Source of the DNA: Sinorhizobium numidicum
Lineage (GTDB): Bacteria > Pseudomonadota > Alphaproteobacteria > Rhizobiales > Rhizobiaceae
Length of the DNA stretch: 64,000 nucleotides
Direction: 5' to 3'
Assembly (NCBI RefSeq): GCF_029892045.1
Contig: NZ_CP120368.1
Coordinates: 1,672,001 to 1,736,000 of the forward strand
Shown piece after piece: positions 1 to 64,000 of this stretch. Both the position numbers and the translations under genes were made by a program. The notes below the pieces were generated by a model. That model worked only from the letters and a program-made list of their open reading frames with translations. It did not search any database and had not been told where the DNA came from. Within the stretch, counting starts at the first letter, position 1. Every line of letters begins with the position of its first letter.

Positions 1-57
1 GGCCGTAAGGGCCAGCACCAACGCCGCAACAGATTTTCCAGCTAGTGTACGCCTCAT
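1..57 (-). CDS. N-terminus of an exported protein, runs off the left edge
   Basis: Reading leftward from an ATG at 57, nineteen codons (beginning MRRTLAGKSVAALVLALTA) reach the window edge without a stop. A short basic start followed by a small-residue hydrophobic run is the shape of a signal peptide. A purine-rich AGGAGG lies directly against the ATG, closer than usual for a ribosome binding site, so the start is uncertain. The product cannot be named from this much sequence. Confidence 0.35.
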   Translation of the reverse strand, partial: MRRTLAGKSVAALVLALTA

Positions 58-563
58 CCTCCTCGTCCTTCGATTTTAAACTCCAACCGCAGGGGTTTCC
101 GCAGGACAGGCCATTACAAGCCAAACCCGAGCTTCCCGGGTTGGTTCCGACAAACCCTTCCGGAGAATGCGAAGCGCAGGGGCGAGCGTCGACGCTATCC
201 AGCATCTCGGTCGCGGCAAGGACAGTCGACGTCTAGTCGCCTTCCTGCGGCGTACAACTTCAGCCGATATCTTTGTGGCGGTGCCGCCATATTTTTCGCG
301 TGCCAAGACAAGCTGCTGGTCTTGAGTTCGAAGCTCCTCAAGGCGAAGGGGTTTGAAGGTCGGCTGTTGGGCTCAAAGCAGTCACCTCGACACAACAGGG
401 CCTAAGAGGTCGAGTTCGGGACGACTGCTCTTCATCCGCCTTCTGGGGATCTGCTCCTGGCTTTTGTCTTAGGCGTCAGGTGTCATAGGCATGTCATCTT
501 TCGGTGATGGTTATCCGGGTGCCTAAGTTCGTTAGAATGGCGGCGCGGCTCGTCGCTGGGTAA
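58..563. other. Intergenic region, no gene recognised
   Basis: About 500 bases between the partial leftward gene and the glycosyltransferase. Short open frames exist on both strands but none has a recognisable domain or a good ribosome binding site. I see no clear terminator. Confidence 0.5.
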
Positions 564-1724
564 ATGATGCTGTATTTGTTCGCCGCCGCCGGTGCATTCC
601 TGGCCATCAATGTGTTGAGCCTGATGATTGCGGGCTGGCGTATCTGGCCTCATCTGGGCCCTCAGCCTAGGACGATGCATCGACCTCCTGTCTCTGTCGT
701 GATCCCGCTCTGCGGCCTCGAGAAATTTTCCCGAGAAACGCTCGAGAGCGCGTTTCGCTTGGATTGGCCGGACTACGAAGTCATCTTCTGCGTAGCTGAC
801 GCAAAGGATGCGGTGATCCCCTTGATCAGGGAAGGGCGCGAGCGCTACCCAGCCATTCCCACAAAAATTCTTGTCGGTGACGACCTGATCAGCGCCAATC
901 CCAAGCTGAACAACTGCGTGAAAGGTTGGAATGCGGCTTCGCATGAATGGGTGGTTCTCGCCGACTCGAACGTCCTTATGCCGACCGATTATCTCATTCG
1001 TCTGATGGCAGCGTGGCGGTCGGATACTGGGCTGGTATGCTCGACCCCGCTCGGTTCCCGCCCGTATGGATTTTGGGCGGAGGTTGAATGTTCGTTCCTC
1101 AACGCCCACCAAGCGCGCTGGCAATACGCCGGCGAAGCCCTTGGATTCGGGTTCGCGCAGGGCAAAAGCATGCTCTGGCGTAAAAGCATGCTGAATGCCC
1201 ATGGCGGCATTCAGGCGCTGGCGTCGCAGATCGCCGAGGATGCGGCCGCAACGAAACTCGTGAGAAATCTCGGCTTGAAAGTGCACCTGGTTTCATCGCC
1301 GTTCGAACAGCCGCTCGGTACCAGGACATTTCGAGAGGTCTGGGCTCGGCAGTGCCGTTGGGCGAGGTTGCGACGCGTGACCTTTCCTCACTTCTTCTCG
1401 CCAGAAGTCCTGCTTGGCGTGATGCCGCCACTTCTGCTGTCGGTGATCGCCGCTATCGTTGCAGGTCACAGCGTGTTGGCCATCGCCGGTTTTGTCGTAA
1501 GCGCTACCTACTTACCGGAAATCGCCCTCGCGTATCGGAAGAACTGGCACGCTTCCCCACGGTCGCTCATCGCCATGTTCACGCGCGATGCATTGCTCCC
1601 GATAATATGGGTTCGCAGTTGGCTTGCGGGCAGCGCCGATTGGCGAGGCAACAGGATGTTGATCGGCTCGGATGAGTCCCGGCTTGAAACAAGTGCGCCC
1701 CGGCCGCTCGCGAGCACCTCGTAA
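564..1724 (+). CDS. Glycosyltransferase family 2/21, ceramide glucosyltransferase-like
   Basis: A 386-residue membrane glycosyltransferase. It has an N-terminal hydrophobic segment (about 1-25), a cytosolic GT-A domain and two or three C-terminal membrane segments (about 283-335). The processive-type motifs are visible in order: first Asp region DAKD at 79-82, DSN at 134-136, ED at 225-226 and RQCRW (Q/RxxRW type) at 262-266. This layout is that of bacterial ceramide glucosyltransferase/HpnI-like enzymes, which transfer a sugar from a nucleotide donor to a lipid acceptor at the inner membrane. The acceptor is not determined. The ATG at 564 has only a weak upstream purine tract (GGGTAA). No obvious operon partner; the next gene runs the other way. 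Confidence 0.8.
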   Translation: MMLYLFAAAGAFLAINVLSLMIAGWRIWPHLGPQPRTMHRPPVSVVIPLCGLEKFSRETLESAFRLDWPDYEVIFCVADAKDAVIPLIREGRERYPAIPTKILVGDDLISANPKLNNCVKGWNAASHEWVVLADSNVLMPTDYLIRLMAAWRSDTGLVCSTPLGSRPYGFWAEVECSFLNAHQARWQYAGEALGFGFAQGKSMLWRKSMLNAHGGIQALASQIAEDAAATKLVRNLGLKVHLVSSPFEQPLGTRTFREVWARQCRWARLRRVTFPHFFSPEVLLGVMPPLLLSVIAAIVAGHSVLAIAGFVVSATYLPEIALAYRKNWHASPRSLIAMFTRDALLPIIWVRSWLAGSADWRGNRMLIGSDESRLETSAPRPLASTS

Positions 1725-1844
1725 CAACCCGGCGCCGGTGGACAGAAGTCGTTTGATTAAATGCGGATGATTTCGGTCCGATTCGACATTCTCCCGAGAT
1801 CGCCTTTGGCGCAAAGCGCAAAGTGCAATCCCGTCCCGATCACA

Positions 1845-1881
1845 TGTTCTCGTTATGTGCTTCGAAGTCGCATAATGTATC
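1845..1881. repeat. Dispersed repeat copy A with loxP-like core
   Basis: The segment ending TCGCATAATGTATC matches copies at 50460-50538 and 57557-57638. About 30 of 38 positions agree with the 57.6 kb copy, including TGTTC-CGTT-TGTGCTTCGAA just upstream. Only the right-hand part of the repeat is present here. It lies in the gap between the glycosyltransferase and phaC. Confidence 0.5.
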
Positions 1882-1982
1882 CACTGGACCGCAAAAAATG
1901 ACACGGTCGCAACTGCGGCCGACGCGACTAAGCTTCGATTGCCTTTAGGCGGTGCCGGCCCACCCCCCCCCTGAAAATGGCT

Positions 1983-3815
1983 TTACCGCTGATGCACATA
2001 AGTGCCGGGCGCATCATCGATCGGGGGATAGCCTTTTTTGGGGGCGCCGATGACCGGAGGTGCCAGCCGTTCCGGCGCTGAATGGCCGGCGAGCCACTCG
2101 ACCCAGTCCGGCCACCATGAGCCGTCCTTCGATGTGGCTGCCGCGATCCATTCCTCCGCACTGGCGCTCGACTCGATCTCACGTGTCAATGCGATGCGAA
2201 AAGCTCTCCCGGGATGGTCTGGCTCGGAGACGATGCCGGCATTGTGGCCCCCGCTTGTCAGCACAAAAGTGACGTCGGTGTCGGTGAGATAATGTATCTT
2301 GTAGACGGAATGCCACGGTGCGACATGGTCTCGCTCCGTCCCGACGACGAACATGGGAACGCGGATGTTCTGGAGGTGAGCCGGGCGTCCGTCAACGATG
2401 AAACGGCCGGCGGCAAGTTCGTTGTCGAGATAGAGGCGCTGCAGATATTCCGCATGCATCCTGTAGGGCATATGGGTCGGGTCCGCGTTCCACGCCATGA
2501 GATCGGTCATCGGCTTGCGTTCACCGATCAGGTAGTCGTGGACGAGTCGCGACCACACGAGATCGTTGGTGCGCAGCAGTTGAAATGCCCCCGCCATCTG
2601 ATCGGCGGAAAGACAGCCACTATGCCACATCATGCTGTCCAGAAAATGCAGCTGGCTATGATCGATGAACAGCGCCAGTTCGCCAGGTTCGGAGAAGTCC
2701 GTCTGGGCGGCAAACAGCGTAACCGAAGCCAATCGCTGGTCTTCGGTGCGCGCCATCGCGGCCGCCGCGATCGCTAGAAGCGTCCCTCCTAGACAGTAGC
2801 CCGTTGCGTGGATCTTGCGTTCAGGAACGATGGCGCTGACGGCATCAAGCGCGGCCACGATTCCCAACCGCCGGTAATCGTCGAGAGTGAGGTCTCGGTC
2901 CTTCGCGGTCGGATTGCGCCAGGAAATGCAGAAAACGGTGTGGCCCCGCGCGACGAGATAGCGGATCAGGGAATTATGCGGTGAAAGGTCGAGGATGTAG
3001 TATTTCATGATCCAGGCCGGCACGATCAGGATCGGCTCGGCCAGGACCTCCTCCGTCGCGGGCGCATACTGGATCAGCTCGATCAGGTGGTTTCGGTAGA
3101 CGACCTTTCCAGGCGTGGCCGCGATGTCGCGACCTACGCGGAACGCTTCCGTACCGACCGGGGGTTGCCTCATGGCCAGCCGGCCGACGTCTTCGAGCCA
3201 GTTGCGGAATCCCTGCGAGAAGTTCGCCCCGCCCGTCTCCATTGCCTTGTGGATCACTTCCGGGTTGGCGAAGGGAATGTTGGACGGCGAGAACACGTCC
3301 AGCCACTGGCGCGCGGTGAAGGAGACGACGTCCTCGTGGTGCGGTGTCATGCCGGGGACGTTGCGCGTAACATTGTGCCACCATTGCTGGCACAGCAAGA
3401 AAGCCTGCGCCCAGACTGTGTAGGGTTGCCTTTGCCAGCACTCCGCGCGGAACCGGTTGTCTCCCGGCAGCGCCTCGATGCAGGGCGGCGCGTCCGGACG
3501 CGTGGCGGCTGCAGCCATGTAAGTCAGCAGAAGGCCCCAATTCTGCCCTGCCTTATCGGCAAGTTCCATGCGCTTGCCCGGAGCCGATGCGAGGTGGATC
3601 GACCAGTCGAAAAAGGCGAGCACCAATGCGGCAGGTGAAAGACCTCCCGTCGCCATTGCACTCAGAGCCTCACGCATCCGATCGATCGCCCGGAATGCTT
3701 CGCCGTCCGAGCCCTCGTCTTCCAATGGCAGCGCCGATTGAGCCGCTATCGAGTTGGCCGACCCTGCTTCCGTCGCGCGGTCTGCGGCCAAAACTGATCT
3801 GTCACACGTCTCCAT
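1983..3815 (-). CDS. phaC: Class I-type poly(3-hydroxyalkanoate) synthase
   Basis: A 610-residue cytoplasmic PHA polymerase that joins hydroxyacyl-CoA monomers into granule polyester. The N-terminal PhaC domain (about 95-260) is followed by an alpha/beta-hydrolase core with the lipase-like box GYCLGG at 339-344, the catalytic Cys being 341. Candidate Asp496 (in RDHVAPW) and His524 (in GGHNAG) complete the triad. The start is the ATG at 3815, preceded by GGAG seven bases upstream; the open frame continues further upstream but lacks family similarity there. Length is normal for class I enzymes. A PHB-depolymerase-like esterase lies nearby at 5237, and a methyltransferase between them is transcribed in the same direction as phaC. 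Confidence 0.93.
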   Translation of the reverse strand: METCDRSVLAADRATEAGSANSIAAQSALPLEDEGSDGEAFRAIDRMREALSAMATGGLSPAALVLAFFDWSIHLASAPGKRMELADKAGQNWGLLLTYMAAAATRPDAPPCIEALPGDNRFRAECWQRQPYTVWAQAFLLCQQWWHNVTRNVPGMTPHHEDVVSFTARQWLDVFSPSNIPFANPEVIHKAMETGGANFSQGFRNWLEDVGRLAMRQPPVGTEAFRVGRDIAATPGKVVYRNHLIELIQYAPATEEVLAEPILIVPAWIMKYYILDLSPHNSLIRYLVARGHTVFCISWRNPTAKDRDLTLDDYRRLGIVAALDAVSAIVPERKIHATGYCLGGTLLAIAAAAMARTEDQRLASVTLFAAQTDFSEPGELALFIDHSQLHFLDSMMWHSGCLSADQMAGAFQLLRTNDLVWSRLVHDYLIGERKPMTDLMAWNADPTHMPYRMHAEYLQRLYLDNELAAGRFIVDGRPAHLQNIRVPMFVVGTERDHVAPWHSVYKIHYLTDTDVTFVLTSGGHNAGIVSEPDHPGRAFRIALTREIESSASAEEWIAAATSKDGSWWPDWVEWLAGHSAPERLAPPVIGAPKKGYPPIDDAPGTYVHQR

Positions 3816-4124
3816 CGCGAAACTCCATTCAGCCTTGCCGCCGCAGTCGTTGATGCCGATTAATGCCGATCGCCGACGGGGAATAACGAAGTGTCCTTGA
3901 TCGGGGCAGAAGACGGAAGTTTTACTATTTATGATGGTGCGCTGCTTCTCAGGTCTGTGCAAGTCAGGCTTTTCGGGACTTCCATAAGTGGGCCTCGAAG
4001 GGCAGGTTCGGGCCGCCTTGCGCTGTAGGACGGTCACATCAACTTCCGCAGAAGAGCTCTCATCCCGAAAACTCGTCAGCGTTCGGGAGGCGCGTGGCGC
4101 TGTCTGGCTTATGGTGCGAATGTC

Positions 4125-4940
4125 TCAGAAGCCATATCGAACTAGGCGCCCCATACGATAGGGTGTCAGGATGGTGCTGAAGAGCTGCAGCGCGATTTGG
4201 GCGGGCGGTGACATCCGCGCCACCTGTCCGATGTCCCAATCCGAACGATCCTCGATGAGCTTTAGCCTCGGTACCCGCCGCTCTACCTCTGCCGGGTCGT
4301 CGAGCGCCCAATGGAGACAGGCACCGGTGGCGCGGATCGCCGGATTGAAGCGCAGCAGTCGGATTGCGAAGCTGCTATAGGCATCGAAGGCTATCTCGCC
4401 CGAGGGAAAGTGACCGGCGATCCGCCGCAGAACCTGCGAAACCTGGTATTCCTTCAGATAAGGCAGAACGCCCTCGGCGACGATCATGGCCGGCCTGTCG
4501 GCGGGAAGTTTCGCAATCCACCCGTGCTCGAGGATCGAGCCGGCAATCATCGTGCAGTCCGCACGGTCGGGGTAGATCTGCTGACGCAAGGAGATGACAT
4601 CGGGGAAATCCAGTTCGAACCAGCGAACTCCCGGCCCCGGATCTATCCGGAAGATGCGACTGTCGAGGCCACAGCCGAGATGGAGAACAGTCGCCTCCGG
4701 GCAGCGCTGAAGGAATGCCTGCGTCCAGCGATCAAGCATATAGGCGCGCAGCGCGATGCCGATGGTCATGTCGTGACCAACCTTAAGGTGCCGACTGTCC
4801 TGATCGATACGGCGCAATGCATCTGCGGCGAAGCGGTCGCAAAGCAGCGAATCCGGCATGGCGCTTTCGGCTGCCTTGGCTTGGAGCGTGATCAGCAGGG
4901 TTTCCCTTGCGCCGGTGAGGCGGACTTGCTCCGGTTGCAT
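4125..4940 (-). CDS. Class I SAM-dependent methyltransferase, TcmP/LCM type
   Basis: A 271-residue protein of the leucine-carboxyl-methyltransferase/TcmP-like family. These enzymes transfer a methyl group from S-adenosylmethionine to a carboxyl or hydroxyl group. Visible features are the glycine-rich SAM motif LHLGCGLDSR near residue 90, an acidic strand end (WFELDFPDV) near 115, and VAEGVLPYL near 155, all typical of the family. The ATG at 4940 is preceded by GGAGG five bases upstream; a TTG four codons earlier is less likely. The substrate is unknown. It sits about 300 bases upstream of phaC on the same strand, but linkage to PHA metabolism is not shown. Confidence 0.75.
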   Translation of the reverse strand: MQPEQVRLTGARETLLITLQAKAAESAMPDSLLCDRFAADALRRIDQDSRHLKVGHDMTIGIALRAYMLDRWTQAFLQRCPEATVLHLGCGLDSRIFRIDPGPGVRWFELDFPDVISLRQQIYPDRADCTMIAGSILEHGWIAKLPADRPAMIVAEGVLPYLKEYQVSQVLRRIAGHFPSGEIAFDAYSSFAIRLLRFNPAIRATGACLHWALDDPAEVERRVPRLKLIEDRSDWDIGQVARMSPPAQIALQLFSTILTPYRMGRLVRYGF

Positions 4941-5236
4941 GGCTTCCTCCAAGGTGGCCCGGCATCAGCAGGGTACTCTCTCTGCCGCCGCAGCAGCAAC
5001 GATCTTCTTATCCTCGGCATCAATCATTGAGAGCCAGGAGGCTGAGGTGAAAATCTACTCACAAGCCGTCTTAGCGAAATCAGCGTCCATTCCTCCGAGT
5101 TTCGACGGAAATGTGCAAAGCACGTCATTTTTAAAGGACAAGGCAGCCGAACTAGAATATTGTGCAGTGCAGCAACAAGAGGCAATCTTGCCGCGTAGCA
5201 CCCATGATCGCCTGCTGGCGACAGCGAGGAGGCGAC

Positions 5237-6331
5237 ATGCGATCCCTTGCCGATACACTGGAGCGACTTGCCAGATTTCGTAGAGGCAAGAGCGGCCACG
5301 CTACTGCGGCAACCTCGAATCTGTCTCGGCTCCAACGCTTGGGTCCCAATTCCGCAGCTTTGGAAGCATGGTTCCATGTTCCTGAGGCCCTGACCGAAGC
5401 GCCGGCGTTGGTCGTGGTCCTCCATGGATGTACGCAGAACGCCGCCGGTTATGATCACGCATCCGGGTGGTCGGAACTCGCTGAGGATTTCGGTTTCGCG
5501 GTCCTTTATCCGGAGCAGGTCCACGCCAACAACCCCAATTTATGCTTCAACTGGTTCAACCTCAGCGATGTTCGCCGAGGGCAGGGAGAGGTCCATTCCA
5601 TACGGCAGATGGTGGAGACGATGATCGCCGAACACGGCATCGACCGTCGCCGGGTTTATATCACCGGACTGTCGGCGGGCGGCGCGATGGCGAACGCCGC
5701 GCTTTGCGCCTATCCCGAGGTTTTCGCCGGCGGCGCGATCATCGCCGGCCTTCCTTATGCCGCTGCTACATCAGTACCGGAAGCCTTCGACCGCATGCGT
5801 GGACACGGAATCCCAAACGCGGAAAACCTGCAAAAGCGGCTGTCCGGGGCATCACCTCATGCCGGTGCCTGGCCGACGATATCGGTCTGGCACGGCACGA
5901 ATGACAGGACCGTCGCCGAGGCGAACGCCAATGCGATCATCGCTCAGTGGAGCGGCGTCCATGGCGTGCCATCCAGTCCGTCGTCGGTGGAAACCGTCGA
6001 CGGACACAAAAGGCTGGCTTGGCGAGACCGATCCGGCAGGGACGCGATCGAGCTTTACCTCATAGAGGGAATGGGCCATGGGACACCGCTCGACGTCGCA
6101 TCAGGCTACGGGCACACCGCGCCGTACATGCTGGACGCAGGAATCTCCTCTACTCTCCATGTAGCCCGCTCGTGGGGCCTGACCCCGTCTTTCCAGCGTC
6201 GACGGGAAAGAGCTGATTATGCCAGGTCCGCCCGACCAGCTCAGGCAGCCAGCCGATCACGGCCAGCTAGGCAGGGAGACATTCAGGCGGTGATCGAGAG
6301 GGCACTGCGTTCGGCAGGACTGATGCGCTGA
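5237..6331 (+). CDS. PHB depolymerase-family esterase
   Basis: A 364-residue alpha/beta hydrolase of the Esterase_PHB/LpqC family, which hydrolyses polyester or feruloyl-type esters. Evidence: oxyanion region HGCTQ at 63-67, nucleophile motif GLSAGG at 144-149 (Ser146), Asp223 in a WHGTNDRTV context and His281 in GMGHGTP. No signal peptide is evident, so it may act inside the cell, as several rhizobial homologues are thought to. The ATG at 5237 follows AGGAGG with four to five bases between. The C-terminal 50 residues are Arg/Ala-rich and low in complexity. It is divergent from the methyltransferase and phaC. Confidence 0.85.
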   Translation: MRSLADTLERLARFRRGKSGHATAATSNLSRLQRLGPNSAALEAWFHVPEALTEAPALVVVLHGCTQNAAGYDHASGWSELAEDFGFAVLYPEQVHANNPNLCFNWFNLSDVRRGQGEVHSIRQMVETMIAEHGIDRRRVYITGLSAGGAMANAALCAYPEVFAGGAIIAGLPYAAATSVPEAFDRMRGHGIPNAENLQKRLSGASPHAGAWPTISVWHGTNDRTVAEANANAIIAQWSGVHGVPSSPSSVETVDGHKRLAWRDRSGRDAIELYLIEGMGHGTPLDVASGYGHTAPYMLDAGISSTLHVARSWGLTPSFQRRRERADYARSARPAQAASRSRPARQGDIQAVIERALRSAGLMR

Positions 6332-6443
6332 CAGCGCCGCGTCGAAGGCATCTTCTTCGGTCGTCAAGTCTCGCCGGTCGATCATTGGCTCTTCCTGCTT
6401 GGCGACATGCTCACTTGCGATGGGTCACTCTCTGGCCGCGGCA

Positions 6444-6735
6444 TCAGCTGAACTTCAGGCCTATCTTCTTGCGAATAGGAGGCGGGGCTTCTGCGGGCAC
6501 TGATGCCCGTTTCTTTCCCAGGCCGGTCGCGCGTGCGAGTTCGGAGCGCTGTCGGGCATAATTCGGAGCTGTCATCGGGTAGTCGGCTGGAAGGGTCCAT
6601 TTCTCCCGATTTGCTCCGGCGTGAGAGCGTACTTCGCCATCAGGTGCCGCCTCAGGGATTTGAATTTCCCGCCGTCCTCCAGGCCGATGATGAAGTCCTC
6701 AGCGCAGATTTCTTGATCGGGACGCACGAGGATCG
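6444..6735 (-). pseudogene. MucR/Ros-type regulator remnant, truncated and frameshifted
   Basis: Reading leftward, the frame gives a Ros/MucR-like DNA-binding segment ([14 protein letters not shown] followed by LTPEQ). After a one-base slip near 6616 the adjacent frame continues [18 protein letters not shown] and ends with a basic tail and a TGA at 6444-6446. The N-terminal half of the family (about 70 residues) is missing because the sequence runs into an antisense DUF899 fragment at about 6740. The usual zinc ligands are mostly absent (Gly and Asp at the Cys positions, Tyr for the last His). Zinc-independent MucR relatives exist in rhizobia, so that alone would not prove loss of function; the truncation and frameshift do. 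Confidence 0.75.
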
Positions 6736-6740
6736 ACAAG

Positions 6741-7331
6741 GCGTATCGCTTCGACACCGACGCGGGGAGCGCCTCGCTCGAGGATCTCTTCCTGGGGCGT
6801 TCGCGGGCCGACTACACGGCCGGCTGTCCCGCCTGCTCGGCGATCGCGGACGGCTTCAACGGCTTCGCCATCCACCTGGCCAACCATGACGTGATGCTCT
6901 GGGCGGTATCGCGGGCGCCGTTCGAGAAGCTGGAAGCGTACAGGCGCCGCATGGCCTGGACCTTTCCCTGCGCCTCCTCACACGGCAGCGACTTCAATGC
7001 CGATTTCAACGTTTGGATCAGCGAGGATGAGCAGCGCGCGGGAGGCACCGAATACAACTACCGGCCCGAGGCGGTCTGGCGTGACAGGCCGGACACCGAC
7101 GGGAGTGATGCCATTTTCGCGCGCATGACCGGAACCGACACGGAGACCTGTGTCCGCGAGAGGCCGGGCATGAGCGCGTTCGCGCTTGAGGACGGCGGCG
7201 TCTACCATATCTATTCCGCCTATGAGCGCGGGCTGGACGGCCTCTAGGGCATGTATCAGTGGCTCGACCGCGCCCCCAAGGGCCGCAACGAGAAGGCCCC
7301 CGGGTTCCGCCGCCATGACGAGTACGGCTAG
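6741..7331 (+). pseudogene. DUF899 (thioredoxin-fold) gene remnant
   Basis: The frame from 6741 reads YRFDTDAGSASLEDLF and then the family's central block with AGCPACS and AVSRAPFEK, so DUF899 identity is clear. Three lesions are visible. The first 60-80 residues are missing at the junction with the MucR remnant. Roughly a dozen codons are deleted between the LFLGRS and DYTAGCP segments. An in-frame TAG at 7245-7247 precedes the last 27 codons, which remain readable to a natural-looking stop at 7329-7331. An intact family member follows at 7710. Confidence 0.75.
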
Positions 7332-7709
7332 GCCTGAAAATTCGAGCCGGGTGGAGGCGACAACTGATCTGGATGGGCGGTCGATGGAGGTCGGAACGAG
7401 ACATGAAACCGGAGTACCCGCGGTGGCCGATCGGTGCACCTTTCAGACGGAGCTGGACGTCTTGGTTCGAGAGAAGGCGCACACAAGGGAAGGCGACGCG
7501 GTTGGAAGGCGACCATCCCTACCGCGCCGATGGACGTCCCATGGTCCAGTGGCCTCGCGTGAAGGCCGGGTTTCCGACGATCTGGGCGCCGACGGGCGCT
7601 GAACCGTTCCGCCCCGCGCGCTCATGACAGTGACGTCACCGCGATAAAATGGGCGGATCGCGCGATACGCATTCGAACCGCCGTACGAAGAGAGAACAGG
7701 AGAGAGAAC
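7332..7709. other. Intergenic region, no gene recognised
   Basis: Lies between the broken and intact DUF899 genes. A 74-codon open frame from the ATG at 7403 on the plus strand has no similarity I recognise and only a distant GGAGG, so it is not called. The sequence just before 7710 carries AGAGAACAGGAGAGAG, a purine-rich ribosome binding region for the next gene. Confidence 0.4.
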
Positions 7710-8393
7710 ATGAGTGAACTGCGATATCCGAACGAAAGCAGGAAATATCGTGACGCACGCGACCTGCTGCTCAAGGACGAGCAAGAGCTCGTCGACAAGG
7801 TGAAAGCCGTGGCGGCAAAACGCCGTGCCCTCCCTCGCGGCGGGGAGCTGAAGGAGGATTATGTTTTCCAATGGGCCAACGAAGGAAAAGTAGGCAAGAG
7901 CGTGAAATTCTCCGAGCTGTTCGGAAACAAGAATACGCTGCTGCTTTACTCATGGATGTTCGGTCCGAACTGGGACAAGCCCTGCCTGTCCTGCACGTCG
8001 CTGGTCGACGGGTTTGACCGAACCGCGTACCAGGTCACCCGGCACGCCGCCTTCGCGGCGATCGCCAAGGCTCCGGCCGACCGCATCAACGCCTGGGCGA
8101 AAGAGCGCGGGTGGTCCGAGATCGATCTCCTTTCCGGATCGCAGTCTTCCTATCAGGCGGACTACAAATGCCAGGGCGACTCCGACGACATGCAGTGGCC
8201 GGTGATGCATGTCTTCACGAAACGCGATGGCAAGATCTTTCACTTCTGGGGAACCGAGCTCCCGGGGAACCATGTTGATACGGTATGGGCCTACTGGAAC
8301 CTGATGGACTTCACGCCGGAGGGTCGGCCGGACATTGACACTCCGCCGCAAAGATACAGGTCCGAATTCCTGGAAAAGCATTATCCGGAATAG
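7710..8393 (+). CDS. DUF899 family protein (thioredoxin-like fold)
   Basis: A complete 227-residue DUF899 protein. It opens with the family's N-terminal helical region (ESRKYRDARDLLLKDEQEL). The central block reads LYSWMFGPNWDKPCLSCTSLVDGFD, where the CLSC pair occupies the place of a thioredoxin-like active site. It ends with HFWGTELP and a conserved tail. The family is annotated as AhpC/TSA-like but its biochemical role is not established; a redox function is inference. Start at 7710 follows a GGAGAG tract. The preceding broken paralogue suggests an old duplication or a region of repeated acquisition. Confidence 0.85.
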   Translation: MSELRYPNESRKYRDARDLLLKDEQELVDKVKAVAAKRRALPRGGELKEDYVFQWANEGKVGKSVKFSELFGNKNTLLLYSWMFGPNWDKPCLSCTSLVDGFDRTAYQVTRHAAFAAIAKAPADRINAWAKERGWSEIDLLSGSQSSYQADYKCQGDSDDMQWPVMHVFTKRDGKIFHFWGTELPGNHVDTVWAYWNLMDFTPEGRPDIDTPPQRYRSEFLEKHYPE

Positions 8394-8649
8394 GAGGGCG
8401 CATCTTGCCGACCATGCAACGGAGGACGGGGATGGTTTCGCAGCGAACGTCAGAGCCGTCTTTCTTGGCCGTTTCGGCGCTGCTCTTCGCCAGCGCGGCA
8501 GCCACGATCGTCTGGAGCGCGCCCATGTGAGGGATGGGCGGGATGCCGATGCCTGGCGGCTGGACGATGTCGAACTCGTCGAGCATAAGACTCGGAGCCG
8601 ATCGCATCGGGTGTTCGCCGCCCCCTGCTTTTGGAAAGCGGGAGCCAGG

Positions 8650-10185
8650 TCAGTCCAAAGAGCATATCGTCGGACCAAACGCCGCATCCGGATGCCGGCA
8701 AGGCACTAACCAGAGCCGCGTCGCGGGAAGGGCTCGGGCCCAAACGTCAATGGATGGGTCAGGCAGGTTCGCGGCAATTACGAGCAAGCCCGGACGCCCC
8801 AGCGCTGCGCGCAGGGCGGCAAGGCGGATACGTTCGGCATCCGATAGGTCCGCGGCCCCCTCGGCAATTCGACGGTCCAGACCGCCAAGACCCTCAAGGA
8901 TAGGTCCAAGGTTCTGTACGGCCAGTCTCTTGCAAATGGTCTCATCGGAAGGACGGTCCAACACGCCAAGCGTCAATGCACGCCTTATGCTTCCACGCAA
9001 AACCGCTGGCTTTGCACCAATGACGGCGACGCTGCGGCGCAGACTTCCCAATGTCAGCCGCCCGATCGGCTGCCCTCCGAGCGTAACTCCATCCACAGGC
9101 GCAACGTCGTGGCCGCTTAGGATGGGCACGATTGAAGATGCTGTTTCAGGGAGATACCCGTCTTCGCCCGGCCCCAACGTCAATGGGGGTATGCCGGTAA
9201 GCGTGAGAGCAAGCGACAGAGGACCTCTCCCTAGTCGAACGTCGCGGAAGGAATCGGTACGGAGAGGGCGGGCGAGAGCCGCTGCCAGCTTAGCATGTGC
9301 GGCGCGGAAGGCGGCGAAGTGGTTTACGACTCCCATTACCTGACGCAACGGATACAGCGAGAGACCAAGGGCCGCCAACGCTGCTGCGATAGTTCCCGAG
9401 GCCATCCCGGAATGCGATCCATAGATAAGGATGACCGCGGCGGCGATTCCGACTAGCGCCTCCGGCAGACCGTGCAGCAATTCGGCCAATGCGACCCGTT
9501 CGAGGGCCACGTGGCGCAAGGCAGCACTACGCTTCCTGATGAGGCGTAACTCGCGCGCGCGGCGCCCCAGCGCAGCCAGTTGCGGGGCGAGCGGCAGCCT
9601 TTCCGTCATGTCGGCCGCCAACTGCGCCCTACGTGCCCGCAACAGCCTGTGCGACGCCGTTAGAGTCTTGCCTCCAACCAAAAGTGCCACAAATGCCGCG
9701 GCCGTCATCACCAAGCCGGTCCACCCGAAAGGGGCCGCCAACCAGAACAACACGCCGATGGCGGCAGGCAATAGTGCGGCCGCTTGCACGAGCCGTGGCA
9801 AACCAAGACCCGGCCAATTCTTTAACGCAGCTAGGTCGCCGATAAACCGCATCGCCATGTGGCCAGTCCGTCGCTTCGTCAGTTCCGAGGCGGCGGCTCG
9901 ACTGGTATGGTCGAACAGAGCCAGGCGCACGTCACGGGCATAGTCCTGACCGAAATCTTCAGCCAGCGTCCTGAACAACGGGCGTAATGCGGCCATCGCC
10001 AACCCTGTGCCCGCTAACGCACAGAGCACGGAGGGTGGAATCTTCCCTGTCTCGTCGAGCCAGGAGAACGCCGCCCTTGTTGCGAAGGCGGTGGAGGCCA
10101 ATGCGACCGCCTGAGCGAGCGCCGCTCCGATCAGACCTGCGAGCAGTATCCGCCGGCGCCCGGAGAAGAGTAGCGGCGCGTTCAT
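8650..10185 (-). CDS. ABC exporter-like membrane protein with degenerate ATPase domain
   Basis: A 511-residue protein with an ABC type-1 transmembrane domain (five to six hydrophobic segments within about 10-290) fused to a C-terminal ABC nucleotide-binding-like domain (about 310-511). The ATPase motifs are eroded. The Walker A position reads GPGEDGYLPETAS and lacks the GKS/T. The signature reads LSDAE instead of LSGGQ/E. Walker B reads LLVIAANLP with no catalytic Asp-Glu. The frame is open and codon use normal, so this looks like a maintained pseudo-ATPase rather than decay. The ATG at 10185 overlaps the previous gene's TGA (ATGA), so translation is probably coupled. Substrate unknown; it might pair with an active subunit elsewhere or work without ATP hydrolysis. 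Confidence 0.75.
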   Translation of the reverse strand: MNAPLLFSGRRRILLAGLIGAALAQAVALASTAFATRAAFSWLDETGKIPPSVLCALAGTGLAMAALRPLFRTLAEDFGQDYARDVRLALFDHTSRAAASELTKRRTGHMAMRFIGDLAALKNWPGLGLPRLVQAAALLPAAIGVLFWLAAPFGWTGLVMTAAAFVALLVGGKTLTASHRLLRARRAQLAADMTERLPLAPQLAALGRRARELRLIRKRSAALRHVALERVALAELLHGLPEALVGIAAAVILIYGSHSGMASGTIAAALAALGLSLYPLRQVMGVVNHFAAFRAAHAKLAAALARPLRTDSFRDVRLGRGPLSLALTLTGIPPLTLGPGEDGYLPETASSIVPILSGHDVAPVDGVTLGGQPIGRLTLGSLRRSVAVIGAKPAVLRGSIRRALTLGVLDRPSDETICKRLAVQNLGPILEGLGGLDRRIAEGAADLSDAERIRLAALRAALGRPGLLVIAANLPDPSIDVWARALPATRLWLVPCRHPDAAFGPTICSLD

Positions 10186-11228
10186 GCCGCACTCGCAACC
10201 CGTTGCGCCCCGACCTGCGCGGCAAAACGGTTCGCTTCCGCCGGATCCAAAAGCTGTGATCGATTGATGACAGGAACGCCCGTGGCGGCAAGCGCCTCGG
10301 CAGAAGCCATCGGTGAGCAAGACAGAAGGCCGGTCAGCGCCAATGGATGTACCCCCTGGCGGGCCAACTCCGCCACACCGCCGGCCGCCGCCACAGCGTC
10401 CCCACAGGCAAAGATGACACCTGATGCCCATGTCCGGAATCCTGGATCAGCGATCAATGCCGCCGTCTCCCGCTGGAAAATGCCATCCGCAATCTCCATT
10501 ACTGCTAAGTCGCAGCCCGCATCTTCGGCGGCGGCCAGCAGGTCCATGATTCCCTGCGCTACGCGCGCCAACGGCTCGCGGTAGGTCGTCACCATTCCTG
10601 CATCGGTGAAATCGGCGACGAAGGCTGAGCCGGCATCCTGATAGTGGTTAAAGTCGCCAAATGATCCCGTCCCCGTACCCTTCAAGGTCGCCACGCGCCA
10701 TCCCGCCAGCGTCAGACCGTGCGAAAGCGCGACTGTCGCCGTCGTCTTGCCGGAATTCATTGCGGTACCCAAGACGATGATTACCGGCAGCGCGGGCGTG
10801 GCCGTCGCGCGGGGCAGGGCAAAATTCATCGTATCCAGCACCTGCCCATCGGCAGCGGTTATGCGTCCGAGCGGCTGCACCCGCGTCGGTGGCTTAATTC
10901 GATCATTGCGGTGCATCATTCGCCCCAAGCATCCACCGCCCGCCAGCATATCACAGCCCTTGGGATCGATCTCGGCAACCCCCTCGAACTGGTCCGGGGC
11001 ATAACGCGCACCGCAGGGCATGACGATGAGATCGCCGGGGTAGAGGGTCGAGGGCCGCCCTGACGCGAGTTGCATCCGGCCGTGCTGTCCGATGGAAATC
11101 ACCTGCCCAAGGATGAGCTGTCCGGGGACCACCTCGTCCCACCGCTGGTCAAGATCGGACGCAAGGGCACGGGTCGCACGCCGGGTGGAGAAGGCCCATT
11201 TAGCACGGGCGAAGAGATGCTCATTCAT
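10182..11228 (-). CDS. P-loop NTPase-like protein, DUF1611/MobB-like
   Basis: A 348-residue protein. The first 140 residues are an unrecognised domain with several Gly-rich turns and Cys at 72, 92 and 100. The second half starts with a hydrophobic strand and a Walker A motif, GTAMNSGKTT at 154-163, followed by ATLKGTGTG and AVMEIADGIFQRET. This resembles the P-loop half of DUF1611 or MobB-like proteins, but the assignment is tentative. Some DUF1611 members (DgcN) are reported as D-glutamate N-acetyltransferases, so an acyl-transfer role is one option. It is the middle gene of a tight operon, overlapping its upstream neighbour by 8 bases and its downstream neighbour by 4. Confidence 0.6.
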   Translation of the reverse strand: MNEHLFARAKWAFSTRRATRALASDLDQRWDEVVPGQLILGQVISIGQHGRMQLASGRPSTLYPGDLIVMPCGARYAPDQFEGVAEIDPKGCDMLAGGGCLGRMMHRNDRIKPPTRVQPLGRITAADGQVLDTMNFALPRATATPALPVIIVLGTAMNSGKTTATVALSHGLTLAGWRVATLKGTGTGSFGDFNHYQDAGSAFVADFTDAGMVTTYREPLARVAQGIMDLLAAAEDAGCDLAVMEIADGIFQRETAALIADPGFRTWASGVIFACGDAVAAAGGVAELARQGVHPLALTGLLSCSPMASAEALAATGVPVINRSQLLDPAEANRFAAQVGAQRVASAA

Positions 11229-12078
11229 AGTCGTCTCCTTTGGTTATTGACAATCCGCAGACCTGGGCAGCGAGGCCAGCGGCCTGGGCGCATTGGGGGA
11301 AATCGTGGCCGCAGCCGGGTAGAACCGTAAAGCTCAGGGTCGGAACGATCCCGCGCGCGTGCGCAGCGCTCTTAAAGGCAGCGGCAAATGCATGGGCACG
11401 AGCCACGCGATCCCGGCCTTGCAATGCATCTATGCGTCGGTCCCGCCGGAGGGCGGGGTCTCGCAGGCGATCATCTTCGCCTACGTAGATTCGAAGCGGG
11501 AGTTTCAGGAAGGCTGAAAGCTGCGCCAGCATCAAACCCGCGATATCCGATTCGCCCGGGGGAACCATGTTGGCTTCAGTTCGCAGTCCCATGGGGAACG
11601 GCACGCTATCGTCCGGCAAGCAATACCAGCCGGCAGCAGCCACATGGAGCGCCGCCACATGCTGCGGATAGAGCATCGCAAACCGGTGCGCGAGTTGCGC
11701 GCCACCTGAAAAGCCGAAGAGGTCAACTTTCCTCGTATCCGCCAGCCCCATCGCTTGCAATCGGGCGAGAAGCGCCAGCACAGGCTTATCTGGCCGCGCG
11801 CCGCCGATCCGCTGAAATACTGGCCAGTCGCCTGGTGGAAATCGCGGAACGATCAACACCCGCCCCGCGGCGGCGGTCAGCGGAGCAAATGCTGTGGAGA
11901 GTGCATTCGCGGCGCGCGAGATCCCGTGTAAGGCTAAAAGCGGAGGCACCGAAGCCTGGGGGTTAGCCGGCACAAAAACGTCTGCACGCAGGCGTCCCTC
12001 TCGCAATCGTACCCACAGCCGTGTCGTGGTGGGCTTCTCTCTCCCGGCCAGCACCTCCGGATTCGCAATGTTGGGCAT
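11221..12078 (-). CDS. Alpha/beta hydrolase, esterase/peptidase-like
   Basis: A 285-residue alpha/beta hydrolase, first gene of the three-gene leftward operon. The HGISR turn near 51-55 fits an oxyanion region. The nucleophile elbow GFSGGA places Ser124 as the catalytic serine, with an acidic residue in YVGEDDRLRD (about 202-206) and His258 in GCGHDF. No signal peptide is evident. The ATG at 12078 is preceded by an AGAAGGG tract at normal spacing. It resembles PHB-depolymerase/polyester-esterase and dienelactone-type hydrolases. The coupling to a P-loop protein and a membrane ABC-like protein suggests processing of a small molecule or peptide before export, but this is inference. Confidence 0.75.
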   Translation of the reverse strand: MPNIANPEVLAGREKPTTTRLWVRLREGRLRADVFVPANPQASVPPLLALHGISRAANALSTAFAPLTAAAGRVLIVPRFPPGDWPVFQRIGGARPDKPVLALLARLQAMGLADTRKVDLFGFSGGAQLAHRFAMLYPQHVAALHVAAAGWYCLPDDSVPFPMGLRTEANMVPPGESDIAGLMLAQLSAFLKLPLRIYVGEDDRLRDPALRRDRRIDALQGRDRVARAHAFAAAFKSAAHARGIVPTLSFTVLPGCGHDFPQCAQAAGLAAQVCGLSITKGDDYE

Positions 12079-12756
12079 CGCGGCCCTTCTCCCGTTGAAA
12101 TCGGAAGTAGAACGGGCAAGCCCCCCGGTTATTCCATGGAACTTTTATGACTTCGTTTCTCATCCTCGTCGCCGAAGGCAGGGGAATGCATGGGATATCG
12201 GACAGTTCGCGTGCTCCTTAATTCGGCTACACAGCGGACGGCTGCACTGCTGGCGCGGTGGCGACTGCGAAGTTTCGTGTCGCACCAACTGCTCACAGCA
12301 TCTGGAGGCCACAGCTATCGCATATCGGACACGGGGGCGGTCTCCTGTCCGCAAGCCGTGACGGCTCGTCTGTAGTGATTCGGGTCGATCAGGAACTGTA
12401 GGCCTGCTGAGCCTGGGGGAACGTCGCCAAGGGGTGGAGAGCGGAAGTTCACTACCAAGGCGCGGGACGACTGCTTAGCGCCAAGAAGCAGTCGCACGGG
12501 CCGGAGCGACTCTTATCGGTCCTTCGCGAGCTAGGTTCCGCGAGATCCTACTGCCTCCCACAATTATCTAGACTCTCGCGCAATAGGTGCCACATCATGG
12601 AAACATGATCGGCGGGAATACTGCGGCGTCGAGATGATCCGGCATGTCTCCGCAGCGCTTGCGGGCATGCGAATGGCCACGAGGACTGCCAGTTTGCTCG
12701 AAGATATGAATGAGCTTCGCCCTTGCGCAGGGAGAAGCTCATATCGCGTGAGACGC
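12079..12756. other. Intergenic region with a hairpin near its right end
   Basis: Nearly 680 bases without a supported gene. Short frames on the minus strand around 12315-12742 have no recognisable domain. The only clear structure is the hairpin at 12711-12741, annotated separately. The promoter of the hydrolase operon should lie at the left end, but I cannot assign -35/-10 boxes with confidence. Confidence 0.5.
12711..12741 (-). terminator. Hairpin terminator downstream of the NDH-2-like gene
   Basis: TGAGCTTC and CCCT pair with AGGG and GAAGCTCA (one G/A mismatch) around a five-base loop. It lies 16 bases past the stop of the leftward oxidoreductase gene. There is no strong T run, but position and stem length fit a transcription end. 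Confidence 0.6.
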
Positions 12757-13962
12757 TTACAGATCGGTCACACGCTCCGGATCAGCTGAGGCCAGCGCCG
12801 CGGCACGCTCGGCCTTCGGCGGATATATCCACACCCTATTGATCTCCTGCTTGGTCTTCTTGGCGCCCTCGCCGACCATCTCGACCTTGCGGTCCCAGCC
12901 GCGGGTGAAGATTGCGCCGGCTTCGCCGAGGTCGAGGCAGGTGACGTAGGCCTTCTGGTGATAGCATCGGGTCGGCACACCCAGCAGTTCGGCGGCTGCG
13001 TTGTTGCCCGCGAAGGCGCCCATGCGGGTGGCGTGCTGGCACGACATCAGCACATAGTTGCCGACGTCATCGCATGCGGCGCGCGCCGCGTCGCCGGTGG
13101 CGAAGACGCCAGGCACGGACGGCACGCGCAAGCACTTGTCGACGAGCAGCCGGTCAAAATTGTCACGCGCGGCGGGAATTTCCATCGTCAGCGGATTGGC
13201 GCGAAAGCCTGCCGCCCAGATCACGGTCGCGGCTTCGATGCGCTCGCCGGTGCTCAGGCTGACGCCGGATTTGTCCAGCGATACGACGCCGGCATTGAGC
13301 CGCGTCTCAACGCCGACGCTGCGCAGTGCATCTTCAATGATAGGGCGAGGAAATTCACCCATGTCCGGGGCGACTGCAGGGCTACGATCGACGATAATGA
13401 CGCGCGGTTTGGCTTTTTTGTCGAAGATGGTCCGCAGGCGTGAAGGCATCTCCGTTGCCGCCTCGATTCCTGTAAAGCCGGCCCCTGCAATAACGACGGT
13501 GTCGCGTGCCTTTGAGGCGGGCATAGTCGCAAGCTTATGCAGGTGGCGGTCGAGGGCGATTGCGTCATCGAGATTGTCGATGCTGAAGCCGTGTTTTGCG
13601 AGGCCGGGAATATTCGGGCGGAACAGCCGGCTACCGGTTGCGATCACCAGGCGATGATAGGAAAGGGACTTGCGCTCCCCCTTGGCATTGACGACGTCCA
13701 CGGCGCGGGTTTTGGTGTCGACCGCTTCGACGCTGCCTTGCACGTAGACCACGTTGACGGCGTCAAGCACCTCCTTCAGAGGCGCGGTAAGGGTCTCGGG
13801 CTTCGGCTCATAAAGCCGAGGGCGGATCACCAATATCGGCTGAGGAGCTACCAGCGCGATCTCAAGTTCTTCGGGCGAAACGTCTTCGATGTCGCGCAGG
13901 CGGGCTGCGGAAAGCGCGGCGTACATGCCGGCGAAGCCGGCGCCTACAATAACGAGTCTCAT
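12757..13962 (-). CDS. NDH-2-like FAD-dependent NAD(P)H dehydrogenase
   Basis: A 401-residue pyridine-nucleotide-disulphide-type oxidoreductase. Motifs in order: FAD dinucleotide motif GAGFAG at about 7-12, RPRLYE loop, ATGSR near 115, second dinucleotide motif GAGFTGIEAA near 163-172, and the FAD-binding FATGDAA near 290. This architecture is that of type II NADH dehydrogenases, which move electrons from NADH to quinone at the membrane without proton pumping. A C-terminal membrane helix is not obvious, so a soluble electron-transfer role remains possible. The ATG at 13962 is chosen because it is the start of the FAD motif region and has GGAG just upstream; the open frame continues 52 codons further without similarity. 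Confidence 0.8.
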   Translation of the reverse strand: MRLVIVGAGFAGMYAALSAARLRDIEDVSPEELEIALVAPQPILVIRPRLYEPKPETLTAPLKEVLDAVNVVYVQGSVEAVDTKTRAVDVVNAKGERKSLSYHRLVIATGSRLFRPNIPGLAKHGFSIDNLDDAIALDRHLHKLATMPASKARDTVVIAGAGFTGIEAATEMPSRLRTIFDKKAKPRVIIVDRSPAVAPDMGEFPRPIIEDALRSVGVETRLNAGVVSLDKSGVSLSTGERIEAATVIWAAGFRANPLTMEIPAARDNFDRLLVDKCLRVPSVPGVFATGDAARAACDDVGNYVLMSCQHATRMGAFAGNNAAAELLGVPTRCYHQKAYVTCLDLGEAGAIFTRGWDRKVEMVGEGAKKTKQEINRVWIYPPKAERAAALASADPERVTDL

Positions 13963-14174
13963 GTTACTCCACTCCAGGGTTTTAGTTTCAAACGCCCGCG
14001 CGTCATCGTTGCCGCTCTTGATGAGAGATGACGATGCGGATCCGTGAAGCGAGATCGCGATGGCGCTCATCACCGACTCCAGGCCGGTCACAACCGGCCT
14101 CAGCACAGGCGCGATCAACCCCGCCAGCCAGATGGATTGTTGCCGATGTCCAGGTAAACAGTTTCGTTGGAAAT

Positions 14175-14202
14175 GAGCTGCGGCATTTGATTGCCGCAGC
14201 TC
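14175..14202 (-). terminator. Perfect hairpin terminator after the haloperoxidase-type gene
   Basis: GAGCTGCGGCA and TGCCGCAGCTC form an 11-base-pair perfect stem with a six-base loop. It lies 14 bases beyond the stop of the leftward gene ending at 14216. On the minus strand a short ATTTCC follows. Stem quality and position strongly suggest a transcription end. Confidence 0.75.
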
Positions 14203-14215
14203 GCCCTTGAGGACG

Positions 14216-15052
14216 TCAAGCCTGGACGAGGGCCAGTAGATCGGCGTTCAGCGCATCGGCATTGATGGTCAGCATGCCGTGCGAGAAGTTCGGATAGGTC
14301 TTCAAGGTGCCATTCTTCAGAAGCTTGACTGACTTCAGCGCGGAGTCCGCGATCGGCACGATCTGGTCGTCCTCACCGTGCAGCACCAGCGTCGGAATGG
14401 TAATGGCCTTCAGGTCCTCGGTCTGATCGGTTTCCGAGAAGACCTTGATGCCGTCGTAATGAGCCTTGGCGCTGCCCATCATGCCCTGACGCCACCAGTT
14501 CTGGACCGCCGCTTCCTGCACCGCGGCGCCCCCGCGGTTGAAGCCGTAGAAGGGACCGGCGGCGACGTCGCGAAAGAACTGGGCACGGTTTGCAGCAAGC
14601 GCGGCACGGAAACCGTCGAACACTTCAATCGGCAGACCTTCCGGATTGGCCTCGGTCTTGAGCATCAGCGGGGGAACGGCGGAGACCAGGACGGCCTTGG
14701 CAACACGGCCCGCCGGCTCGCCGTGCTTTGCGACATAGCGGGCGACCTCGCCGCCACCGGTGGAGTGGCCGATATGGACGACAGTCTTCAGGTTCAGCGC
14801 TTCGACGACGGCGAAGGCATCTGCTGCATAGTGATCCATATCATGGCCTTCTGACACCTGTGAGGAGCGGCCATGGCCGCGGCGATCATGGGCGATGACG
14901 CGATAACCCTTGGAGAGAAAGAAGAGCATCTGAGCATCCCAGTCGTCCGAGCTCAGCGGCCAGCCATGATGGAACATGATCGGCTGTGCGCCCTTCGGAC
15001 CCCAGTCCTTGTAGAAGATGTCGATGCCGTCTTTGGTGGTAACATATGCCAT
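14216..15052 (-). CDS. Alpha/beta hydrolase, cofactor-free haloperoxidase/arylesterase type
   Basis: A 278-residue alpha/beta hydrolase of the non-haem chloroperoxidase family. Features: HHGWPLSSDDWD near 28-39, DRRGHGRS near 56-63, nucleophile motif GHSTGGG with Ser97, an acidic residue in LHGEDDQIVP and His in NFSHGM near the C-terminus. Such enzymes are carboxylesterases that also catalyse perhydrolysis to peracids, giving apparent haloperoxidase activity; the natural substrate is usually unknown. The gene is bounded by hairpins on both sides (14175-14202 and 15135-15170), so it is probably a single transcription unit. It belongs to a run of leftward oxidative-stress-type genes. Confidence 0.85.
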   Translation of the reverse strand: MAYVTTKDGIDIFYKDWGPKGAQPIMFHHGWPLSSDDWDAQMLFFLSKGYRVIAHDRRGHGRSSQVSEGHDMDHYAADAFAVVEALNLKTVVHIGHSTGGGEVARYVAKHGEPAGRVAKAVLVSAVPPLMLKTEANPEGLPIEVFDGFRAALAANRAQFFRDVAAGPFYGFNRGGAAVQEAAVQNWWRQGMMGSAKAHYDGIKVFSETDQTEDLKAITIPTLVLHGEDDQIVPIADSALKSVKLLKNGTLKTYPNFSHGMLTINADALNADLLALVQA

Positions 15053-15134
15053 TGCCTTGGTCCTTTAGTGAATTGTCGGGGTGAGCGTCCGCTGCGTGGC
15101 AGGGGTCACCAGCGCTGAATTTTAACGATCGAGA

Positions 15135-15170
15135 AAAGGGCCGGATGCCGCAGACGACAGCTGGCCCTTT
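15135..15170 (-). terminator. Hairpin terminator after the cupin gene
   Basis: AAAGGGCC (15135-15142) pairs with GGCCCTTT (15163-15170) across a 20-base loop, and on the minus strand the stem is followed by TTTTC. It begins just past the cupin stop at 15174. Confidence 0.6.
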
Positions 15171-15173
15171 CGC

Positions 15174-15593
15174 CTACTTCTTGATCGGGAAGGTCAGGTC
15201 CACCTGATCGGTATCAACGACGAAGACCGCCAGCAGCTTCGCCGGTCCGGTCTCGCTGGCATTCTCGCTGACGCCGTGGCGGTCTCCCGGCATTTCAGAG
15301 AAGCTCTCGCCCGCCTTGTAGGTCTTGACGGGACCGTCGTTGACCTGGCTGCGGATGGCACCCTCCAGGACAGTCGCATAGATGAAGGCCGACTCCGGAT
15401 GCGTGTGGGCCGAGGAGAAGCCGCCGGGACCATATTCAACGAGAACACCTTTCATGCTCTTGCCCGGAACATTCGGCAATTCGTGCTCGTAAACCAGCGT
15501 GACCTTAGCATCCTTATCGCCGACGTCGTGAGCAGCGGCGGCAGCAGACAAGAGAGCCGTCATGGCAAAGGCGGCAAAGATTGACTTGATCAT
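15174..15593 (-). CDS. Exported cupin-domain protein
   Basis: A 139-residue secreted single-cupin protein. A signal peptide occupies about residues 1-21 (MIKSIFAAFAMTALLSAAAAAH). The cupin barrel carries the metal-binding pattern HTHPES followed by an Ala/Gly strand, and a second motif region GDRHGVSE, so a bound metal ion is likely. Periplasmic cupins of this type have no assigned reaction. The ATG at 15593 is preceded by AAAGGAG at a seven-base spacing, which fixes the start; the long open frame upstream is spurious. It is followed leftward by a terminator, and the NmrA-like gene lies just upstream on the same strand. Confidence 0.8.
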   Translation of the reverse strand: MIKSIFAAFAMTALLSAAAAAHDVGDKDAKVTLVYEHELPNVPGKSMKGVLVEYGPGGFSSAHTHPESAFIYATVLEGAIRSQVNDGPVKTYKAGESFSEMPGDRHGVSENASETGPAKLLAVFVVDTDQVDLTFPIKK

Positions 15594-15654
15594 GTCGAAA
15601 CTCCTTTCATGAGGTCGGAAGGTGCGCCGCCTCATGCGACGCACCGGTGCTCGG

Positions 15655-16407
15655 TCATTTCCGCGCTGCGGTTGCGAACCACTGCTCGAAGGTGATGCGG
15701 CCGATGCGGGGATTGTTGTCGGAGACGAGCGAGCCATCTTCCAGTTTTGCGCCGAAGTAGCGAGCCTCCGGATCTGCCTCGACCTTGCGAGCATCGCCCA
15801 TTGCTTTCAGGTAGCGGGCAACGAGTTCGTTCAGCCGGACACGCCCTGGCCCCGAGATCTCCACAATGCCATTGATCGGCGCGGCCGTCGCAACGGCGGC
15901 CATGTTGTCGGCCACATCGTCCGAGGCGATGGGCTGGACGTAGGCTGGCGACAGATGCACCGTGTCGCCGATGGTGCCAGACTGGGCGATGCCGCTAAGG
16001 AACTCCATAAATTGCGTCGAGTGGACGATCGTATAGGGAATGCCGGATTCCCGGATAATCTTTTCCTGGGCGACCTTGGCCCGCATGTAGCCGCTGTCAG
16101 GCAGCCGATCGACGCCGACGATGGAAAGCGCGATGTGATGCTTTACGCCGGCGTCCTTTTCCGCAGCCATCAGATTGCGGCCCGACGTCTTAAAGAATTC
16201 GAGCACGGCCTTGTCTTCGAAGGACGGCGAGTTTGCGAGGTCGATAACGACGGAGGCGCCGGCGAGCGCCTCGGCGAGACCTTCGCCGGTGATCGTGTTG
16301 ACGCCGGTGTTCGGAGCGGCGGCAATGACTTCATGGCCTTGCTTGCGAAGGCGGTCGGCTGTCTTTGAACCGATCAGGCCGGTTCCGCCGATAATGACGA
16401 TTTTCAT
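15655..16407 (-). CDS. NmrA-like/atypical SDR NAD(P)-binding protein
   Basis: A 250-residue Rossmann protein. The N-terminal GGTGLIGS motif (about 7-14) is the dinucleotide-binding loop. The central block (SIVGVD, then YMRAKVAQE) fits the atypical SDR/NmrA-like group, in which the classic YxxxK is altered. Members act as NAD(P)H-dependent quinone or isoflavone reductases, or as redox sensors. The ATG at 16407 has GGAG seven to eight bases upstream. The gene lies 61 bases upstream of the cupin gene and may be co-transcribed with it. Its substrate cannot be predicted. Confidence 0.8.
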   Translation of the reverse strand: MKIVIIGGTGLIGSKTADRLRKQGHEVIAAAPNTGVNTITGEGLAEALAGASVVIDLANSPSFEDKAVLEFFKTSGRNLMAAEKDAGVKHHIALSIVGVDRLPDSGYMRAKVAQEKIIRESGIPYTIVHSTQFMEFLSGIAQSGTIGDTVHLSPAYVQPIASDDVADNMAAVATAAPINGIVEISGPGRVRLNELVARYLKAMGDARKVEADPEARYFGAKLEDGSLVSDNNPRIGRITFEQWFATAARK

Positions 16408-16514
16408 GAGTTTCTCCATTCGCGGGCGCTCGGCGCGCCGCATTGTCCATTCGTTCCAGTAGGTGGTTGCGCCGTCTTAGCTCGGGCCGGTCCTGTCGAG
16501 GCCATAGACGTGTC

Positions 16515-16548
16515 GGCCGAACTGGAAGGATACGCACCCAGTTCGGCC
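16515..16548 (-). terminator. Hairpin terminator after the MBL-fold gene
   Basis: GGCCGAACTGG (16515-16525) and CCAGTTCGGCC (16538-16548) form an 11-base-pair perfect stem with a 12-base loop, 17 bases past the stop of the leftward MBL-fold gene. No strong T run follows. Confidence 0.65.
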
Positions 16549-16564
16549 CTAACTCAACAAGGGG

Positions 16565-17521
16565 TCAGTAGTCCCAGAAGGCCGCGACCCAACGAAAGTC
16601 GTCGCCGTCGACCGCCACCCGGCCGACGGACGGGAACGGCAGGTGAGTGGCCACCAGCTGTCCGCCGGTCTCCGCCAGCTCGCGCAAAAGACGGACCCGA
16701 ACGCGCGCCGCCTCCTCGGGGTCGTGTTCGAAACCGTTGTGCCAGTCCGGGTGTTCGAACCCGACCGCGAATACGGCGTCGCCGGCGAACATAAGCCGGT
16801 CGCCGCCGGACGCCACGCGGACCACGCTGTGCCCGGGGGTGTGGCCTCCGGTACGAGAGACGACCACGCCCGGCGCCACCTCGTACTCCTCATCGAACAG
16901 CCGCAGCTGGCTCTGATACTCCTTCGTGAACCGCTTGGCGGTCGCGCGAAGCGCGTCCGGGAAGCCCGGCGGCATGGAGACGTGGGAGAAATCGGGCGAC
17001 TCCCAGAACTTGACCTCGGCGGCGGCCACGTGGATCCGGAGGTCCGGACGCAGCTGCTCCTTCACCCCCTCAACGAGCAGCCCGCCGACGTGATCCATGT
17101 GCATGTGGGTAAGCACCACGTCGGTCACCGATGCAAGGTCGATGCTGGCGGCCTCCAGTCGCTTGATCAACTGCCCGGCCCGCGGCAAGTTCAGGTTCGG
17201 ATCCAACCCTAGCCCAGCGTCGATGAGTATGGTCTGGTCGCCGCTCCGCACCACGACCACATTCAGCGCCCAGTCGAAGGCGTCCTGCGGCAGGAACATG
17301 TCCTTCAGCCAGGCCGCCCGGGCGGCCGGGTCGGCGTTGTGTCCCAACATCTGGGTTGGGAGCGGCAGCACCCCGTCGCTGATTACCAGCACTTCAATCT
17401 CGCCGACCTGCACCGCGTAGCGCGACGGAACCAACTCTTCGGGTCTCGATCTACCGGAGGGTGGGGTGTTGTCCAAGCTCATGTTCTGCTGCTGCTGTGT
17501 GTTGGAGATAATCTGGTTCAT
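16565..17521 (-). CDS. MBL-fold metallo-hydrolase
   Basis: A 318-residue metallo-beta-lactamase-fold hydrolase. The metal-binding motif HMHMDH (HxHxDH) lies near residue 140. A second ligand His is in GGHTPGHS, an Asp in FAGDAVF and a further His in ATHLPFPS, so both metal sites look complete. It resembles the quorum-quenching lactonase/AttM-like and SDS-hydrolase subgroups, but the substrate is not determined. The N-terminus has a Gln run (QQQQ near 9-12). The ATG at 17521 follows AGGAG at a nine-base spacing. A hairpin closes the transcript on its left; the intact AraC regulator lies upstream beyond a decayed region. Confidence 0.85.
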   Translation of the reverse strand: MNQIISNTQQQQNMSLDNTPPSGRSRPEELVPSRYAVQVGEIEVLVISDGVLPLPTQMLGHNADPAARAAWLKDMFLPQDAFDWALNVVVVRSGDQTILIDAGLGLDPNLNLPRAGQLIKRLEAASIDLASVTDVVLTHMHMDHVGGLLVEGVKEQLRPDLRIHVAAAEVKFWESPDFSHVSMPPGFPDALRATAKRFTKEYQSQLRLFDEEYEVAPGVVVSRTGGHTPGHSVVRVASGGDRLMFAGDAVFAVGFEHPDWHNGFEHDPEEAARVRVRLLRELAETGGQLVATHLPFPSVGRVAVDGDDFRWVAAFWDY

Positions 17522-17716
17522 CTTTGAAAACTCCTGCGTTCGATGTTGGCGCTCGATCCTGCGTCCGCCGCGCTTCCCGCGTGGAAGCGCGGTCAATGCG
17601 GGTGAGGTGTTCAGAGATCGGTGACACGCTCATTGCTGGTGTGTCACCATGATGATCTATCGAACTTGACTTGCGACTGCGCCAGAGCGATTGCCGTCGC
17701 TATAGAGCGATTGCTG

Positions 17717-17975
17717 CTAAACACTGCGCCTCCGCCAATCGCTCAGGGTTTCGCCGGTCAGCTTCCTGAATGCGGCCGCGAAGGCAGTCTGGGAGGAGTA
17801 GCGAAGCGCCGCGGCGATCGGGACCACGATTCGTCGGTGGCGCGCAGCATCGTCATGGCCTGCTCCAGCCGGTGCTGGCGCAGCCAGACATGCGGCGAGA
17901 GCCCGGTGCTCTCCTTGAAAGCGCGGCAGAGTTGGAAGCGCGACAGGCCGGCATCCGAAGCCAGCGCTGCTGGCT
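17717..17975 (-). pseudogene. AraC-family C-terminal fragment, diverged copy
   Basis: This stretch matches the 3' end of the intact AraC gene at 18632 over about 250 bases, including the position of the terminal TAG (17717-17719 versus 18632-18634) and the flanking GAGC-ATTGCTGCTA. It encodes the second helix-turn-helix region only. One base is missing relative to the intact gene about 120 bases from its end, shifting the frame. It is a partial paralogous duplication that cannot make a regulator. Confidence 0.7.
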
Positions 17976-18040
17976 GACCGCGGTTATGATGCCGACTGCC
18001 TGGGCGAATATCCCTCCAAAGAGCAATCGGCGAAACGCGC

Positions 18041-18434
18041 TCAGCTCATTCGGTCGATTGTCGTTTCGGGCGATTCGGCGTCGTCGATCTTCTCGGGGAT
18101 CTCGACATCATCGATGCGCGCGCGCCTGCGCTGCCGGAAATGATGTAAGGGCTTGAAGCGGGCGATGGCCGGCAGCCAGGCCGAGACGCTTGGATCGGCA
18201 TTCAAAGTATCCGCGGCGTGCTAGACATCGAGGAAGGTCTGGCTGACGACGTCCTCCACATCTTCTCTCGCGGACAAGCCGACGGATGTAATTGAAGGCC
18301 TTGGCGCGATAGCGCACATAAGAGAGTGTGCATGGCAGCGGCATCGCGTCCGGCAATGCGTTTGATGAGGTCGTCGTCTCAGACGAGGACTTGGCTGCAG
18401 GCGCGTGACGCTCGATCGCAGCGATGACGGGCAT
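18041..18434 (-). pseudogene. ECF sigma factor gene, multiply disrupted
   Basis: Joining three minus-strand frames gives a typical ECF sigma factor: DDLIKRIAGRDAAAMHTLL, then YVRYRAKAFNYIRRLVRE, then EDVEDVVSQTFLDV, a TAG stop where Trp is expected, then SAWLPAIARFKPLHHFRQRR and a C-terminal TGA at 18041-18043. Two frameshifts (near 18325 and 18265) and the internal stop rule out function. The region between sigma domains 2 and 4 is the best conserved part; most of domain 4 is absent or replaced by the adjoining AraC fragment. Confidence 0.7.
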
Positions 18435-18631
18435 GGGCCTTCGTGAGGTGGCAGGGTCTTTTAGCTGGACGGAAGACCCCGTTTCCGCCGCGAGATACCC
18501 GGACATCGCTCATGGAGTGTTGCCAGACCATACCTTCGTCTCCGCTTCCTTGGCGTGCGTACAGCGATGAATTAGCGGAGCGGATGGCTGACTGCCCCTG
18601 AGCGATTGACGTGACTGAAGAGCAATTGCTG

Positions 18632-19579
18632 CTAACGCGATCGATGTCGCCATTCGGTCGGGGTCTCGCCGGTCAACTGCCTGAACGCCGCAGCGAAGGC
18701 GGTCTGCGAGGCATAGCCGAGCGCCGCGGCAACCGATGCGACCGACATGTCGGGGTCACGCAGCATGTCCATGGCCTGATCGAGCCGGTATTGGCGCAGC
18801 CAGGCATGCGGCGAAAGCCCGGTGCTTTCCTTGAAGGAACGGCAGAAATGGAAGCGCGACAGGCCGGCATCCGAAGCGAGAGCAGCGAGAGAGACGTCCA
18901 CATCGGTATCCGAGCGTAAGCGTTCGATGGCGCGGCGCAGCACCGTCGGCGACAGCCCACCGACGACTGGCTGGAGGGTGGTTGGCGAGCCGGCGTGCGC
19001 AACCAGGAGGCGCGTGGCAAGGAGCTCTGTCAGCTGTTGCCTGAACAGTGCATCCAGGGGCCCATTGCCGTCCAGGGCATCGACCGCGCCCAGGAGCAAT
19101 CGGGATGTAATGGGGTCGGGATGCGCGGTTCGGTCGAGGAGATCGGTCTGTGTGGCGGTCTCGGCTTCGTCCGCGACGCGCTTCAGCATTGCGGGAGGAA
19201 GGTAGAGCTGAACGACATCAACAGGTTTCGGAATATCCCACCGGGAGCTTGATCCGGCCGGAATGATGACCACAACCCCACGACGAAACGTTCCAGGCGA
19301 AACCGATCTTCCTGATCGCCGCTCCATGCGCTGTACCATGCCGTTGTAAGCCATGATGACGTGATCGCTCATGGGCTCGACGATGTCGTGCAATGGTTCA
19401 TGTTTCCAGTGGGCGATCCCGCCACCGGAGGGGTCCAATGCCATGCGAAATGGTGTGGTCCCGAGCGCGCGGGCCATCTCCGCATCGGCGGCACGCCCCC
19501 GGACGCCCTTCGATGCGTTGCTCCTTTGCGCCGCGGCCGACAGATCTCCCGAATGATCATGCAAGTTGGACTTGCTCAT
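18632..19579 (-). CDS. AraC-family transcriptional regulator
   Basis: A 315-residue activator/repressor. The N-terminal 200 residues form a cupin-like AraC effector domain. The C-terminal 100 residues hold the two helix-turn-helix units: LAALASDAGLSRFHFCRSFKES, then VASVAAALGYASQTAFAAAFR with the family's P-EWR end. It probably controls one of the leftward redox genes downstream or its own promoter; no operator is evident. A diverged fragment of its own 3' end lies at 17717-17975, so the surrounding DNA has been rearranged. The ATG at 19579 starts a plausible N-terminus, but the first 40 residues are variable in such proteins and the start is not certain. Confidence 0.85.
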   Translation of the reverse strand: MSKSNLHDHSGDLSAAAQRSNASKGVRGRAADAEMARALGTTPFRMALDPSGGGIAHWKHEPLHDIVEPMSDHVIMAYNGMVQRMERRSGRSVSPGTFRRGVVVIIPAGSSSRWDIPKPVDVVQLYLPPAMLKRVADEAETATQTDLLDRTAHPDPITSRLLLGAVDALDGNGPLDALFRQQLTELLATRLLVAHAGSPTTLQPVVGGLSPTVLRRAIERLRSDTDVDVSLAALASDAGLSRFHFCRSFKESTGLSPHAWLRQYRLDQAMDMLRDPDMSVASVAAALGYASQTAFAAAFRQLTGETPTEWRHRSR

Positions 19580-20102
19580 GGCTGGTGCTTGCCTTGGCTC
19601 GTGATTGCTGGAGACGTAGAGGAGTTGGCCGCAACTATGACGACAGACACCGCCGGTGTCAACGCGAGTAAGACTCGACTGTTGGCGCGTAAAACGAGCC
19701 TAGGTTTGGTGCGCAGGGGAGCGCCGGGAGGGCCTAGCCCGCGCGGGGTCTCCTGCGCGGGATAATTTTTCCTACCGGTGTTGGCGGGGCTGTCGGGGCG
19801 CGACTTTGAGCGAAGCGATAGCTGTCGCCGTTCATTTCGAGGATGCTGACGTGGTGGGTGATGCGATCGAGCAGCGCGCCGGTGACATCGCGACCCAGAC
19901 GTCCTGATGATCCAGGCGACCGGGACCGAATAGTCGTTGGTCTTGTAGCGCACTAGCGACTGGGAGAAGACGCATGCCCGAGGACGCAAGGGCGGACCAC
20001 GACGGGTAAGACGCCGTCGTTTCTACTGCTAAAGAGGCAGTGCTTGAATTCACCGGGCTTTACACAGGCAGGTCGCATCCTGAAACGCCTCACGGTCGCG
20101 AC
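19580..20102. other. Intergenic region occupied mainly by the IS21 remnant
   Basis: Besides the IstA/IstB pieces, nothing coding is supported. The 150 bases before 19734 contain no recognisable gene, and the roughly 100 bases after 20000 up to the LysR stop show no element end. Confidence 0.5.
19734..20000 (-). mobile_element. IS21-family remnant (pieces of istA and istB)
   Basis: Two minus-strand pieces are readable. At 19734-19880 the frame reads DVTGALLDRITHHVSILEMN and then GDSYRFAQS, the C-terminal signature of IS21-type IstB ATPases, ending at a TAG. Just upstream, about 19914-19990, the frame reads SLVRYKTNDYSVPVAW, a conserved internal IstA segment. The parts between and around them are missing. 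No terminal inverted repeats were found. The element is dead and partly deleted. Confidence 0.65.
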
Positions 20103-20999
20103 TCACATTACTGCGATCGCTTTCGCTGCTTCAGCGACGAAGTCGCAGAACAGTCTCACCCGCAAGGGCGGGGTGCGCCCGAAAGCGTGCAGGGCATTGA
20201 AGGGAAGCTTGGGAAGGGCGATCCGTGGCGCGAGATCTACAAGCGTGCCGGACTTCAATTCTGCTGCCACCAGGCATCGTAAAAGGTAAGCCGCACCAAG
20301 TCCGCTTTGCGCCGCTTGGATCATCGCAAATCCTGAGTCGCAGTCGACGCGACCGCTAGGGATAAAGCTGGTTCCATCGCCCAAACGCACCGGCGCCACC
20401 ATGCCGTCCAATGCGAACCGAGCGAACGGCAGGCCTGCGAGAGCTTCTGCGGACGCCTGACTGCCCCACCTGCGGAGAAAAAGCGGCGATGCAACTACGA
20501 CCAATGGCAGATCTGCCAGATGGCGTACCATCAGGTCGCCCTGCGTGGGATAGCCCACGCGCAACACGACGTCGTAGTCCTCTTTGATCAGGTTCACGAA
20601 CCGATCTGTCAGTCCGACGTCGAGATGCAATTCGGGATAAGCAGCCGCAAAATCGGTAAACACGGCGGGTAGCAACAGCGGCGCCAATTCACCCGGCATG
20701 CTGACCCGCAGGCGCCCCGCCGGTCCCGTGCGTGACATGATCACCTCGTCGCTCGAATTGAGGTCGCGCAAAAGCGGCGCAACACGTTCGAAAAAGGCCT
20801 GGCCGTCCTGGGTGAGGGTCAGCGCGCGTGTGGAGCGCAAAAAGAGGCGTGTTCCGATTTTCTTTTCCAGCCGCGCCACACTTTTGGAGATCGCAGATGG
20901 CGTCGTATTCAAGTCGCGCGCGGCAGCGCTGAAGGAGCCGGCCTCTACAGTCCGCACAAATGCCATCAGTCCTGACGTCTCACCCAGCAGATTTGGCAC
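20103..20999 (-). CDS. LysR-family transcriptional regulator
   Basis: A 298-residue LysR regulator: an N-terminal winged helix (FVRTVEAGSFSAAARDL and TPSAISKSVARLEKKIG, about 12-50) and a C-terminal periplasmic-binding-like effector domain. I prefer the GTG at 20999 because GGGAGG lies five bases upstream; an ATG at 21023 is in frame but has no ribosome binding site. It is divergent from the frameshifted SDR gene at 21096 across about 100 bases, the usual arrangement for a LysR protein and its target. If the SDR is truly broken, this regulator has probably lost its main target. Confidence 0.85.
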   Translation of the reverse strand: MPNLLGETSGLMAFVRTVEAGSFSAAARDLNTTPSAISKSVARLEKKIGTRLFLRSTRALTLTQDGQAFFERVAPLLRDLNSSDEVIMSRTGPAGRLRVSMPGELAPLLLPAVFTDFAAAYPELHLDVGLTDRFVNLIKEDYDVVLRVGYPTQGDLMVRHLADLPLVVVASPLFLRRWGSQASAEALAGLPFARFALDGMVAPVRLGDGTSFIPSGRVDCDSGFAMIQAAQSGLGAAYLLRCLVAAELKSGTLVDLAPRIALPKLPFNALHAFGRTPPLRVRLFCDFVAEAAKAIAVM

Positions 21000-21095
21000 T
21001 TGCACCTCCCGGGCACAAATCATGTGCCCGACATCAATCTAACAGCTCGCGCCGCCCGCATTTATCTCAAAGGTCAACGGAAATGGAGATAAGCG

Positions 21096-21843
21096 ATGCA
21101 GCACTTGAAAGACGAGGTCGCCATCATCACGGGTGGCAACAGTGGCATAGGCAAGGCGACCGCGCAGCTGTTTGCGGAAGAAGGGGCTCAGGTTCATCAC
21201 CGGTCGGCGACAGGACGTCGTCGATGAGGCGGTGGGCGAAATCGGCCACGGCGCGATTGGCATTGTTGGCGATGTCGCTGACATCGCGCATCATCGAACT
21301 CTCGCGGAGACAGTCAAGAACCGCTTTGGCGGCCTGGACGTCTACATGGCCAATGCCGCAATCCTTAATCTCACCGCATCCGGCAATATCACTCCTGAAG
21401 AATACGACCGGCACTTCGTCATCAACACGCGCGGGGTGTTCTTCGGCGTCCAAACAATCGAGCCGCTGATCCGCGACGGCGGCATCATCATCGTCACGAG
21501 TTCGCTGGCCGCGACGAAGGTCCTTCCGGATCATACCGTCTATGCCGGTTCGAAGGCAGCAGTCGCAGCATTCGCCAAGAACTGGTCGATGGAGTTCAAA
21601 GCGCGGCGGATTCGCGTCAACATCCTGAGCCCGGGACCGGTCGACACCGCCATTCTGGGCAAGCTCGGTGTTTCGGACGCCGAGCGTCCGGCATTCGAAC
21701 AGCACATGGCTTCACTCATTCCGGCAGGGCGGCTGGGCCGGCCTGAAGAACTCGCGCGTGCGGCTCTTTTTCTCGCCTCCGAGGCAGGTAGTTTCGTCAA
21801 TGGCATCGAGTTGCATGTTGACGGCGGCATGACATTGGCCTGA
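21096..21843 (+). pseudogene. SDR-family oxidoreductase gene with an early frameshift
   Basis: From the ATG at 21096 (GGAG eight bases upstream) the frame reads an SDR start with GGNSGIGKATAQLFAEEGAQV. It then leaves frame near 21195 and hits a stop after RRR. The frame resumes one step over with ITGRRQDVVDEAV, then VYMANAAIL, the catalytic YAGSKAA and the C-terminal GIELHVDGG. One extra base (or two missing) explains it. Apart from this slip every SDR motif is intact, so a sequencing error is a fair alternative; otherwise it is a recent pseudogene. Confidence 0.7.
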
Positions 21844-22176
21844 AAGGGCAAGTACATTTCCTGCACGCCGCCTACCGGAAAGGTTTTCCTGAGCTTGGTC
21901 AGTCGAGGCGGGCGCCCTGCATCCCGTGGTTTCAGACTGGTCGAGAGCGATATATCTGAACATGTTTTCGATCTAGCGGTGCGTCCGCCAACGCCCTTAA
22001 GACCGGAAATTCGGGGGTGCTGTCGGCAAATGGCCGTAGTGGGTCGAACGCGGTCATAGAGATTTTTCAGCGAAATTTGCCACGTCAGCCATACGGCTCG
22101 TGAACATAAACCGGTTTGTATGCAGCGATCAGCGCGCGAAACCGCTCGCCCGCGAAAAAGCGCAGGGTCCTTCTAG
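21844..22176. other. Intergenic region, nothing recognised
   Basis: About 330 bases between the SDR gene and the L,D-transpeptidase fragment. No domain-bearing frame, repeat or clear hairpin was found. Confidence 0.45.
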
Positions 22177-22490
22177 CTACAGGACGATCACTTTCGCGCC
22201 GATCTTCACTCGTTCATAGAGGTCGATGACGTCCTCATTCATCATGCGGAAGCAGCCTGACGATGAGGAGCGCCCAACGCTCTCCGGCTCGTTCGAACCA
22301 TGGATGCGGTAGAGAGTGTTTCCCAGATAGAGGGCCCGCGCACCGAGAGGATTGTCGACACCGCCGGCCATATGAGCGGGAAGGTCCGGTCTTCGGGCGC
22401 GCATGTCTGCCGGCGGGCGCCAATCCGGCCAGGAGCGCTTGGCGCTCACCACCTCGGTTCCGAGCCATAGAAAGGGACCTGTCGGCGTCA
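22177..22490 (-). pseudogene. L,D-transpeptidase (YkuD) C-terminal fragment
   Basis: The minus-strand frame ending at 22177 encodes the C-terminal two thirds of a YkuD catalytic domain: SWPDWRPPADM, MAGGVDNPLGARALYLG, then the active-site block RIHGSNEPES followed by SSGCFRM with catalytic Cys, and the end VKIGAKVIVL. The N-terminal strands and the signal peptide that a functional periplasmic cross-linking enzyme needs are absent. Similarity starts at about GPFLWLGTE near 22485 with no start codon. Upstream sequence belongs to an unrelated open frame in another phase. It is best seen as a 5'-truncated gene. Confidence 0.65.
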
Positions 22491-22494
22491 GCCA

Positions 22495-22813
22495 CTCCGG
22501 CCTGAACGGCGGCGATGGTGAGAAGCGAGAAAGCCACGACGCCGCCCAGCATCCAGGTCGTGCGCGCGGGCCTTTGGGCCTTACTGCCCGACAGAGCCCG
22601 CGCCGGTTCGGAAAGGCTAAGGCGCGCGCTGCCGAGCGAAACCGTAACGGGCGTCTTTACCTGAAGGCCATGGCCGACAGGAACCGTCGTATCGTCGACG
22701 ACCACATCGGCTCCGACCGCCTGACGAAGTCGTGCCGGCTCGCGGACGGAGCGCCCGTTGGTGTCGTGAACTGGAGTAAGAGTATCGTCAGAACCAACGG
22801 CATTCAGAGTCAC
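22495..22813 (-). pseudogene. Open frame with FHA-like region and one membrane segment, cut by the LDT fragment
   Basis: A minus-strand frame starting at ATG 22813 has a charged N-terminal region and a segment VGADVVVDDTTVPVGHGLQV that could be an FHA-type fold. A single hydrophobic segment (WMLGGVVAFSLLTIAAVQAG) follows, and then the sequence runs into DNA that encodes the L,D-transpeptidase in another phase. The order, cytosolic FHA-like domain then one membrane segment, recalls type III secretion SctD-type proteins, but this is a weak inference. No homologous downstream portion is present. Confidence 0.25.
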
Positions 22814-23064
22814 ATCGAATGAGGCGGCTGACGTTCCGGTGCAGCATTGTTTGTGGTTCTGATCGCTACCATTGCTGTGCGGTGCAATAAATGCGTGGTC
22901 TTCAATAGCGGCGGATTATTGCAGTTATATAAACTAGTGATCTGTCTTGATAACGGTTGTGTAGCGTAAGGTTGTGCTAACTTGCGACTGAGGTGCGAGA
23001 TATCGTGCACCCATGTTTTGGATGACTTCATTCCAAGGATCAGGACCGCTCCGGCAGGAAGAAG

Positions 23065-23463
23065 CTATGCCTCTTCAGGAATGCGAGCGATGACCTTGAT
23101 CTCGAAATCGAAACCGGCGAGCCAGTTCACACCGATTGCGGTCCAGTTGGGATAGGGCGGACTGCTGAAGATCTGGTTCTTGACGGCCATGATGGTCTCG
23201 AACTGGTTTTCCGGATCGGTGTGGAACGTGGTCACATCGACGATATCGTCGAAGGTGCAGCCCGCCGCTTTCATCGTTGCCCCGAGGTTGTCGAAGGCCA
23301 GTTGCACCTGACGCCCGAAATCAGGTTCGGGCGTCCCATCGGAACGGCTGCCGACCTGCCCGGAGACGAAGAGCAGGTCGCCGGAGCGGATCGCGGCTGA
23401 ATAGCGGTGTGCCTCGTAAAGTGCATGCCTATTGGCAGGAAAAATTGCGTCGCGCTGCGTCAT
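23065..23463 (-). CDS. RidA/YjgF-family protein
   Basis: A 132-residue RidA-superfamily protein. Conserved features are the SGDLLFVSGQVG strand, QLAFDNLGATMKAAGCTFDDIVDVTTF, and PNWTAIGVNWL before the C-terminal strand. The usual Arg of archetypal RidA in an R-xCVE context is not seen at the C-terminus, so this is probably an Rid subgroup member rather than the classical 2-aminoacrylate deaminase. The protein would be a cytosolic trimer acting on reactive enamines/imines. Its upstream region holds three palindromic operator-like repeats (23549-23619) that it shares with the divergent Gre-type gene. Confidence 0.8.
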   Translation of the reverse strand: MTQRDAIFPANRHALYEAHRYSAAIRSGDLLFVSGQVGSRSDGTPEPDFGRQVQLAFDNLGATMKAAGCTFDDIVDVTTFHTDPENQFETIMAVKNQIFSSPPYPNWTAIGVNWLAGFDFEIKVIARIPEEA

Positions 23464-23548
23464 CTTTTAATCCCTCTTCATCGTTGCTGGGTGGCACTCA
23501 ACAAGCGGAATGCTAAGCTTCGGGAGCTTCACACGCTGCCGCCGTTTG

Positions 23549-23619
23549 ATATACGCCACGTATGTGAAGTATCGAGCATACGCGGCGTATGTCAACCCAT
23601 ATACGCCACCTATGTAAAC
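23549..23619. promoter_or_regulatory. Three-copy palindromic operator-like array
   Basis: Three similar sites follow one another: ATACGCCACGTAT at 23551, CATACGCGGCGTATG at 23577-23591 (seven-base arms, perfect) and ATACGCCACCTAT at 23601. Each is followed by GT and A-rich bases. The spacing is 27 and 23 bases. Perfect or near-perfect short palindromes repeated between divergent genes suggest cooperative binding of a dimeric regulator of TetR or similar type. No candidate regulator gene is adjacent. Confidence 0.6.
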
Positions 23620-23670
23620 GGTGGGCGAAATGCGCTGTAAGAGCGCACCGCATCTAAACGGAGTTCGATC

Positions 23671-24152
23671 TTGAGCGTTGCCTTCACTAAGGAAGAGAGT
23701 GCCGAAACCGCTTCGGAAACCCTGCTGCCTGACCGTGCAATTTCACCTCACCCGAACCTTGTTACGGAGGCGGGACTGAAGGCTCTGGAATTGCAGCTCC
23801 AACAAGCTCGCGAGGCCCGCGAGGCTACAAGCACAATCGAAGACGTGAATGAGCGACGACGACAAGCAGCAAGCCCGTTGCGTGATCTGCGCTACTTTGC
23901 GGAAAGAGTTCGCACGGCCCAGGTTGTCCCTGACCCGCTTTCAATTGGCTCCGTCGCCTTTGGGAGCACGGTCACCTTTAGCCGTGACGATGGACGGGTG
24001 CAGAAGTATCGCATCGTGGGAGAAGACGAAGCTGATCTCAAGGCCGGATCCATTTCCTACGTAGCCCGGTCGCAAGGATGCTGATGGGCAAAGCTATTGG
24101 GGACGTCGTGAGCGTAGGCGATCAAGAGCTCGAGATTACCGCCATCTCGTAG
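23671..24152 (+). pseudogene. GreA/GreB-family elongation factor gene with C-terminal frameshift
   Basis: Starting at TTG 23671 (ACGGAG seven bases upstream), the frame gives a Gre-type protein: a helical N-terminal region (VTEAGLKALELQLQQAREAR), then the C-terminal domain FGSTVTFSRDDG and AGSISYVA. It then slips near 24067 and stops early. In the next frame the expected end continues as LMGKAIGDVVSVGDQELEI to a TAG at 24150-24152. A single missing C in a C run explains it. The N-terminal coiled coil looks shorter than in GreA, so this may be a Gre-like paralogue (Rnk/GreA-like). Either a recent pseudogene or a sequencing error. Confidence 0.65.
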
Positions 24153-24637
24153 AGCGCCTATCTCGCCATCATGCGAACGCAGGTTCGTTTGTTGATGTTT
24201 CGTTCTGTAGTTCGACAGTTGCGATGGCGGCGTCAACTATCTTATGCATTTCGACAGCCCTGCCGGGTGCAGGGTTGTCTACGCGGTCGACAGGGACCGC
24301 ACGATGAGGCTTTGCGGGAGGAGCCTTCCTATGTCGCATACGCACGCCCCATCAAGGCTGATACAATCATCCATGGGCGTTCTCTCCGATAGTTGCCAAG
24401 GCCTGTGCGAATCGTGAGCCCGTCTGTCCATCTTATCGGGGAACAGCCACTCTCTCCGTTCTTGGGACTACTTTAGGGCGACTTGCTCCCGCAATTGCCC
24501 CATGTCGCATAACATCTCAAAGGGAACCATTTCCGGCTTCTGTTCATAGTGTCTAGTGGAACGCGAGGCGTGGTCGGCACAGATGGGTTACAACACTTCC
24601 GCAAACCACTTGTAGCCAAGAGTTGCCACCGCTGAAG
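24153..24637. other. Intergenic region, no gene recognised
   Basis: About 485 bases. Short plus-strand frames around 24171-24392 have no domain I recognise. No strong hairpin was found in front of either flanking stop. Confidence 0.4.
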
Positions 24638-25888
24638 CTATCGTCCTATCGCTTGGGGTTCCGATTTTACGACGGTCTTTATCTTCGCCGCAGTTTCGAG
24701 CGTGCGATGGACCGGGCATTTGCCGGCGATTTCGGCAATCTTGCTGCGAAGCTCCTCCGAGACCTCGCCATCGATGGAAATGACGCGCTCGAAATGGTCG
24801 ATCCTGGCGCTACCCTCGCGTTCCGATTCGGTGCACTCCGCGCAATCCTTGGCATGGATCTTGGCATGCGAGACGTCAACGCCGATGCGCCCGAGTGTCA
24901 GCTTCTTATGATCGGCATATAGGCGCAGCGTCATCGAGGTGCAGGCGCCAAGTGCGATCGACAGGAAATCATAGGGCGATGGCCCGGAATCGAGCCCGCC
25001 CAGGTTTTCGGGTTCATCGGCGAAAAGCCGATGGCTGCCTGCCTGAACCGCGTTCTGAAACTTGCCTTCGCCCGTTTCCATCAGGCGGACATGTTCGATT
25101 GGTCTGGTGCCCTGCGGCTCGTCGCCGGCGAGATAACGCGTCAGCCACCCCGAAATGATCCGTCCGGCGAAGGCCGCGTCCTCAAGGTTCGTTAGCAGGT
25201 GGTCGGCCTTGTCCAGCGAAACAAAGCTCTTGGGATGTCTGGCCGCGAGGAAGATTTCGGTAGCGTTCTCGATTCCGACCGTCTGGTCCAGCGGCGCGTG
25301 AAGGATGAGGAGCGGCTTTTTCAGTGTCGCAACAGCGTCTTTGATGCGCTGTGTACGCGTGTCCTCGACAAATTGCTTTCTGACAAGGAACTTGCGCCCG
25401 GCAAGATCGACTTCGGCCGCACCGCTCTTCTCGATTTCCTCGAGGCTCGCTCCGAAGTTCTTCAGTACGTGGCCGACATCAGCCGGCGCACCGATCGTAG
25501 CAACGGCGCGCACTTCAGGAATGTCCTTGGCGACGGCCAGGACCGCTGCGCCGCCGAGCGAGTGGCCGATCAGCAGCGACGGTGCCTGATAGTGATGGCG
25601 TAGATAGTCGGCGGCCGAAAGAAGGTCGGCGACATTGGAGGAGAAATTTGTCGAGGCGAATTCGCCTTCGCTCGATCCCAAACCCGTGAAATCAAAACGC
25701 AGGACAGCGATACCTTCGCGCACAAGCTCCGCTGCAACACGGCGCGCTGCCGCCAGATCCTTGGAACAGGTGAAGCAATGGGCAAACAGTGCATAGGCGC
25801 GCAAAGGCCCGTTGGGCAGATCGAGGCGGCCGGCCAGGGTTGCGCCGGAATGACCGGCAAATTGGAGCCGTTGCGTGTTGAAAGCCAT
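24638..25888 (-). CDS. Bifunctional alpha/beta hydrolase-OsmC fusion protein
   Basis: A 416-residue two-domain protein. Residues about 1-255 are an alpha/beta hydrolase with HCFTCSKD near 37-44, nucleophile motif GHSLGGA near 108-114, an Asp in HAPLDQTVG and His in DKADHLL. Residues about 275-410 are an OsmC/Ohr-type domain with the paired peroxidatic and resolving cysteines in GACTSMTLRLYA and GKCPVHRTLE. OsmC proteins reduce organic hydroperoxides through these cysteines. The fusion is known in proteobacteria; a plausible role is hydrolysis of a peroxidised ester followed by peroxide reduction, but this is not proven. It lies beside msrB-msrA, consistent with an oxidative stress block. Confidence 0.9.
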   Translation of the reverse strand: MAFNTQRLQFAGHSGATLAGRLDLPNGPLRAYALFAHCFTCSKDLAAARRVAAELVREGIAVLRFDFTGLGSSEGEFASTNFSSNVADLLSAADYLRHHYQAPSLLIGHSLGGAAVLAVAKDIPEVRAVATIGAPADVGHVLKNFGASLEEIEKSGAAEVDLAGRKFLVRKQFVEDTRTQRIKDAVATLKKPLLILHAPLDQTVGIENATEIFLAARHPKSFVSLDKADHLLTNLEDAAFAGRIISGWLTRYLAGDEPQGTRPIEHVRLMETGEGKFQNAVQAGSHRLFADEPENLGGLDSGPSPYDFLSIALGACTSMTLRLYADHKKLTLGRIGVDVSHAKIHAKDCAECTESEREGSARIDHFERVISIDGEVSEELRSKIAEIAGKCPVHRTLETAAKIKTVVKSEPQAIGR

Positions 25889-26000
25889 AGTGACACTCCT
25901 TCGCTGTCAGGCAATGATCATTCTACATCTGCAACGGCAACCGACTACCTAGATGTCGGTTCAAAAGCCGAAGCTTCGCTCGTATCTCTGATGTTAGCTC

Positions 26001-26021
26001 AACGCCGGCAGTGCCGGCGTT
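26001..26021. terminator. Short GC-rich hairpin
   Basis: AACGCCGG and CCGGCGTT pair around CAGTG, followed on the plus strand by CTTT. It lies in the gap between the hydrolase-OsmC gene and msrA. No plus-strand gene ends here, so its direction of action is unclear. Confidence 0.4.
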
Positions 26022-26060
26022 CTTTGGTGGAGGCGTCCAAACCGGAGGGCGTGCTCCTTC

Positions 26061-26090
26061 CGGAGGCCTGGCGTATCCGCCGGGCCTCCG
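26061..26090 (-). terminator. Hairpin downstream of msrA
   Basis: CGGAGGCC (26061-26068) pairs with GGCCTCCG (26083-26090) with a 14-base loop. It lies about 50 bases beyond the msrA stop in the direction of transcription and probably ends the msrB-msrA transcript. Confidence 0.5.
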
Positions 26091-26141
26091 GAGTCGGCTC
26101 GAAGGCGACGATAATCTGTGCAGCCGGAGATAGGCGGCCGG

Positions 26142-26648
26142 TTATTCAGCCGCCGACCGCCGGGGCAGCACCCAGTTGGGGCGCGGGAAGTGGCAGGTGT
26201 AGCCGCTGGGGTAGCGCTCCAGGTAATCCTGGTGCTCCGGCTCCGCCTGCCAGAAATCGCCCACCGGCTCGACTTCGGTCACGACCTTGCCCGGCCACAG
26301 GCCGGAAGCATCGACGTCTGCGATGGTGTCCTCGGCTATCCGCTTCTGCTCATCGTCGACGTAGTAGATCGCCGACCGGTAGGAGCTGCCGATGTCATTG
26401 CCCTGTCGGTTTCTCGTGGTGGGATCGTGGATCTGGAAGAAAAGCTCCAGAATCCGCCTGTAACTGATCGTCTCGGGATCGAAGATGATCTCGATGCCTT
26501 CGGCGTGGGCACCGTGATTGCGGTAGGTCGCGTTCGGCACATCGCCGCCGGTGTAGCCCACGCGGGTGTCGATGACCCCGGGGAGCTTGCGGATCAAGTC
26601 CTGCATCCCCCAGAAGCAGCCACCAGCCAAAACAGCTCTCTTGGTCAT
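26142..26648 (-). CDS. msrA: Peptide-methionine (S)-S-oxide reductase
   Basis: A 168-residue MsrA that reduces the S-epimer of methionine sulfoxide in proteins. The catalytic motif GGCFWG has Cys11. The family block [26 protein letters not shown] follows and the C-terminus has [10 protein letters not shown]. No signal peptide, so it is cytosolic. The ATG at 26648 directly follows the TGA of msrB, so the two are one operon and would repair both sulfoxide epimers. The resolving cysteine is probably the one in the C-terminal YTCHF. Confidence 0.95.
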
Positions 26649-27092
26649 TCAGATGTCCTCCACCTGGTTGAGATACGCGCCGTAGCCCACGGCCTCCATT
26701 TCCTCGCGCGGAATGAAACGCAGTGCAGCGGAATTGATGCAGTAACGCAGCCCGCCCCGGTCTTGAGGGCCGTCGGGAAACACATGGCCGAGGTGACTGT
26801 CACCATGCATCGAGCGCACCTCGGTGCGGGTCATACCATAGGAGTCATCCCGCAGTTCCTTGACATTTGCCGATACGATCGGCTTGGTGAAGCTCGGCCA
26901 GCCGCAGCCGGAATCGAACTTGTCGGCCGAGGCGAACAGCGGTTCGCCGGAAACGACGTCGACATAGATCCCCGGTCTCTTGTGGTCATGATACTCCCCC
27001 GTGAAGGGCCGTTCGGTGCCGTTCTGCTGGGTCACCCGATACTGCTCGGGCGTCAGCTTCCTGACCGCTTCATCAGTCTTTGCGTAGGTCAT
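26649..27092 (-). CDS. msrB: Peptide-methionine (R)-S-oxide reductase
   Basis: A 147-residue MsrB reducing the R-epimer of methionine sulfoxide. It has the family motifs CGWPSF near 63-68, HLGHVFPDG near 100-108 and the catalytic Cys118 in [11 protein letters not shown]. The paired CxxC zinc ligands seen in many MsrB proteins are absent, so this is the zinc-free form, with Cys63 the likely resolving cysteine. The ATG at 27092 has GGAG eight bases upstream; an upstream extension of the frame is not supported. First gene of the msrB-msrA operon. Confidence 0.95.
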
Positions 27093-27206
27093 TGCCCAAT
27101 CTCCATTCTTCGATTTGTTGCCTGAATATGGCGAAGGGCCGCGAGGATTCCCAATATAGGGGATGCATAGATTCAATAGCCGCGCGATTAGGGCGGTTCC
27201 CCCCGC

Positions 27207-28082
27207 TCATGCCCAGCCGTGGCGCGCCGCCAACTGCGCGATCTTACGGATCTCGAGCGGTGTGCCGGAACCGGAGACCGTTACAAACACCAGTTCGCGC
27301 TCCAGGGATATTCCTTCAACTGCGCGGGTCGCTATGCCTTGCACCACGGCGGACCGCTCGGGCATGATGCAGATCGCGCGGCCTTCGGCTACCATCTGCT
27401 GGACCCAGTCCTCGCGCTCGGCACTGAAGCGCGGCTGCATGACCGCATCATGGTCCATCAGGTGCTCGGTGATCTCGGTGTGAAACTCACACGCCAGCCG
27501 GTCGACGTAGGGATAGGCGGCGATCGCCTCGGTGCTGACGACATTTTCGCTCGCCAGCGGATGGTTCTCCGAACAGGCGAGGAGGAATCGCTCGCGAAAC
27601 AGCGGCACGACGTTGAGCTTGGGGTTGGGACGCAGCGCCCGCGGCAGGATACAGGCGTGGTACTTGCCCGAAAGCACCTCGTCCGAACCTTCGCCGGCCA
27701 AGAGCTGATGCATGTTGATCTTAACCGAAGGGAGCTGGCCAAGCGCGTCGTCAAAGAATGCGGCAAATGCAGCGGGACCGATGGTCGGGGCAACAGCGAT
27801 GTCGAGAATACGGCGCCGGCCGAGCACTGTACTCTCGGAATGCTCGCGCACGTTTCGGAGAGCGAGTTCGATCCGCATGAACTCAGCCTGGACGTCGCGG
27901 CCGAGTGCGGTCAGGCGGCTGTCCTTGCCGTCGCGATAGATCAGCGGACTGCCCACTTCTTCCTCGAGACGCTGGATTGCTCGGGTGAGACTAGGCTGCG
28001 AGACACCACTTTGACCCGCGGCTTCGGTGAAGTTCAATGTTTCGGCCAGATTGAAGAAATACCTGACCTGATTGATGTCCAT
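27207..28082 (-). CDS. LysR-family transcriptional regulator
   Basis: A 291-residue LysR regulator. The N-terminal helix-turn-helix (LNFTEAAGQSGVSQPSLTRAIQRLEEEVG) spans about residues 16-45, and the effector domain follows with ISVMP-type late motifs (ICIMPE). It lies about 110 bases upstream of msrB on the same strand, so it could regulate the msr genes, but the target is not shown. I chose ATG 28082 (MDINQVRYF), the usual LysR start; an in-frame ATG nine bases earlier is possible and the ribosome binding site is weak for both. Confidence 0.85.
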   Translation of the reverse strand: MDINQVRYFFNLAETLNFTEAAGQSGVSQPSLTRAIQRLEEEVGSPLIYRDGKDSRLTALGRDVQAEFMRIELALRNVREHSESTVLGRRRILDIAVAPTIGPAAFAAFFDDALGQLPSVKINMHQLLAGEGSDEVLSGKYHACILPRALRPNPKLNVVPLFRERFLLACSENHPLASENVVSTEAIAAYPYVDRLACEFHTEITEHLMDHDAVMQPRFSAEREDWVQQMVAEGRAICIMPERSAVVQGIATRAVEGISLERELVFVTVSGSGTPLEIRKIAQLAARHGWA

Positions 28083-28655
28083 GACGCACATCTCGCTTGG
28101 GTTTGCCGGATGCAATTGCAGTGTCTCATGATACAACCACGCAAGCCAATCGCCTGTTCGCTGTTCAGCCGCCAGCCGGCTGGAGAATCGTTGCCGTTGC
28201 GCCGCTCATCCTCGTCGGCGTCCTTGCGCAGGATGGCAGCCGTCGCTGCAGGACGAGGCCGGTCCCAGGCTTCCTTTGTCTTGCAGTCCCTCCGGTTTAT
28301 CGCGTCCCTTTCTTCGAGTGGCTAATCACACCTCCCGCAGTTATCGCCCTTTCGTCTCGGCTGCAGGAGTGCTGGGAGCACGATGGACCCGTAGACGTCT
28401 AGAGGTTGACCACAGACGGGCCTCTGTAGGAGATCCCGGCCGTCGCCATTGCTTCCAGGTGGTTGTACAGGCCGATCAAGCGGGCAATCTTTTGGGCGGG
28501 CCTAATTGGGTAAACGCCTTGGCGCCGGCCCGCCAGCGGCCGCGAGAAGCGAGACGGCCACCTTCTTGCTCAACGAGGAACACTTGCATTGACACCGCCT
28601 CGGCCCTGTCGTTGGGCAAGCGTACGGCCAACGTGACCTCTCTAGAGGCGGCACG
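28083..28655. other. Intergenic region, no gene recognised
   Basis: About 570 bases. Several frames are open over 100 codons because of high G+C but none has a recognisable domain. The right end leads into the kinase fragment at 28656. Confidence 0.4.
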
Positions 28656-28766
28656 ATGATGGAAGACTTCGTCTCTCGGCTCGCCGGCCTTGCGTCCGGC
28701 GGCCGGCAACTTGTGGCGATTGCGGGGCCGCCAGGCAGCGGCCACCACAGCTGCAGAGCGGGTTAG
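28656..28766 (+). pseudogene. 5' fragment of a P-loop nucleoside/sugar kinase
   Basis: From ATG 28656 the frame reads MMEDFVSRLAGLASGGRQLV and then AIAGPPGSG, exactly how uridine-kinase-like (PanK/FrcK-type) kinases begin up to the Walker A loop. The next codons should be KST but read HHS, and the frame stops at 28764-28766 after 36 residues. The rest of the kinase is missing. No ABC sugar genes, the usual neighbours, are near. Confidence 0.5.
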
Positions 28767-29077
28767 AAATGCGTGTCGCCGACAATCGGCTGAGACGCCA
28801 GATTAAATTCATCCTTCTGGAGCGACCTAGACGACCGTATAGGTCATCCCTTCCTCCTTGGTATCCAATCCGTCCTCCCGATCAATAGTCGGATCGCGGA
28901 CCGTGCTGCTATGGTCAGTGAACATCCTCCCGAGGGGCCGCGCCAAGAATGGTTAGTACATACGGCGCTTCGAGAGGCGGAGCCGCCTGAAAAGACGGAG
29001 TCGGTTACGGCGGATCGAACTCGATAGAAAGCTTCGCAACCGAAGCTGGCCCTATTTACCATCGAGGAAAACGCATC
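28767..29077. other. Intergenic region, nothing recognised
   Basis: About 310 bases without a supported gene on either strand. The end supplies the promoter and ribosome binding region (ATCGAGGAAAACGC) of the small exported protein at 29078. Confidence 0.4.
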
Positions 29078-29398
29078 ATGTGCAAGCCAGCAGCTATTCT
29101 CTTTGCAGCCGTAACCGCTGCTCCAGCGGCGGCACATGATGCTACGCCAACGGCGGCGCACCCAAACGGATGGACATATCCATTTTCGTGCTGCAGCGGA
29201 ATGGATTGCCGCGAAATCCGAGATCAAGCGGTACTCGAAGGCCCTCAAGGCTATGTCATCAAGCTCACTGGGGAGCTCATATCCCCAAGGGATACTCGCA
29301 TCAAGTACAGCCCGGACGGGCAGTTTCACCAATGTACTGTAGCTGGGGAGCCCACAGGTCGCACCATTTGCCTCTTCGTTCCTCCGCGTTCCTTCTGA
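29078..29398 (+). CDS. Small exported protein with a CC...DCR motif
   Basis: A 106-residue protein with a signal peptide at about 1-19 (cleavage after AAA). The mature part is rich in conserved-looking features: HPNGWTYPFSCCSGMDCREI, then GYVIKLTGELI, SPDGQFHQC and RTICLFVPP. The cysteine pattern (CC, DC, QC, IC) suggests disulfides in the periplasm. Similar short secreted proteins of unknown function are common in Rhizobiales. AGGAAAA precedes the ATG. No operon partner is certain; a second small frame follows at 29410. Confidence 0.65.
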   Translation: MCKPAAILFAAVTAAPAAAHDATPTAAHPNGWTYPFSCCSGMDCREIRDQAVLEGPQGYVIKLTGELISPRDTRIKYSPDGQFHQCTVAGEPTGRTICLFVPPRSF

Positions 29399-29409
29399 GG
29401 ATTGTGACC

Positions 29410-29760
29410 ATGACACAGGAACTAAACCGCGTCGAAATCGATCTGGTCCCGTTGAAGCTATTCTCCCGGCGTATTTCGGAAGGCTGGACTATGCTACCAG
29501 GCAATCCGCTCCAGATGCTGCCAGACTTTCAGCCAAGGTCGAATGGTGAATCCGAAGCACATTTGATGACGTTTTCCGTCATGCCACGCGAAACACGCGC
29601 GCCCCTCGGGGGTCTAGCTTTGCACGCCCGGACATCTGCCTTCACCCTGTACGTGACTGGGACGCGGTTCGGACTTTCGTGCTACTCGCTCGGGCTTTTC
29701 CGCCTGGTAGAGGACTTTGAGGAGCTTTGCCTTTCGGAGCGCTCCGTGACTATACATTAA
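29410..29760 (+). CDS. Hypothetical protein, 116 residues
   Basis: The frame begins with ATG 29410, twelve bases after the previous stop, behind GAGGATTGTGACC, a poor but possible ribosome binding site. The translation has normal amino-acid composition and ends in a TAA at 29760, but no domain, signal peptide or membrane segment is recognisable. It could be a genuine small gene co-transcribed with the exported protein, or a chance frame. Confidence 0.3.
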   Translation: MTQELNRVEIDLVPLKLFSRRISEGWTMLPGNPLQMLPDFQPRSNGESEAHLMTFSVMPRETRAPLGGLALHARTSAFTLYVTGTRFGLSCYSLGLFRLVEDFEELCLSERSVTIH

Positions 29761-29859
29761 GGCAAGCGATCGGCGTCCTTCAGAGGGTCTGTCGCCGACT
29801 AGACGAGTAAACCGGCCAGGAAGGGTGCTGACCATAACGGTCCTGCAACTTGTGCGGAC

Positions 29860-30495
29860 TTAAGAGCCTTGCGGCTCTCCTGACGCGACCTTTAGCTTGT
29901 CCGCCATGCGGGCGAGTTCGGGCAAGGACTTAGCGCGCATCTTCTGCATGACCTGGCTGCGGTGAACCTTCACCGTAATTTCGCTCACGCCCAGATCGGC
30001 GGCAATCTGCTTGTTGAGCCGTCCAGTCACGACCAACGCCATCACCTCGCGCTCCCGGGGAGTCAGGCTGTCGAACCTCGCGCGCAACGTCGCCAAGGCC
30101 TTTTCATTCTCAAGCCACACACGGTCGCGCGCCAGACCGACGTGTACGGCGTCTAGCAGATCCTGATCGCGGAACGGTTTTGTCAGGAACTCGATCGCGC
30201 CCTCTTTCATCGCTCGGACAGACATCGGAATGTCGCCATGCCCGGTGATGAAGATGATCGGGAGCTGAATGTTTCCCCGCGATAACTCTCGCTGAAAATC
30301 AAGACCGCTTTGTCCAGGCAGCCGGACGTCCAGCACGAGGCAGGTCGGCCCGTCGGGTCGCCCAGATTTGAGGAAGTCGCTCACAGAAGCGAGAAGTTTC
30401 ACTTCAAAGCCGACGGATCGCAGCAGGCTGCCAAGCGCGTCGCGGATCGCCGGATCATCATCGATGACGATGACGGTTGCTGGCACCTCGGTCAT
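29860..30495 (-). CDS. FixJ-like two-component response regulator
   Basis: A 211-residue response regulator: a receiver domain with phospho-acceptor Asp56 in LVLDVRLPG and Lys in the FLTKPF loop, then a LuxR/FixJ-type helix-turn-helix (LTPREREVMALVVTGRLNKQIAADLGVSEITVKVHR). FixJ-type regulators dimerise on phosphorylation and activate transcription. The ATG at 30495 has GGAG nine bases upstream; the open frame reaches further back without similarity. A receiver-only protein (30989) and a PAS sensor kinase (31451-34597) lie next to it, and the three probably form one signalling module, though they are on both strands. Confidence 0.9.
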   Translation of the reverse strand: MTEVPATVIVIDDDPAIRDALGSLLRSVGFEVKLLASVSDFLKSGRPDGPTCLVLDVRLPGQSGLDFQRELSRGNIQLPIIFITGHGDIPMSVRAMKEGAIEFLTKPFRDQDLLDAVHVGLARDRVWLENEKALATLRARFDSLTPREREVMALVVTGRLNKQIAADLGVSEITVKVHRSQVMQKMRAKSLPELARMADKLKVASGEPQGS

Positions 30496-30988
30496 CGTCA
30501 GTGCTCCCCAAAGGGAACTGGCCCTTGCAGACGAGAGCTGTTTGCACCCGTTAGGGTATCGGGGGGAGCCCGAACGGCAGAGCGCCGACAATGTGTTGAG
30601 AACACTCCGCTCTCTCCTCGGCCAGTGCGAAAACGCAGTTCCTCGCTTATCAGAATGCGCGCTAATTACCTCAGCCACAAGGCCAATTGCGAGGCAATCG
30701 GGTGGCCGCCTGAGCGTTGCGCCTCCCGCGGGCTGCCATCGATCGCATGTCAATGCGCGGCTAAGCAGCGAGGGCACTGGTGGACCAGTACCGACAGACC
30801 CGGCGAAACCAAGAAAATCTGCGAAACCGGGAAGCTCTCGCCTGCTGTGGCACCGCAATTCTCAAACGATCTATACCATCGTATAGCTTCCTCTGGCTTT
30901 GTTGCCCCTAGATGCTGATGTATGTTTAGCCACCGCGCCGTAATACTAGATTTTCTCAAAACGTTCATCGCGAATTTTGGAGGCGGGA
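30496..30988. other. Divergent regulatory gap between two response regulators
   Basis: About 490 bases between the leftward FixJ-like gene and the rightward receiver gene. No coding frame is supported. The promoters of both should be here, but I could not assign boxes or an operator. Confidence 0.4.
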
Positions 30989-31381
30989 GTGCCAACCAAG
31001 AAGCCTCTGATTGCGATCGTTGATGACGACCAATCAATGCGCGAGGCTACCAAGGGCCTCATGAGGTCGCTGGGATTTGATGCCGAGGCCTTTTCCTCTG
31101 CCGATGACTTCTTGAAATTCCCCCATCTCCGCCGCACGGCCTGCTTAGTAACGGACATCCATATGCCGGGAATGAGTGGGCTTGACCTACATCGCCAGCT
31201 CGTCGCGTTGGGGGAGAGCATTCCGACCGTTCTGATCACTGCCTATCCGAATGAGAATCTGCTCGCGCGCGGGTTGGGTACGGACATCGTCGGCTATCTG
31301 GCAAAGCCGTTTGGTGAGCAGGATCTGCTGGATTGCATCCGTTCTGCGCTGGCGCGCGGTACCGACGGCGAAAGTGATTGA
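30989..31381 (+). CDS. Receiver-only response regulator (CheY-like)
   Basis: A 130-residue single receiver domain: acidic pocket DDD at 12-14, phospho-acceptor Asp56 in LVTDIHMPG, Thr/Lys switch positions in ITAYPN and YLAKPF. No output domain. The GTG at 30989 is the start because GGAGG lies five bases upstream; the family similarity begins at the next residues. Receiver-only proteins often act as phosphate sinks or antagonists for a kinase. It converges on the PAS sensor kinase, whose 3' flank also carries a second receiver remnant (31385-31445). Confidence 0.85.
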   Translation: MPTKKPLIAIVDDDQSMREATKGLMRSLGFDAEAFSSADDFLKFPHLRRTACLVTDIHMPGMSGLDLHRQLVALGESIPTVLITAYPNENLLARGLGTDIVGYLAKPFGEQDLLDCIRSALARGTDGESD

Positions 31382-31384
31382 TGA

Positions 31385-31445
31385 CGGCCGCTGATGCCGG
31401 GCATCTGCACGTCTAGGATGGGACAGGAGGTGTCGCCCGGAGCTG
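31385..31445 (-). pseudogene. Receiver-domain remnant behind the sensor kinase
   Basis: In the minus-strand frame just past the kinase stop, about twenty codons read GDTSCPILDVQMPGISG, the phospho-acceptor segment of a receiver domain. The rest is missing. The natural response regulator downstream of the kinase seems to have been replaced or deleted where it now meets the rightward receiver gene. Confidence 0.45.
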
Positions 31446-31450
31446 CCGCC

Positions 31451-34400
31451 TCACACGGCCGGCGTTTGACCGCCATGCTCGCCAGGAGCGCTCCCGTCCT
31501 GGTCTGAAGGCAGGGTGAATTGAAACACAGCTCCGCAAGGCTCGCTCGCCGCGGCCCACAGCCGCCCCCCGTGCGCCTCGATGATCGACCGGCAGATGGC
31601 CAGGCCCATACCCAGACCCTCCGCTTTCGTCGTGTAAAACGCCTCGAACACCCGCTCCACATTCTGCGGCGCCAGCCCCACGCCGGTGTCCTGCACTGCT
31701 ACCAGCACGGCCTCGGATGCGTGGGGTCGGGAGCTGATCAGCAGCTCGCGTGGCCGGTCCTCTACCTTCTTCATGGCCTCTATGCCGTTCATCACCAGGT
31801 TTAGCATCACCTGCTGCAACTGCACCCGGTCGCCTGCAACGCGCGGGAGATCGTGTGCCAGCTCGGTCCGCAGCAGGATCCGATGGCGGCGCACCTCACC
31901 ATCGACGAGGGCTAGCGAGTCTTCGATAAGGCCGTTCAGGTCCACTTGCGCCGTGGCGGTGGCCGTCTTCTTGAGGAGCGCGCGCACCCGGCCGATCACC
32001 TCGCCGGCCCGGTGGCCGTCCCGGACAATGCGCTCCAGCGTTTCCCGCGCTTCGCCGACGTTGGGAGGATGGCTGGCGAGCCAGCGCAGGGCCGCGTTGG
32101 CGTTTGTGACCACGGCCGCCAGCGGCTGGTTAACCTCGTGGGCGATGGACGAGGTCAGCGCCCCCATCGTCGTCACGCGCGTGACATGCGCAAGTTCGGC
32201 CTGTGCCTTCTGCAGCGCCTCCTCGGCCCGCTTGCGGCCTTCGATGTCTACGAGGAAACCATACCATTTTAGGACGGTTCCATGCTCATCCCGCAGCGGC
32301 ACGGCACTTTCTAACCACCAGCGATATTCGCCGTCAGCCGCACGACGGATCCGCACCTCAGCCTCGAACGAGTGGCCTGTTGCCAAGGACGTACGCCACT
32401 TGGACATATATTGCTCAAGGTCCTCAGGGTGAAATCGGGCTTCGGGTTCCCAAGTCCCTCCCGACGTTCCGTCGAGGGACAGGCCTGTGAACTCCTGCCA
32501 GCGCCGGTTGATGAAATCGACACGGCCGTCGGGCAGGGCGGTCCATACCATCGCTGGAACTGTCTCGATGACCTGGCGAAGCTCTTCTTCACTCCGTCGG
32601 GCTGCCTCTTCGGCGCGCTTGCGCTCGGTGATGTCCTCGCACACGATCAGGATGACGGGTCGCCTCCTGATCAGCATCGCCCGCGCCGTCTCGCGGACCC
32701 AGAGCATCGAGCCGTTCTTGCGGATCTTGCGCAGCTCCCAGCTCATGGCGCGGCCGAGATGTTCGAGGCAGGCGGCCGCATGCCTTTGGACGGCGTCTCG
32801 GTCCGCCTCGTAAAAAATGTCCTGTACGGGACGGCCGATCAGTTCGTCGACCGTATAGCCGAGCTGCTCCGCCCCAAAGGGATTCACAGACACGATGGTG
32901 CCGGTCGCGTCCACCATGAAGTACATCGTCGGATTGTTCTCGAATACGGCTCTCCACTGCTCCTCGCTGTCTCGCAGCGCCTCTTCCACGCGCTTGCGCT
33001 CGGTGACGTCCTGGATCGTACCAAACATGCTGCGCGGGCTGCCCGACGTGTCCCTTGTCAGATCGCCCTGACTGTGGACAATGCGCACCTCGCCGTTTGG
33101 CCGCACGATCCGGTACTCCAGGTCGTAACGAGATTCGCCACGCACGGCCTCCGCCGCGGCATTGTTCCAGATCGGCCGATCCTCTGGATGTATCCTCTCA
33201 ATCGCCTCGGCAAGACCGACCACCGTGCCTGGGCGCGGAGTGAGTCCAAAGATGCGATATGTCTCGTCTGACCAGGTAAGACAGTCCGTGCCGAGGTCAC
33301 GTTCCCAGTAGCCGACATGGGCGACGCGTTGAGCTTCTGCGAAGTTGGCCTCGCTTCGACGTAGACCCTCCAACGTCTCCTTGAGACGGGAAGTCATGAG
33401 AGCAAACGCTTGGGCAAGCAGGCCGACTTCATCGGTTCGAGAAACCTTCGGCACGTCTCGCCATTCCCCCTTTGCGATCGCGTGCGCGGCCCGCGTCAGG
33501 GCAGTCAGCGGCCCCAACGTGCGTTCGACCGTCCCTAATCCGAGGACCACGAATGCAGCGACGATGACCGTGCCGATGCCAACAGAGACATAGGCGGCGC
33601 GATACACAGGCCTCAGGAAATCCGAAGCTGGTACCGCCGAGATGATGGTCCACTTAAGTGCTCCGGGTGCAACGCGATCGACCGCCGCATAGATCCTGCC
33701 GCGCTCAGGGTCAATGAAAGAAAATACTCGCGGCCCAGCCGACGAGGCCCCGGCGATGCCTGGGTGCCGACCAAGATAGCGGGCGGTTTCGCGGACAATG
33801 GGATCGGTGGCCTCTGACGCCTGCAGGCGCAGATGCCCGCCATCGGCGCCGACGGTGACGGGTGATACTCCTCCCGACGCGCCAATCAAATGTCCGGTGG
33901 CATCGATGATGAAGGCCCGCCCGTTGTCGCCGATTTCGAGCGTTTGCAAGAATCTCGAAAGCTGAGTCAGGATGAGATCGATCCCGCACACTCCGACGAA
34001 GTTGCCATCCTTGTTGAAGACTGGGGCGGAAAGCGAGACGCCCAGGATCGGCTCGACCAGACCGAGATAGGGCTCGGTCCAGTATCGCTCGCCCGTCTCC
34101 TTCGCCTGCGCGTACCAGATCCTCCGACGTGAATCGAATGCGCCTTCCGACTTCCGCAAACGGCCGACCCTGCCGCCTGGCAAGGCTTCGAATTCGCGCA
34201 CGACGCCGGCGCGAAATTCATCGGTCATCAGAAACACGCCGCTTGGGTCTGCCAATCGCCCGACTGAAACGAGCCCGCCGGCCTCGTTGCCGAAAAACAG
34301 CCAGTCGACACCCGGTTCTTCAGCGAGCAATGCATAGAGCTCGCGTGCGACAGCATGTTGGTTGGCGAGTGGCACGTCGTGACGAACAAGACCGTTGGCC

Positions 34401-34597
34401 AAACGGGATACCGCTTTGTCGGCGCCGTGTACCAAATGACCAACGTCGCGATGCACAGCCTGCGTCGCCTCTCGGATCAGGCGTTCTGACATGATCGAGA
34501 CAATGACGTTTCCCGTCCAAATCCATAAACCGGCTAGGACAAGGCTTAGAACGAGAACGACGCCGGCGACGGGGAAGATTAAGCGGTGCCGTAACAT
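31451..34597 (-). CDS. Membrane sensor histidine kinase with Cache, HAMP and three PAS domains
   Basis: A 1048-residue histidine kinase. An N-terminal membrane helix (about 8-30) and a second one near 350-370 enclose a periplasmic dCache-type sensor. A HAMP linker follows (ALTRAAHAIAKGEW and DEVGLLAQAF). Then three PAS/PAC units occupy about 430-800, each ending in a PAC-like DIT/DVTERKR or VDIEGRKR linker. The phosphoacceptor is His820 in SIAHEVNQPLAAV. The ATPase domain has N (LNLVMNGIEAM), G1 (DTGVGL) and G2 (GLGMGLA) boxes. The HEVNQPLAAV form is typical of FixL/DctB-like kinases. The ligand is unknown. Start is ATG 34597; a TTG three codons earlier is possible. It faces two response regulators. 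Confidence 0.92.
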   Translation of the reverse strand: MLRHRLIFPVAGVVLVLSLVLAGLWIWTGNVIVSIMSERLIREATQAVHRDVGHLVHGADKAVSRLANGLVRHDVPLANQHAVARELYALLAEEPGVDWLFFGNEAGGLVSVGRLADPSGVFLMTDEFRAGVVREFEALPGGRVGRLRKSEGAFDSRRRIWYAQAKETGERYWTEPYLGLVEPILGVSLSAPVFNKDGNFVGVCGIDLILTQLSRFLQTLEIGDNGRAFIIDATGHLIGASGGVSPVTVGADGGHLRLQASEATDPIVRETARYLGRHPGIAGASSAGPRVFSFIDPERGRIYAAVDRVAPGALKWTIISAVPASDFLRPVYRAAYVSVGIGTVIVAAFVVLGLGTVERTLGPLTALTRAAHAIAKGEWRDVPKVSRTDEVGLLAQAFALMTSRLKETLEGLRRSEANFAEAQRVAHVGYWERDLGTDCLTWSDETYRIFGLTPRPGTVVGLAEAIERIHPEDRPIWNNAAAEAVRGESRYDLEYRIVRPNGEVRIVHSQGDLTRDTSGSPRSMFGTIQDVTERKRVEEALRDSEEQWRAVFENNPTMYFMVDATGTIVSVNPFGAEQLGYTVDELIGRPVQDIFYEADRDAVQRHAAACLEHLGRAMSWELRKIRKNGSMLWVRETARAMLIRRRPVILIVCEDITERKRAEEAARRSEEELRQVIETVPAMVWTALPDGRVDFINRRWQEFTGLSLDGTSGGTWEPEARFHPEDLEQYMSKWRTSLATGHSFEAEVRIRRAADGEYRWWLESAVPLRDEHGTVLKWYGFLVDIEGRKRAEEALQKAQAELAHVTRVTTMGALTSSIAHEVNQPLAAVVTNANAALRWLASHPPNVGEARETLERIVRDGHRAGEVIGRVRALLKKTATATAQVDLNGLIEDSLALVDGEVRRHRILLRTELAHDLPRVAGDRVQLQQVMLNLVMNGIEAMKKVEDRPRELLISSRPHASEAVLVAVQDTGVGLAPQNVERVFEAFYTTKAEGLGMGLAICRSIIEAHGGRLWAAASEPCGAVFQFTLPSDQDGSAPGEHGGQTPAV

Positions 34598-34754
34598 GAT
34601 CGCCAAGTTTCCCCCAGATAATCAGATGAATATTCTCTTTCGCTTATATTGCTCCCATGGATCGGCGCCGGCAATCCGCGCCCAGTATCGATGCCGGGTG
34701 GGTGTCCGATCCGTCCGTGGACGCAAGAAGGCTCGCTCAGCACTGACGTCGGCG

Positions 34755-35250
34755 CTATCTCCGGAGTCGAATCTTGAAAGCCGGCCGGGCATCGAAAAAG
34801 TGGCCACGCCTTCGGCGCACCGACTGAACGGCCCCGACCAAGAAAGCGAGGAAACCAATTCGATGCGGATCGCTACAGGCAACGACCAGCACCCGCCCTC
34901 CAGGTTTGACAACCCGCGTCATCTCCCGAATGCCCTTCGGCATGTCGGAAACAGCATGACCCCAAACTGCGATCCGGCCATGTCGAAGCTGTCATCGCCA
35001 AACGCAAGCGCGTGCCCGTCCATCGCGCGGGTGTCTATTTGCAGGCTTTCCCGGCTGGCGCGCTCGCGCAGCAGGCGGAGCATGACGGGCGACTGGTCGA
35101 CCGCGACCACCTCGGCGCCGATCCGCGCTGTCGAGATGCTGAGGGCACCGCTGCCCGATGCAACGTCGAGGAAGCGCGCGCCGGGACAGAGACCTGCCCG
35201 GAGTAGAGCCTCATTACCGAGCCACATCTGCGCAGGGCAGGGACTGAACG
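34755..35250 (-). pseudogene. SAM-dependent methyltransferase gene, frameshifted
   Basis: The minus-strand frame carries motif I (FLDVASGSGAL), VVAVDQSPVMLRLL and FDMAGSQFGVMLFP. It then slips near 34943 to the next frame, which continues DMPKGIREMTRVVKPGGRVLVVA, the conserved post-motif region of Methyltransf_11/25 proteins. A single missing base explains it. The C-terminus also leaves the family after VGAVQSV, and the N-terminus abuts the SnoaL-like stop with no start codon, so it is probably truncated at both ends. Confidence 0.6.
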
Positions 35251-35700
35251 TCAATTGAACGTATGTAGCTTGATCTTCAAGCTGCCATCGGCCTGTCGCT
35301 CGAAAACATGTGTGGCAATTCCGCCCCACGGCTGGTCCTTGCCCTGAGCATCCTTGCCCTTCGCCGACCATTTCGCTGCGCCGTAAATCAATTTCTCGTC
35401 GCCATCCACCCTGATTGCCTCGAGCCTGTGATCAGTGGCGCCCGTACCGAATATGCCGCTGAAAAACTTTTCAACGCCAGCAGGTCCTTCGATTACGTCA
35501 TGACTGGGGGGAAGAAGAAGCGCGTCCTCAGTATAGAAGGTGGCAACCGCCTTAGCGTCCCCCTTTCCGAAGGCCTCGTCCCAAGCCGTGTAGGCGGCCT
35601 TGACATCGTCTTCAAGGGGACCGGCCCGAACCTCCGTTGACGCCATAGAGATGGAGCATGCTGCAAGCGCAATTAGCCAACTAACGCACGTCGTCGACAT
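35251..35700 (-). CDS. Exported SnoaL-like/DUF4440 protein (SgcJ/EcaC family)
   Basis: A 149-residue protein with a signal peptide (about 1-26, ending VRA) and a cone-shaped NTF2-like fold: VKAAYTAWDEAFGKGDAKAVATFYTEDALLLPP, then VEKFFSGIFG and DQPWGGIATHVFERQADGSLKIKL. This pattern is that of the SgcJ/EcaC and DUF4440 families, which are small ligand-binding or hydrolase-like proteins of unknown function. The ATG at 35700 follows AAGGAGG at a six-base spacing, which fixes the start against a much longer frame. The broken methyltransferase lies directly downstream. Confidence 0.8.
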   Translation of the reverse strand: MSTTCVSWLIALAACSISMASTEVRAGPLEDDVKAAYTAWDEAFGKGDAKAVATFYTEDALLLPPSHDVIEGPAGVEKFFSGIFGTGATDHRLEAIRVDGDEKLIYGAAKWSAKGKDAQGKDQPWGGIATHVFERQADGSLKIKLHTFN

Positions 35701-36236
35701 AGCTTTCCTCCTTATAATTGTAATTATGCTCCTGCTATTTTCATAGTATATCAAAGAATTCGCGATCTCGAACTTCCTCGGCTGGAAGAAGGAGCTGGCC
35801 TCGAGCAGAGAGTGCACGCGGGAATAGTTTAATAACGCCGCATACGGTGTGGCATAACATGGCAGATACGAGTTAATATGGAGGTAAACTATTGATTTCA
35901 CTGTGTCTGCCATAGAAGGACGCCTATCAGAGTAAAATAGCGGCGGCCACCCCGGCATCATGGGTGGTGCACGTCTTCCGAATGCCGCGCCCCTGCTATC
36001 GGCATCTGCGGCCCCGTGGATGTCCACTGGTCCCACGCTCGCGCCGGGAGGTCCGGGGTCTCAAAAGCAAGAAGACGCCGTGTACGTCGGAACCGTAGGG
36101 CGAAGCGACGTCATCCTAGTGTCTGTTTGAAATCAGCGCCATCTCAGTTAAGCTATCTGCCGCACCGAGGAATTACACAGATCCGATGGGTCGGACCTGA
36201 TGTACTTTGTCGACTAAGCTGGATGTGCGGTGCTCT
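35701..36236. other. Intergenic region, no gene recognised
   Basis: About 535 bases, including an AT-rich stretch around 35710-35900 that probably holds the leftward promoter of the SnoaL-like gene. No coding frame is supported. Confidence 0.45.
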
Positions 36237-36871
36237 ATGTCCGCATATTGTTTATCACTGCTTTTCTCGGGGTCTCCAAGCCTCTTCAGTGCCGTCGCGC
36301 AGGAGCCTTCGCCCGCGCCGACGAACAAGACGGCTCAAACCGAACGGGTTTCGGAAATTAAGCTGGGCTATCATCGTGCCTATGCGCCCCAGCTTGCCCT
36401 TTCGGTGCTTGACGTGCGGCCGCGCGACGAGGGTGTCGCGGGGGCGAAGGTGGCCATCGGCAACAACCTCTCGCGACGCAGCTTCTGTCGATACCCGATC
36501 TCGCTCGCGATAAGGACGTCCTGATGTTGAGCGCCACTGAAGACCCTCTGCGCGAGGAGGAGTGCGGGGTCCACACCGCCTCAACGCGCACCATGCTCGC
36601 CGATGGGCTGGCGCAGTATCTGATCTGGAAACAGTAGCGCCGATGGGTGCTGGTCTACGGCTCCCATGAGCCCGATAAGCCATTCGCCGATGCGCTCCGC
36701 CGTGCCGCCACGCGCGTTGGCGGTAAGATTGTCGCAGAAGAGGAGTTCACCGATACTGGTACAGCACGGCGGACGGACACTGGGAAGGCGCGATGCAGGT
36801 GCAGTCCACGACGATCCGACAAGGTGGCTCGCGTGACCGTTCCAGATCTTGCCGACGAGGCCATGCAATGA
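36237..36871 (+). pseudogene. Substrate-binding protein of the PQQ-linked ABC system, broken
   Basis: From ATG 36237 the frame gives a signal peptide (ending AVAQE) and IKLGYHRAYAPQ, VLDVRPRDEGVAGAKVAIGNN, the start of TIGR03863-type substrate-binding proteins. The next roughly 40 residues are missing; another frame resumes with DKDVLMLSATEDPLREEECG and STRTMLADGLAQYLIWK. A TAG at 36636-36638 sits where Trp is expected, after which RRWVLVYGSHEPDKPFADALRRAA and ARRTDTG are readable before the gene ends about 200 residues early. At least four lesions. It corresponds by position to lutA of methylotroph lanthanide-uptake clusters; its ATPase and permease follow intact. Confidence 0.8.
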
Positions 36872-36935
36872 ACGATCACCATCAAATAGGCTGGGATGGG
36901 GGTTAACTTTGGTGTTCGCGGAAGAAGACGGCACC

Positions 36936-37724
36936 ATGCAGCATGTGAATGCGAATGATGGAGTTAGCTTGCCTGCCGCACTTGACGTGTCGGCGGTCAA
37001 TTATTGGTATGGCCAGAAGCAGGTTCTGGCTGACATTTCCTTTTCAATTGCGCCGGGGCGCTTTGCCGTCTTGCTTGGCCTCAACGGAGCCGGCAAGACG
37101 ACGCTGTTCTCCTTGATCAGCCATCTCTATGACGCGCGCCACGGGACGGTCCGCATCTTCGGCCACGACGTCAGCCGGGAGCCGGGTGAGGCGCTGCGCC
37201 GGCTCGGCATCGTGTTTCAAGCGCGCACGCTCGATCTCGATCTCAGCGTCTACCAAAATCTCTCCTACCACGCGTCGCTGCACGGCATTGGGCGGCCAGA
37301 GGCCTTGTCGCGGATCGGGACGCTGCTTGCCCAGATCGACATGAGTGACCGGTTGCACGAAAAGGCGCGCAGCCTCTCCGGGGGACAGATGCGTCGCATC
37401 GAAATTGCGCGGGCTCTGTTGCACCGGCCGCCGCTGCTGCTGCTCGACGAGGCGACCGCTGGGCTGGACATACACTCGCGTGCTGAGATTCTCGCTATCA
37501 TCCGTGAGCTCGTGATTGCCGAGGGCATCAGCGTCTTTTGGGCGACCCATCTGATCGATGAGGTCGAAGACAGCGATCATGTCGTCATACTCCATAAGGG
37601 CAGGGTGCTCGCTGACGGCACAGTCGACGACGTCGTCCGTTCCTGTGGCGCCAACAGCATTCGAGAGGCGTTCGCGATGCTAAGCGGGGTCGCTCCGGTT
37701 ACGGTGGATGGAGTACCTCGATGA
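36936..37724 (+). CDS. ABC transporter ATP-binding protein, PQQ-alcohol-dehydrogenase-associated (LutE-like)
   Basis: A 262-residue ABC ATPase. Walker A GLNGAGKTT at about 48-56, Q-loop FQARTLD, signature LSGGQMRR, Walker B LLLLDEATAGLD and the H-loop WATHLIDE are all intact. It resembles the TIGR03864 group, found beside PQQ-dependent alcohol dehydrogenases, and the LutE subunit of lanthanide-uptake systems. It partners with the permease that begins inside its stop codon (ATGA overlap at 37721). The start is uncertain: ATG 36936 is preferred, though GTG/TTG codons lie nine codons upstream. Its own substrate-binding gene just upstream is broken, so it may serve another binding protein. Confidence 0.85.
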   Translation: MQHVNANDGVSLPAALDVSAVNYWYGQKQVLADISFSIAPGRFAVLLGLNGAGKTTLFSLISHLYDARHGTVRIFGHDVSREPGEALRRLGIVFQARTLDLDLSVYQNLSYHASLHGIGRPEALSRIGTLLAQIDMSDRLHEKARSLSGGQMRRIEIARALLHRPPLLLLDEATAGLDIHSRAEILAIIRELVIAEGISVFWATHLIDEVEDSDHVVILHKGRVLADGTVDDVVRSCGANSIREAFAMLSGVAPVTVDGVPR

Positions 37725-38593
37725 CCTTGCAATCTGCCGCAGGCCGCATTCCCGCCGAGCCCACCACAGAACGTGGCTTCAGCGCCCGTCAGTATCTCGT
37801 GTGCCTCAAAGGCATCCTGATCCGGGAAGGACTTCGCTTTCTCAATCAGCGAGAGCGCTTCGTCTCGTCACTGGTTCGTCCGCTTCTGTGGCTCTTCGTC
37901 TTCGCCGCCGGCTTCCGTCAGGTGCTTGGTGTCTCGATGATGCCACCCTACAAGACCTACGTGCTTTATGAGGTCTATATCACGCCCGGCCTGTGCGGCA
38001 TGATCCTGTTGTTCGGCGGCATGCAGTCCTCGCTCTCGATGGTCTATGACCGGGAGATGGGAAACATGCGGACCCTGCTGGTCAGCCCGTTTCCGCGCTG
38101 GTTCCTCCTGGTGTCGAAGCTGCTCGCCGGCGTCACGGTGTCGATCATGCAAGTCTATGCTTTTCTGGCGGTAGCCTGGTTCTGGGGCGTCAATCCACCA
38201 TGGATCGGCTACCTATTGATCCTACCCGCGCTGTTCCTGTCAGGGATGATGCTGTGCTCGCTCGGCATGCTCTTGTCGTCGATGATCAAGCAACTGGAGA
38301 ATTTCGCGGGGATCATGAACTTTGTTATCTTCCCGATGTATTTTGCCTCTCCAGCGCTCTATCCGCTGTGGCGCATCGAGGAATCGAGCCCGCTTCTCCA
38401 CAAGATCTGCCTCGCAAATCCGTTCACTTATGCGGTCGAACTGATCCGCTTCGCCCTCTATGGACAGATCGACTGGGGATCGCTCATGATCGTGGTTGCG
38501 TTCACCGTGCTGTTTCTGGGCGGCGCGATCCTCGCCTATGATCCATCAAACGGCTTTCTCGGCCGCAAGCAAGATACCGGAGGAAATGCCTGA
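37721..38593 (+). CDS. ABC-2-type permease, PQQ-alcohol-dehydrogenase-associated (LutF-like)
   Basis: A 290-residue integral membrane protein with about six hydrophobic segments (roughly 50-75, 85-110, 130-155, 165-190, 195-215 and 255-280). It belongs to the ABC-2 superfamily, most like TIGR03861, and would be the membrane partner of the ATPase at 36936. In methylotrophs the corresponding LutF is required for lanthanide transport. The ATG overlaps the ATPase stop (ATGA) and its own stop overlaps the next start (TGATG), so three genes are translationally coupled. Confidence 0.85.
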   Translation: MTLQSAAGRIPAEPTTERGFSARQYLVCLKGILIREGLRFLNQRERFVSSLVRPLLWLFVFAAGFRQVLGVSMMPPYKTYVLYEVYITPGLCGMILLFGGMQSSLSMVYDREMGNMRTLLVSPFPRWFLLVSKLLAGVTVSIMQVYAFLAVAWFWGVNPPWIGYLLILPALFLSGMMLCSLGMLLSSMIKQLENFAGIMNFVIFPMYFASPALYPLWRIEESSPLLHKICLANPFTYAVELIRFALYGQIDWGSLMIVVAFTVLFLGGAILAYDPSNGFLGRKQDTGGNA

Positions 38594-39225
38594 TGCGGTG
38601 GCCATCCCTCACGCGCATCATCCCCGCCGCGGCAGTCGCTGCAATCCTTGCCTGGCCGGCCTTGGCCGCGCAGGGGGGCGACCCGGACTGGCCGTGTATC
38701 CAGCGCAAGGTTCCGGAGCTTTCGCTCGGCCAGTTCTGGACCGGTACCGAACTGCCCCAGACGGCCGCCGACTGGTCCAAAGATGCGGGCATTTCTGCTT
38801 TGGTGAGGGAACTGTCGGCGCGCCGCGTGCCGCTGCCGGAGGCGCAGCAAAAGATTAGAGGCTACGCGGAAGGCCTGCCGGAGGGCGAGAGGGAACCGCG
38901 CATGACCATGCTCGTGCAGGGTCTGTTCGATCATATGAACCGAGAGCGCTCGCACGTTATCGCCGGCATCGCACGCTACGCCCACAGGCAGAGGGACATG
39001 GCGGAACTCCTGCGGCAGGAGACTTCTGCCGTGGATGCCTTGCGGGCGAACGCCGATGCCGACCCGAACGAGCTCGCTCTGCGGAGTGATCGGCTCGCGT
39101 TTCAGATGCGTGTTTTTCAGGAGCGCGCGCAATCACTGAGCTTCGTCTGCGAGGTGCCGACGCTAATTGAGCAGCGCTTGTACGCTCTGGTCAAGACGAT
39201 TGCGGAAGCGCTGAAAGCCAGATGA
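38593..39225 (+). CDS. Exported protein of the lut/xox region, unknown function
   Basis: A 210-residue secreted protein. A signal peptide covers about 1-26 (cleavage near ALAAQG). The mature protein starts DPDWPCIQRKVPELSLGQFWTG, with the Trp-Pro-Cys and LSLGQFW features seen in exported proteins of PQQ-alcohol-dehydrogenase clusters. A predicted helical bundle follows, ending with a second cysteine (SFVCEVP). The start codon overlaps the permease stop by one base. The coupling implies a role in the same transport or metal-handling process; a LutG-like assignment is possible but not proved. Confidence 0.7.
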   Translation: MRWPSLTRIIPAAAVAAILAWPALAAQGGDPDWPCIQRKVPELSLGQFWTGTELPQTAADWSKDAGISALVRELSARRVPLPEAQQKIRGYAEGLPEGEREPRMTMLVQGLFDHMNRERSHVIAGIARYAHRQRDMAELLRQETSAVDALRANADADPNELALRSDRLAFQMRVFQERAQSLSFVCEVPTLIEQRLYALVKTIAEALKAR

Positions 39226-39405
39226 GCACCGCGCCTCCCGCTGCCGAGCGGCGCCTCGCAGGATAATTGACGCTCGTTTGTCGCACGCGTATCCTCGTCG
39301 CAGGCTTTCCATCAGGGCACCTCGTGAAAGCCAATCTAACGGATTCGCATGCGAAGCGTGCCAATCAGGTTCTTTCTGCGCGCGTTCGCGCAGGGAGGTG
39401 CTCAA

Positions 39406-39615
39406 GTGAACCTCGTCGATCTCGTCCTGACCGTCTGCGAGTTGGCCAACCCTACGAGTTGCCGCACCGAGCATCTGTATTTCGAGAGCCGCGGGTCGCT
39501 TGTCCAATGCATGCTCTTGGCCCCGACCGAGATCGCGAAGTGGTCCGAGCGCCATCCGGGGCTGAAGATCGTGCGATGGACATGTGTCTTCCCTGAGAAG
39601 GGCCGGGAAATTTGA
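39406..39615 (+). CDS. Small conserved Cys-containing protein
   Basis: A 69-residue protein from GTG 39406, chosen because GGGAGG lies seven bases upstream. An in-frame ATG at 39349 would add nineteen residues resembling a short signal-like segment. Conserved-looking features are VCELANPTSCRTEHLYFES, SLVQCMLLAPTEIAKWSERHPGLKI and RWTCVFPEKG. Similar small secreted or periplasmic proteins (with HLYFE and RWxC) occur in alphaproteobacteria. If the GTG is used the protein is cytosolic; with the ATG it may be exported. It lies between the lut-like genes and the second ABC importer. Confidence 0.55.
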   Translation: MNLVDLVLTVCELANPTSCRTEHLYFESRGSLVQCMLLAPTEIAKWSERHPGLKIVRWTCVFPEKGREI

Positions 39616-39648
39616 CGTCGCTGCAAGCATCTGCTGGGAGATAGCATC

Positions 39649-40641
39649 ATGAACATATCGCGGCGCGTGTTTTGCGGGGTGGCCTTGCTGGCTGCTGCAA
39701 ATCCTCTGGGATTCCGTGTCTTGGCAAACCCATCCGCTCCGAAGATACGGGTGGGTGTCCTGAAATTTGGCACGGTGAACTGGGAGCTCGACACCATCAA
39801 GCACAATCGATTCGACGCGGCCAACGGCATCGACGTGGAAGTCGTCTATTTCGCTGGCGAAGACGCCACCAACGTAGCAATCCTGGCAGGCGACCTGGAC
39901 ATCATCGTTTCCGACTGGTTGTGGGTATCGCGCCAGCGTTCGCAGGGCGAGGATCTCACGTTCGCACCTTACTCGACCGCAGTTGGCGCTATCATGGTCA
40001 AGGAGGACGCGCCAATTCGTGGCATCCCCGACCTCGTGGGAAAGAAAATCGGCGTAGCCGGTGGATCGCTCGACAAGAGCTGGCTTCTGATCCAAGGACT
40101 TGCACAGCGGGACTACAAAATCGACCTGACCAAGGAGGGCGACATCGTTTTCGGCGCGCCGCCGTTGCTGTCGGAAAAGGCCATCTCCGGCGAGCTCGAT
40201 GCGGTCTTGAACTTTTGGCATTTCTGCGCGCGTCTGGAGGCAAACGGCTTTCGCCGCCTAATCGGTGCCGACGACGCAGCCAAGGCGCTCGGGGCGTCGG
40301 GACCGGTCTCTGCGCTGGGATATGTATTCCACGACGAATGGGCGAACGAAAAGCCGGATGCGGCGATGAGCTTTGTCAAGGCAAGCGCACAGGCCAAGAA
40401 ACTTCTGGCTGATTCCGATGCCGAATGGCAGCGTCTGGCACCTATAGTGAGAGCCGAGGGGAGGGAGCTCGAGGTGCTGCGCGATCGCTATCGGGAAGGC
40501 ATTCCAAACCGGCCTCTCTCCGAAGAGGAAAACGATGCCGCCAAGCTGTACGAAGTCCTTGCAGACCTGGGCGGCGAGAAGCTCGTTGGCGAGGCGCGGC
40601 AGATGGCTCCTGGGACTTTCTGGGCGGCATTGAAGACATGA
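39649..40641 (+). CDS. ABC substrate-binding protein, NitT/TauT/SsuA type
   Basis: A 330-residue periplasmic binding protein with a twin-arginine-like start (MNISRRVFCG) and cleavage near residue 27. The SsuA/THI5-like domain reads IRVGVLKFGTVNWELD, DATNVAILAGDLDIIVSDWLWVSRQR, then GGSLDKSWLLIQGLA and VLNFWHFCARLEA. These families bind small organic nitrogen/sulfur compounds, but the ligand cannot be read from sequence. Because of its place next to xoxF, a lanthanide chelate, formamide-type or C1-related solute are options. It is the first of three overlapping ABC genes and could supply the role of the broken upstream binding protein. Confidence 0.85.
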   Translation: MNISRRVFCGVALLAAANPLGFRVLANPSAPKIRVGVLKFGTVNWELDTIKHNRFDAANGIDVEVVYFAGEDATNVAILAGDLDIIVSDWLWVSRQRSQGEDLTFAPYSTAVGAIMVKEDAPIRGIPDLVGKKIGVAGGSLDKSWLLIQGLAQRDYKIDLTKEGDIVFGAPPLLSEKAISGELDAVLNFWHFCARLEANGFRRLIGADDAAKALGASGPVSALGYVFHDEWANEKPDAAMSFVKASAQAKKLLADSDAEWQRLAPIVRAEGRELEVLRDRYREGIPNRPLSEEENDAAKLYEVLADLGGEKLVGEARQMAPGTFWAALKT

Positions 40642-41459
40642 GAGGATTCGGATCGGACAACGGGGCATCTATAAGCGGGCGCGCGCGCACCGTCTCTCGC
40701 GGGAGTGGCATCGCGTTGCCTGCGGCGACGGCCTTGGCATCGCTGCTCGGACTGTGCTTGCTCTGGAGCCTCGCGGCCGGAATCTGGCCGAGTCGCGCGT
40801 TTCCGCCCCCGCTCGAGGTCTGGCGGGTGCTTCTCAAGGAAGCGGCGAGCGGCGACCTTGGCTATCATCTGGCAATGACGCTCTCGCGGGTCGCGGCCGC
40901 CTATGTCGTCGCGATGATCGTCGGCTCGGTCATCGGTGTCCTGCTCGGCATGCACCGACGGGCGGATTCCTTTTTCAATCCGTGGCTTGTCCTCTTTCTC
41001 AACCTCCCGGCGCTGGTCGTTATCGTCCTCGCCTACATTTGGTTCGGCCTGACGGAGGCTGCCGCGATCGGCGCCGTTGCGATCAACAAGATACCCAATG
41101 TCGTCGTCACCATGCGCGAGGGTGCGCGCGCGCTCGACTCCCGTTTTGCGGAAATGGCCACCGTCTACCGGCTGGGACCGATCGACCGTATCCGCCATAT
41201 CCTGATGCCTCAGTTGCAGCCCTATTTCGCGGCCGCCTCGCGCTCCGGCATTGCGCTGATCTGGAAGATCGTGCTCGTCGTCGAGCTGCTCGGCCGCTCC
41301 AGCGGTGTCGGCTTCCAGATCTATCTCTACTTCCAGATATTCGATGTTGCCGCCATTCTTGCCTATACGCTGGCCTTCGTGGCCATCATGCTGTTGATCG
41401 AACTCCTTCTGGTGCAGCCACTTGAACGACATGCAACCCGCTGGCGCCGCCCCGCTTAA
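40638..41459 (+). CDS. ABC permease, NitT/TauT/SsuC type
   Basis: A 273-residue permease with about six hydrophobic segments and the inner-membrane binding-protein-dependent loop near residues 170-200 (ALDSRFAEMATVYRLGPIDRIRHILMPQLQPYF), the EAA-type motif contacting the ATPase. The ATG overlaps the binding-protein stop (ATGA). Its C-terminus overlaps the ATPase gene by about 29 bases. It belongs to the SsuC/TauC/NrtB group. Confidence 0.88.
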   Translation: MRGFGSDNGASISGRARTVSRGSGIALPAATALASLLGLCLLWSLAAGIWPSRAFPPPLEVWRVLLKEAASGDLGYHLAMTLSRVAAAYVVAMIVGSVIGVLLGMHRRADSFFNPWLVLFLNLPALVVIVLAYIWFGLTEAAAIGAVAINKIPNVVVTMREGARALDSRFAEMATVYRLGPIDRIRHILMPQLQPYFAAASRSGIALIWKIVLVVELLGRSSGVGFQIYLYFQIFDVAAILAYTLAFVAIMLLIELLLVQPLERHATRWRRPA

Positions 41460-42165
41460 AGTCGACATTACCGACAAGACGTTCCGATCGGCTAAGGGGG
41501 TTACGATTGCCGCATTGCGCGGACTTTCCTTCGAGGTCAGGCACGGCGAATTTGCCTGCCTGCTGGGTCCCTCCGGCTGCGGCAAGACCACGACCTTGCG
41601 AATCCTGCTGGGTCTCGATCGGCAGTTTTCGGGCAGTTATCAGTTGCCCGAAGGCGGCTCCAACCGCATCGCTGCGGTCTTCCAGGAGCCGGTGCTTCTC
41701 CCCTGGCGAACAGTGGAGCAGAACGTCCGACTTGCGCTGTCTCGGAGCCTCAGGGATAAAGACCTGGACTGGCTGTTCGACATTCTAGGTCTTTCCGCAG
41801 TGCGCTCGCTCTACCCTTCGGAGCTTTCGCTGGGGCTTGCGCGCCGCGCCGCCCTTGCGCGGGCCTTTGCCACGGAACCCGCCATTCTTTTTCTGGACGA
41901 GCCTTTCACCTCGCTCGACGAACGGACCGCCGACAGCTTGCGCCGTCTTCTGATGACGGTTTGGGCGGCCAGGCCTACCACCGTGCTAATGGTGACCCAC
42001 AATTTGCGCGAGGCCCTTCTGCTTGCCGATCGTATCATCGTGCTATCACCGCGTCCGGCGCAGGTGCTTGGCATCTTCGACGTGCGTCTCTCACGCCATT
42101 TGCGCGACACGCCAGCGCTCGACGAGCTCGTTTTGGCCTTTCACGAACGATTTCCGTTGGTGTGA
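41431..42165 (+). CDS. ABC ATPase, NitT/TauT/SsuB type, with a variant signature motif
   Basis: A 244-residue ATPase, partner of the permease. Walker A is LGPSGCGKTTTL, Q-loop FQEPVLLPW, Walker B LFLDEPFTSLDE and H-loop MVTHNLREA. The signature reads LSLGLARR where LSGGQxQR is normal, so the two glycines and the Gln are altered; the rest of the site looks active. ATG 41431 is preferred; a TTG at 41422 is also in frame. It ends the three-gene unit. The next genes, 42315 and xoxF, are separated by a gap. Confidence 0.85.
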   Translation: MQPAGAAPLKVDITDKTFRSAKGVTIAALRGLSFEVRHGEFACLLGPSGCGKTTTLRILLGLDRQFSGSYQLPEGGSNRIAAVFQEPVLLPWRTVEQNVRLALSRSLRDKDLDWLFDILGLSAVRSLYPSELSLGLARRAALARAFATEPAILFLDEPFTSLDERTADSLRRLLMTVWAARPTTVLMVTHNLREALLLADRIIVLSPRPAQVLGIFDVRLSRHLRDTPALDELVLAFHERFPLV

Positions 42166-42314
42166 TCGCCAACGGCGGGACGGCGGGTACAAAACTGGCT
42201 TTTCTTTGAATCGGAACATGCAGCAATTCAAAGTCCTTCAGCGACACTTGTCTTATCAGACGGGGACGCGCTGTCGGCGATCGGGGCGCGCGGATCTTGA
42301 TTTGAATTCGAGGG

Positions 42315-42659
42315 TCAGAAGCAGCGGACCTCTGCTTCAGCCTGCGCTCGTCTCAGGTCGGCGTCGGCGGATTTCGCCGGAGCACTCTGACGAAACAGAG
42401 CCCCTCTTTCGCCTGTTTGAAGTCCTAAGCTCCTGAATGTCTCGGCCGCCTCGTAGCGCTCGTAGGGCATGATCGAAGCTATGACGTCGATAGAGCAAGA
42501 ACAGCTCTCGAGTGCGGTCCGTGTTTCGCCATTGGCTTTCATGCAGCCGTACACATAGTCCACGACTGCAACTGTCGGATAGCCTCCGGCCGCCGACGCT
42601 GTGACAGCACACATAAGCGCAGCGAGAAAGGCTATCGCGCCCAAAGTTCGAGTGGTCAC
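42315..42659 (-). CDS. Small exported protein near xoxF
   Basis: A 114-residue protein transcribed away from xoxF. The GTG at 42659 is the likely start: ACCGGAG lies eight bases upstream and a clean signal peptide (TTRTLGAIAFLAALMCAVTASA) follows. An ATG seven codons earlier is in frame. The mature part has VDYVYGCMKANG, a SCSCSIDVIAS cysteine cluster and YERYEAAETFRSLGLQTGERG, a pattern found in small exported proteins of methanol-oxidation clusters. Function unknown; a periplasmic metal or cofactor role is guesswork. Confidence 0.65.
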   Translation of the reverse strand: MTTRTLGAIAFLAALMCAVTASAAGGYPTVAVVDYVYGCMKANGETRTALESCSCSIDVIASIMPYERYEAAETFRSLGLQTGERGALFRQSAPAKSADADLRRAQAEAEVRCF

Positions 42660-43089
42660 CGTGAAATCTCCGGTGGGCATGGATATAGACAGAAGCCAAG
42701 TTAATCCTATTGATACTCTATATTACTGCAGTATGTCCGGAAACGGTTAAATTAAATACTCCGAAGAATTAGTAATATCTATATTGCGAAGCAGCATTTT
42801 CGTTTCGCGCCGCACAAGTATCGTCAGATTTAATCTTGTGTTATTTGGGCTAATGGCCTATTCTCCATCGGTTTTCGGCTTCAAGGCTTGTCTCTTGGGA
42901 GCGGCGCAAGTGTCGCAGGTCAAGAGGACGGGCAATGACGGTGCCCTCTGCCCTTCCAAACGAACTGTGACACGCTGACGGAAGCGCATGTCCAGGACAA
43001 GCATGACATCGCTTGAGCTGGCCTTTGTGATACCCCGAGGATTTATGATGACGAGCCTCGGGTGAATATCACCATCGGGAGGATTTCAC
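42660..43089. other. Promoter region between the small exported protein and xoxF
   Basis: About 430 bases, AT-rich around 42690-42830. It should hold the divergent promoters. I see GGGAGG seven bases before the xoxF ATG but cannot assign -35/-10 boxes, and no open frame here has a recognisable domain. Confidence 0.5.
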
Positions 43090-44994
43090 ATGCGCATGCT
43101 CGAAAAATTCGCATATCTGTCAATGACCGCCGCTGGATTTCTGACAGCGGCTATTGCCGGAAATGCATTGGCCAACGACGAACTGATGGCCCTGGCGGCC
43201 GACGCGAAGAACTGGGCGATGCCCACGGGCGATTACGCCAACACCCGCTATTCGAAACTGAACCAGATCAACAAGGACAATGTTAAGGACCTGCAGGTCA
43301 AGTGGACGTTCTCCACGGGCGTATTGCGCGGCCATGAAGGTGGTCCACTCGTGATTGGCGACGTTATGTACGTGCATACGCCATTCCCGAACATCGTCTA
43401 TGCGCTTGATCTCAAGAACGAAGGCAAGATCCTCTGGAAATACGAACCAAAGCAGGATCCGAACGTCATTGCGATCATGTGCTGTGACACCGTCAACCGC
43501 GGCGTGGCCTATGGTGACGGCAAGATCATCCTGGCCCAGGCTGATACGATGGTCACCGCGCTCGATGCCAAGACCGGCAAGGTCGCTTGGCAAGTCCAAA
43601 ATGGTGAGAAAACCGACGGGGGCATGGCCGAGTCCAGCACGTCCGCGCCCATGGTGGTCAAGGACAAGGTCATCATTGGCATATCCGGTGCCGAGTACGG
43701 TGTCCGCGGTCACCTCACGGCCTACAATCTGAGTGATGGCAAGCGAGCCTGGCGGGCATATTCGACGGGTCCTGATTCAGAAACGCTGATCGACCCGGAG
43801 AAGACAACGCACCTCGGCAAGCCGGTGGGCAAGGACTCGGGGATGAACACCTGGGAAGGCGAGCAATGGAAGACCGGTGGCGGAACGACGTGGGGGTGGT
43901 ACGCCTATGATCCGGAACTGAACCTGATCTACTATGGTACCGGCAACCCTTCGACCTGGAACCCCAACCAGAGACCCGGCGACAACCGTTGGTCTATGAC
44001 GATCTTCGCGCGCGACGCCGAAACGGGTATGGCCAAGTGGGCCTATCAGATGACGCCTCACGACGAATGGGACTATGACGGCGTCAACGAAATGATCCTT
44101 GTCGATGACATGGAGATCAACGGTCAGCCGAGGGACGTGCTCGTGCATTTTGACCGCAACGGCTTCGGCTACACGCTCGACCGTGCAACGGGTGAGCTTC
44201 TTGTTGCCAAGAAGTATGATCCGACGGTCAACTGGGCGACCGAGGTCGTGATGGACCCCAACAGCGAGCAGTATGGGCGTCCGCAGGTCGTAGACAAATA
44301 CTCCACTGAACATAACGGCGAGGACGTCAACACCACCGGTATCTGCCCGGCAGCGCTCGGAACGAAGGACCAGCAACCGGCGACCTATTCGCCGAAGACG
44401 AAACTGTTCTACGTGCCGACCAACCATGTCTGCATGGACTACGAGCCGTACAGAATAAGCTACACGGCCGGCCAGGGCTATGTGGGCGCGACCGTGAACA
44501 TGTATCCCACCCCGAACAGCCACGGCGGCATGGGTAATTTCATTGCCTGGGACGCGGCCAAGGGTGAGATCGTCTGGTCGAAGCCGGAGCGGTTCTCGGT
44601 GTGGTCAGGTGCGCTCGCAACTGATGGCGACGTCATCTTCTACGGCACGCTTGAAGGCTACATCAAGGCGGTGGATACGCAGGGAAACGAACTGTACAAG
44701 TTTAAGACTCCCTCCGGCATCATCGGCAACATCAACACCTTCGAACACGGCGGCAAGCAGTACGTTGCGGTTCTGTCGGGTGTTGGCGGCTGGGCAGGCA
44801 TTGGACTCGCCGGCGGTCTTCTTGGAGTTGAGGGTGCAGCAGCCTGGCAGGAGGCGATGGCCGGTGAGAGAGTTCCGACCGAGGAAAGCGAAGTCGTCGC
44901 CACGGCAGGTTTGGGTGCGGTAGGTGGCTACGCCGCATTGGCCGAATATACCACGCTGGGCGGACAACTGACGGTATTCGGCCTTCCGGATTAA
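43090..44994 (+). CDS. xoxF: Lanthanide-type PQQ-dependent methanol dehydrogenase
   Basis: A 634-residue periplasmic quinoprotein. It has a signal peptide (about 1-26, ending ALAND) and an eight-bladed propeller with repeated tryptophan-docking motifs. The vicinal disulfide is Cys131-Cys132 (MCCDTVNRG). The active-site segment WDYDGVNE provides catalytic Asp328 and the extra Asp330 that marks lanthanide-binding XoxF; calcium enzymes (MxaF) have Ala there. It oxidises methanol to formaldehyde (or formate) using PQQ with a light lanthanide and passes electrons to a c-type cytochrome, encoded next. No pqq biosynthesis genes are in the window. The start has GGGAGG upstream. Full family length. 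Confidence 0.97.
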
Positions 44995-45147
44995 TGACGG
45001 GGTGGTCCGCTACCGCCGAAGCGAGAGCCCGAACCAACTTCAGCGGCAACGCTACCGGGCTCTCGACTGCGTCAGATAAGAGAATCTCGAACCCGTCTGC
45101 CAAACTCGGAAAGAGTAGAGCATGGCGGCCGGAGAAAGAGGTTATGA

Positions 45148-45669
45148 ATGTCACCAGGCTTCATCATCTCGGCGCTTGCCACAGTTCTTATTGCCTGTGC
45201 GAGCAGCGGTGCCCGGGCTGAAGACAACAAGGAAAAGGCGGCCAGCGTTAAGGAGGAAGACGGGAAGCATTTCGACGCCGAGGGTAATCCCACCTTCAAG
45301 ATCGAAAACGGCACCGTCGATTGGTACACGTTCAGCGGATATCGCCGCTATCATGCCGATTGCCATGTCTGCCACGGACCTGATGGCGTCGGATCCTCCT
45401 ATGCTCCGGCCCTCACCACATCGATGAAGAACATAGATTACGGGACATTCCTTGCGATCGTAGCCGAAGGACGCAAGAGTACCATCGGCGGCAAGGAAGC
45501 CGTCATGCCGGCGTTCGGCGATAATAAGAATGTCTACTGCTACCTCGATGACCTCTATATTTACCTGCGCGCCCGCGCCGTCGACGCTGCGCCCCGAGGT
45601 CGTCCGCCCAAGAAGGCGGACAAGCCCGAAGCGGCGACGGCCAACGAAGCGTCCTGCATGGGTGGATGA
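45148..45669 (+). CDS. xoxG: Cytochrome c, electron acceptor of XoxF
   Basis: A 173-residue periplasmic c-type cytochrome. A signal peptide occupies about 1-24. The haem motif CHVCH (Cys72, Cys75, His76) and the distal Met120 in AVMPAFG are present. The C-terminal 40 residues are Pro/Lys/Ala-rich with a terminal Cys (ASCMGG). Position directly between xoxF and xoxJ makes it the electron acceptor of the dehydrogenase. ATG 45148 follows an AGAGGTT tract. Downstream xoxJ starts one base after its stop. Confidence 0.9.
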   Translation: MSPGFIISALATVLIACASSGARAEDNKEKAASVKEEDGKHFDAEGNPTFKIENGTVDWYTFSGYRRYHADCHVCHGPDGVGSSYAPALTTSMKNIDYGTFLAIVAEGRKSTIGGKEAVMPAFGDNKNVYCYLDDLYIYLRARAVDAAPRGRPPKKADKPEAATANEASCMGG

Positions 45670-45670
45670 T

Positions 45671-46534
45671 ATGGCACACGGCGTCCAGTGGACTTGCAGG
45701 ACAGCCCTCGTCTCCATGGCCATGGCCGCGCTGATGCCGCTCCAAGTTCATTCGCAGAGCGCCGGGCTCGGTGCTGCTGGCGAACTGGTTGACACGGATA
45801 CGCTCCGGGTCTGCGCCGACCCGTCCAACATGCCCTTCTCCGATAAGAGCGGGGAGGGATTCGAGAACAAGCTCGCCGAGATGGTCGCGGCCGGGACAGG
45901 AAGGAGCTCTGTTGCCTATACGTGGTTTCCCTCGATCCCTGGCTTTGTGCGCAATACACTGGGCGCCAACCGCTGCGACATCATCATGGGTTATGCGCAA
46001 GGCGACGAACTCGTCCAGAATACCAACGCTTATTATCGCTCCTCCTATGTGCTGCTTTACAAGAAGGATGGCGATCTTGCCGGCGTGAAAACGCTGACCG
46101 ATCCGAAGCTCGTCGATAAGAGGATCGGCGTGGTCCATGGAACGTCACCCTCCGCGAACATGGCGGCAGCGAAACTGATGCGCAAAGCGAAGATCTATCC
46201 TCTCGTCGTCGACACGCGCGTAGCGCCGTCGATGGCTGAGGTGATGATCCGGGACATGACGGCGGGCGTAATTGACGCCGCAGTGATCTGGGGGCCGATG
46301 GCCGGTTACTATGCCAGCAAGTCGGCGGTCGAGCTCGCGGTCGTGCCCTTGACCAGAGAGAAGGGCGGTTCGCGCATGACCTATCGGATCACAATGGGTG
46401 TGCGGCCGTCCGACCAGGAGTGGAAACGGACACTTAATACCTTCATCAGGGACAATCAGACGGACATCAACGAGCTCTTGCTCTCGTACGGTGTCCCGCT
46501 TCTCAATGAGCAGGACGAGATGATCACGGAGTGA
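45671..46534 (+). CDS. xoxJ: XoxJ-type periplasmic binding protein
   Basis: A 287-residue periplasmic solute-binding-like protein. A signal peptide (ending VHSQS near 30) is followed by DTLRVCADPSNMPFSDKSGEGFENKLAEMVAA, typical of the MxaJ/XoxJ group of extracellular solute-binding-family-3 proteins. These have no transporter partner and are thought to help the dehydrogenase mature. The ATG at 45671 comes one base after the xoxG stop, with GGTGGATG just upstream. Only three xox genes are present; no mxa genes are seen. Confidence 0.9.
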   Translation: MAHGVQWTCRTALVSMAMAALMPLQVHSQSAGLGAAGELVDTDTLRVCADPSNMPFSDKSGEGFENKLAEMVAAGTGRSSVAYTWFPSIPGFVRNTLGANRCDIIMGYAQGDELVQNTNAYYRSSYVLLYKKDGDLAGVKTLTDPKLVDKRIGVVHGTSPSANMAAAKLMRKAKIYPLVVDTRVAPSMAEVMIRDMTAGVIDAAVIWGPMAGYYASKSAVELAVVPLTREKGGSRMTYRITMGVRPSDQEWKRTLNTFIRDNQTDINELLLSYGVPLLNEQDEMITE

Positions 46535-46638
46535 CGTTCGAGTACGGCAGGTCATCTGTATCCGGTGGCCGCCGCTGTTCGAGTTCTTCCGAATGAACCA
46601 GTCCCGGGTGGAGATGATGTTCAAGGGAGGATGGAGAC

Positions 46639-47766
<1,128 letters not shown>

Positions 47767-47791
47767 GCGTAACCGCCGGGAAACAGAACAA

Positions 47792-47816
47792 GCCGAAGCG
47801 TCGCGACGGCTTCGGC
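47792..47816 (+). terminator. Hairpin between flhA and gfa
   Basis: GCCGAAGC (47792-47799) and GCTTCGGC (47809-47816) form an eight-base-pair stem with a nine-base loop, 26 bases after the flhA stop. No T run follows, so it may be an attenuator or mRNA-processing hairpin rather than a full terminator. Confidence 0.5.
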
Positions 47817-47835
47817 ACAACAGGGAGGATACGCA

Positions 47836-48411
47836 ATGGAAAGTTCAATTCGCATTCATCCGGCTGTTGATAGTGGCGTGAAATCGGGGAGCCCTGACTT
47901 TCAGGGGGGCACGCTTGTTTGTGCCTGCACGGACAGGCCGGTCAAGGTTAGGATCGAGGGACAGATTGCCCACAACCACGCCTGCGGCTGCACCAAGTGC
48001 TGGAAGCCCAGCGGCGCCACATTCTCCATTGTCGCGGTTGTCCCGCATGACAAAGTGACCGTGCTCGAGAACGGCGACAAGCTGCAAGTGGTCGATCCCT
48101 CGGCACTCATCCAGCGGCACGCCTGCAGGGAGTGCGGCGTACATATGTATGGGCCGGTGGAGCGAGAGCATGCCTTCCAGGGACTTGACTTCATTCATCC
48201 CGAGCGCTTCCAGGAGTCCGGCTGGGCTCCACCCGGCTTTGCGGCCTTCGTGTCTTCCATTATTGAATCGGGCGTCGACCCCAGTCGCATGGATGACATC
48301 CGGGCCCGTTTGAGGGAACTCGGGTTGGAGCCCTATGACTGCCTGTCGCCAGCCCTGATGGACTATATCGCCACCTGGGTTGCGAAGAATTCGGGAGCAC
48401 TTCCCAGCTAA
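47836..48411 (+). CDS. gfa: Glutathione-dependent formaldehyde-activating enzyme
   Basis: A 191-residue Gfa protein that promotes formation of S-(hydroxymethyl)glutathione from formaldehyde and glutathione. Two zinc clusters are visible: Cys29/Cys31 with Cys97/Cys100 (CRECG), and Cys50/Cys52/Cys55 (HACGCTKC). The C-terminal half contains the usual [10 protein letters not shown] and [14 protein letters not shown]. Full length, no signal peptide. GGGAGG precedes the ATG. With flhA it forms the formaldehyde detoxification branch; the next enzyme, S-formylglutathione hydrolase, is not in the window. Confidence 0.93.
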
Positions 48412-48434
48412 TCATGCAGACGGAGTCGATGCAG

Positions 48435-48468
48435 CCCTGTCGGCGTGCTGGTCAAGCCGCTGACAGGG
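48435..48468 (+). terminator. Hairpin after gfa
   Basis: CCCTGTC (48435-48441) pairs with GACAGGG (48462-48468), followed by TGTTTGTG. It lies 24 bases past the gfa stop and probably ends the flhA-gfa transcript. Confidence 0.55.
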
Positions 48469-48663
48469 TGTTTGTGCCAGGCACTTTGTATGGAAGCACC
48501 GGCTATCTGCGAGCCTGGCCGCATGAAGTGACAATAGAGCTTAATCGCGAGCTGAATTTAAAAGAGAATGAGGCATCTGCATGGAACTCATCGGGTAGAG
48601 CTTGGTTTGCCCCACAAAGTGCAATGGATGCATTGCGTCCCTAAACAGCGAGTGAAGAGCAAA

Positions 48664-49065
48664 ATGTTGATACGTCTCATAGCAGCTACCGCCCTTCCCC
48701 TTCTGCTGGCTGCGCCGGCATTCGCGGACTGCAGGCAAGAACTCGAGAAACTCGGGCAAGCTATCGTTGCCGCGGAAACGGGCGCAAGCGGCAGCGGGTC
48801 CGGAGCGCCAGTTACGGAGCACCAGGAAGAAGTCATGCCCGGCAAACAGAAGAAGGGCGTTGGAACGGAAATAACAGGATCAACCGGTACCCAGACCGAG
48901 GCGATTTCGCCTCATCAGGAGCAGGTAACCGGGACACGGACCGGTGAAAGTGCCGACAAGCCAACCCAGCTCATAGCGGAGGCTCGCAAAATGGCCGATG
49001 CCGGTGATGAGCAGGGCTGCATGAGGAAGCTGGCGGAAATCAAAGACCTGATCGGAGCAAAGTGA
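48664..49065 (+). CDS. Small exported protein, unknown function
   Basis: A 133-residue protein from ATG 48664 with a signal peptide at about 1-22 (LIAATALPLLLAAPAFA). The mature part begins DCRQELEKLGQAIVAAE, has a Ser/Gly/Thr-rich flexible middle (roughly 38-95), and ends with QLIAEARKMADAGDEQGCMRKLAEIKDLIG, a short helix pair with Cys. Cysteines near each end could form a disulfide. A GAAGAG tract precedes the start. Not recognised as a named family. It follows the methanol cluster but is separated by a hairpin. Confidence 0.6.
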   Translation: MLIRLIAATALPLLLAAPAFADCRQELEKLGQAIVAAETGASGSGSGAPVTEHQEEVMPGKQKKGVGTEITGSTGTQTEAISPHQEQVTGTRTGESADKPTQLIAEARKMADAGDEQGCMRKLAEIKDLIGAK

Positions 49066-49108
49066 GGACCTCGTCTAAACAATGACGGGTTGATGGCTTT
49101 CCGACCGT

Positions 49109-49532
49109 GTGGCAGCCAAGTTGAAGGACGCCTCGGCAGCCGGTCGTCAGTTGGATGTGATGCATCTCCTGAGGAAGTTCTCGCCCCTTCTCGACAAAGA
49201 GGAATTGAAGGGCCGGGATGTTGCCAAACAGCTGAACGAGATCGGTAAACTGGTGGCATCCATCACCCAGGCTTTTGCAGAGGGGTCCGGCGCCACAGTG
49301 AGGGACGTGCTGGAGACTGTGCACTCGTCTGGGCTCTACACACTTGATACCCGATACCCGGCCGGCCGCATATGTTGAGCCGGCGCCGGTCGTCGCTGCG
49401 GAAGAATTGGCCGAGGAAGTGAAGGTTGATGTCGGCGAAGAGGATAACGGAGAGGAACTCTCCAAGGAGATCGCGGCCATCGATCGCTTCTTGTCATATC
49501 CTGTGCGCCAGAGTCTCCCTTACGAGATCTGA
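49109..49532 (+). pseudogene. Helical charged protein, two frames, probably frameshifted
   Basis: From GTG 49109 the frame gives a helical segment (RQLDVMHLLRKFSPLLDKEE and DVAKQLNEIGKLVASITQAF) for about 80 residues. After DTRYP it stops, while the next frame continues from about 49350 with PVVAAEELAEEVKVDVGEED and EELSKEIAAIDRFLSYP to a TGA at 49530-49532. The change of frame inside a continuous acidic/helical protein suggests one inserted or missing base. I do not recognise the family. It follows the exported protein by 43 bases on the same strand. Confidence 0.35.
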
Positions 49533-49900
49533 GCGAAGGGTTAGGCCGCATTCTCGCACGATGCGACTGAAGTCACGCCGGTAGGTGAAGAAGTTCTCTA
49601 CCACCTACATCACCTGACCGCATTCGACCGGCTCGGCGAGTTCCTCTGCCATCTCGCGAACCACAGCCGAAGACCCGAGTTCTCCCCCCCCTCGACGCGC
49701 CCGCCGGGGAAAGATCAGAAGGCGGCACCTCTCCAGCCGGTGCAAGAGGACTTGGCTCCCGTTCGGAACGATCGCCGCTGCCCGCAGATTTGAACCGCCG
49801 GGAATCTGGACCGAAGGAGATCATGCGGCCTAACGTTTGACATGAGGGGCGGCCGCAAGTGGGCGAAGCCCCGCTTGTGGACGTCCCCTCGATGGAAGGG
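49533..49900. other. Intergenic region, nothing recognised
   Basis: About 370 bases with several GC-rich open frames on the minus strand but no domain. It includes the 3' flank of the leftward glyoxalase-like gene. Confidence 0.4.
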
Positions 49901-50275
49901 TTAGGCCTCAGGTTCGTGGCAAACCGCTTCGATGTTGTGCCCGTCAGGACCAATGACGAAAGCTGCATAGTAGTTCGCGTGGTAGTGCGGGCGCAGACCA
50001 GGCGCACCATTGTCTTTTCCACCCGCCTCCAGAGCCGCGCGATAGAAAGCTTCGACTTGCTGGCGATTCTCGGCCGTGAACGCCAAGTGAAGATGCGCCG
50101 GCTTCTCCTCGGTTTGGTACAGGCACAGTGAAGCCTTACCCTTTGGGCTAAGCTCGACACCGTACGTCGGCGGCCCCTCCGAGACAACGGCTACGCCGAG
50201 CGGTTCGAGTGCCTTGAGGAAGAACGCTTTGCTCGCTGCATAGTCACTGACTCCGAATTTGACGTGGTCAAACAT
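49901..50275 (-). CDS. Glyoxalase/bleomycin-resistance (VOC) family protein
   Basis: A 124-residue VOC protein with two beta-alpha-beta-beta-beta modules: MFDHVKFGVSDYAASKAFF then VELSPKGKASLCLY, and HLHLAFTAENRQQVEAFY then YYAAFVIGPDGHNIEAV. Metal ligands would be the N-terminal His and the C-terminal Glu. Such proteins are often dioxygenases, isomerases or antibiotic-binding proteins; the substrate is not predictable. The ATG at 50275 follows AGGAG five to six bases upstream, which sets the start. It stands alone. Confidence 0.8.
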   Translation of the reverse strand: MFDHVKFGVSDYAASKAFFLKALEPLGVAVVSEGPPTYGVELSPKGKASLCLYQTEEKPAHLHLAFTAENRQQVEAFYRAALEAGGKDNGAPGLRPHYHANYYAAFVIGPDGHNIEAVCHEPEA

Positions 50276-50656
50276 GAGTTCTCCTGAAGTGTGTGGGCCT
50301 GCGCGAGGCCTAATGTGCTTTGTAGGCATGGGCAAGCGGATGTGCCTAGAACTAGCGGGGCGCCGGGAGCGAAAGTCCGGTCCTCGCCAGCGTGACTGTC
50401 TGCTATGGGTCACGACTTTCCCCTGACCTGCCTAAAGGGAAGGTCCGCAAGGGGTCGAGGGCAGCCGTTCTTCACGAGCCTCTTGCGCGGCTCATCGCTA
50501 GGTTGTTCCCGTTCTGTAAAAAGGTTGCATAATGTATCGTCGGGAACTCCGCTTGATCGACGCGATGAATGCGAGCTTTTCGGATGAGACTCGGAGTGGT
50601 TCTGGATTTTGTCATGCAGGTGCATTACACTGACATCAGTGAAGGGAGACTCGCAT
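50276..50656. other. Intergenic region containing repeat copy B
   Basis: About 380 bases between the VOC gene and the antitoxin. The only structure seen is the dispersed repeat at 50460-50538. The end provides GAAGGGAGACTCGCAT as the ribosome binding region of the antitoxin. Confidence 0.5.
50460..50538. repeat. Dispersed repeat copy B with loxP-like core
   Basis: The segment starting GGCAGCCGTTC and ending GCATAATGTATC matches the 57557-57638 copy in most positions, including AGCCTC, CGGCT-AT-GC and GTTC-CGTTCTGT. The 1845-1881 copy shares only the right-hand half. All three lie in intergenic DNA and read the same way on the plus strand. Confidence 0.55.
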
Positions 50657-50957
50657 ATGGTTTCAAATGCCCTGGTTCAGACTCGGATTGATGCTGACGT
50701 CAAAGAGCGCGCCACGGCGGTTCTAGAAAACATGGGTCTGACGGTCTCGGATGCCGTTCGAATCCTATTAACCCGGACGGCGAACGAAGGCGCCCTGCCG
50801 GTGGAACTTGTCAGCCACAGCGAGGCCTATGACGCCTGGTTCCGCGCCAAGGTGTTGCAGGCGCTTGAGGACACCCGACGTCGATGATGCCGACGCCGAT
50901 GCGCGCTTTCGCGAGCGTCGGGCGGCCTTGCGCAAGGCCGTGGCGGGTGACCGATGA
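50657..50957 (+). pseudogene. RelB/DinJ-type antitoxin gene, C-terminus frameshifted
   Basis: From ATG 50657 the frame reads a RelB/DinJ antitoxin: QTRIDADVKERATAVLENMG, LTVSDAVRILLTRTANEG. It continues to ALEDTRR and then stops at 50885-50887. In the neighbouring frame the expected acidic C-terminus continues as DVDDADADARFRERRAAL to a TGA at 50955-50957, which overlaps the toxin ATG. One extra base near 50875 explains it. The N-terminal DNA-binding half could still be made. The toxin gene after it is also broken. Confidence 0.6.
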
Positions 50958-51242
50958 GGCTTGTCCGGGCGCAATATGCCCTGGACGATCGCGACACCGT
51001 CTTCAGTCACATTGAAAGAGAGAATCCGAAGGCGGCGGTTCACGTCGACGAGGAGATCGTCCGCGCAGCGCGTCGCCTTCGTGACTTCCCGAAAGTGGTC
51101 GGCCTGGCCGAATTGCCGGAACTCGCGAGCTCGTCATCCGGCGCCTTACATTGCTGCCTATGTGGTGATGGCGGATAGGATTCGTATTCTGCGCGTGTTG
51201 CATGGGGCCCAGATGTGGCCCGACGAGCTTGACGACGAGTAG
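50954..51242 (+). pseudogene. ParE/RelE-type toxin gene, two frameshifts
   Basis: From ATG 50954 (overlapping the antitoxin end as ATGA) the frame reads AQYALDDRDTVFSHIERENP and AAVHVDEEIVRAARRL, the N-terminal half of a ParE toxin. The expected TRELVIRR segment is only found in another frame, and PYIAAYVVMADRIRILRVLHG, the C-terminal toxin strand, in a third, ending with a TAG at 51240-51242. Two slips within about 80 bases destroy the toxin. With the antitoxin lesion the whole module is probably inactive. Confidence 0.6.
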
Positions 51243-51276
51243 AATCGGCCGCCGCATTCACTGGGGGACAGCTCTG

Positions 51277-51843
51277 ATGGTAAGTGACGCCGAGGATGAT
51301 GGCACGCGCGACGACGATCTCGTCTGGCGATGGCACGACAATCTTATCTACGGGATACGGTTCGATATTGGCGATCCCGAAAAGCAGGATTGGCGCAGCG
51401 ATCTGGTGCTCGACATCGACTTCATCGTCGAGTGGCTCTGTGAAGGTTCTGAGGAGGCTCGCTTCCGCGTAGCGCCCGCAACGCTGACGTTTCACGACGT
51501 CGCTGATCTGCAGCTTTCCATAGATCACGGCGACAGCGAGGGGCAAACCGTGATGAGTGAGCTGTCTATCGACCGGGTCACTCGGGAGCGTTTGGTGCGA
51601 CCATTTAAGTTTTGGCGGTGGACGATCTGCTTGAACTCGCCTCCGGCCGGCAGGATCGCGTTCTCTGCCAGCGGGTACTCCCAAATGCTGCGGGCCGATC
51701 CCCGGCTAGTAAGCGAGCAACGTCTGCCGCGCGGCGAGCGCTCTTGGGGCCGTAAGCTGCTATCAAGTCCCCGCGATGAGACCTTTGCAATCTTTTGGTC
51801 GACCCATGCCGAAAGATCGTTTCAAAGCTGCCGAATCAGCTGA
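51277..51843 (+). CDS. Conserved hypothetical protein
   Basis: A 188-residue protein. A charged N-terminus is followed by VWRWHDNLIYGIRFDIGDPE and WRSDLVLDIDFIVEWLCEG, then FRVAPATLTFHDVADLQLSID. The second half has FWRWTICLNSPPAGRIAFSASGYSQMLR. The aromatic, beta-rich pattern is seen in uncharacterised proteobacterial proteins, some near toxin or restriction genes. No signal peptide or membrane segment. The ATG at 51277 has GGGGGA ten bases upstream. Function unknown; its place directly after a toxin-antitoxin pair may be chance. Confidence 0.6.
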   Translation: MVSDAEDDGTRDDDLVWRWHDNLIYGIRFDIGDPEKQDWRSDLVLDIDFIVEWLCEGSEEARFRVAPATLTFHDVADLQLSIDHGDSEGQTVMSELSIDRVTRERLVRPFKFWRWTICLNSPPAGRIAFSASGYSQMLRADPRLVSEQRLPRGERSWGRKLLSSPRDETFAIFWSTHAERSFQSCRIS

Positions 51844-52131
51844 ACGTGGCGCGCAATGGCGATAATCTCCTGATGGGAGATGGGCGTGACACGGTGGGGT
51901 AACTCCGCCAGCTACCGCTATTCGAGAGGGCTGATCCGGCTGGGCCAGCTGGATGCAGGCATCGAGCCCTTGCTCACAAGTGGCGAATTTCCGCTTCACA
52001 TCGAGTGTCTCTCCTGACATTCGACCGAAGCGAACGAAACAATGCTTGCTACCGTCATCCATCGTCCGGGCGACGTGCGATAAGAACAGGTCGAAGCCCC
52101 AAGATCGTCAACCCTGTCGCCGGAGGCCGAT

Positions 52132-52566
52132 TCACCCCAGCCAATATCTTGGCCCCGACCCCTTGCGTCCTGCCACATCGGCAGGGTTCGCCAGGCTACA
52201 CCGGTCGATCGACAGGCAGCCGCAACCGATGCACTCGGTAAGCCCGGACCGCAGGCGCTGCAACTCGGCGATGCGCTCGTCGATGCGCTGCGCCCACTCT
52301 TCCGACAACCGCGACCAATCCCGACGCGACGGCACGCGATCGGCCGGCAACTTGGCGAGCTCGGCGCCGATCTCCTCAAGCGTCAGCCCAATGCGCTGCG
52401 CAAAGACGATGAAGGCGATCCGGCGCAGCACCGACCGGTGATAGCGCCTATGTCCCGACCCGGCCCGCTCGGACGCGATCAGCCCGCGCTCCTCGTAGAA
52501 ACGCAGGGCCGATGAGGCGACGCCGCTGCGCCGAGACACGTCGGTGATGGTGAGCATCGGATCCAT
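52132..52566 (-). CDS. soxR: Redox-sensing MerR-family regulator SoxR
   Basis: A 144-residue MerR-family protein with an N-terminal winged helix (ITDVSRRSGVASSALRFYEERGLI), a dimerisation helix, and the [2Fe-2S] cluster motif CIGCGCLSIDRC (Cys112, 115, 117 and 123). SoxR senses redox-cycling agents through the cluster. It is divergent from the SDR/QueA-like operon, and the intergenic region holds a SoxR-type palindrome in a promoter with a long 19-base spacer. That operon is therefore its predicted target. Confidence 0.93.
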   Translation of the reverse strand: MDPMLTITDVSRRSGVASSALRFYEERGLIASERAGSGHRRYHRSVLRRIAFIVFAQRIGLTLEEIGAELAKLPADRVPSRRDWSRLSEEWAQRIDERIAELQRLRSGLTECIGCGCLSIDRCSLANPADVAGRKGSGPRYWLG

Positions 52567-52591
52567 GCATTGACGAAAGCACGATTCCTGC

Positions 52592-52622
52592 TTGACTTCA
52601 AGTTAACTTGAACTTGTAGCAA
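52592..52622 (+). promoter_or_regulatory. SoxR-type promoter and operator
   Basis: TTGACT (52592-52597) and TAGCAA (52617-52622) are separated by 19 bases, the stretched spacer of MerR-family targets. The palindrome TTCAAGTTAACTTGAA (52597-52612) sits in the spacer, close to the CAAGTTAACTTG core of known SoxR boxes. It lies 32 bases before the SDR start and also before soxR. Confidence 0.8.
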
Positions 52623-52653
52623 CGACTCCGTACGGATTGAAGGAGCACCGACA

Positions 52654-53376
52654 ATGCAAACGAATATCGATCTTCAGGGGCTTCGCGTGGCGGTCACGGG
52701 CGGCACGTCCGGCCTCGGACTGGCGCTGGTGCGACAGCTTACCGCAAAAGGTGCGTGCGTCGCCTTCGTCGCCCGAACCGCCACGAATGTCGAACGCATC
52801 GCTGACGAGACGGGCGCGCACGGCATTGTCGCCGACGTCGGCAAGAAGGAGGACATCTACCCGATCGCGTTGCAGGTCACGGCAAGCCTCGGCGGGCTCG
52901 ACGTCCTGATCAACAATGCGTCGAGCCTTGGTCCTGTCCCTCTGGCGCTTCTTGCCGATACCGAGTGCGAGGACCTGGAAGGGGCGCTTGCGGTCAACCT
53001 CCTCGGCGCGTTCCGGCTGACGAAAGCCCTGTTCGGTGCGCTTGCCGCGTCCGCACGCGAGGGCCGTGACGCCTTGGTGATCAACATCTCCAGCGACGCG
53101 GCGGTGAACGCCTATCCCGACTGGGGCGCCTATGGTGCGAGCAAAGCCGCTCTTGCCCATCTGACGGCGATTTGGAACGAGGAGGCGAAAGCCGACGGCA
53201 TAAGGCTCCTCGCGCTCGATCCTGGCGATATGGACACCCCGTTGCACGCGCTGGCGCTCCCGAACGCCGATCCGTCCACCTTGAAGGCCCCCGAGCTGGC
53301 CGCTGCCGAGATCATCGAAAAGATGCTCGATGCATTGCCGGTTCGCGCTCAGCCTACCGCCGGGGCACATGCATGA
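52654..53376 (+). CDS. SDR-family oxidoreductase
   Basis: A 240-residue classical short-chain dehydrogenase. The NAD(P)-binding motif is TGGTSGLG at about 15-22, NNAS near 92, catalytic Ser in VINISS, and YGASKAA with Tyr and Lys. The substrate is unknown; family members reduce quinones or carbonyl compounds, which would fit SoxR control. The ATG has GGAG eight bases upstream. It overlaps the QueA-like gene by four bases (ATGA). Confidence 0.88.
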   Translation: MQTNIDLQGLRVAVTGGTSGLGLALVRQLTAKGACVAFVARTATNVERIADETGAHGIVADVGKKEDIYPIALQVTASLGGLDVLINNASSLGPVPLALLADTECEDLEGALAVNLLGAFRLTKALFGALAASAREGRDALVINISSDAAVNAYPDWGAYGASKAALAHLTAIWNEEAKADGIRLLALDPGDMDTPLHALALPNADPSTLKAPELAAAEIIEKMLDALPVRAQPTAGAHA

Positions 53377-54533
53377 TTGTCGCTGACCGCCCCGATCGGC
53401 ACTCAGCCAGGCTGTTCGTCGTCGAGACGGACGGCACGATGCGCGACCTGCCGCGCACCGGGCTCGCGACGCTATTCGATCCTGGCGATCTGGTCGTCGC
53501 CAATGACGCCGCGACCTTGCCAGCCAGCCTGCACGGCACGCATCTCCCCAGCGACGAGGCGATCGAGATTCGCCTCGTGGGCTGGCTGTCACTTTCCGAT
53601 CCAGCCCGCTTCGTGGCGATTGCCTTCGGCTCGGGCGATCACCGCACGCGGACGGAAGACCGGCTGCCTCCGCCTGCGCTGTCACCAGGCGACCGGCTCC
53701 GGCTCGGCCCGCTCGAAGCGGTCGTAGAGCGCCTTCTCGACCATCCTCGCCTTCTTGAACTGCGCTTCCTAAGCAACCGCGCAGCGGTGCTTGCAGGACT
53801 GGCGCGGTGCGGTCGGCCGATCCAATACGCGCATGTTCCCGAACCGTTGGCACTGTGGGATGTTTGGACGAAGATTGCCGCCGGGCCGGTTGCGTTCGAG
53901 GCGCCATCGGCAGGCTTCGCACTCGACTGGCGCACGCTCCAAGCCTGGCGTCCGCGCGCCGTCGGTTTCACAACACTCACGCATGCCGCGGGCGTTTCTT
54001 CCACCGGCGATCCAGCGCTCGACTTGCGGCTTCCCTTCGACGAGCCGTATCGCATCCCTGAGCATACCGCAGCGCAGGTCGCGCGGGCGAAGCTCCGTGG
54101 CAGCCGCATCATCGCGATCGGCACGAGCGTCGTGCGCGCGCTTGAGTCAGCCGCCAATCCCGATGGCAGTGTACGTGCCGGAAATGGCATTGCGACGGGG
54201 CGCATCGCGCGGGGCATGCCGGTTCGCGTGGCCGATGCGATTCTCACAGGCATCCACCAGCCCGGCGAAAGCCATTTCGAGCTCCTGCGCGCCTTTGCCG
54301 ACGATGCTCTCCTCGCCAGGGCCTCTGCAACCCTCACCGCGCACCGCTACCGCGCGCATGAATTCGGCGATTCCATGCTGCTCAATCGCCAACCGCTGCT
54401 TCTTTCGGCGCGAACCGAACCGGGCCGAGGTGATCGAGACGAAGCCTTTACTCGAGGATCGAGGCGTCGCTATGCTGACGGCAAGATCGACGGTGTTCCC
54501 GGCACTCGGCGCGCGACGGAAGTGAAAATCTAG
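53373..54533 (+). CDS. QueA-like S-adenosylmethionine:tRNA ribosyltransferase-isomerase paralogue
   Basis: A 386-residue protein of the QueA superfamily. Recognisable segments are DLVVANDAATLPASLHG near 40-56, PIQYAHVP near 150, VGFTTLTHAAGVSSTGD, RIIAIGTSVVRALESAAN and GESHFELLRAFADD, with the family's final HEFGDSMLL. In QueA the enzyme adds the ribosyl moiety of SAM to the queuosine precursor in tRNA. This copy diverges at the N-terminus, has a C-terminal extension of about 45 basic residues and is in a SoxR-type operon with an SDR, so its substrate may differ. Start at the ATGA overlap, 53373. Confidence 0.75.
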   Translation: MIVADRPDRHSARLFVVETDGTMRDLPRTGLATLFDPGDLVVANDAATLPASLHGTHLPSDEAIEIRLVGWLSLSDPARFVAIAFGSGDHRTRTEDRLPPPALSPGDRLRLGPLEAVVERLLDHPRLLELRFLSNRAAVLAGLARCGRPIQYAHVPEPLALWDVWTKIAAGPVAFEAPSAGFALDWRTLQAWRPRAVGFTTLTHAAGVSSTGDPALDLRLPFDEPYRIPEHTAAQVARAKLRGSRIIAIGTSVVRALESAANPDGSVRAGNGIATGRIARGMPVRVADAILTGIHQPGESHFELLRAFADDALLARASATLTAHRYRAHEFGDSMLLNRQPLLLSARTEPGRGDRDEAFTRGSRRRYADGKIDGVPGTRRATEVKI

Positions 54534-55139
54534 CCGATTTCTTCGCCAATTCGGGGCAGCTGCTACATTCATCCGATTTTAATTTGAGTGGCCGCCGGTG
54601 CGAGTCCTCTCAAGGCGACGGATGCACAGTCGACTCCCGAGGGCGGCGGTCGCATCGGCCATCCATCGATCGTCTCAGGTGGGTGGCAAGCCGAGTTCCG
54701 GACGCCCGTCAGCCGAGGTCTGGTTCGCGCCAGAAGCGGCTGATTGACCTTTCCCGTTCAGCGGCTAGAACCGACGCCATGGCGGACCTTTCTGGCGCCG
54801 TAGGGCTCGGTCTGCAATTATTGCCTAACGAGCGGATGTTCACGGTTACTGCAAAGCTCCAATGGCGGTGACGGAGCCTATTCTGGCTCCGCTCCGGTGA
54901 GACCCGTCAAGTCGACACGGCCGGCGTCGTCGCCGCTTCGATGCGGTCGGCGACCCGCCGGGTGCTGGCATCAATCCTGCCGATCTTATCGCAGGATCTG
55001 ACTGCTCTGGGCTGGGATCCGGAACTAGATATGTAACGGACGAATGCCCGCGTAGCGCGCAGGACTACGGGCTTACATACGAAGGCAAGTCTGACACGCC
55101 GACGCACTTGGAATTGCCCGAGAAAGGCGTCGTGTCCGT
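54534..55139. other. Intergenic region, no gene recognised
   Basis: About 600 bases after the QueA-like gene. Short frames on both strands lack domains, and no convincing terminator is seen. Confidence 0.4.
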
Positions 55140-55310
55140 CATTGGCCTTTTGCGGAAAGCTCCGCCCGCGCTGGGGGAGCCAGCTTCGCAGGGCGACCGC
55201 CTGCTGGATCTACGTCTGTAACAGCTTCTCGTCGAGTTGGTCGTCCTCATGGATGTCGAGATAGCGTACTTCCTTGTGCTTGGATTCGCCGGAGGACGCA
55301 GCAACGTGCC
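55140..55310 (-). pseudogene. DUF1801 C-terminal remnant
   Basis: Reading leftward from about 55310, the frame gives SKHKEVRYLDIHEDDQLDEKLLQT, the end of DUF1801 proteins. A TAG at 55210-55212 lies where Trp is expected, followed by IQQA. The rest of the family (about 80 residues) is not present because a BA14K gene begins nearby. A remnant only. Confidence 0.4.
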
Positions 55311-55313
55311 GCG

Positions 55314-56027
55314 TTACCGGCACTGTCTGCGCGCCCCGCCATCATAAGGCTGGTAACTGTTGTCCTCCGGGCGGTACGAACGGTAGCGGCTAAAGCAATA
55401 GCTAACGTGTTCCTGCGTCAGGTTTGTACCTTCACTCGGGTCGACCGAGAGGTCCATCTGTCTTGATGGGTCGTCGGCGTCTTCCGCATAGATGTCGCGT
55501 GGTGGCGGCGAAACATCTTCTGTCGGGCTCCTGGCCGCATCGATGTAGGGCGAGATGCAGGTCCGCCGTCCGCCACTAAAGGGTGTGTAGCTGTTGTCGT
55601 GTGGACGGTAAGACCGGTAGCGGCTCGCACACCATTCGACATGGGCAGTCGGCCTGGCCTTCGGCATCGGTTGAATCGATCCGGTGACCGTCGTGTCCAA
55701 AGGCTCCGAAGGGAGTTCCTCCTCGGCCCCGTTGCCAATTGTGGTCATCCTAGGCTCGGAAGGGCGTTCCTTTTCGGCCTCGTTGGCCGTTGCGATCACC
55801 TTGGAAGAGAGATCAGTTGCGGCCGCGCGAGCCGGGAGTCGCTCGAACTGCTGCGCCGCCGTGTCCACTGCCCGCGCGTGCTTGGTCCATATTTCCGACT
55901 GGTTCATGTCCAGCCGCGGCTCACGCGCTGGCTTCCCTGTGAGGATGAAAGTTGCGACAGCCGCCCCGCTCAGGAATAACGCGAGGGACAGTGCGAATCC
56001 GCAAAGTCCCGCCAACAACCCTTTCAC
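55314..56027 (-). CDS. Membrane-anchored protein with two BA14K-type repeats
   Basis: A 237-residue protein. The GTG at 56027 is the likely start because AAGGAGG lies five bases upstream; the open frame continues further without similarity. A single membrane segment occupies about 2-30 (GLLAGLCGFALSLALFLSG and following). A variable Glu/Pro/Thr-rich region follows, then two BA14K-like motifs: WCASRYRSYRPHDNSYTPF and FSRYRSYRPEDNSYQPYDGG, each with paired Cys. BA14K domains are small lectin-like/surface proteins known from Brucella and rhizobia. Two tandem copies are unusual but I cannot say how rare. Likely periplasmic or surface exposed. Confidence 0.75.
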   Translation of the reverse strand: MKGLLAGLCGFALSLALFLSGAAVATFILTGKPAREPRLDMNQSEIWTKHARAVDTAAQQFERLPARAAATDLSSKVIATANEAEKERPSEPRMTTIGNGAEEELPSEPLDTTVTGSIQPMPKARPTAHVEWCASRYRSYRPHDNSYTPFSGGRRTCISPYIDAARSPTEDVSPPPRDIYAEDADDPSRQMDLSVDPSEGTNLTQEHVSYCFSRYRSYRPEDNSYQPYDGGARRQCR

Positions 56028-56541
56028 TTTACCCTCCTTCGTTTGTCCATACGAAGAATGCGACGGCTGCTGCTCAAGTTCCGGCGGGGAATGAGAATGC
56101 TTGTGCTTTTCAGGATAGCTTTCCGAGGACCAGGCCCCGTTGCTGTCTATGGGGCGACAAATCTGGATGAAATCACGCATTGCCTCAGCTAAGGACGTTC
56201 CCGAGGCTTTCAACCGGTAACAGCGGCCTGGCATCGAAACCTGCCACCGACCGTATGAAGCCCCGGCGGTTCTCTCCCCCTGCACAGGAGAGAGGTCACG
56301 TCGCTGCTTATTCCAACCGGATCAGTGGTCCAGCGCTTCGGCGGTCTTGGGACGCGCCAAGCCTGCCCGGCCGGAGCTTACATCCGCCTCCCGTCGATTG
56401 GGAACTGGCTTGTTAAAGCGGTAACGCCCATTCGCCGAAGTGGTATTGCCCGAGATGCATGGGCAAGCAATTATCTGCGCTGGAACATCTGCCCATCGAT
56501 CTGGTTCGACCGGCATCGATCATCAACAACGGGAAAGCATC

Positions 56542-56981
56542 ATCAGTGCTTCCGGTGTCGCCGTGTTCGACAGGACGGTCCAGATCACGAATACCTGGCT
56601 GGGTGAAATCATCGAACATCAGGGGCCAGACCGTCAGCGCGCATTGCATATTCTGAGCGCTGTTCTCCACACCCTGCGCGATCGCTTGCCCGCCGACCTT
56701 TCGGCCCATCTCTCGGCACAACCCCCGCTGCTCATGCGGGGGACCTATTACGATGAATACGAGCCCTCCAAGCAGCCGGCACAGTCGCGGACCCTGGATG
56801 GGCCCCTTGCCCAGGTGAAGGACGAACTCGCCTTCACACTCCCGGTCGATGCAAAGGAGGCAGTGCAAACGCTGTTTCACGTGCTGTCGCACCACCTTGA
56901 TCCGGGCGAAGTGCGCAAGATCCGCGAAAGTCTTCCCAGGATGTGCGGGCTCTCTGGCCAGACCCGACCCAGCGTCAGTAG
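56542..56981 (+). pseudogene. DUF2267 gene with C-terminal frameshift and no clear start
   Basis: The frame from 56542 reads ISASGVAVFDRTVQITNTWL and AVLHTLRDRLPADLSAHL, LLMRGTYYDEYEPS, the N-terminal and central parts of DUF2267. Family members start with MSAxG; here the first codon of that block is ATC, not ATG. Near 56940 the frame ends in SLPR and then slips by one missing G to the expected DVRALWPDPTQ and a TAG at 56979-56981. Two small lesions in an otherwise intact gene suggest recent decay or sequence error. Confidence 0.6.
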
Positions 56982-57073
56982 TCCGGCCAAAAGGGAGGTC
57001 ATGCACCTGCCATGTCGTCGAGAGAGTTGCTGGGGCGAGATCTCTGGTGTGTACATCTTGACGGAGGAACCAA

Positions 57074-57409
57074 ATGTCATTGTTCGAGATCCTGGCTGAC
57101 CAGGAAACCACCGATAAGCTCGGCGCCGCCATGATCATTTTGACCCGTGACGAAGGTGGTGGCCATCCCCGCAAAGGCATTATACTCACACACGAGCTCG
57201 TCGAGGATGCATTCGCAGGCGACCGCGACCGAGCCGCTGAGGTTATCAGGTCCGGAGTAATCGATCATCAGGCTATGCGCAGGATCGACAGTCCGGACAG
57301 GGTGACCTATCAGACGCTGGATGCGGCGACCGCTCTCGTCCGCTGGCACTTGGCTACCTTCAGCCGCGATGATCTGGGGCTCTTCGAAGGAGCGGTACGT
57401 TCCAAATGA
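57074..57409 (+). CDS. Conserved hypothetical protein
   Basis: A 111-residue soluble protein: FEILADQETTDKLGAAMIILTRDEGG, then GIILTHELVEDAFAGDRDRAAEVI and VTYQTLDAATALVRWHLATF. GGAGG lies six bases before the ATG. No named domain; the composition and good ribosome binding site support a real gene. It follows the broken DUF2267 gene by about 90 bases on the same strand, so the two may have formed one stress-related transcript. Confidence 0.55.
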   Translation: MSLFEILADQETTDKLGAAMIILTRDEGGGHPRKGIILTHELVEDAFAGDRDRAAEVIRSGVIDHQAMRRIDSPDRVTYQTLDAATALVRWHLATFSRDDLGLFEGAVRSK

Positions 57410-57814
57410 GATTGCAGGGATCAAAGAGCCAGCTCCCGCCATGGGCTCTGTCATGGGATGCCCGGCAAGTCCGCCGTGGTTTCATCCGGCAGCCAGAGTG
57501 TCGGTCTCGTCGAAAGAGTTTCGGGTCCTATTGGCCAAGGGCACCCTTGGGTCGATGGCAGCCGTTCCTCATGAGCCTCCTGATCGGCTGATTGCGAAGG
57601 TGTTCGCGTTCTGTGCTTCGAAATTCGCATAATGTATCACTTGGAACGGTGTTCTGCGGAACGCCGCATTTTGCGAGTCTGCTGTTACACTCCACGCAAG
57701 ACCGGAGGTTTTGGTGCCCGCGACCTCCGAGGTAGTGTACGTGCCCGTACACGGCGCGCGACTTCCGACGCTCGCCCAGTCCGTGCATTGGATCGTGCGG
57801 TTAGTAATGATGCG
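57410..57814. other. Intergenic region containing repeat copy C
   Basis: About 400 bases; the dispersed repeat at 57557-57638 is the only structure found. Neither flanking gene is preceded by an obvious promoter here, since the left neighbour reads away and the right neighbour reads toward it. Confidence 0.5.
57557..57638. repeat. Dispersed repeat copy C with loxP-like core
   Basis: GGCAGCCGTTCCTCATGAGCC begins the shared part and TTCGCATAATGTATC ends it. It matches the 50460-50538 copy over almost its whole length and the 1845-1881 copy over the right half. The TTCGCATAATGTAT core differs at one base from the half of loxP plus spacer. Confidence 0.55.
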
Positions 57815-58600
57815 CTAGGACATGATCAGCCCGCCATCGACATTGATGGTCTGGCCGGTAATGTAAGCGGCATCGTCCGAGGCGAGAAAGGCGACGAGCG
57901 CGCCGACTTCGGCAGGCGTGCCGGCGCGGCCCATGGGGATCCCTTCGACCCATTCGGCCATCAGTTCGCCGGGGCCGTATTCGCCGAGCATTTTCCCCCA
58001 GACCCGGTCGTTATAGTCCCACATCTCAGTGTGGATGATACCGGGGCAAATGGCGTTGACGGTGATGCTTTCGCGGGCAAGTTCTTTTGCAAGGCTCTGC
58101 GTCAGGCCGACCACGCCGAACTTCGAGGCGGCATAGTGCGGGGTGTAGATGAAGCCCTGGCGGGCCTGGCCGGAGGCGGTATTGATGAGGCGGCCTTTGG
58201 TGCCGCTGGCGCGGAAGCGGCGGATCGCCTCCTGACAGCAAAGGAAGACACCCTTGGTGTTAACGTCGAGGTTGAGGTCCCATTCGCGCTCTGTGAGGTT
58301 CTCGACCTTGGCGATGGTGATGACGCCGGCGTTCTGCACGGAGACGGAAATGGCGCCGAGCTTCGCTTCTGCCTCGCCATAGGTCTCCTGTACGGCCTTG
58401 GCGTCAGTCACGTCCAGCGCAAGGCCGATCACCTCAGCGCTGGTTTCCTCGGCGAGCGCCTGGGCGGCTGCGGGCGTGTCCTTTTCGATCGCCGCGATTG
58501 CCACCTTTGCGCCCTCGTCGGCAAAACGCTTGGCGATACCGCGCCCTATGCCCTTGTTGCCCCCGGTGACCAATACTGTCTGGCCTGCAAAACGTCTCAT
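57815..58600 (-). CDS. SDR-family sugar/polyol dehydrogenase
   Basis: A 261-residue SDR. The NAD motif is TGGNKGIGRGIA near 12-23; NAGVITIAKVE near 90; Ser in INTASGQARQGF; YAASKFGVVGL with catalytic Tyr and Lys; and a full C-terminal PGIIHTEMW with INVDGG. It belongs to the group that oxidises polyols or sugars to ketoses. It is the last gene of the leftward operon with split transketolase, FGGY kinase and SorC regulator, so it probably makes the ketose that the kinase phosphorylates. Precise substrate unknown. Confidence 0.85.
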   Translation of the reverse strand: MRRFAGQTVLVTGGNKGIGRGIAKRFADEGAKVAIAAIEKDTPAAAQALAEETSAEVIGLALDVTDAKAVQETYGEAEAKLGAISVSVQNAGVITIAKVENLTEREWDLNLDVNTKGVFLCCQEAIRRFRASGTKGRLINTASGQARQGFIYTPHYAASKFGVVGLTQSLAKELARESITVNAICPGIIHTEMWDYNDRVWGKMLGEYGPGELMAEWVEGIPMGRAGTPAEVGALVAFLASDDAAYITGQTINVDGGLIMS

Positions 58601-58649
58601 GGTCTTTCCTCCATAAAGCGCAGCAGGCCGAACACTGACTCCGGATGGA

Positions 58650-59600
58650 TCAGGCCGTGAGGCGTGCCGCAGTGAACTTGTCGGTCACAAGCACATCGAT
58701 GACGCCCAATTTGAGGGCGCCGGCGATGGCTTGGGTTTTGGATTCTCCACCCGCGACCGCCATGACGCGGTCGGTCTTGCGCAGGTCCTCCAGCGAAATA
58801 CCGATGACGCGCTCGTTGAGCGGCGTTTCGACCGGCTTTCCGTCCTTGTCGTAGAACCGGTAGGAAATCTCGCCGACGGCGCCGGCCTCGTGCAGCATCG
58901 ACATTTCCTGGCGGGAGAAGATGTTGCCGGAGCGGGCGAGAAGTTCGGAGGGCTCGACCGCGCCGATGCCGACAATGGCGAGGCTGAGACGGCCGAAGAG
59001 GTCCATCGTCTCGCGCACGACCGGATCGGCCAGCATGACGAGCTTTGCCTCGCGCGAGGAGGTGATGCCTTGGACGAGGAGCAGCCGCGGCTCGCCGCCG
59101 GTGAGCCGGGCGAAGCGCGCGGTCAACTGCGTGGCGTGGGTCTGGACCGAGGCGTCGCCCATGCCGCCGAGGATCTGCACGATGTATTTGGCCTTGGCGT
59201 TCTTGAACGGGTGGATGTTGTCCACCATGCGCAGGATTGTCTGGCTCCAACTGGAGACGCCGATAATTTCGTCCTGCTGCAGCGTGACTTCGAGGAAATG
59301 GGCGGCCGCCTCGCCGATGCGGGCCATGATCGCGCCGTCGCGATCCTCCGAACAGTCGATGACGATCGCTTCGGTCAGCCCGTAGCGCTCACGCAGCGCG
59401 GTTTCCAGATCCGCGAAGGTACCGGCAGGGGGAATGACCGTCGTGCGCACGATGTCTTCCTGCTCGGCCCGTTTCAGCATGCGTGAAACGGTCGCCTGCG
59501 ACATGTGCATGATCTCGGCGATCTCGGCCTGCCGCTTGCCTTCGATATGGTACATCTGGGCAATGCGGGCGATCAGTCGCAGCTCGTTGAGCCGTCCCAT
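58650..59600 (-). CDS. SorC/DeoR-type sugar-binding transcriptional regulator
   Basis: A 316-residue SorC-family regulator. An N-terminal helix-turn-helix (QMYHIEGKRQAEIAEIMHMSQATVSRMLKRA) occupies about 15-45. The sugar-binding domain follows with the family block VGIGAVEPSELL and the late VAGGESKTQAIAGAL. The ATG at 59600 follows GGAGG; a GTG ten codons earlier is in frame. An inverted repeat (59615-59630) lies just upstream of its start. It is inside the operon it probably controls, and its effector is likely a phosphorylated sugar from this pathway. Confidence 0.88.
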   Translation of the reverse strand: MGRLNELRLIARIAQMYHIEGKRQAEIAEIMHMSQATVSRMLKRAEQEDIVRTTVIPPAGTFADLETALRERYGLTEAIVIDCSEDRDGAIMARIGEAAAHFLEVTLQQDEIIGVSSWSQTILRMVDNIHPFKNAKAKYIVQILGGMGDASVQTHATQLTARFARLTGGEPRLLLVQGITSSREAKLVMLADPVVRETMDLFGRLSLAIVGIGAVEPSELLARSGNIFSRQEMSMLHEAGAVGEISYRFYDKDGKPVETPLNERVIGISLEDLRKTDRVMAVAGGESKTQAIAGALKLGVIDVLVTDKFTAARLTA

Positions 59601-59614
59601 GGGGTCCTCCGACA

Positions 59615-59630
59615 GTGAATTTTTATTCAC
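59615..59630. promoter_or_regulatory. Inverted repeat, candidate SorC operator
   Basis: GTGAAT-TTTT-ATTCAC, a perfect six-base inverted repeat, spans the stop of the kinase gene and the leader of the SorC gene. A related half site, GTGAATAAATAT, occurs in front of the transketolase genes at 62957-62975. The two share GTGAATAAA in the same orientation on opposite strands. Confidence 0.55.
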
Positions 59631-61092
59631 TCATAATTGAAGGACCCGGAACGGTCGAGCGATAGATTGCGTCCTGCCAAACCCGAATCCGTTCTACGGC
59701 GTCGCATGGATGCGGCAGGAGGGGATTGCCGGCGCGCGGCAGGGAAGCGACGGCGGCGAGATCGGCCCATACGCCCAGTGAGAGACCCGCCAGATAGGCT
59801 GCGCCGAGGGCTGAGGCCTCGGGTGCGTCGCACTGCGTGATGACATGGTTTAGTGTGTCGGCCACGCATTGCATCAGGAAGGTGTTCTTGCTCGGCCCGC
59901 CATCCGCATAGAGACGACCGAGCGGGGTCGGCGATTGCGCGGACATCGCCCTGAAGACGTCATGCACCTGGAAGGCCATCGAATCCGTCACCGCACGCGC
60001 CATCTGGGCGCGCGTGGTGTTGAAGGTGATGCCGGAAAAAAGCGCCCGTGCATCGGCTTGCCAATAGGGCGCGCCGAGGCCCACGAAGGCCGGCACGAAA
60101 CCCGGCCCGCCGGGCTCGGCGGTGGCCGCGAGATCGATCAAGGACTGAACATCGGGGAGGCCAAGCATCTCTGCCATCCACGGTAGCGCTGCGGCCGAGA
60201 CGAGGATATTGCCCTCGAAAGCATAGGTCGGCTGACCGTCGATCGACCAGGCGATCGTCGTCGTGATGCCGCGCTCCGGCGCGATGAAGCGGGGCAGCGT
60301 CGTCATGACGGACGAGCCGGTTCCGAACGTCACCTTGCCGTCGCCGGGATTGAACGCGCCGTGGCCAAAGAGTGCGGCATGGCTGTCGCCGATGGCCGAG
60401 GCGATCGGGATGCCGTCCCTGAGGCCAGGGACGTTCTTCGTTACGCCGAAGCGCGAGGCGCTGTCGCGCACCTCGGGCAGGGCGGATTTCGGCACGCCGA
60501 AGAGGTCGCAAAGCTCGTCGCTCCAGGCTTGGCGGTTCAGGTCGTAAAGCTGGCTGCGGGCGGCATTGGCGGCATCGCAGGCATGGACCGCGCCATCCGT
60601 GAAGCAATGGATCAGCCAGGCGTCGATCGTGCCCAGCCGGACCTCGTGTCCCGAGGGGACGCGATCGAGCAGCCACTTCATCTTGGGGCCGGGAAACATC
60701 GGGTCGACGGGAAGGCCGGTGAGCGCCTGGACGCGCGCAGCATGGCCCGCCGCGATGAGTTCGGCGCAGGCCGGCGCGCTGCGGCGGCATTGCCAGCTCA
60801 CCACCGGGCCGAGCGGCTTGCCCGTAGCGGCGTCCCAGACGGTAACCGACTCGCGCTGGTTGGAAATCGCGATACCGAGAATGTCGGCCACGGGGCCTGC
60901 CTGCAAACAGGCGGCAATCGCCTCCTGAACCGATTCCCAGATGCGTAGCGGGCTCTGCTCGACCCAGCCGGGTTGCGGGTGCTCGATGCCAACGGGTGAC
61001 GCGCCGCGGGAGAGGATTTCCCCGGTCGTTGAAACGAGCACGGCCTTGGAGTTCGTGGTGCCCTGGTCGATGGCGAGAATGGCGGTCGTCAT
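59623..61092 (-). CDS. FGGY-family carbohydrate kinase
   Basis: A 489-residue FGGY kinase. The phosphate 1 loop is AIDQGTTNSKAVL near 5-17; the sugar-binding region has GISNQRESVTVWD; the adenosine loop is LYADGGPSKNTFLMQ with EASALGAAYLAG. Related groups include xylulokinase, glycerol kinase and apulokinase; specificity cannot be read from sequence alone. The ATG at 61092 has GGAG nine bases upstream. Its stop overlaps the inverted repeat at 59615-59630. In the operon with split transketolase genes, it supplies the ketose phosphate for transketolase cleavage. Confidence 0.88.
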   Translation of the reverse strand: MTTAILAIDQGTTNSKAVLVSTTGEILSRGASPVGIEHPQPGWVEQSPLRIWESVQEAIAACLQAGPVADILGIAISNQRESVTVWDAATGKPLGPVVSWQCRRSAPACAELIAAGHAARVQALTGLPVDPMFPGPKMKWLLDRVPSGHEVRLGTIDAWLIHCFTDGAVHACDAANAARSQLYDLNRQAWSDELCDLFGVPKSALPEVRDSASRFGVTKNVPGLRDGIPIASAIGDSHAALFGHGAFNPGDGKVTFGTGSSVMTTLPRFIAPERGITTTIAWSIDGQPTYAFEGNILVSAAALPWMAEMLGLPDVQSLIDLAATAEPGGPGFVPAFVGLGAPYWQADARALFSGITFNTTRAQMARAVTDSMAFQVHDVFRAMSAQSPTPLGRLYADGGPSKNTFLMQCVADTLNHVITQCDAPEASALGAAYLAGLSLGVWADLAAVASLPRAGNPLLPHPCDAVERIRVWQDAIYRSTVPGPSIMSE

Positions 61093-61117
61093 AGCGGCTC
61101 CGGCAGGCAGGAATTGG

Positions 61118-61144
61118 GGGCGCGGCAGGAGGATTGCCGCGCCC
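61118..61144 (-). terminator. Strong hairpin between transketolase C-subunit gene and the kinase gene
   Basis: GGGCGCGGCA (61118-61127) and TGCCGCGCCC (61135-61144) form a perfect ten-base-pair stem with a seven-base loop in the 75-base gap. No T run follows on the minus strand, so it may reduce or stabilise expression within the operon rather than end it. Confidence 0.6.
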
Positions 61145-61167
61145 GGCACGAACCTAAACGCGCAGGA

Positions 61168-62139
61168 TCATGCGCGTGAAGACTTTCGTGCAATCAACGC
61201 GACGGCCGCTTCGGCGATGGCGGCGGGGGACATGCCGAATTCGTCGAGCAGGAACTCGGCCGAGCCGGTGGGGGCGAAGATGCCCGGCACGCCGAGGATC
61301 TTCATCGGCACGGGGGCTTCGGCCACCACGAACTCGGCGACGGCCGAGCCGAGACCGCCGAACGTGGAATGCTCTTCCGCCGTCAGGATGGCGCCGGTTT
61401 CGCGGGCGGCGGCCACGACGGCATCGACGTCGATCGGGCGGACCGTCGCCATGTTCAGCACGCGTGCCTCTATGCCCTTCGCCGCCAGCAGGTCTGCGGC
61501 CTTCAGCATGCGGTGTGTCACCGTGCCGTTTGCGACGAGGGTGATCGCGTCGCCGTCGCGCAGCAGGTTGGCCTTGCCCAGTTCGAACTTGTGGCCGGCC
61601 GGCAGCAGGTCCGGAACGCCGACGCGCGAAAGGCGCAGGAAGACCGGCCCGTCATAGCGGGCAGCCCATTCCACGGCGGCGGCGGTTTCGACCGAGTCGC
61701 AGGGCGCGACGACCGGAAGGTTCGGCAGCACGCGGGTCCAGGCGAAATCCTCGATGGAATGATGTGTCGGCCCGAGCTCGCCGTAGGCCATGCCGGAGGA
61801 AATGCCGATGAGCTTCACGTTTGCGTTGGAATACGCGATGTCGGCCTTGATCTGCTCAAGCGACCGGCCGGTAAGGAAACAGGCGGCGCCGCAGACGAAG
61901 GGCAGCAGCCCGCCATTGGCGAGGCCGGCGCCGACGCCGACCATGTTCTGTTCGGCGATGCCGACATTGACCAGCCGTTCCGGCCATTTGGACTTGAAGC
62001 CGCCGAGCTTGGAGGAGCCGACGGAGTCGTTGCAGACGGCCACGATCCTAGGGTTGTCCGCCCCGAGGCGTTCCAGCACGGCAACGAAGGCGTCGCGGCA
62101 GTCATTGAGCTTGGCAGAAGGTGTCACGGCGTTCATCAC
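61168..62139 (-). CDS. Transketolase C-terminal subunit
   Basis: A 323-residue protein equal to the pyrimidine and C-terminal domains of transketolase. The pyrimidine domain has VGIAEQNMVGVGAGLAN, LIGISSGMAYGELGPTHHSIED and the C-terminal domain GTVTHRMLKAADLLAAKG. The catalytic Glu of thiamine activation is in GIAEQNM. It requires the N-terminal subunit encoded just upstream (62136-62945), with which it overlaps by four bases. Split transketolases of this size occur in sugar operons, including apulose-4-phosphate transketolase AptAB. Cytosolic. Confidence 0.9.
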   Translation of the reverse strand: MMNAVTPSAKLNDCRDAFVAVLERLGADNPRIVAVCNDSVGSSKLGGFKSKWPERLVNVGIAEQNMVGVGAGLANGGLLPFVCGAACFLTGRSLEQIKADIAYSNANVKLIGISSGMAYGELGPTHHSIEDFAWTRVLPNLPVVAPCDSVETAAAVEWAARYDGPVFLRLSRVGVPDLLPAGHKFELGKANLLRDGDAITLVANGTVTHRMLKAADLLAAKGIEARVLNMATVRPIDVDAVVAAARETGAILTAEEHSTFGGLGSAVAEFVVAEAPVPMKILGVPGIFAPTGSAEFLLDEFGMSPAAIAEAAVALIARKSSRA

Positions 62140-62945
62140 AGGGCCTCCGAAAGCTCAGCCACGGCAATCTCGAATTGTTCGGCATTCGGCACCTTGTGGT
62201 GCCAATCGACCTTATCCTGCATGAAGGAAATGCCGTGGCCCTTGTTGGTGTGAGCGACGATACAGTGCGGGCGCGCTCCGCGGCGCTCCAGCGCCGGGAC
62301 GATCTCGTCCATGGCGTTTCCGTTGATCTCGGTGACGTCCCAGCCGAAGGCTTCGAGCTTGGCGGGGAAGGGGGCGAGGTTGTTGGTGTCCTTCAGCGCC
62401 GCGCCCTGCTGGAAGCGATTGTGGTCGATGATCAGGGTCAGGTTGTCGAGGCCGAACTGCGCGGCCGATGCGATGGCCTCCCAATTGGATCCTTCCTGCA
62501 TCTCGCCGTCACCGGTCAACACATAGGTGTGGTATTTCGCGCCCGTCAGCTTGGCTGCCTTCGCCATGCCGACGGCGACCGGCAGGCCATGGCCGAGCGG
62601 GCCGGTATTGGTCTCGACGCCCGGCACCTTGGTGCAGTTCGGATGCCCGTTAAGGCGCGAATGCGGCTTCAGGAATGTACTGATCTCTTCCTCCGGAATG
62701 AAGCCCCGCTTGGCCAGCGTGACATAGAGCGCCAGCGCCACATGACCTTTCGACAGCACGAAACGGTCGCGCACCGGATGCTTCGGCTGTTCGGGCCAGA
62801 TGCGCAGCACGCGGAAATAGAGCGCCGTCAGTATGTCTATGGCGGACATTTCCCCGCCGATATGGCCGGCGCCGGCTTCGTAAACCGCCTGCAGATCGCG
62901 GAGGCGGATCTGTCGAGCGATGCGGTCGAGATCGTTCGGCTGCAT
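62136..62945 (-). CDS. Transketolase N-terminal subunit
   Basis: A 269-residue thiamine-diphosphate-binding subunit. Key segments: AGAGHIGGEMSAIDILTALYF, GPLGHGLPVAVGMAKAAKLTG, and the ThDP/Mg motif GDGEMQEGSNWEAIASA followed by LDNLTLIIDHN. The ATG at 62945 has GAGG six bases upstream; the frame continues upstream without similarity. With the C-subunit it transfers a two-carbon unit between ketose and aldose phosphates. It is the first gene of the leftward operon, whose leader has the GTGAATAAATAT site and whose divergent neighbour is the ABC permease. Confidence 0.9.
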   Translation of the reverse strand: MQPNDLDRIARQIRLRDLQAVYEAGAGHIGGEMSAIDILTALYFRVLRIWPEQPKHPVRDRFVLSKGHVALALYVTLAKRGFIPEEEISTFLKPHSRLNGHPNCTKVPGVETNTGPLGHGLPVAVGMAKAAKLTGAKYHTYVLTGDGEMQEGSNWEAIASAAQFGLDNLTLIIDHNRFQQGAALKDTNNLAPFPAKLEAFGWDVTEINGNAMDEIVPALERRGARPHCIVAHTNKGHGISFMQDKVDWHHKVPNAEQFEIAVAELSEAL

Positions 62946-62956
62946 GAATTCCTCGT

Positions 62957-62975
62957 GTGAATAAATATACAGTTC
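62957..62975. promoter_or_regulatory. Candidate SorC operator in front of the transketolase operon
   Basis: GTGAATAAATATACAGTTCA contains TGAA and TTCA in inverted orientation and resembles the inverted repeat at 59615-59630. It lies 12 bases upstream of the transketolase start, where a repressor would block initiation or elongation, and also near the promoter of the rightward permease gene. Confidence 0.45.
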
Positions 62976-63152
62976 AACATATACTTGCACGGCATTCGAG
63001 CAAGTCAAGCGAAAATGGACGCCGACCGCGCAGAAAATGCCATGGTAGCTCGTATTGACACAGCGCTGATCAATCGTTTACGAATATGCAAACGCTAATG
63101 AATAATTATGCGAAACAATGGTGGCGCGGCGAAGAGACCGGGAGGAGCGCTC

Positions 63153-64000
63153 ATGGTGGCGGCAGCAAAGGAAAGACCAACGATCGCGGGCGGCATGCTT
63201 CCGTCGCTGCGCGGCGCCACGGGGCCGCTGATCGGCCTCATCCTTCTGTGCCTTTTCCTGACTTTTGCGACGGACAAGTTCCTGTCGGTCCGGAACTTCC
63301 TCAATGTGCTCGACCAGATCACGGTGCTCGGCATCATGGCCGTGGGGATGACGCTCGTCATCCTTATCGGCGGCATCGACCTTGCGGTCGGCTCGGTCAT
63401 GGCGCTGGCGATGATGGTGCTCGGTTATCTCAATGTCGTTGCCGGCGTGCCGATGGGGCTCGCCGTTCCGCTCGCCCTCGCAGTCGCCGCGCTGAACGGC
63501 CTGGTCGCGGGCCTGCTCATAACGCGCTTCAATGTGCCGGCATTCATAGCGACGCTCGCCATGATGTCGATCACGCGCGGCCTTGCGAACATGATTACCG
63601 ATGGCCAGCAGATCATCGGCTTTCCTGCCTGGTTCAACACGATGGCGATCGTGCGTTTCGGCGGCTTCCTGACGCTGACCGTCGCCGTGATGCTGGTCGT
63701 CTTCATCGTCGGTCTTCTATACCAGCGCTACCGCCATGGCGGACGCGTGCTCTATGCCATCGGCGGCAATGCGGAAGTGGCGCGGCTTGCAGGGATCAAC
63801 GTCCAGCGGGCGACCGTGCTCGTCTATGTCGTCTGCAGCCTGCTCGCCGGCCTTTCCGGCATGGTGCTCGCGGCGCGTCTCGACTCGGTCCAGCCTTCCT
63901 CCGGCGTCTCCTATGAACTCGACGCCATCGCGGCGGTCGTCATCGGCGGCACCTCGCTCTCGGGTGGCACGGGCGGTATCGGCGGCACCATCATCGGCGT
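63153..64000 (+). CDS. Ribose-type ABC sugar permease, runs off the right edge
   Basis: From ATG 63153 (GGGAGGAG upstream) the frame stays open to the window end, giving at least 282 residues. It is a RbsC-type permease: VGMTLVILIGGIDLAVGSVMAL near 67-88, FNVPAFIATLAMMSITRGLA, then IGGNAEVARLAGINV and the C-terminal IAAVVIGGTSLSGGTGGIGG, family hallmarks. About eight hydrophobic segments are visible. Binding protein and ATPase should follow beyond the edge. It is divergent from the transketolase operon and probably imports that operon's sugar. Confidence 0.9.
   Translation, partial: MVAAAKERPTIAGGMLPSLRGATGPLIGLILLCLFLTFATDKFLSVRNFLNVLDQITVLGIMAVGMTLVILIGGIDLAVGSVMALAMMVLGYLNVVAGVPMGLAVPLALAVAALNGLVAGLLITRFNVPAFIATLAMMSITRGLANMITDGQQIIGFPAWFNTMAIVRFGGFLTLTVAVMLVVFIVGLLYQRYRHGGRVLYAIGGNAEVARLAGINVQRATVLVYVVCSLLAGLSGMVLAARLDSVQPSSGVSYELDAIAAVVIGGTSLSGGTGGIGGTIIG

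Follow-up and report, generated by a model that had tools for sequence, protein, structure and literature searches.

Why would a bacterium keep an exporter half whose ATPase domain has lost the residues of hydrolysis, and why in one operon with a hydrolase and a P-loop protein? The question is raised by a tight three-gene operon in a 64,000-nt stretch of Sinorhizobium numidicum DNA (hereafter the window), in which the following features were recognized:

11221..12078, minus strand: HYD, an alpha/beta hydrolase of the LpqC / poly(aspartic acid) hydrolase-1 type by homology, 285 aa
10182..11228, minus strand: PLP, a P-loop protein with a beta-rich N-domain and a SIMIBI-type domain, 348 aa
8650..10185, minus strand: ABC protein, a type I exporter half with a dead nucleotide-binding domain (NBD), 511 aa
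9274..10185, minus strand: transmembrane domain (TMD) of the ABC protein, residues ~1-304
8671..9255, minus strand: pseudo-NBD of the ABC protein, residues ~311-505
12110..12135, minus strand: candidate ECF26 (RpoE6-type) promoter, by match to the motif GGAATA-N15-CGTTC

The start of the ABC protein is an ATG internal to a longer, mechanically called ORF. HYD and PLP overlap by 8 bp and PLP and ABC by 4 bp, and the original prediction of three leftward genes was correct in coordinates, strand and overlaps. Its wider reading stood in part: the conservation of the trio and the loss of the ATPase motifs held, the rule that exporters need two competent sites did not, and the role of PLP as an energizer stays hypothetical.

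The TMD is normal, as had been claimed, matching PF00664 with 52.5 bits (Pfam cut-off 28) and forming a region of six long helices in the structure model. The NBD fold is also retained in the model, and Pfam gives no ABC_tran match in the window protein. Alignment with intact relatives bears out the predicted loss of the Walker A Lys, the signature glycines and the Walker B Asp-Glu from an open frame: the Lys is replaced by Ala, LSxGE by LSDAE and Asp-Glu by Ala-Ala, and the frame is free of stops. The pseudo-NBD retains a conserved GSLRRALTLG segment without the hydrolysis residues. The same motif losses were observed in the ABC protein of S. kostiense, which is 91% identical. Of the 51 homologues found, 41 are dead and 10 intact; here and in the tree below, intact denotes the presence of the Walker A Lys and the Walker B Asp; P0047, without the Walker B Glu, is counted as intact, and L057 (GADARAKT, DM), intact by letters, was set to dead by hand for the loss of its P-loop glycines, signature and Glu. 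Four of the 41 dead homologues (P0028, P0031, P0035 and P0045) are dead by motif, yet carry a precomputed ABC_tran domain.

An intact Walker A in close homologues had been named as the sign of a simply decayed copy. It is absent from the homologues at 91% and 86% identity; in an alignment of the window protein with 30 of the 51 homologues (A1), dead members share 36-91% identity with it and intact members only 26-37%. A further alignment (A3) comprised the window sequence with 51 of the 120 homologues listed out of 725 found. Comparison with S. kostiense gives dN/dS values of 0.16 (TMD), 0.22 (whole ABC gene), 0.24 (NBD residues 351-475) and 0.43 (first 50 NBD residues), against 0.24 for HYD and 0.07 for PLP. 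These ratios indicate that purifying selection acts on the dead domain. This, together with the motif-less relatives, argues that the loss is not local decay, and decay or sequencing error was rejected on conservation, dN/dS and the dead motifs common to relatives.

A tree was built from 70 aligned TMDs (49 with dead and 21 with intact NBDs), omitting three of the 73 aligned rows, namely duplicates of P0001 and L050 and one fragment. It requires two dead/intact changes, one for a 46-row clade that includes the window and one for the group L060-L062. One common origin for the dead copies was rejected by the AU test (p 0.011), in which long branches (L060-L062 and P0051) are involved. On this tree, whose state changes cannot separate loss from gain, the exporter ATPase appears to have been inactivated at least twice. 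The TMD and NBD fold are common to the window protein and type I exporters such as MsbA, CydDC and P-glycoprotein; unlike these, it lacks Walker A, Walker B and the signature. The Q-loop Gln of type I exporters is absent even from the intact members of its family, none of 21 having Gln at the position that we presume, from canonical sequences, to be the Q-loop. With regard to the two-site rule, one degenerate site is common in heterodimeric ABC exporters (PMC7756269). A homodimer of the window protein would have zero competent sites.

PLP consists of a beta-rich N-domain followed by a SIMIBI-type domain (residues ~145-343) with the P-loop GTAMNSGKTT, the Gly and Lys of which are invariant in 34 aligned rows. 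The closest folds are those of CTP synthase and dethiobiotin synthetase, although other SIMIBI proteins tie with them, and SRP GTPases are among the fold matches. The match to DUF1611 (PF07755) reaches 20.3 bits, under the Pfam gathering cut-off of 25; some homologues have a precomputed PF07755 domain, and relatives are named "DUF1611 domain-containing" or "dethiobiotin synthase" in their sources. The PLP profile matches 1dts with an E-value of 2e-5, but over a short stretch outside the 1dts P-loop, and 3fgn with an E-value of 0.022 at the P-loop, and PHROGs gave no match. The P-loop fold is shared with dethiobiotin synthetase, CTP synthase and TM0796 (2g0t, a putative nucleotide-binding protein), from which PLP differs by its additional N-domain and an identity of 14-20%.

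HYD is homologous to the Poly(Asp) hydrolase / LpqC family with the catalytic Ser and His present, and Ser124, His258, Asp203 and Asp207 are invariant in 10 aligned rows. LpqC-type PHB depolymerase and poly(aspartic acid) hydrolase-1 have the same Ser/His residues and the same GWY...P and QGxxRxARA segments; HYD differs from them in showing no signal peptide by eye, and its likeness to them in substrate is putative. Elsewhere in the window, 2-7 kb from the operon, are a PHB-depolymerase-family esterase (PF10503, 5162-6331) and a long ORF resembling PHA synthase by eye (1983-4037).

The arrangement of the genes is conserved. Searches with PLP gave 32 loci (the window, four named genome loci and 27 others), which are not independent (L050 and L051 have an identical ABC gene, and L069 and L070 overlap); in 25 of them an ABC-family gene lies no more than 350 bp 3' of PLP in the same orientation (tblastn E 1e-6), a count for which five of the ABC queries came from the 32 loci themselves and which includes a weak match in L066 (61 bits). 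At this threshold no adjacent family ABC gene was found in L049, L059, L063, L068, L069 and L070, and in L058 an Asp/Asn hydroxylase and HYD separate PLP from ABC. HYD is near PLP in 13 of the 32 loci, a subtilase (S8) in 11, an ECF sigma in nine and, no further than 2.2 kb away, a histidine kinase in eight, loci of ~4 kb being too short to reveal distant neighbors. The reverse search, with the ABC protein of the window as query, gave 13 places in 12 of the 385 genomes of the class (E<=1e-15, at most three candidates being scored per genome). All 13 lie directly downstream of PLP and share its strand, no gap exceeding 114 bp, and two are dead copies (G000 and G548). Homologues occurring separately with no conserved order, the other sign that had been named against the trio, are therefore not what was found. 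Judged by gene order, the HYD-PLP-ABC trio is a real system, and it recurs in alphaproteobacteria other than the window species.

At strong E-values, PLP is present in 9 of the 297 family genomes and in 20 of the 385 class genomes, weak matches (4/13 genomes in the family and 3/23 in the class) being excluded from the co-occurrence counts. Close copies in Inquilinus (ABC, 86%) and Brenneria (PLP, 74%) suggest horizontal transfer. Moreover, a plasmid collection yielded eight records with a PLP match, five of which were examined. Plasmids of P. liaowanqingii, P. albus and Tritonibacter carry HYD-PLP-ABC with a dead ABC, with S8 and sigma alongside; the anti-sigma is matched in P. albus and Tritonibacter, and a hypothetical protein takes that place in P. 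liaowanqingii. The Sulfitobacter plasmid has the order Asp/Asn hydroxylase-HYD-PLP-ABC with an intact ABC (L115, a conjugative plasmid on which a TIGR02466 protein and the Asp/Asn beta-hydroxylase gene lie 5' of the trio), and on the Microvirga plasmid a weak hydrolase match lies 0.9 kb beyond PLP, with no ABC gene of the family.

Other arrangements were also seen. Two PLP paralogues stand in tandem in L070 (1393-3659). In L049, L066 and L068, S8 and PLP are adjacent and co-directional, with no family ABC gene in L049 and L068 and only the 61-bit match in L066; such S8-PLP pairs may be a smaller variant of the system. A RiPP-like small precursor beside the operon was considered and rejected, as the families listed in a small-ORF scan were mostly antisense and low-complexity.

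How the operon may be regulated is indicated by a candidate promoter, GGAATAACCGGGGGGCTTGCCCGTTCT, directly before HYD at 12110-12135, beginning 57 bp upstream of the HYD start. The 64 kb window has no other match to GGAATA-N15-CGTY, shuffled sequence predicting 0.08 matches. In the 6.7 Mb genome, GGAATA-N15-CGTYCT has three matches compared with two for the reversed control, so its location, not its abundance, is the evidence. The motif recurs at the same position in L004, L006, L007 and L118. It was found within 300 bp upstream in 13 of 31 operons (four scrambled patterns: 0/31), a count in which some PLP starts are alignment starts and from which L048 and L064 (without upstream sequence), L051 (which has the motif), L069 and L070 (which do not) and L116 (none in 13 kb) were omitted; in five of the 13 it begins 56-58 bp before HYD. 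It is absent from all seven kinase-linked operons examined (L044-L047, L052, L053 and L060), and there thus seem to be two regulatory wirings.

The window promoter has the same form as promoters that 5'-RACE or RNA-seq assigned to RpoE6 in S. meliloti; the same study describes RpoE6 as an ECF26 sigma encoded divergently from a serine protease, with targets overlapping those of RpoE2, and the functional role of its regulon was undefined as of 2018 (PMC6180224). Many trio copies adjoin an ECF sigma factor and an S8 subtilase with an Asp-rich tract. In the 6 kb that follow the S. kostiense trio, S8 is divergent from genes for the ECF sigma, an anti-sigma, an (SSSN)n protein and DUF6065. A stretch of an S. 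meliloti plasmid (L117) contains relatives of these genes together with exactly the published SMa0142, SMa0144 and SMa0148 promoters, so that DUF6065 is most likely SMa0148; the (SSSN)n protein is probably SMa0146. The S. meliloti regulon (SMa0142-SMa0148) resembles the S. kostiense locus in promoter class, S8, sigma, anti-sigma, DUF6065 and (SSSN)n protein, but this 13 kb stretch has no HYD-PLP-ABC, unlike S. kostiense.

The window genome appears, from its gene content, to have kept the operon and promoter without the usual S8/sigma company. Its sole close S8 relative covers residues 216-487 at 86% identity and lies on a different contig, where this truncated catalytic domain (L081, G000:C1:1808000-1826000, at 8916-9731, minus strand) is joined to the end of a frame that by eye looks like a glycosyltransferase. 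At a distance of 4-8 kb from it are frames of ABC, HlyD-like and RTX-like type. No dedicated RpoE6-type sigma was found in this genome, where the best relative is 40% identical and other ECF sigmas are present; by analogy with the RpoE2/RpoE6 overlap in S. meliloti, these may read the window operon.

The reading that we favor, with a confidence slightly short of even, is that ECF26-type sigmas govern an envelope-stress module in which the trio is the arm for biosynthesis and export. A signal would free the ECF26 sigma from its membrane anti-sigma, and the freed sigma would transcribe the HYD-PLP-ABC operon and the S8 subtilase and, in several species, also DUF6065 and a secreted-looking Asp- or Ser/Asn-rich repeat protein. 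For this regulon step, promoter form, position and linkage were observed here, and the measurements on the S. meliloti promoters come from other work. By fold and homology, PLP could, like CTP synthase and dethiobiotin synthetase, spend ATP on activating a carboxylate or a comparable group, and HYD could cleave or edit acidic amide or ester bonds of the same type. The ABC protein, with its modeled fold and aligned conservation, would then bind or pass the product at the inner membrane as a homodimer or heterodimer. At other loci, a histidine kinase/response regulator pair would replace the sigma wiring. In short, we think that the three proteins act on an acidic envelope product, which PLP and HYD modify and which the ABC protein binds or passes.

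Alternatively, the ABC protein might be half of a heterodimer with an ordinary ATP-competent exporter encoded elsewhere, which we judge unlikely. The retained TMD and NBD fold would suit such a role, the best NCBIfam match is CydC, itself a heterodimer half (though at 59.8 bits, far under the 329 cut-off), and a peptidase-domain ABC transporter lies 2.3 kb off in L113. However, the weak half of known ABC heterodimers usually keeps Walker A, and the five dead-copy genomes searched for a close intact partner paralogue (the best 150 candidates being scored in three of them) gave none, the next matches being general exporters of 24-33% identity. Nor was a second conserved ABC gene noticed in passing in the 32 loci.

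We consider it quite improbable that the ABC protein no longer transports and serves instead as a receptor or regulator in the membrane, which might, for instance, sense the product on behalf of the sigma/anti-sigma or kinase system. Anti-sigma or histidine kinase genes are frequently linked, and lost hydrolysis with a kept fold suits binding; but intact ABC members (L044-L046, L052 and L053) have the same linkage, so that sensing does not explain the motif loss.

The original prediction that PLP energizes the exporter, here as a surrogate motor docked on the pseudo-NBD and driving the TMDs by its own ATP cycle, is distinctly improbable. PLP does lie directly upstream of ABC at every ABC-side place, its P-loop Gly and Lys stayed invariant while the ABC sites died at least twice, and the SRP GTPases among its fold matches dock on membranes. 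Nevertheless, PLP also adjoins intact ABC genes (11 of the 32 loci), and no second motor is needed beside such genes (L044-L046, L048, L050-L056 and L115); its nearest folds are soluble synthetases. Just as improbable is a class of ABC exporters that lost ATP hydrolysis more than once yet remained in service because ATP is spent earlier, with PLP activating and HYD editing or releasing an acidic cargo whose modification would drive its passage through a hydrolysis-dead ABC dimer, in a manner resembling group translocation. Finally, the missing sigma, the truncated S8 and the patchy presence (1/5 genomes of the genus) could mark the window copy as the decaying remnant of a horizontally acquired operon, but three open frames, an intact promoter, dN/dS of 0.07-0.24 and dead motifs common to the 46-row clade make this highly improbable.

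Returning to the favored reading of an ECF26-governed envelope-stress arm, what is new is that an ECF26-type (S. meliloti RpoE6) promoter is tied to HYD-PLP-ABC operons. The open-licence literature searched held no description of the conserved operon and nothing on DUF6065, on DUF1611 with subtilisin and an ABC transporter or, under those terms, on exporters with inactive NBDs. An ABC family that keeps the NBD fold, has lost its catalytic residues at least two times and always stands behind PLP (13/13 ABC-side places) makes it testable whether the type I exporter fold serves without its own ATPase. In addition, the ECF26/RpoE6 regulon gains three concrete proteins as a route to its substrate and signal.

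Several secreted-looking proteins were also observed near these genes. Those with (SSSN)n repeats belong to the RpoE6 locus (L117, 3865-4323, minus strand; L004, 13612-14001, plus strand), and Asp-rich ones with an EF-hand-like stretch, a weak Pfam match in L047 (8571-8999, plus strand) and seen by eye in L114 (4480-4932, plus strand), lie directly upstream of the trio or PLP-ABC.
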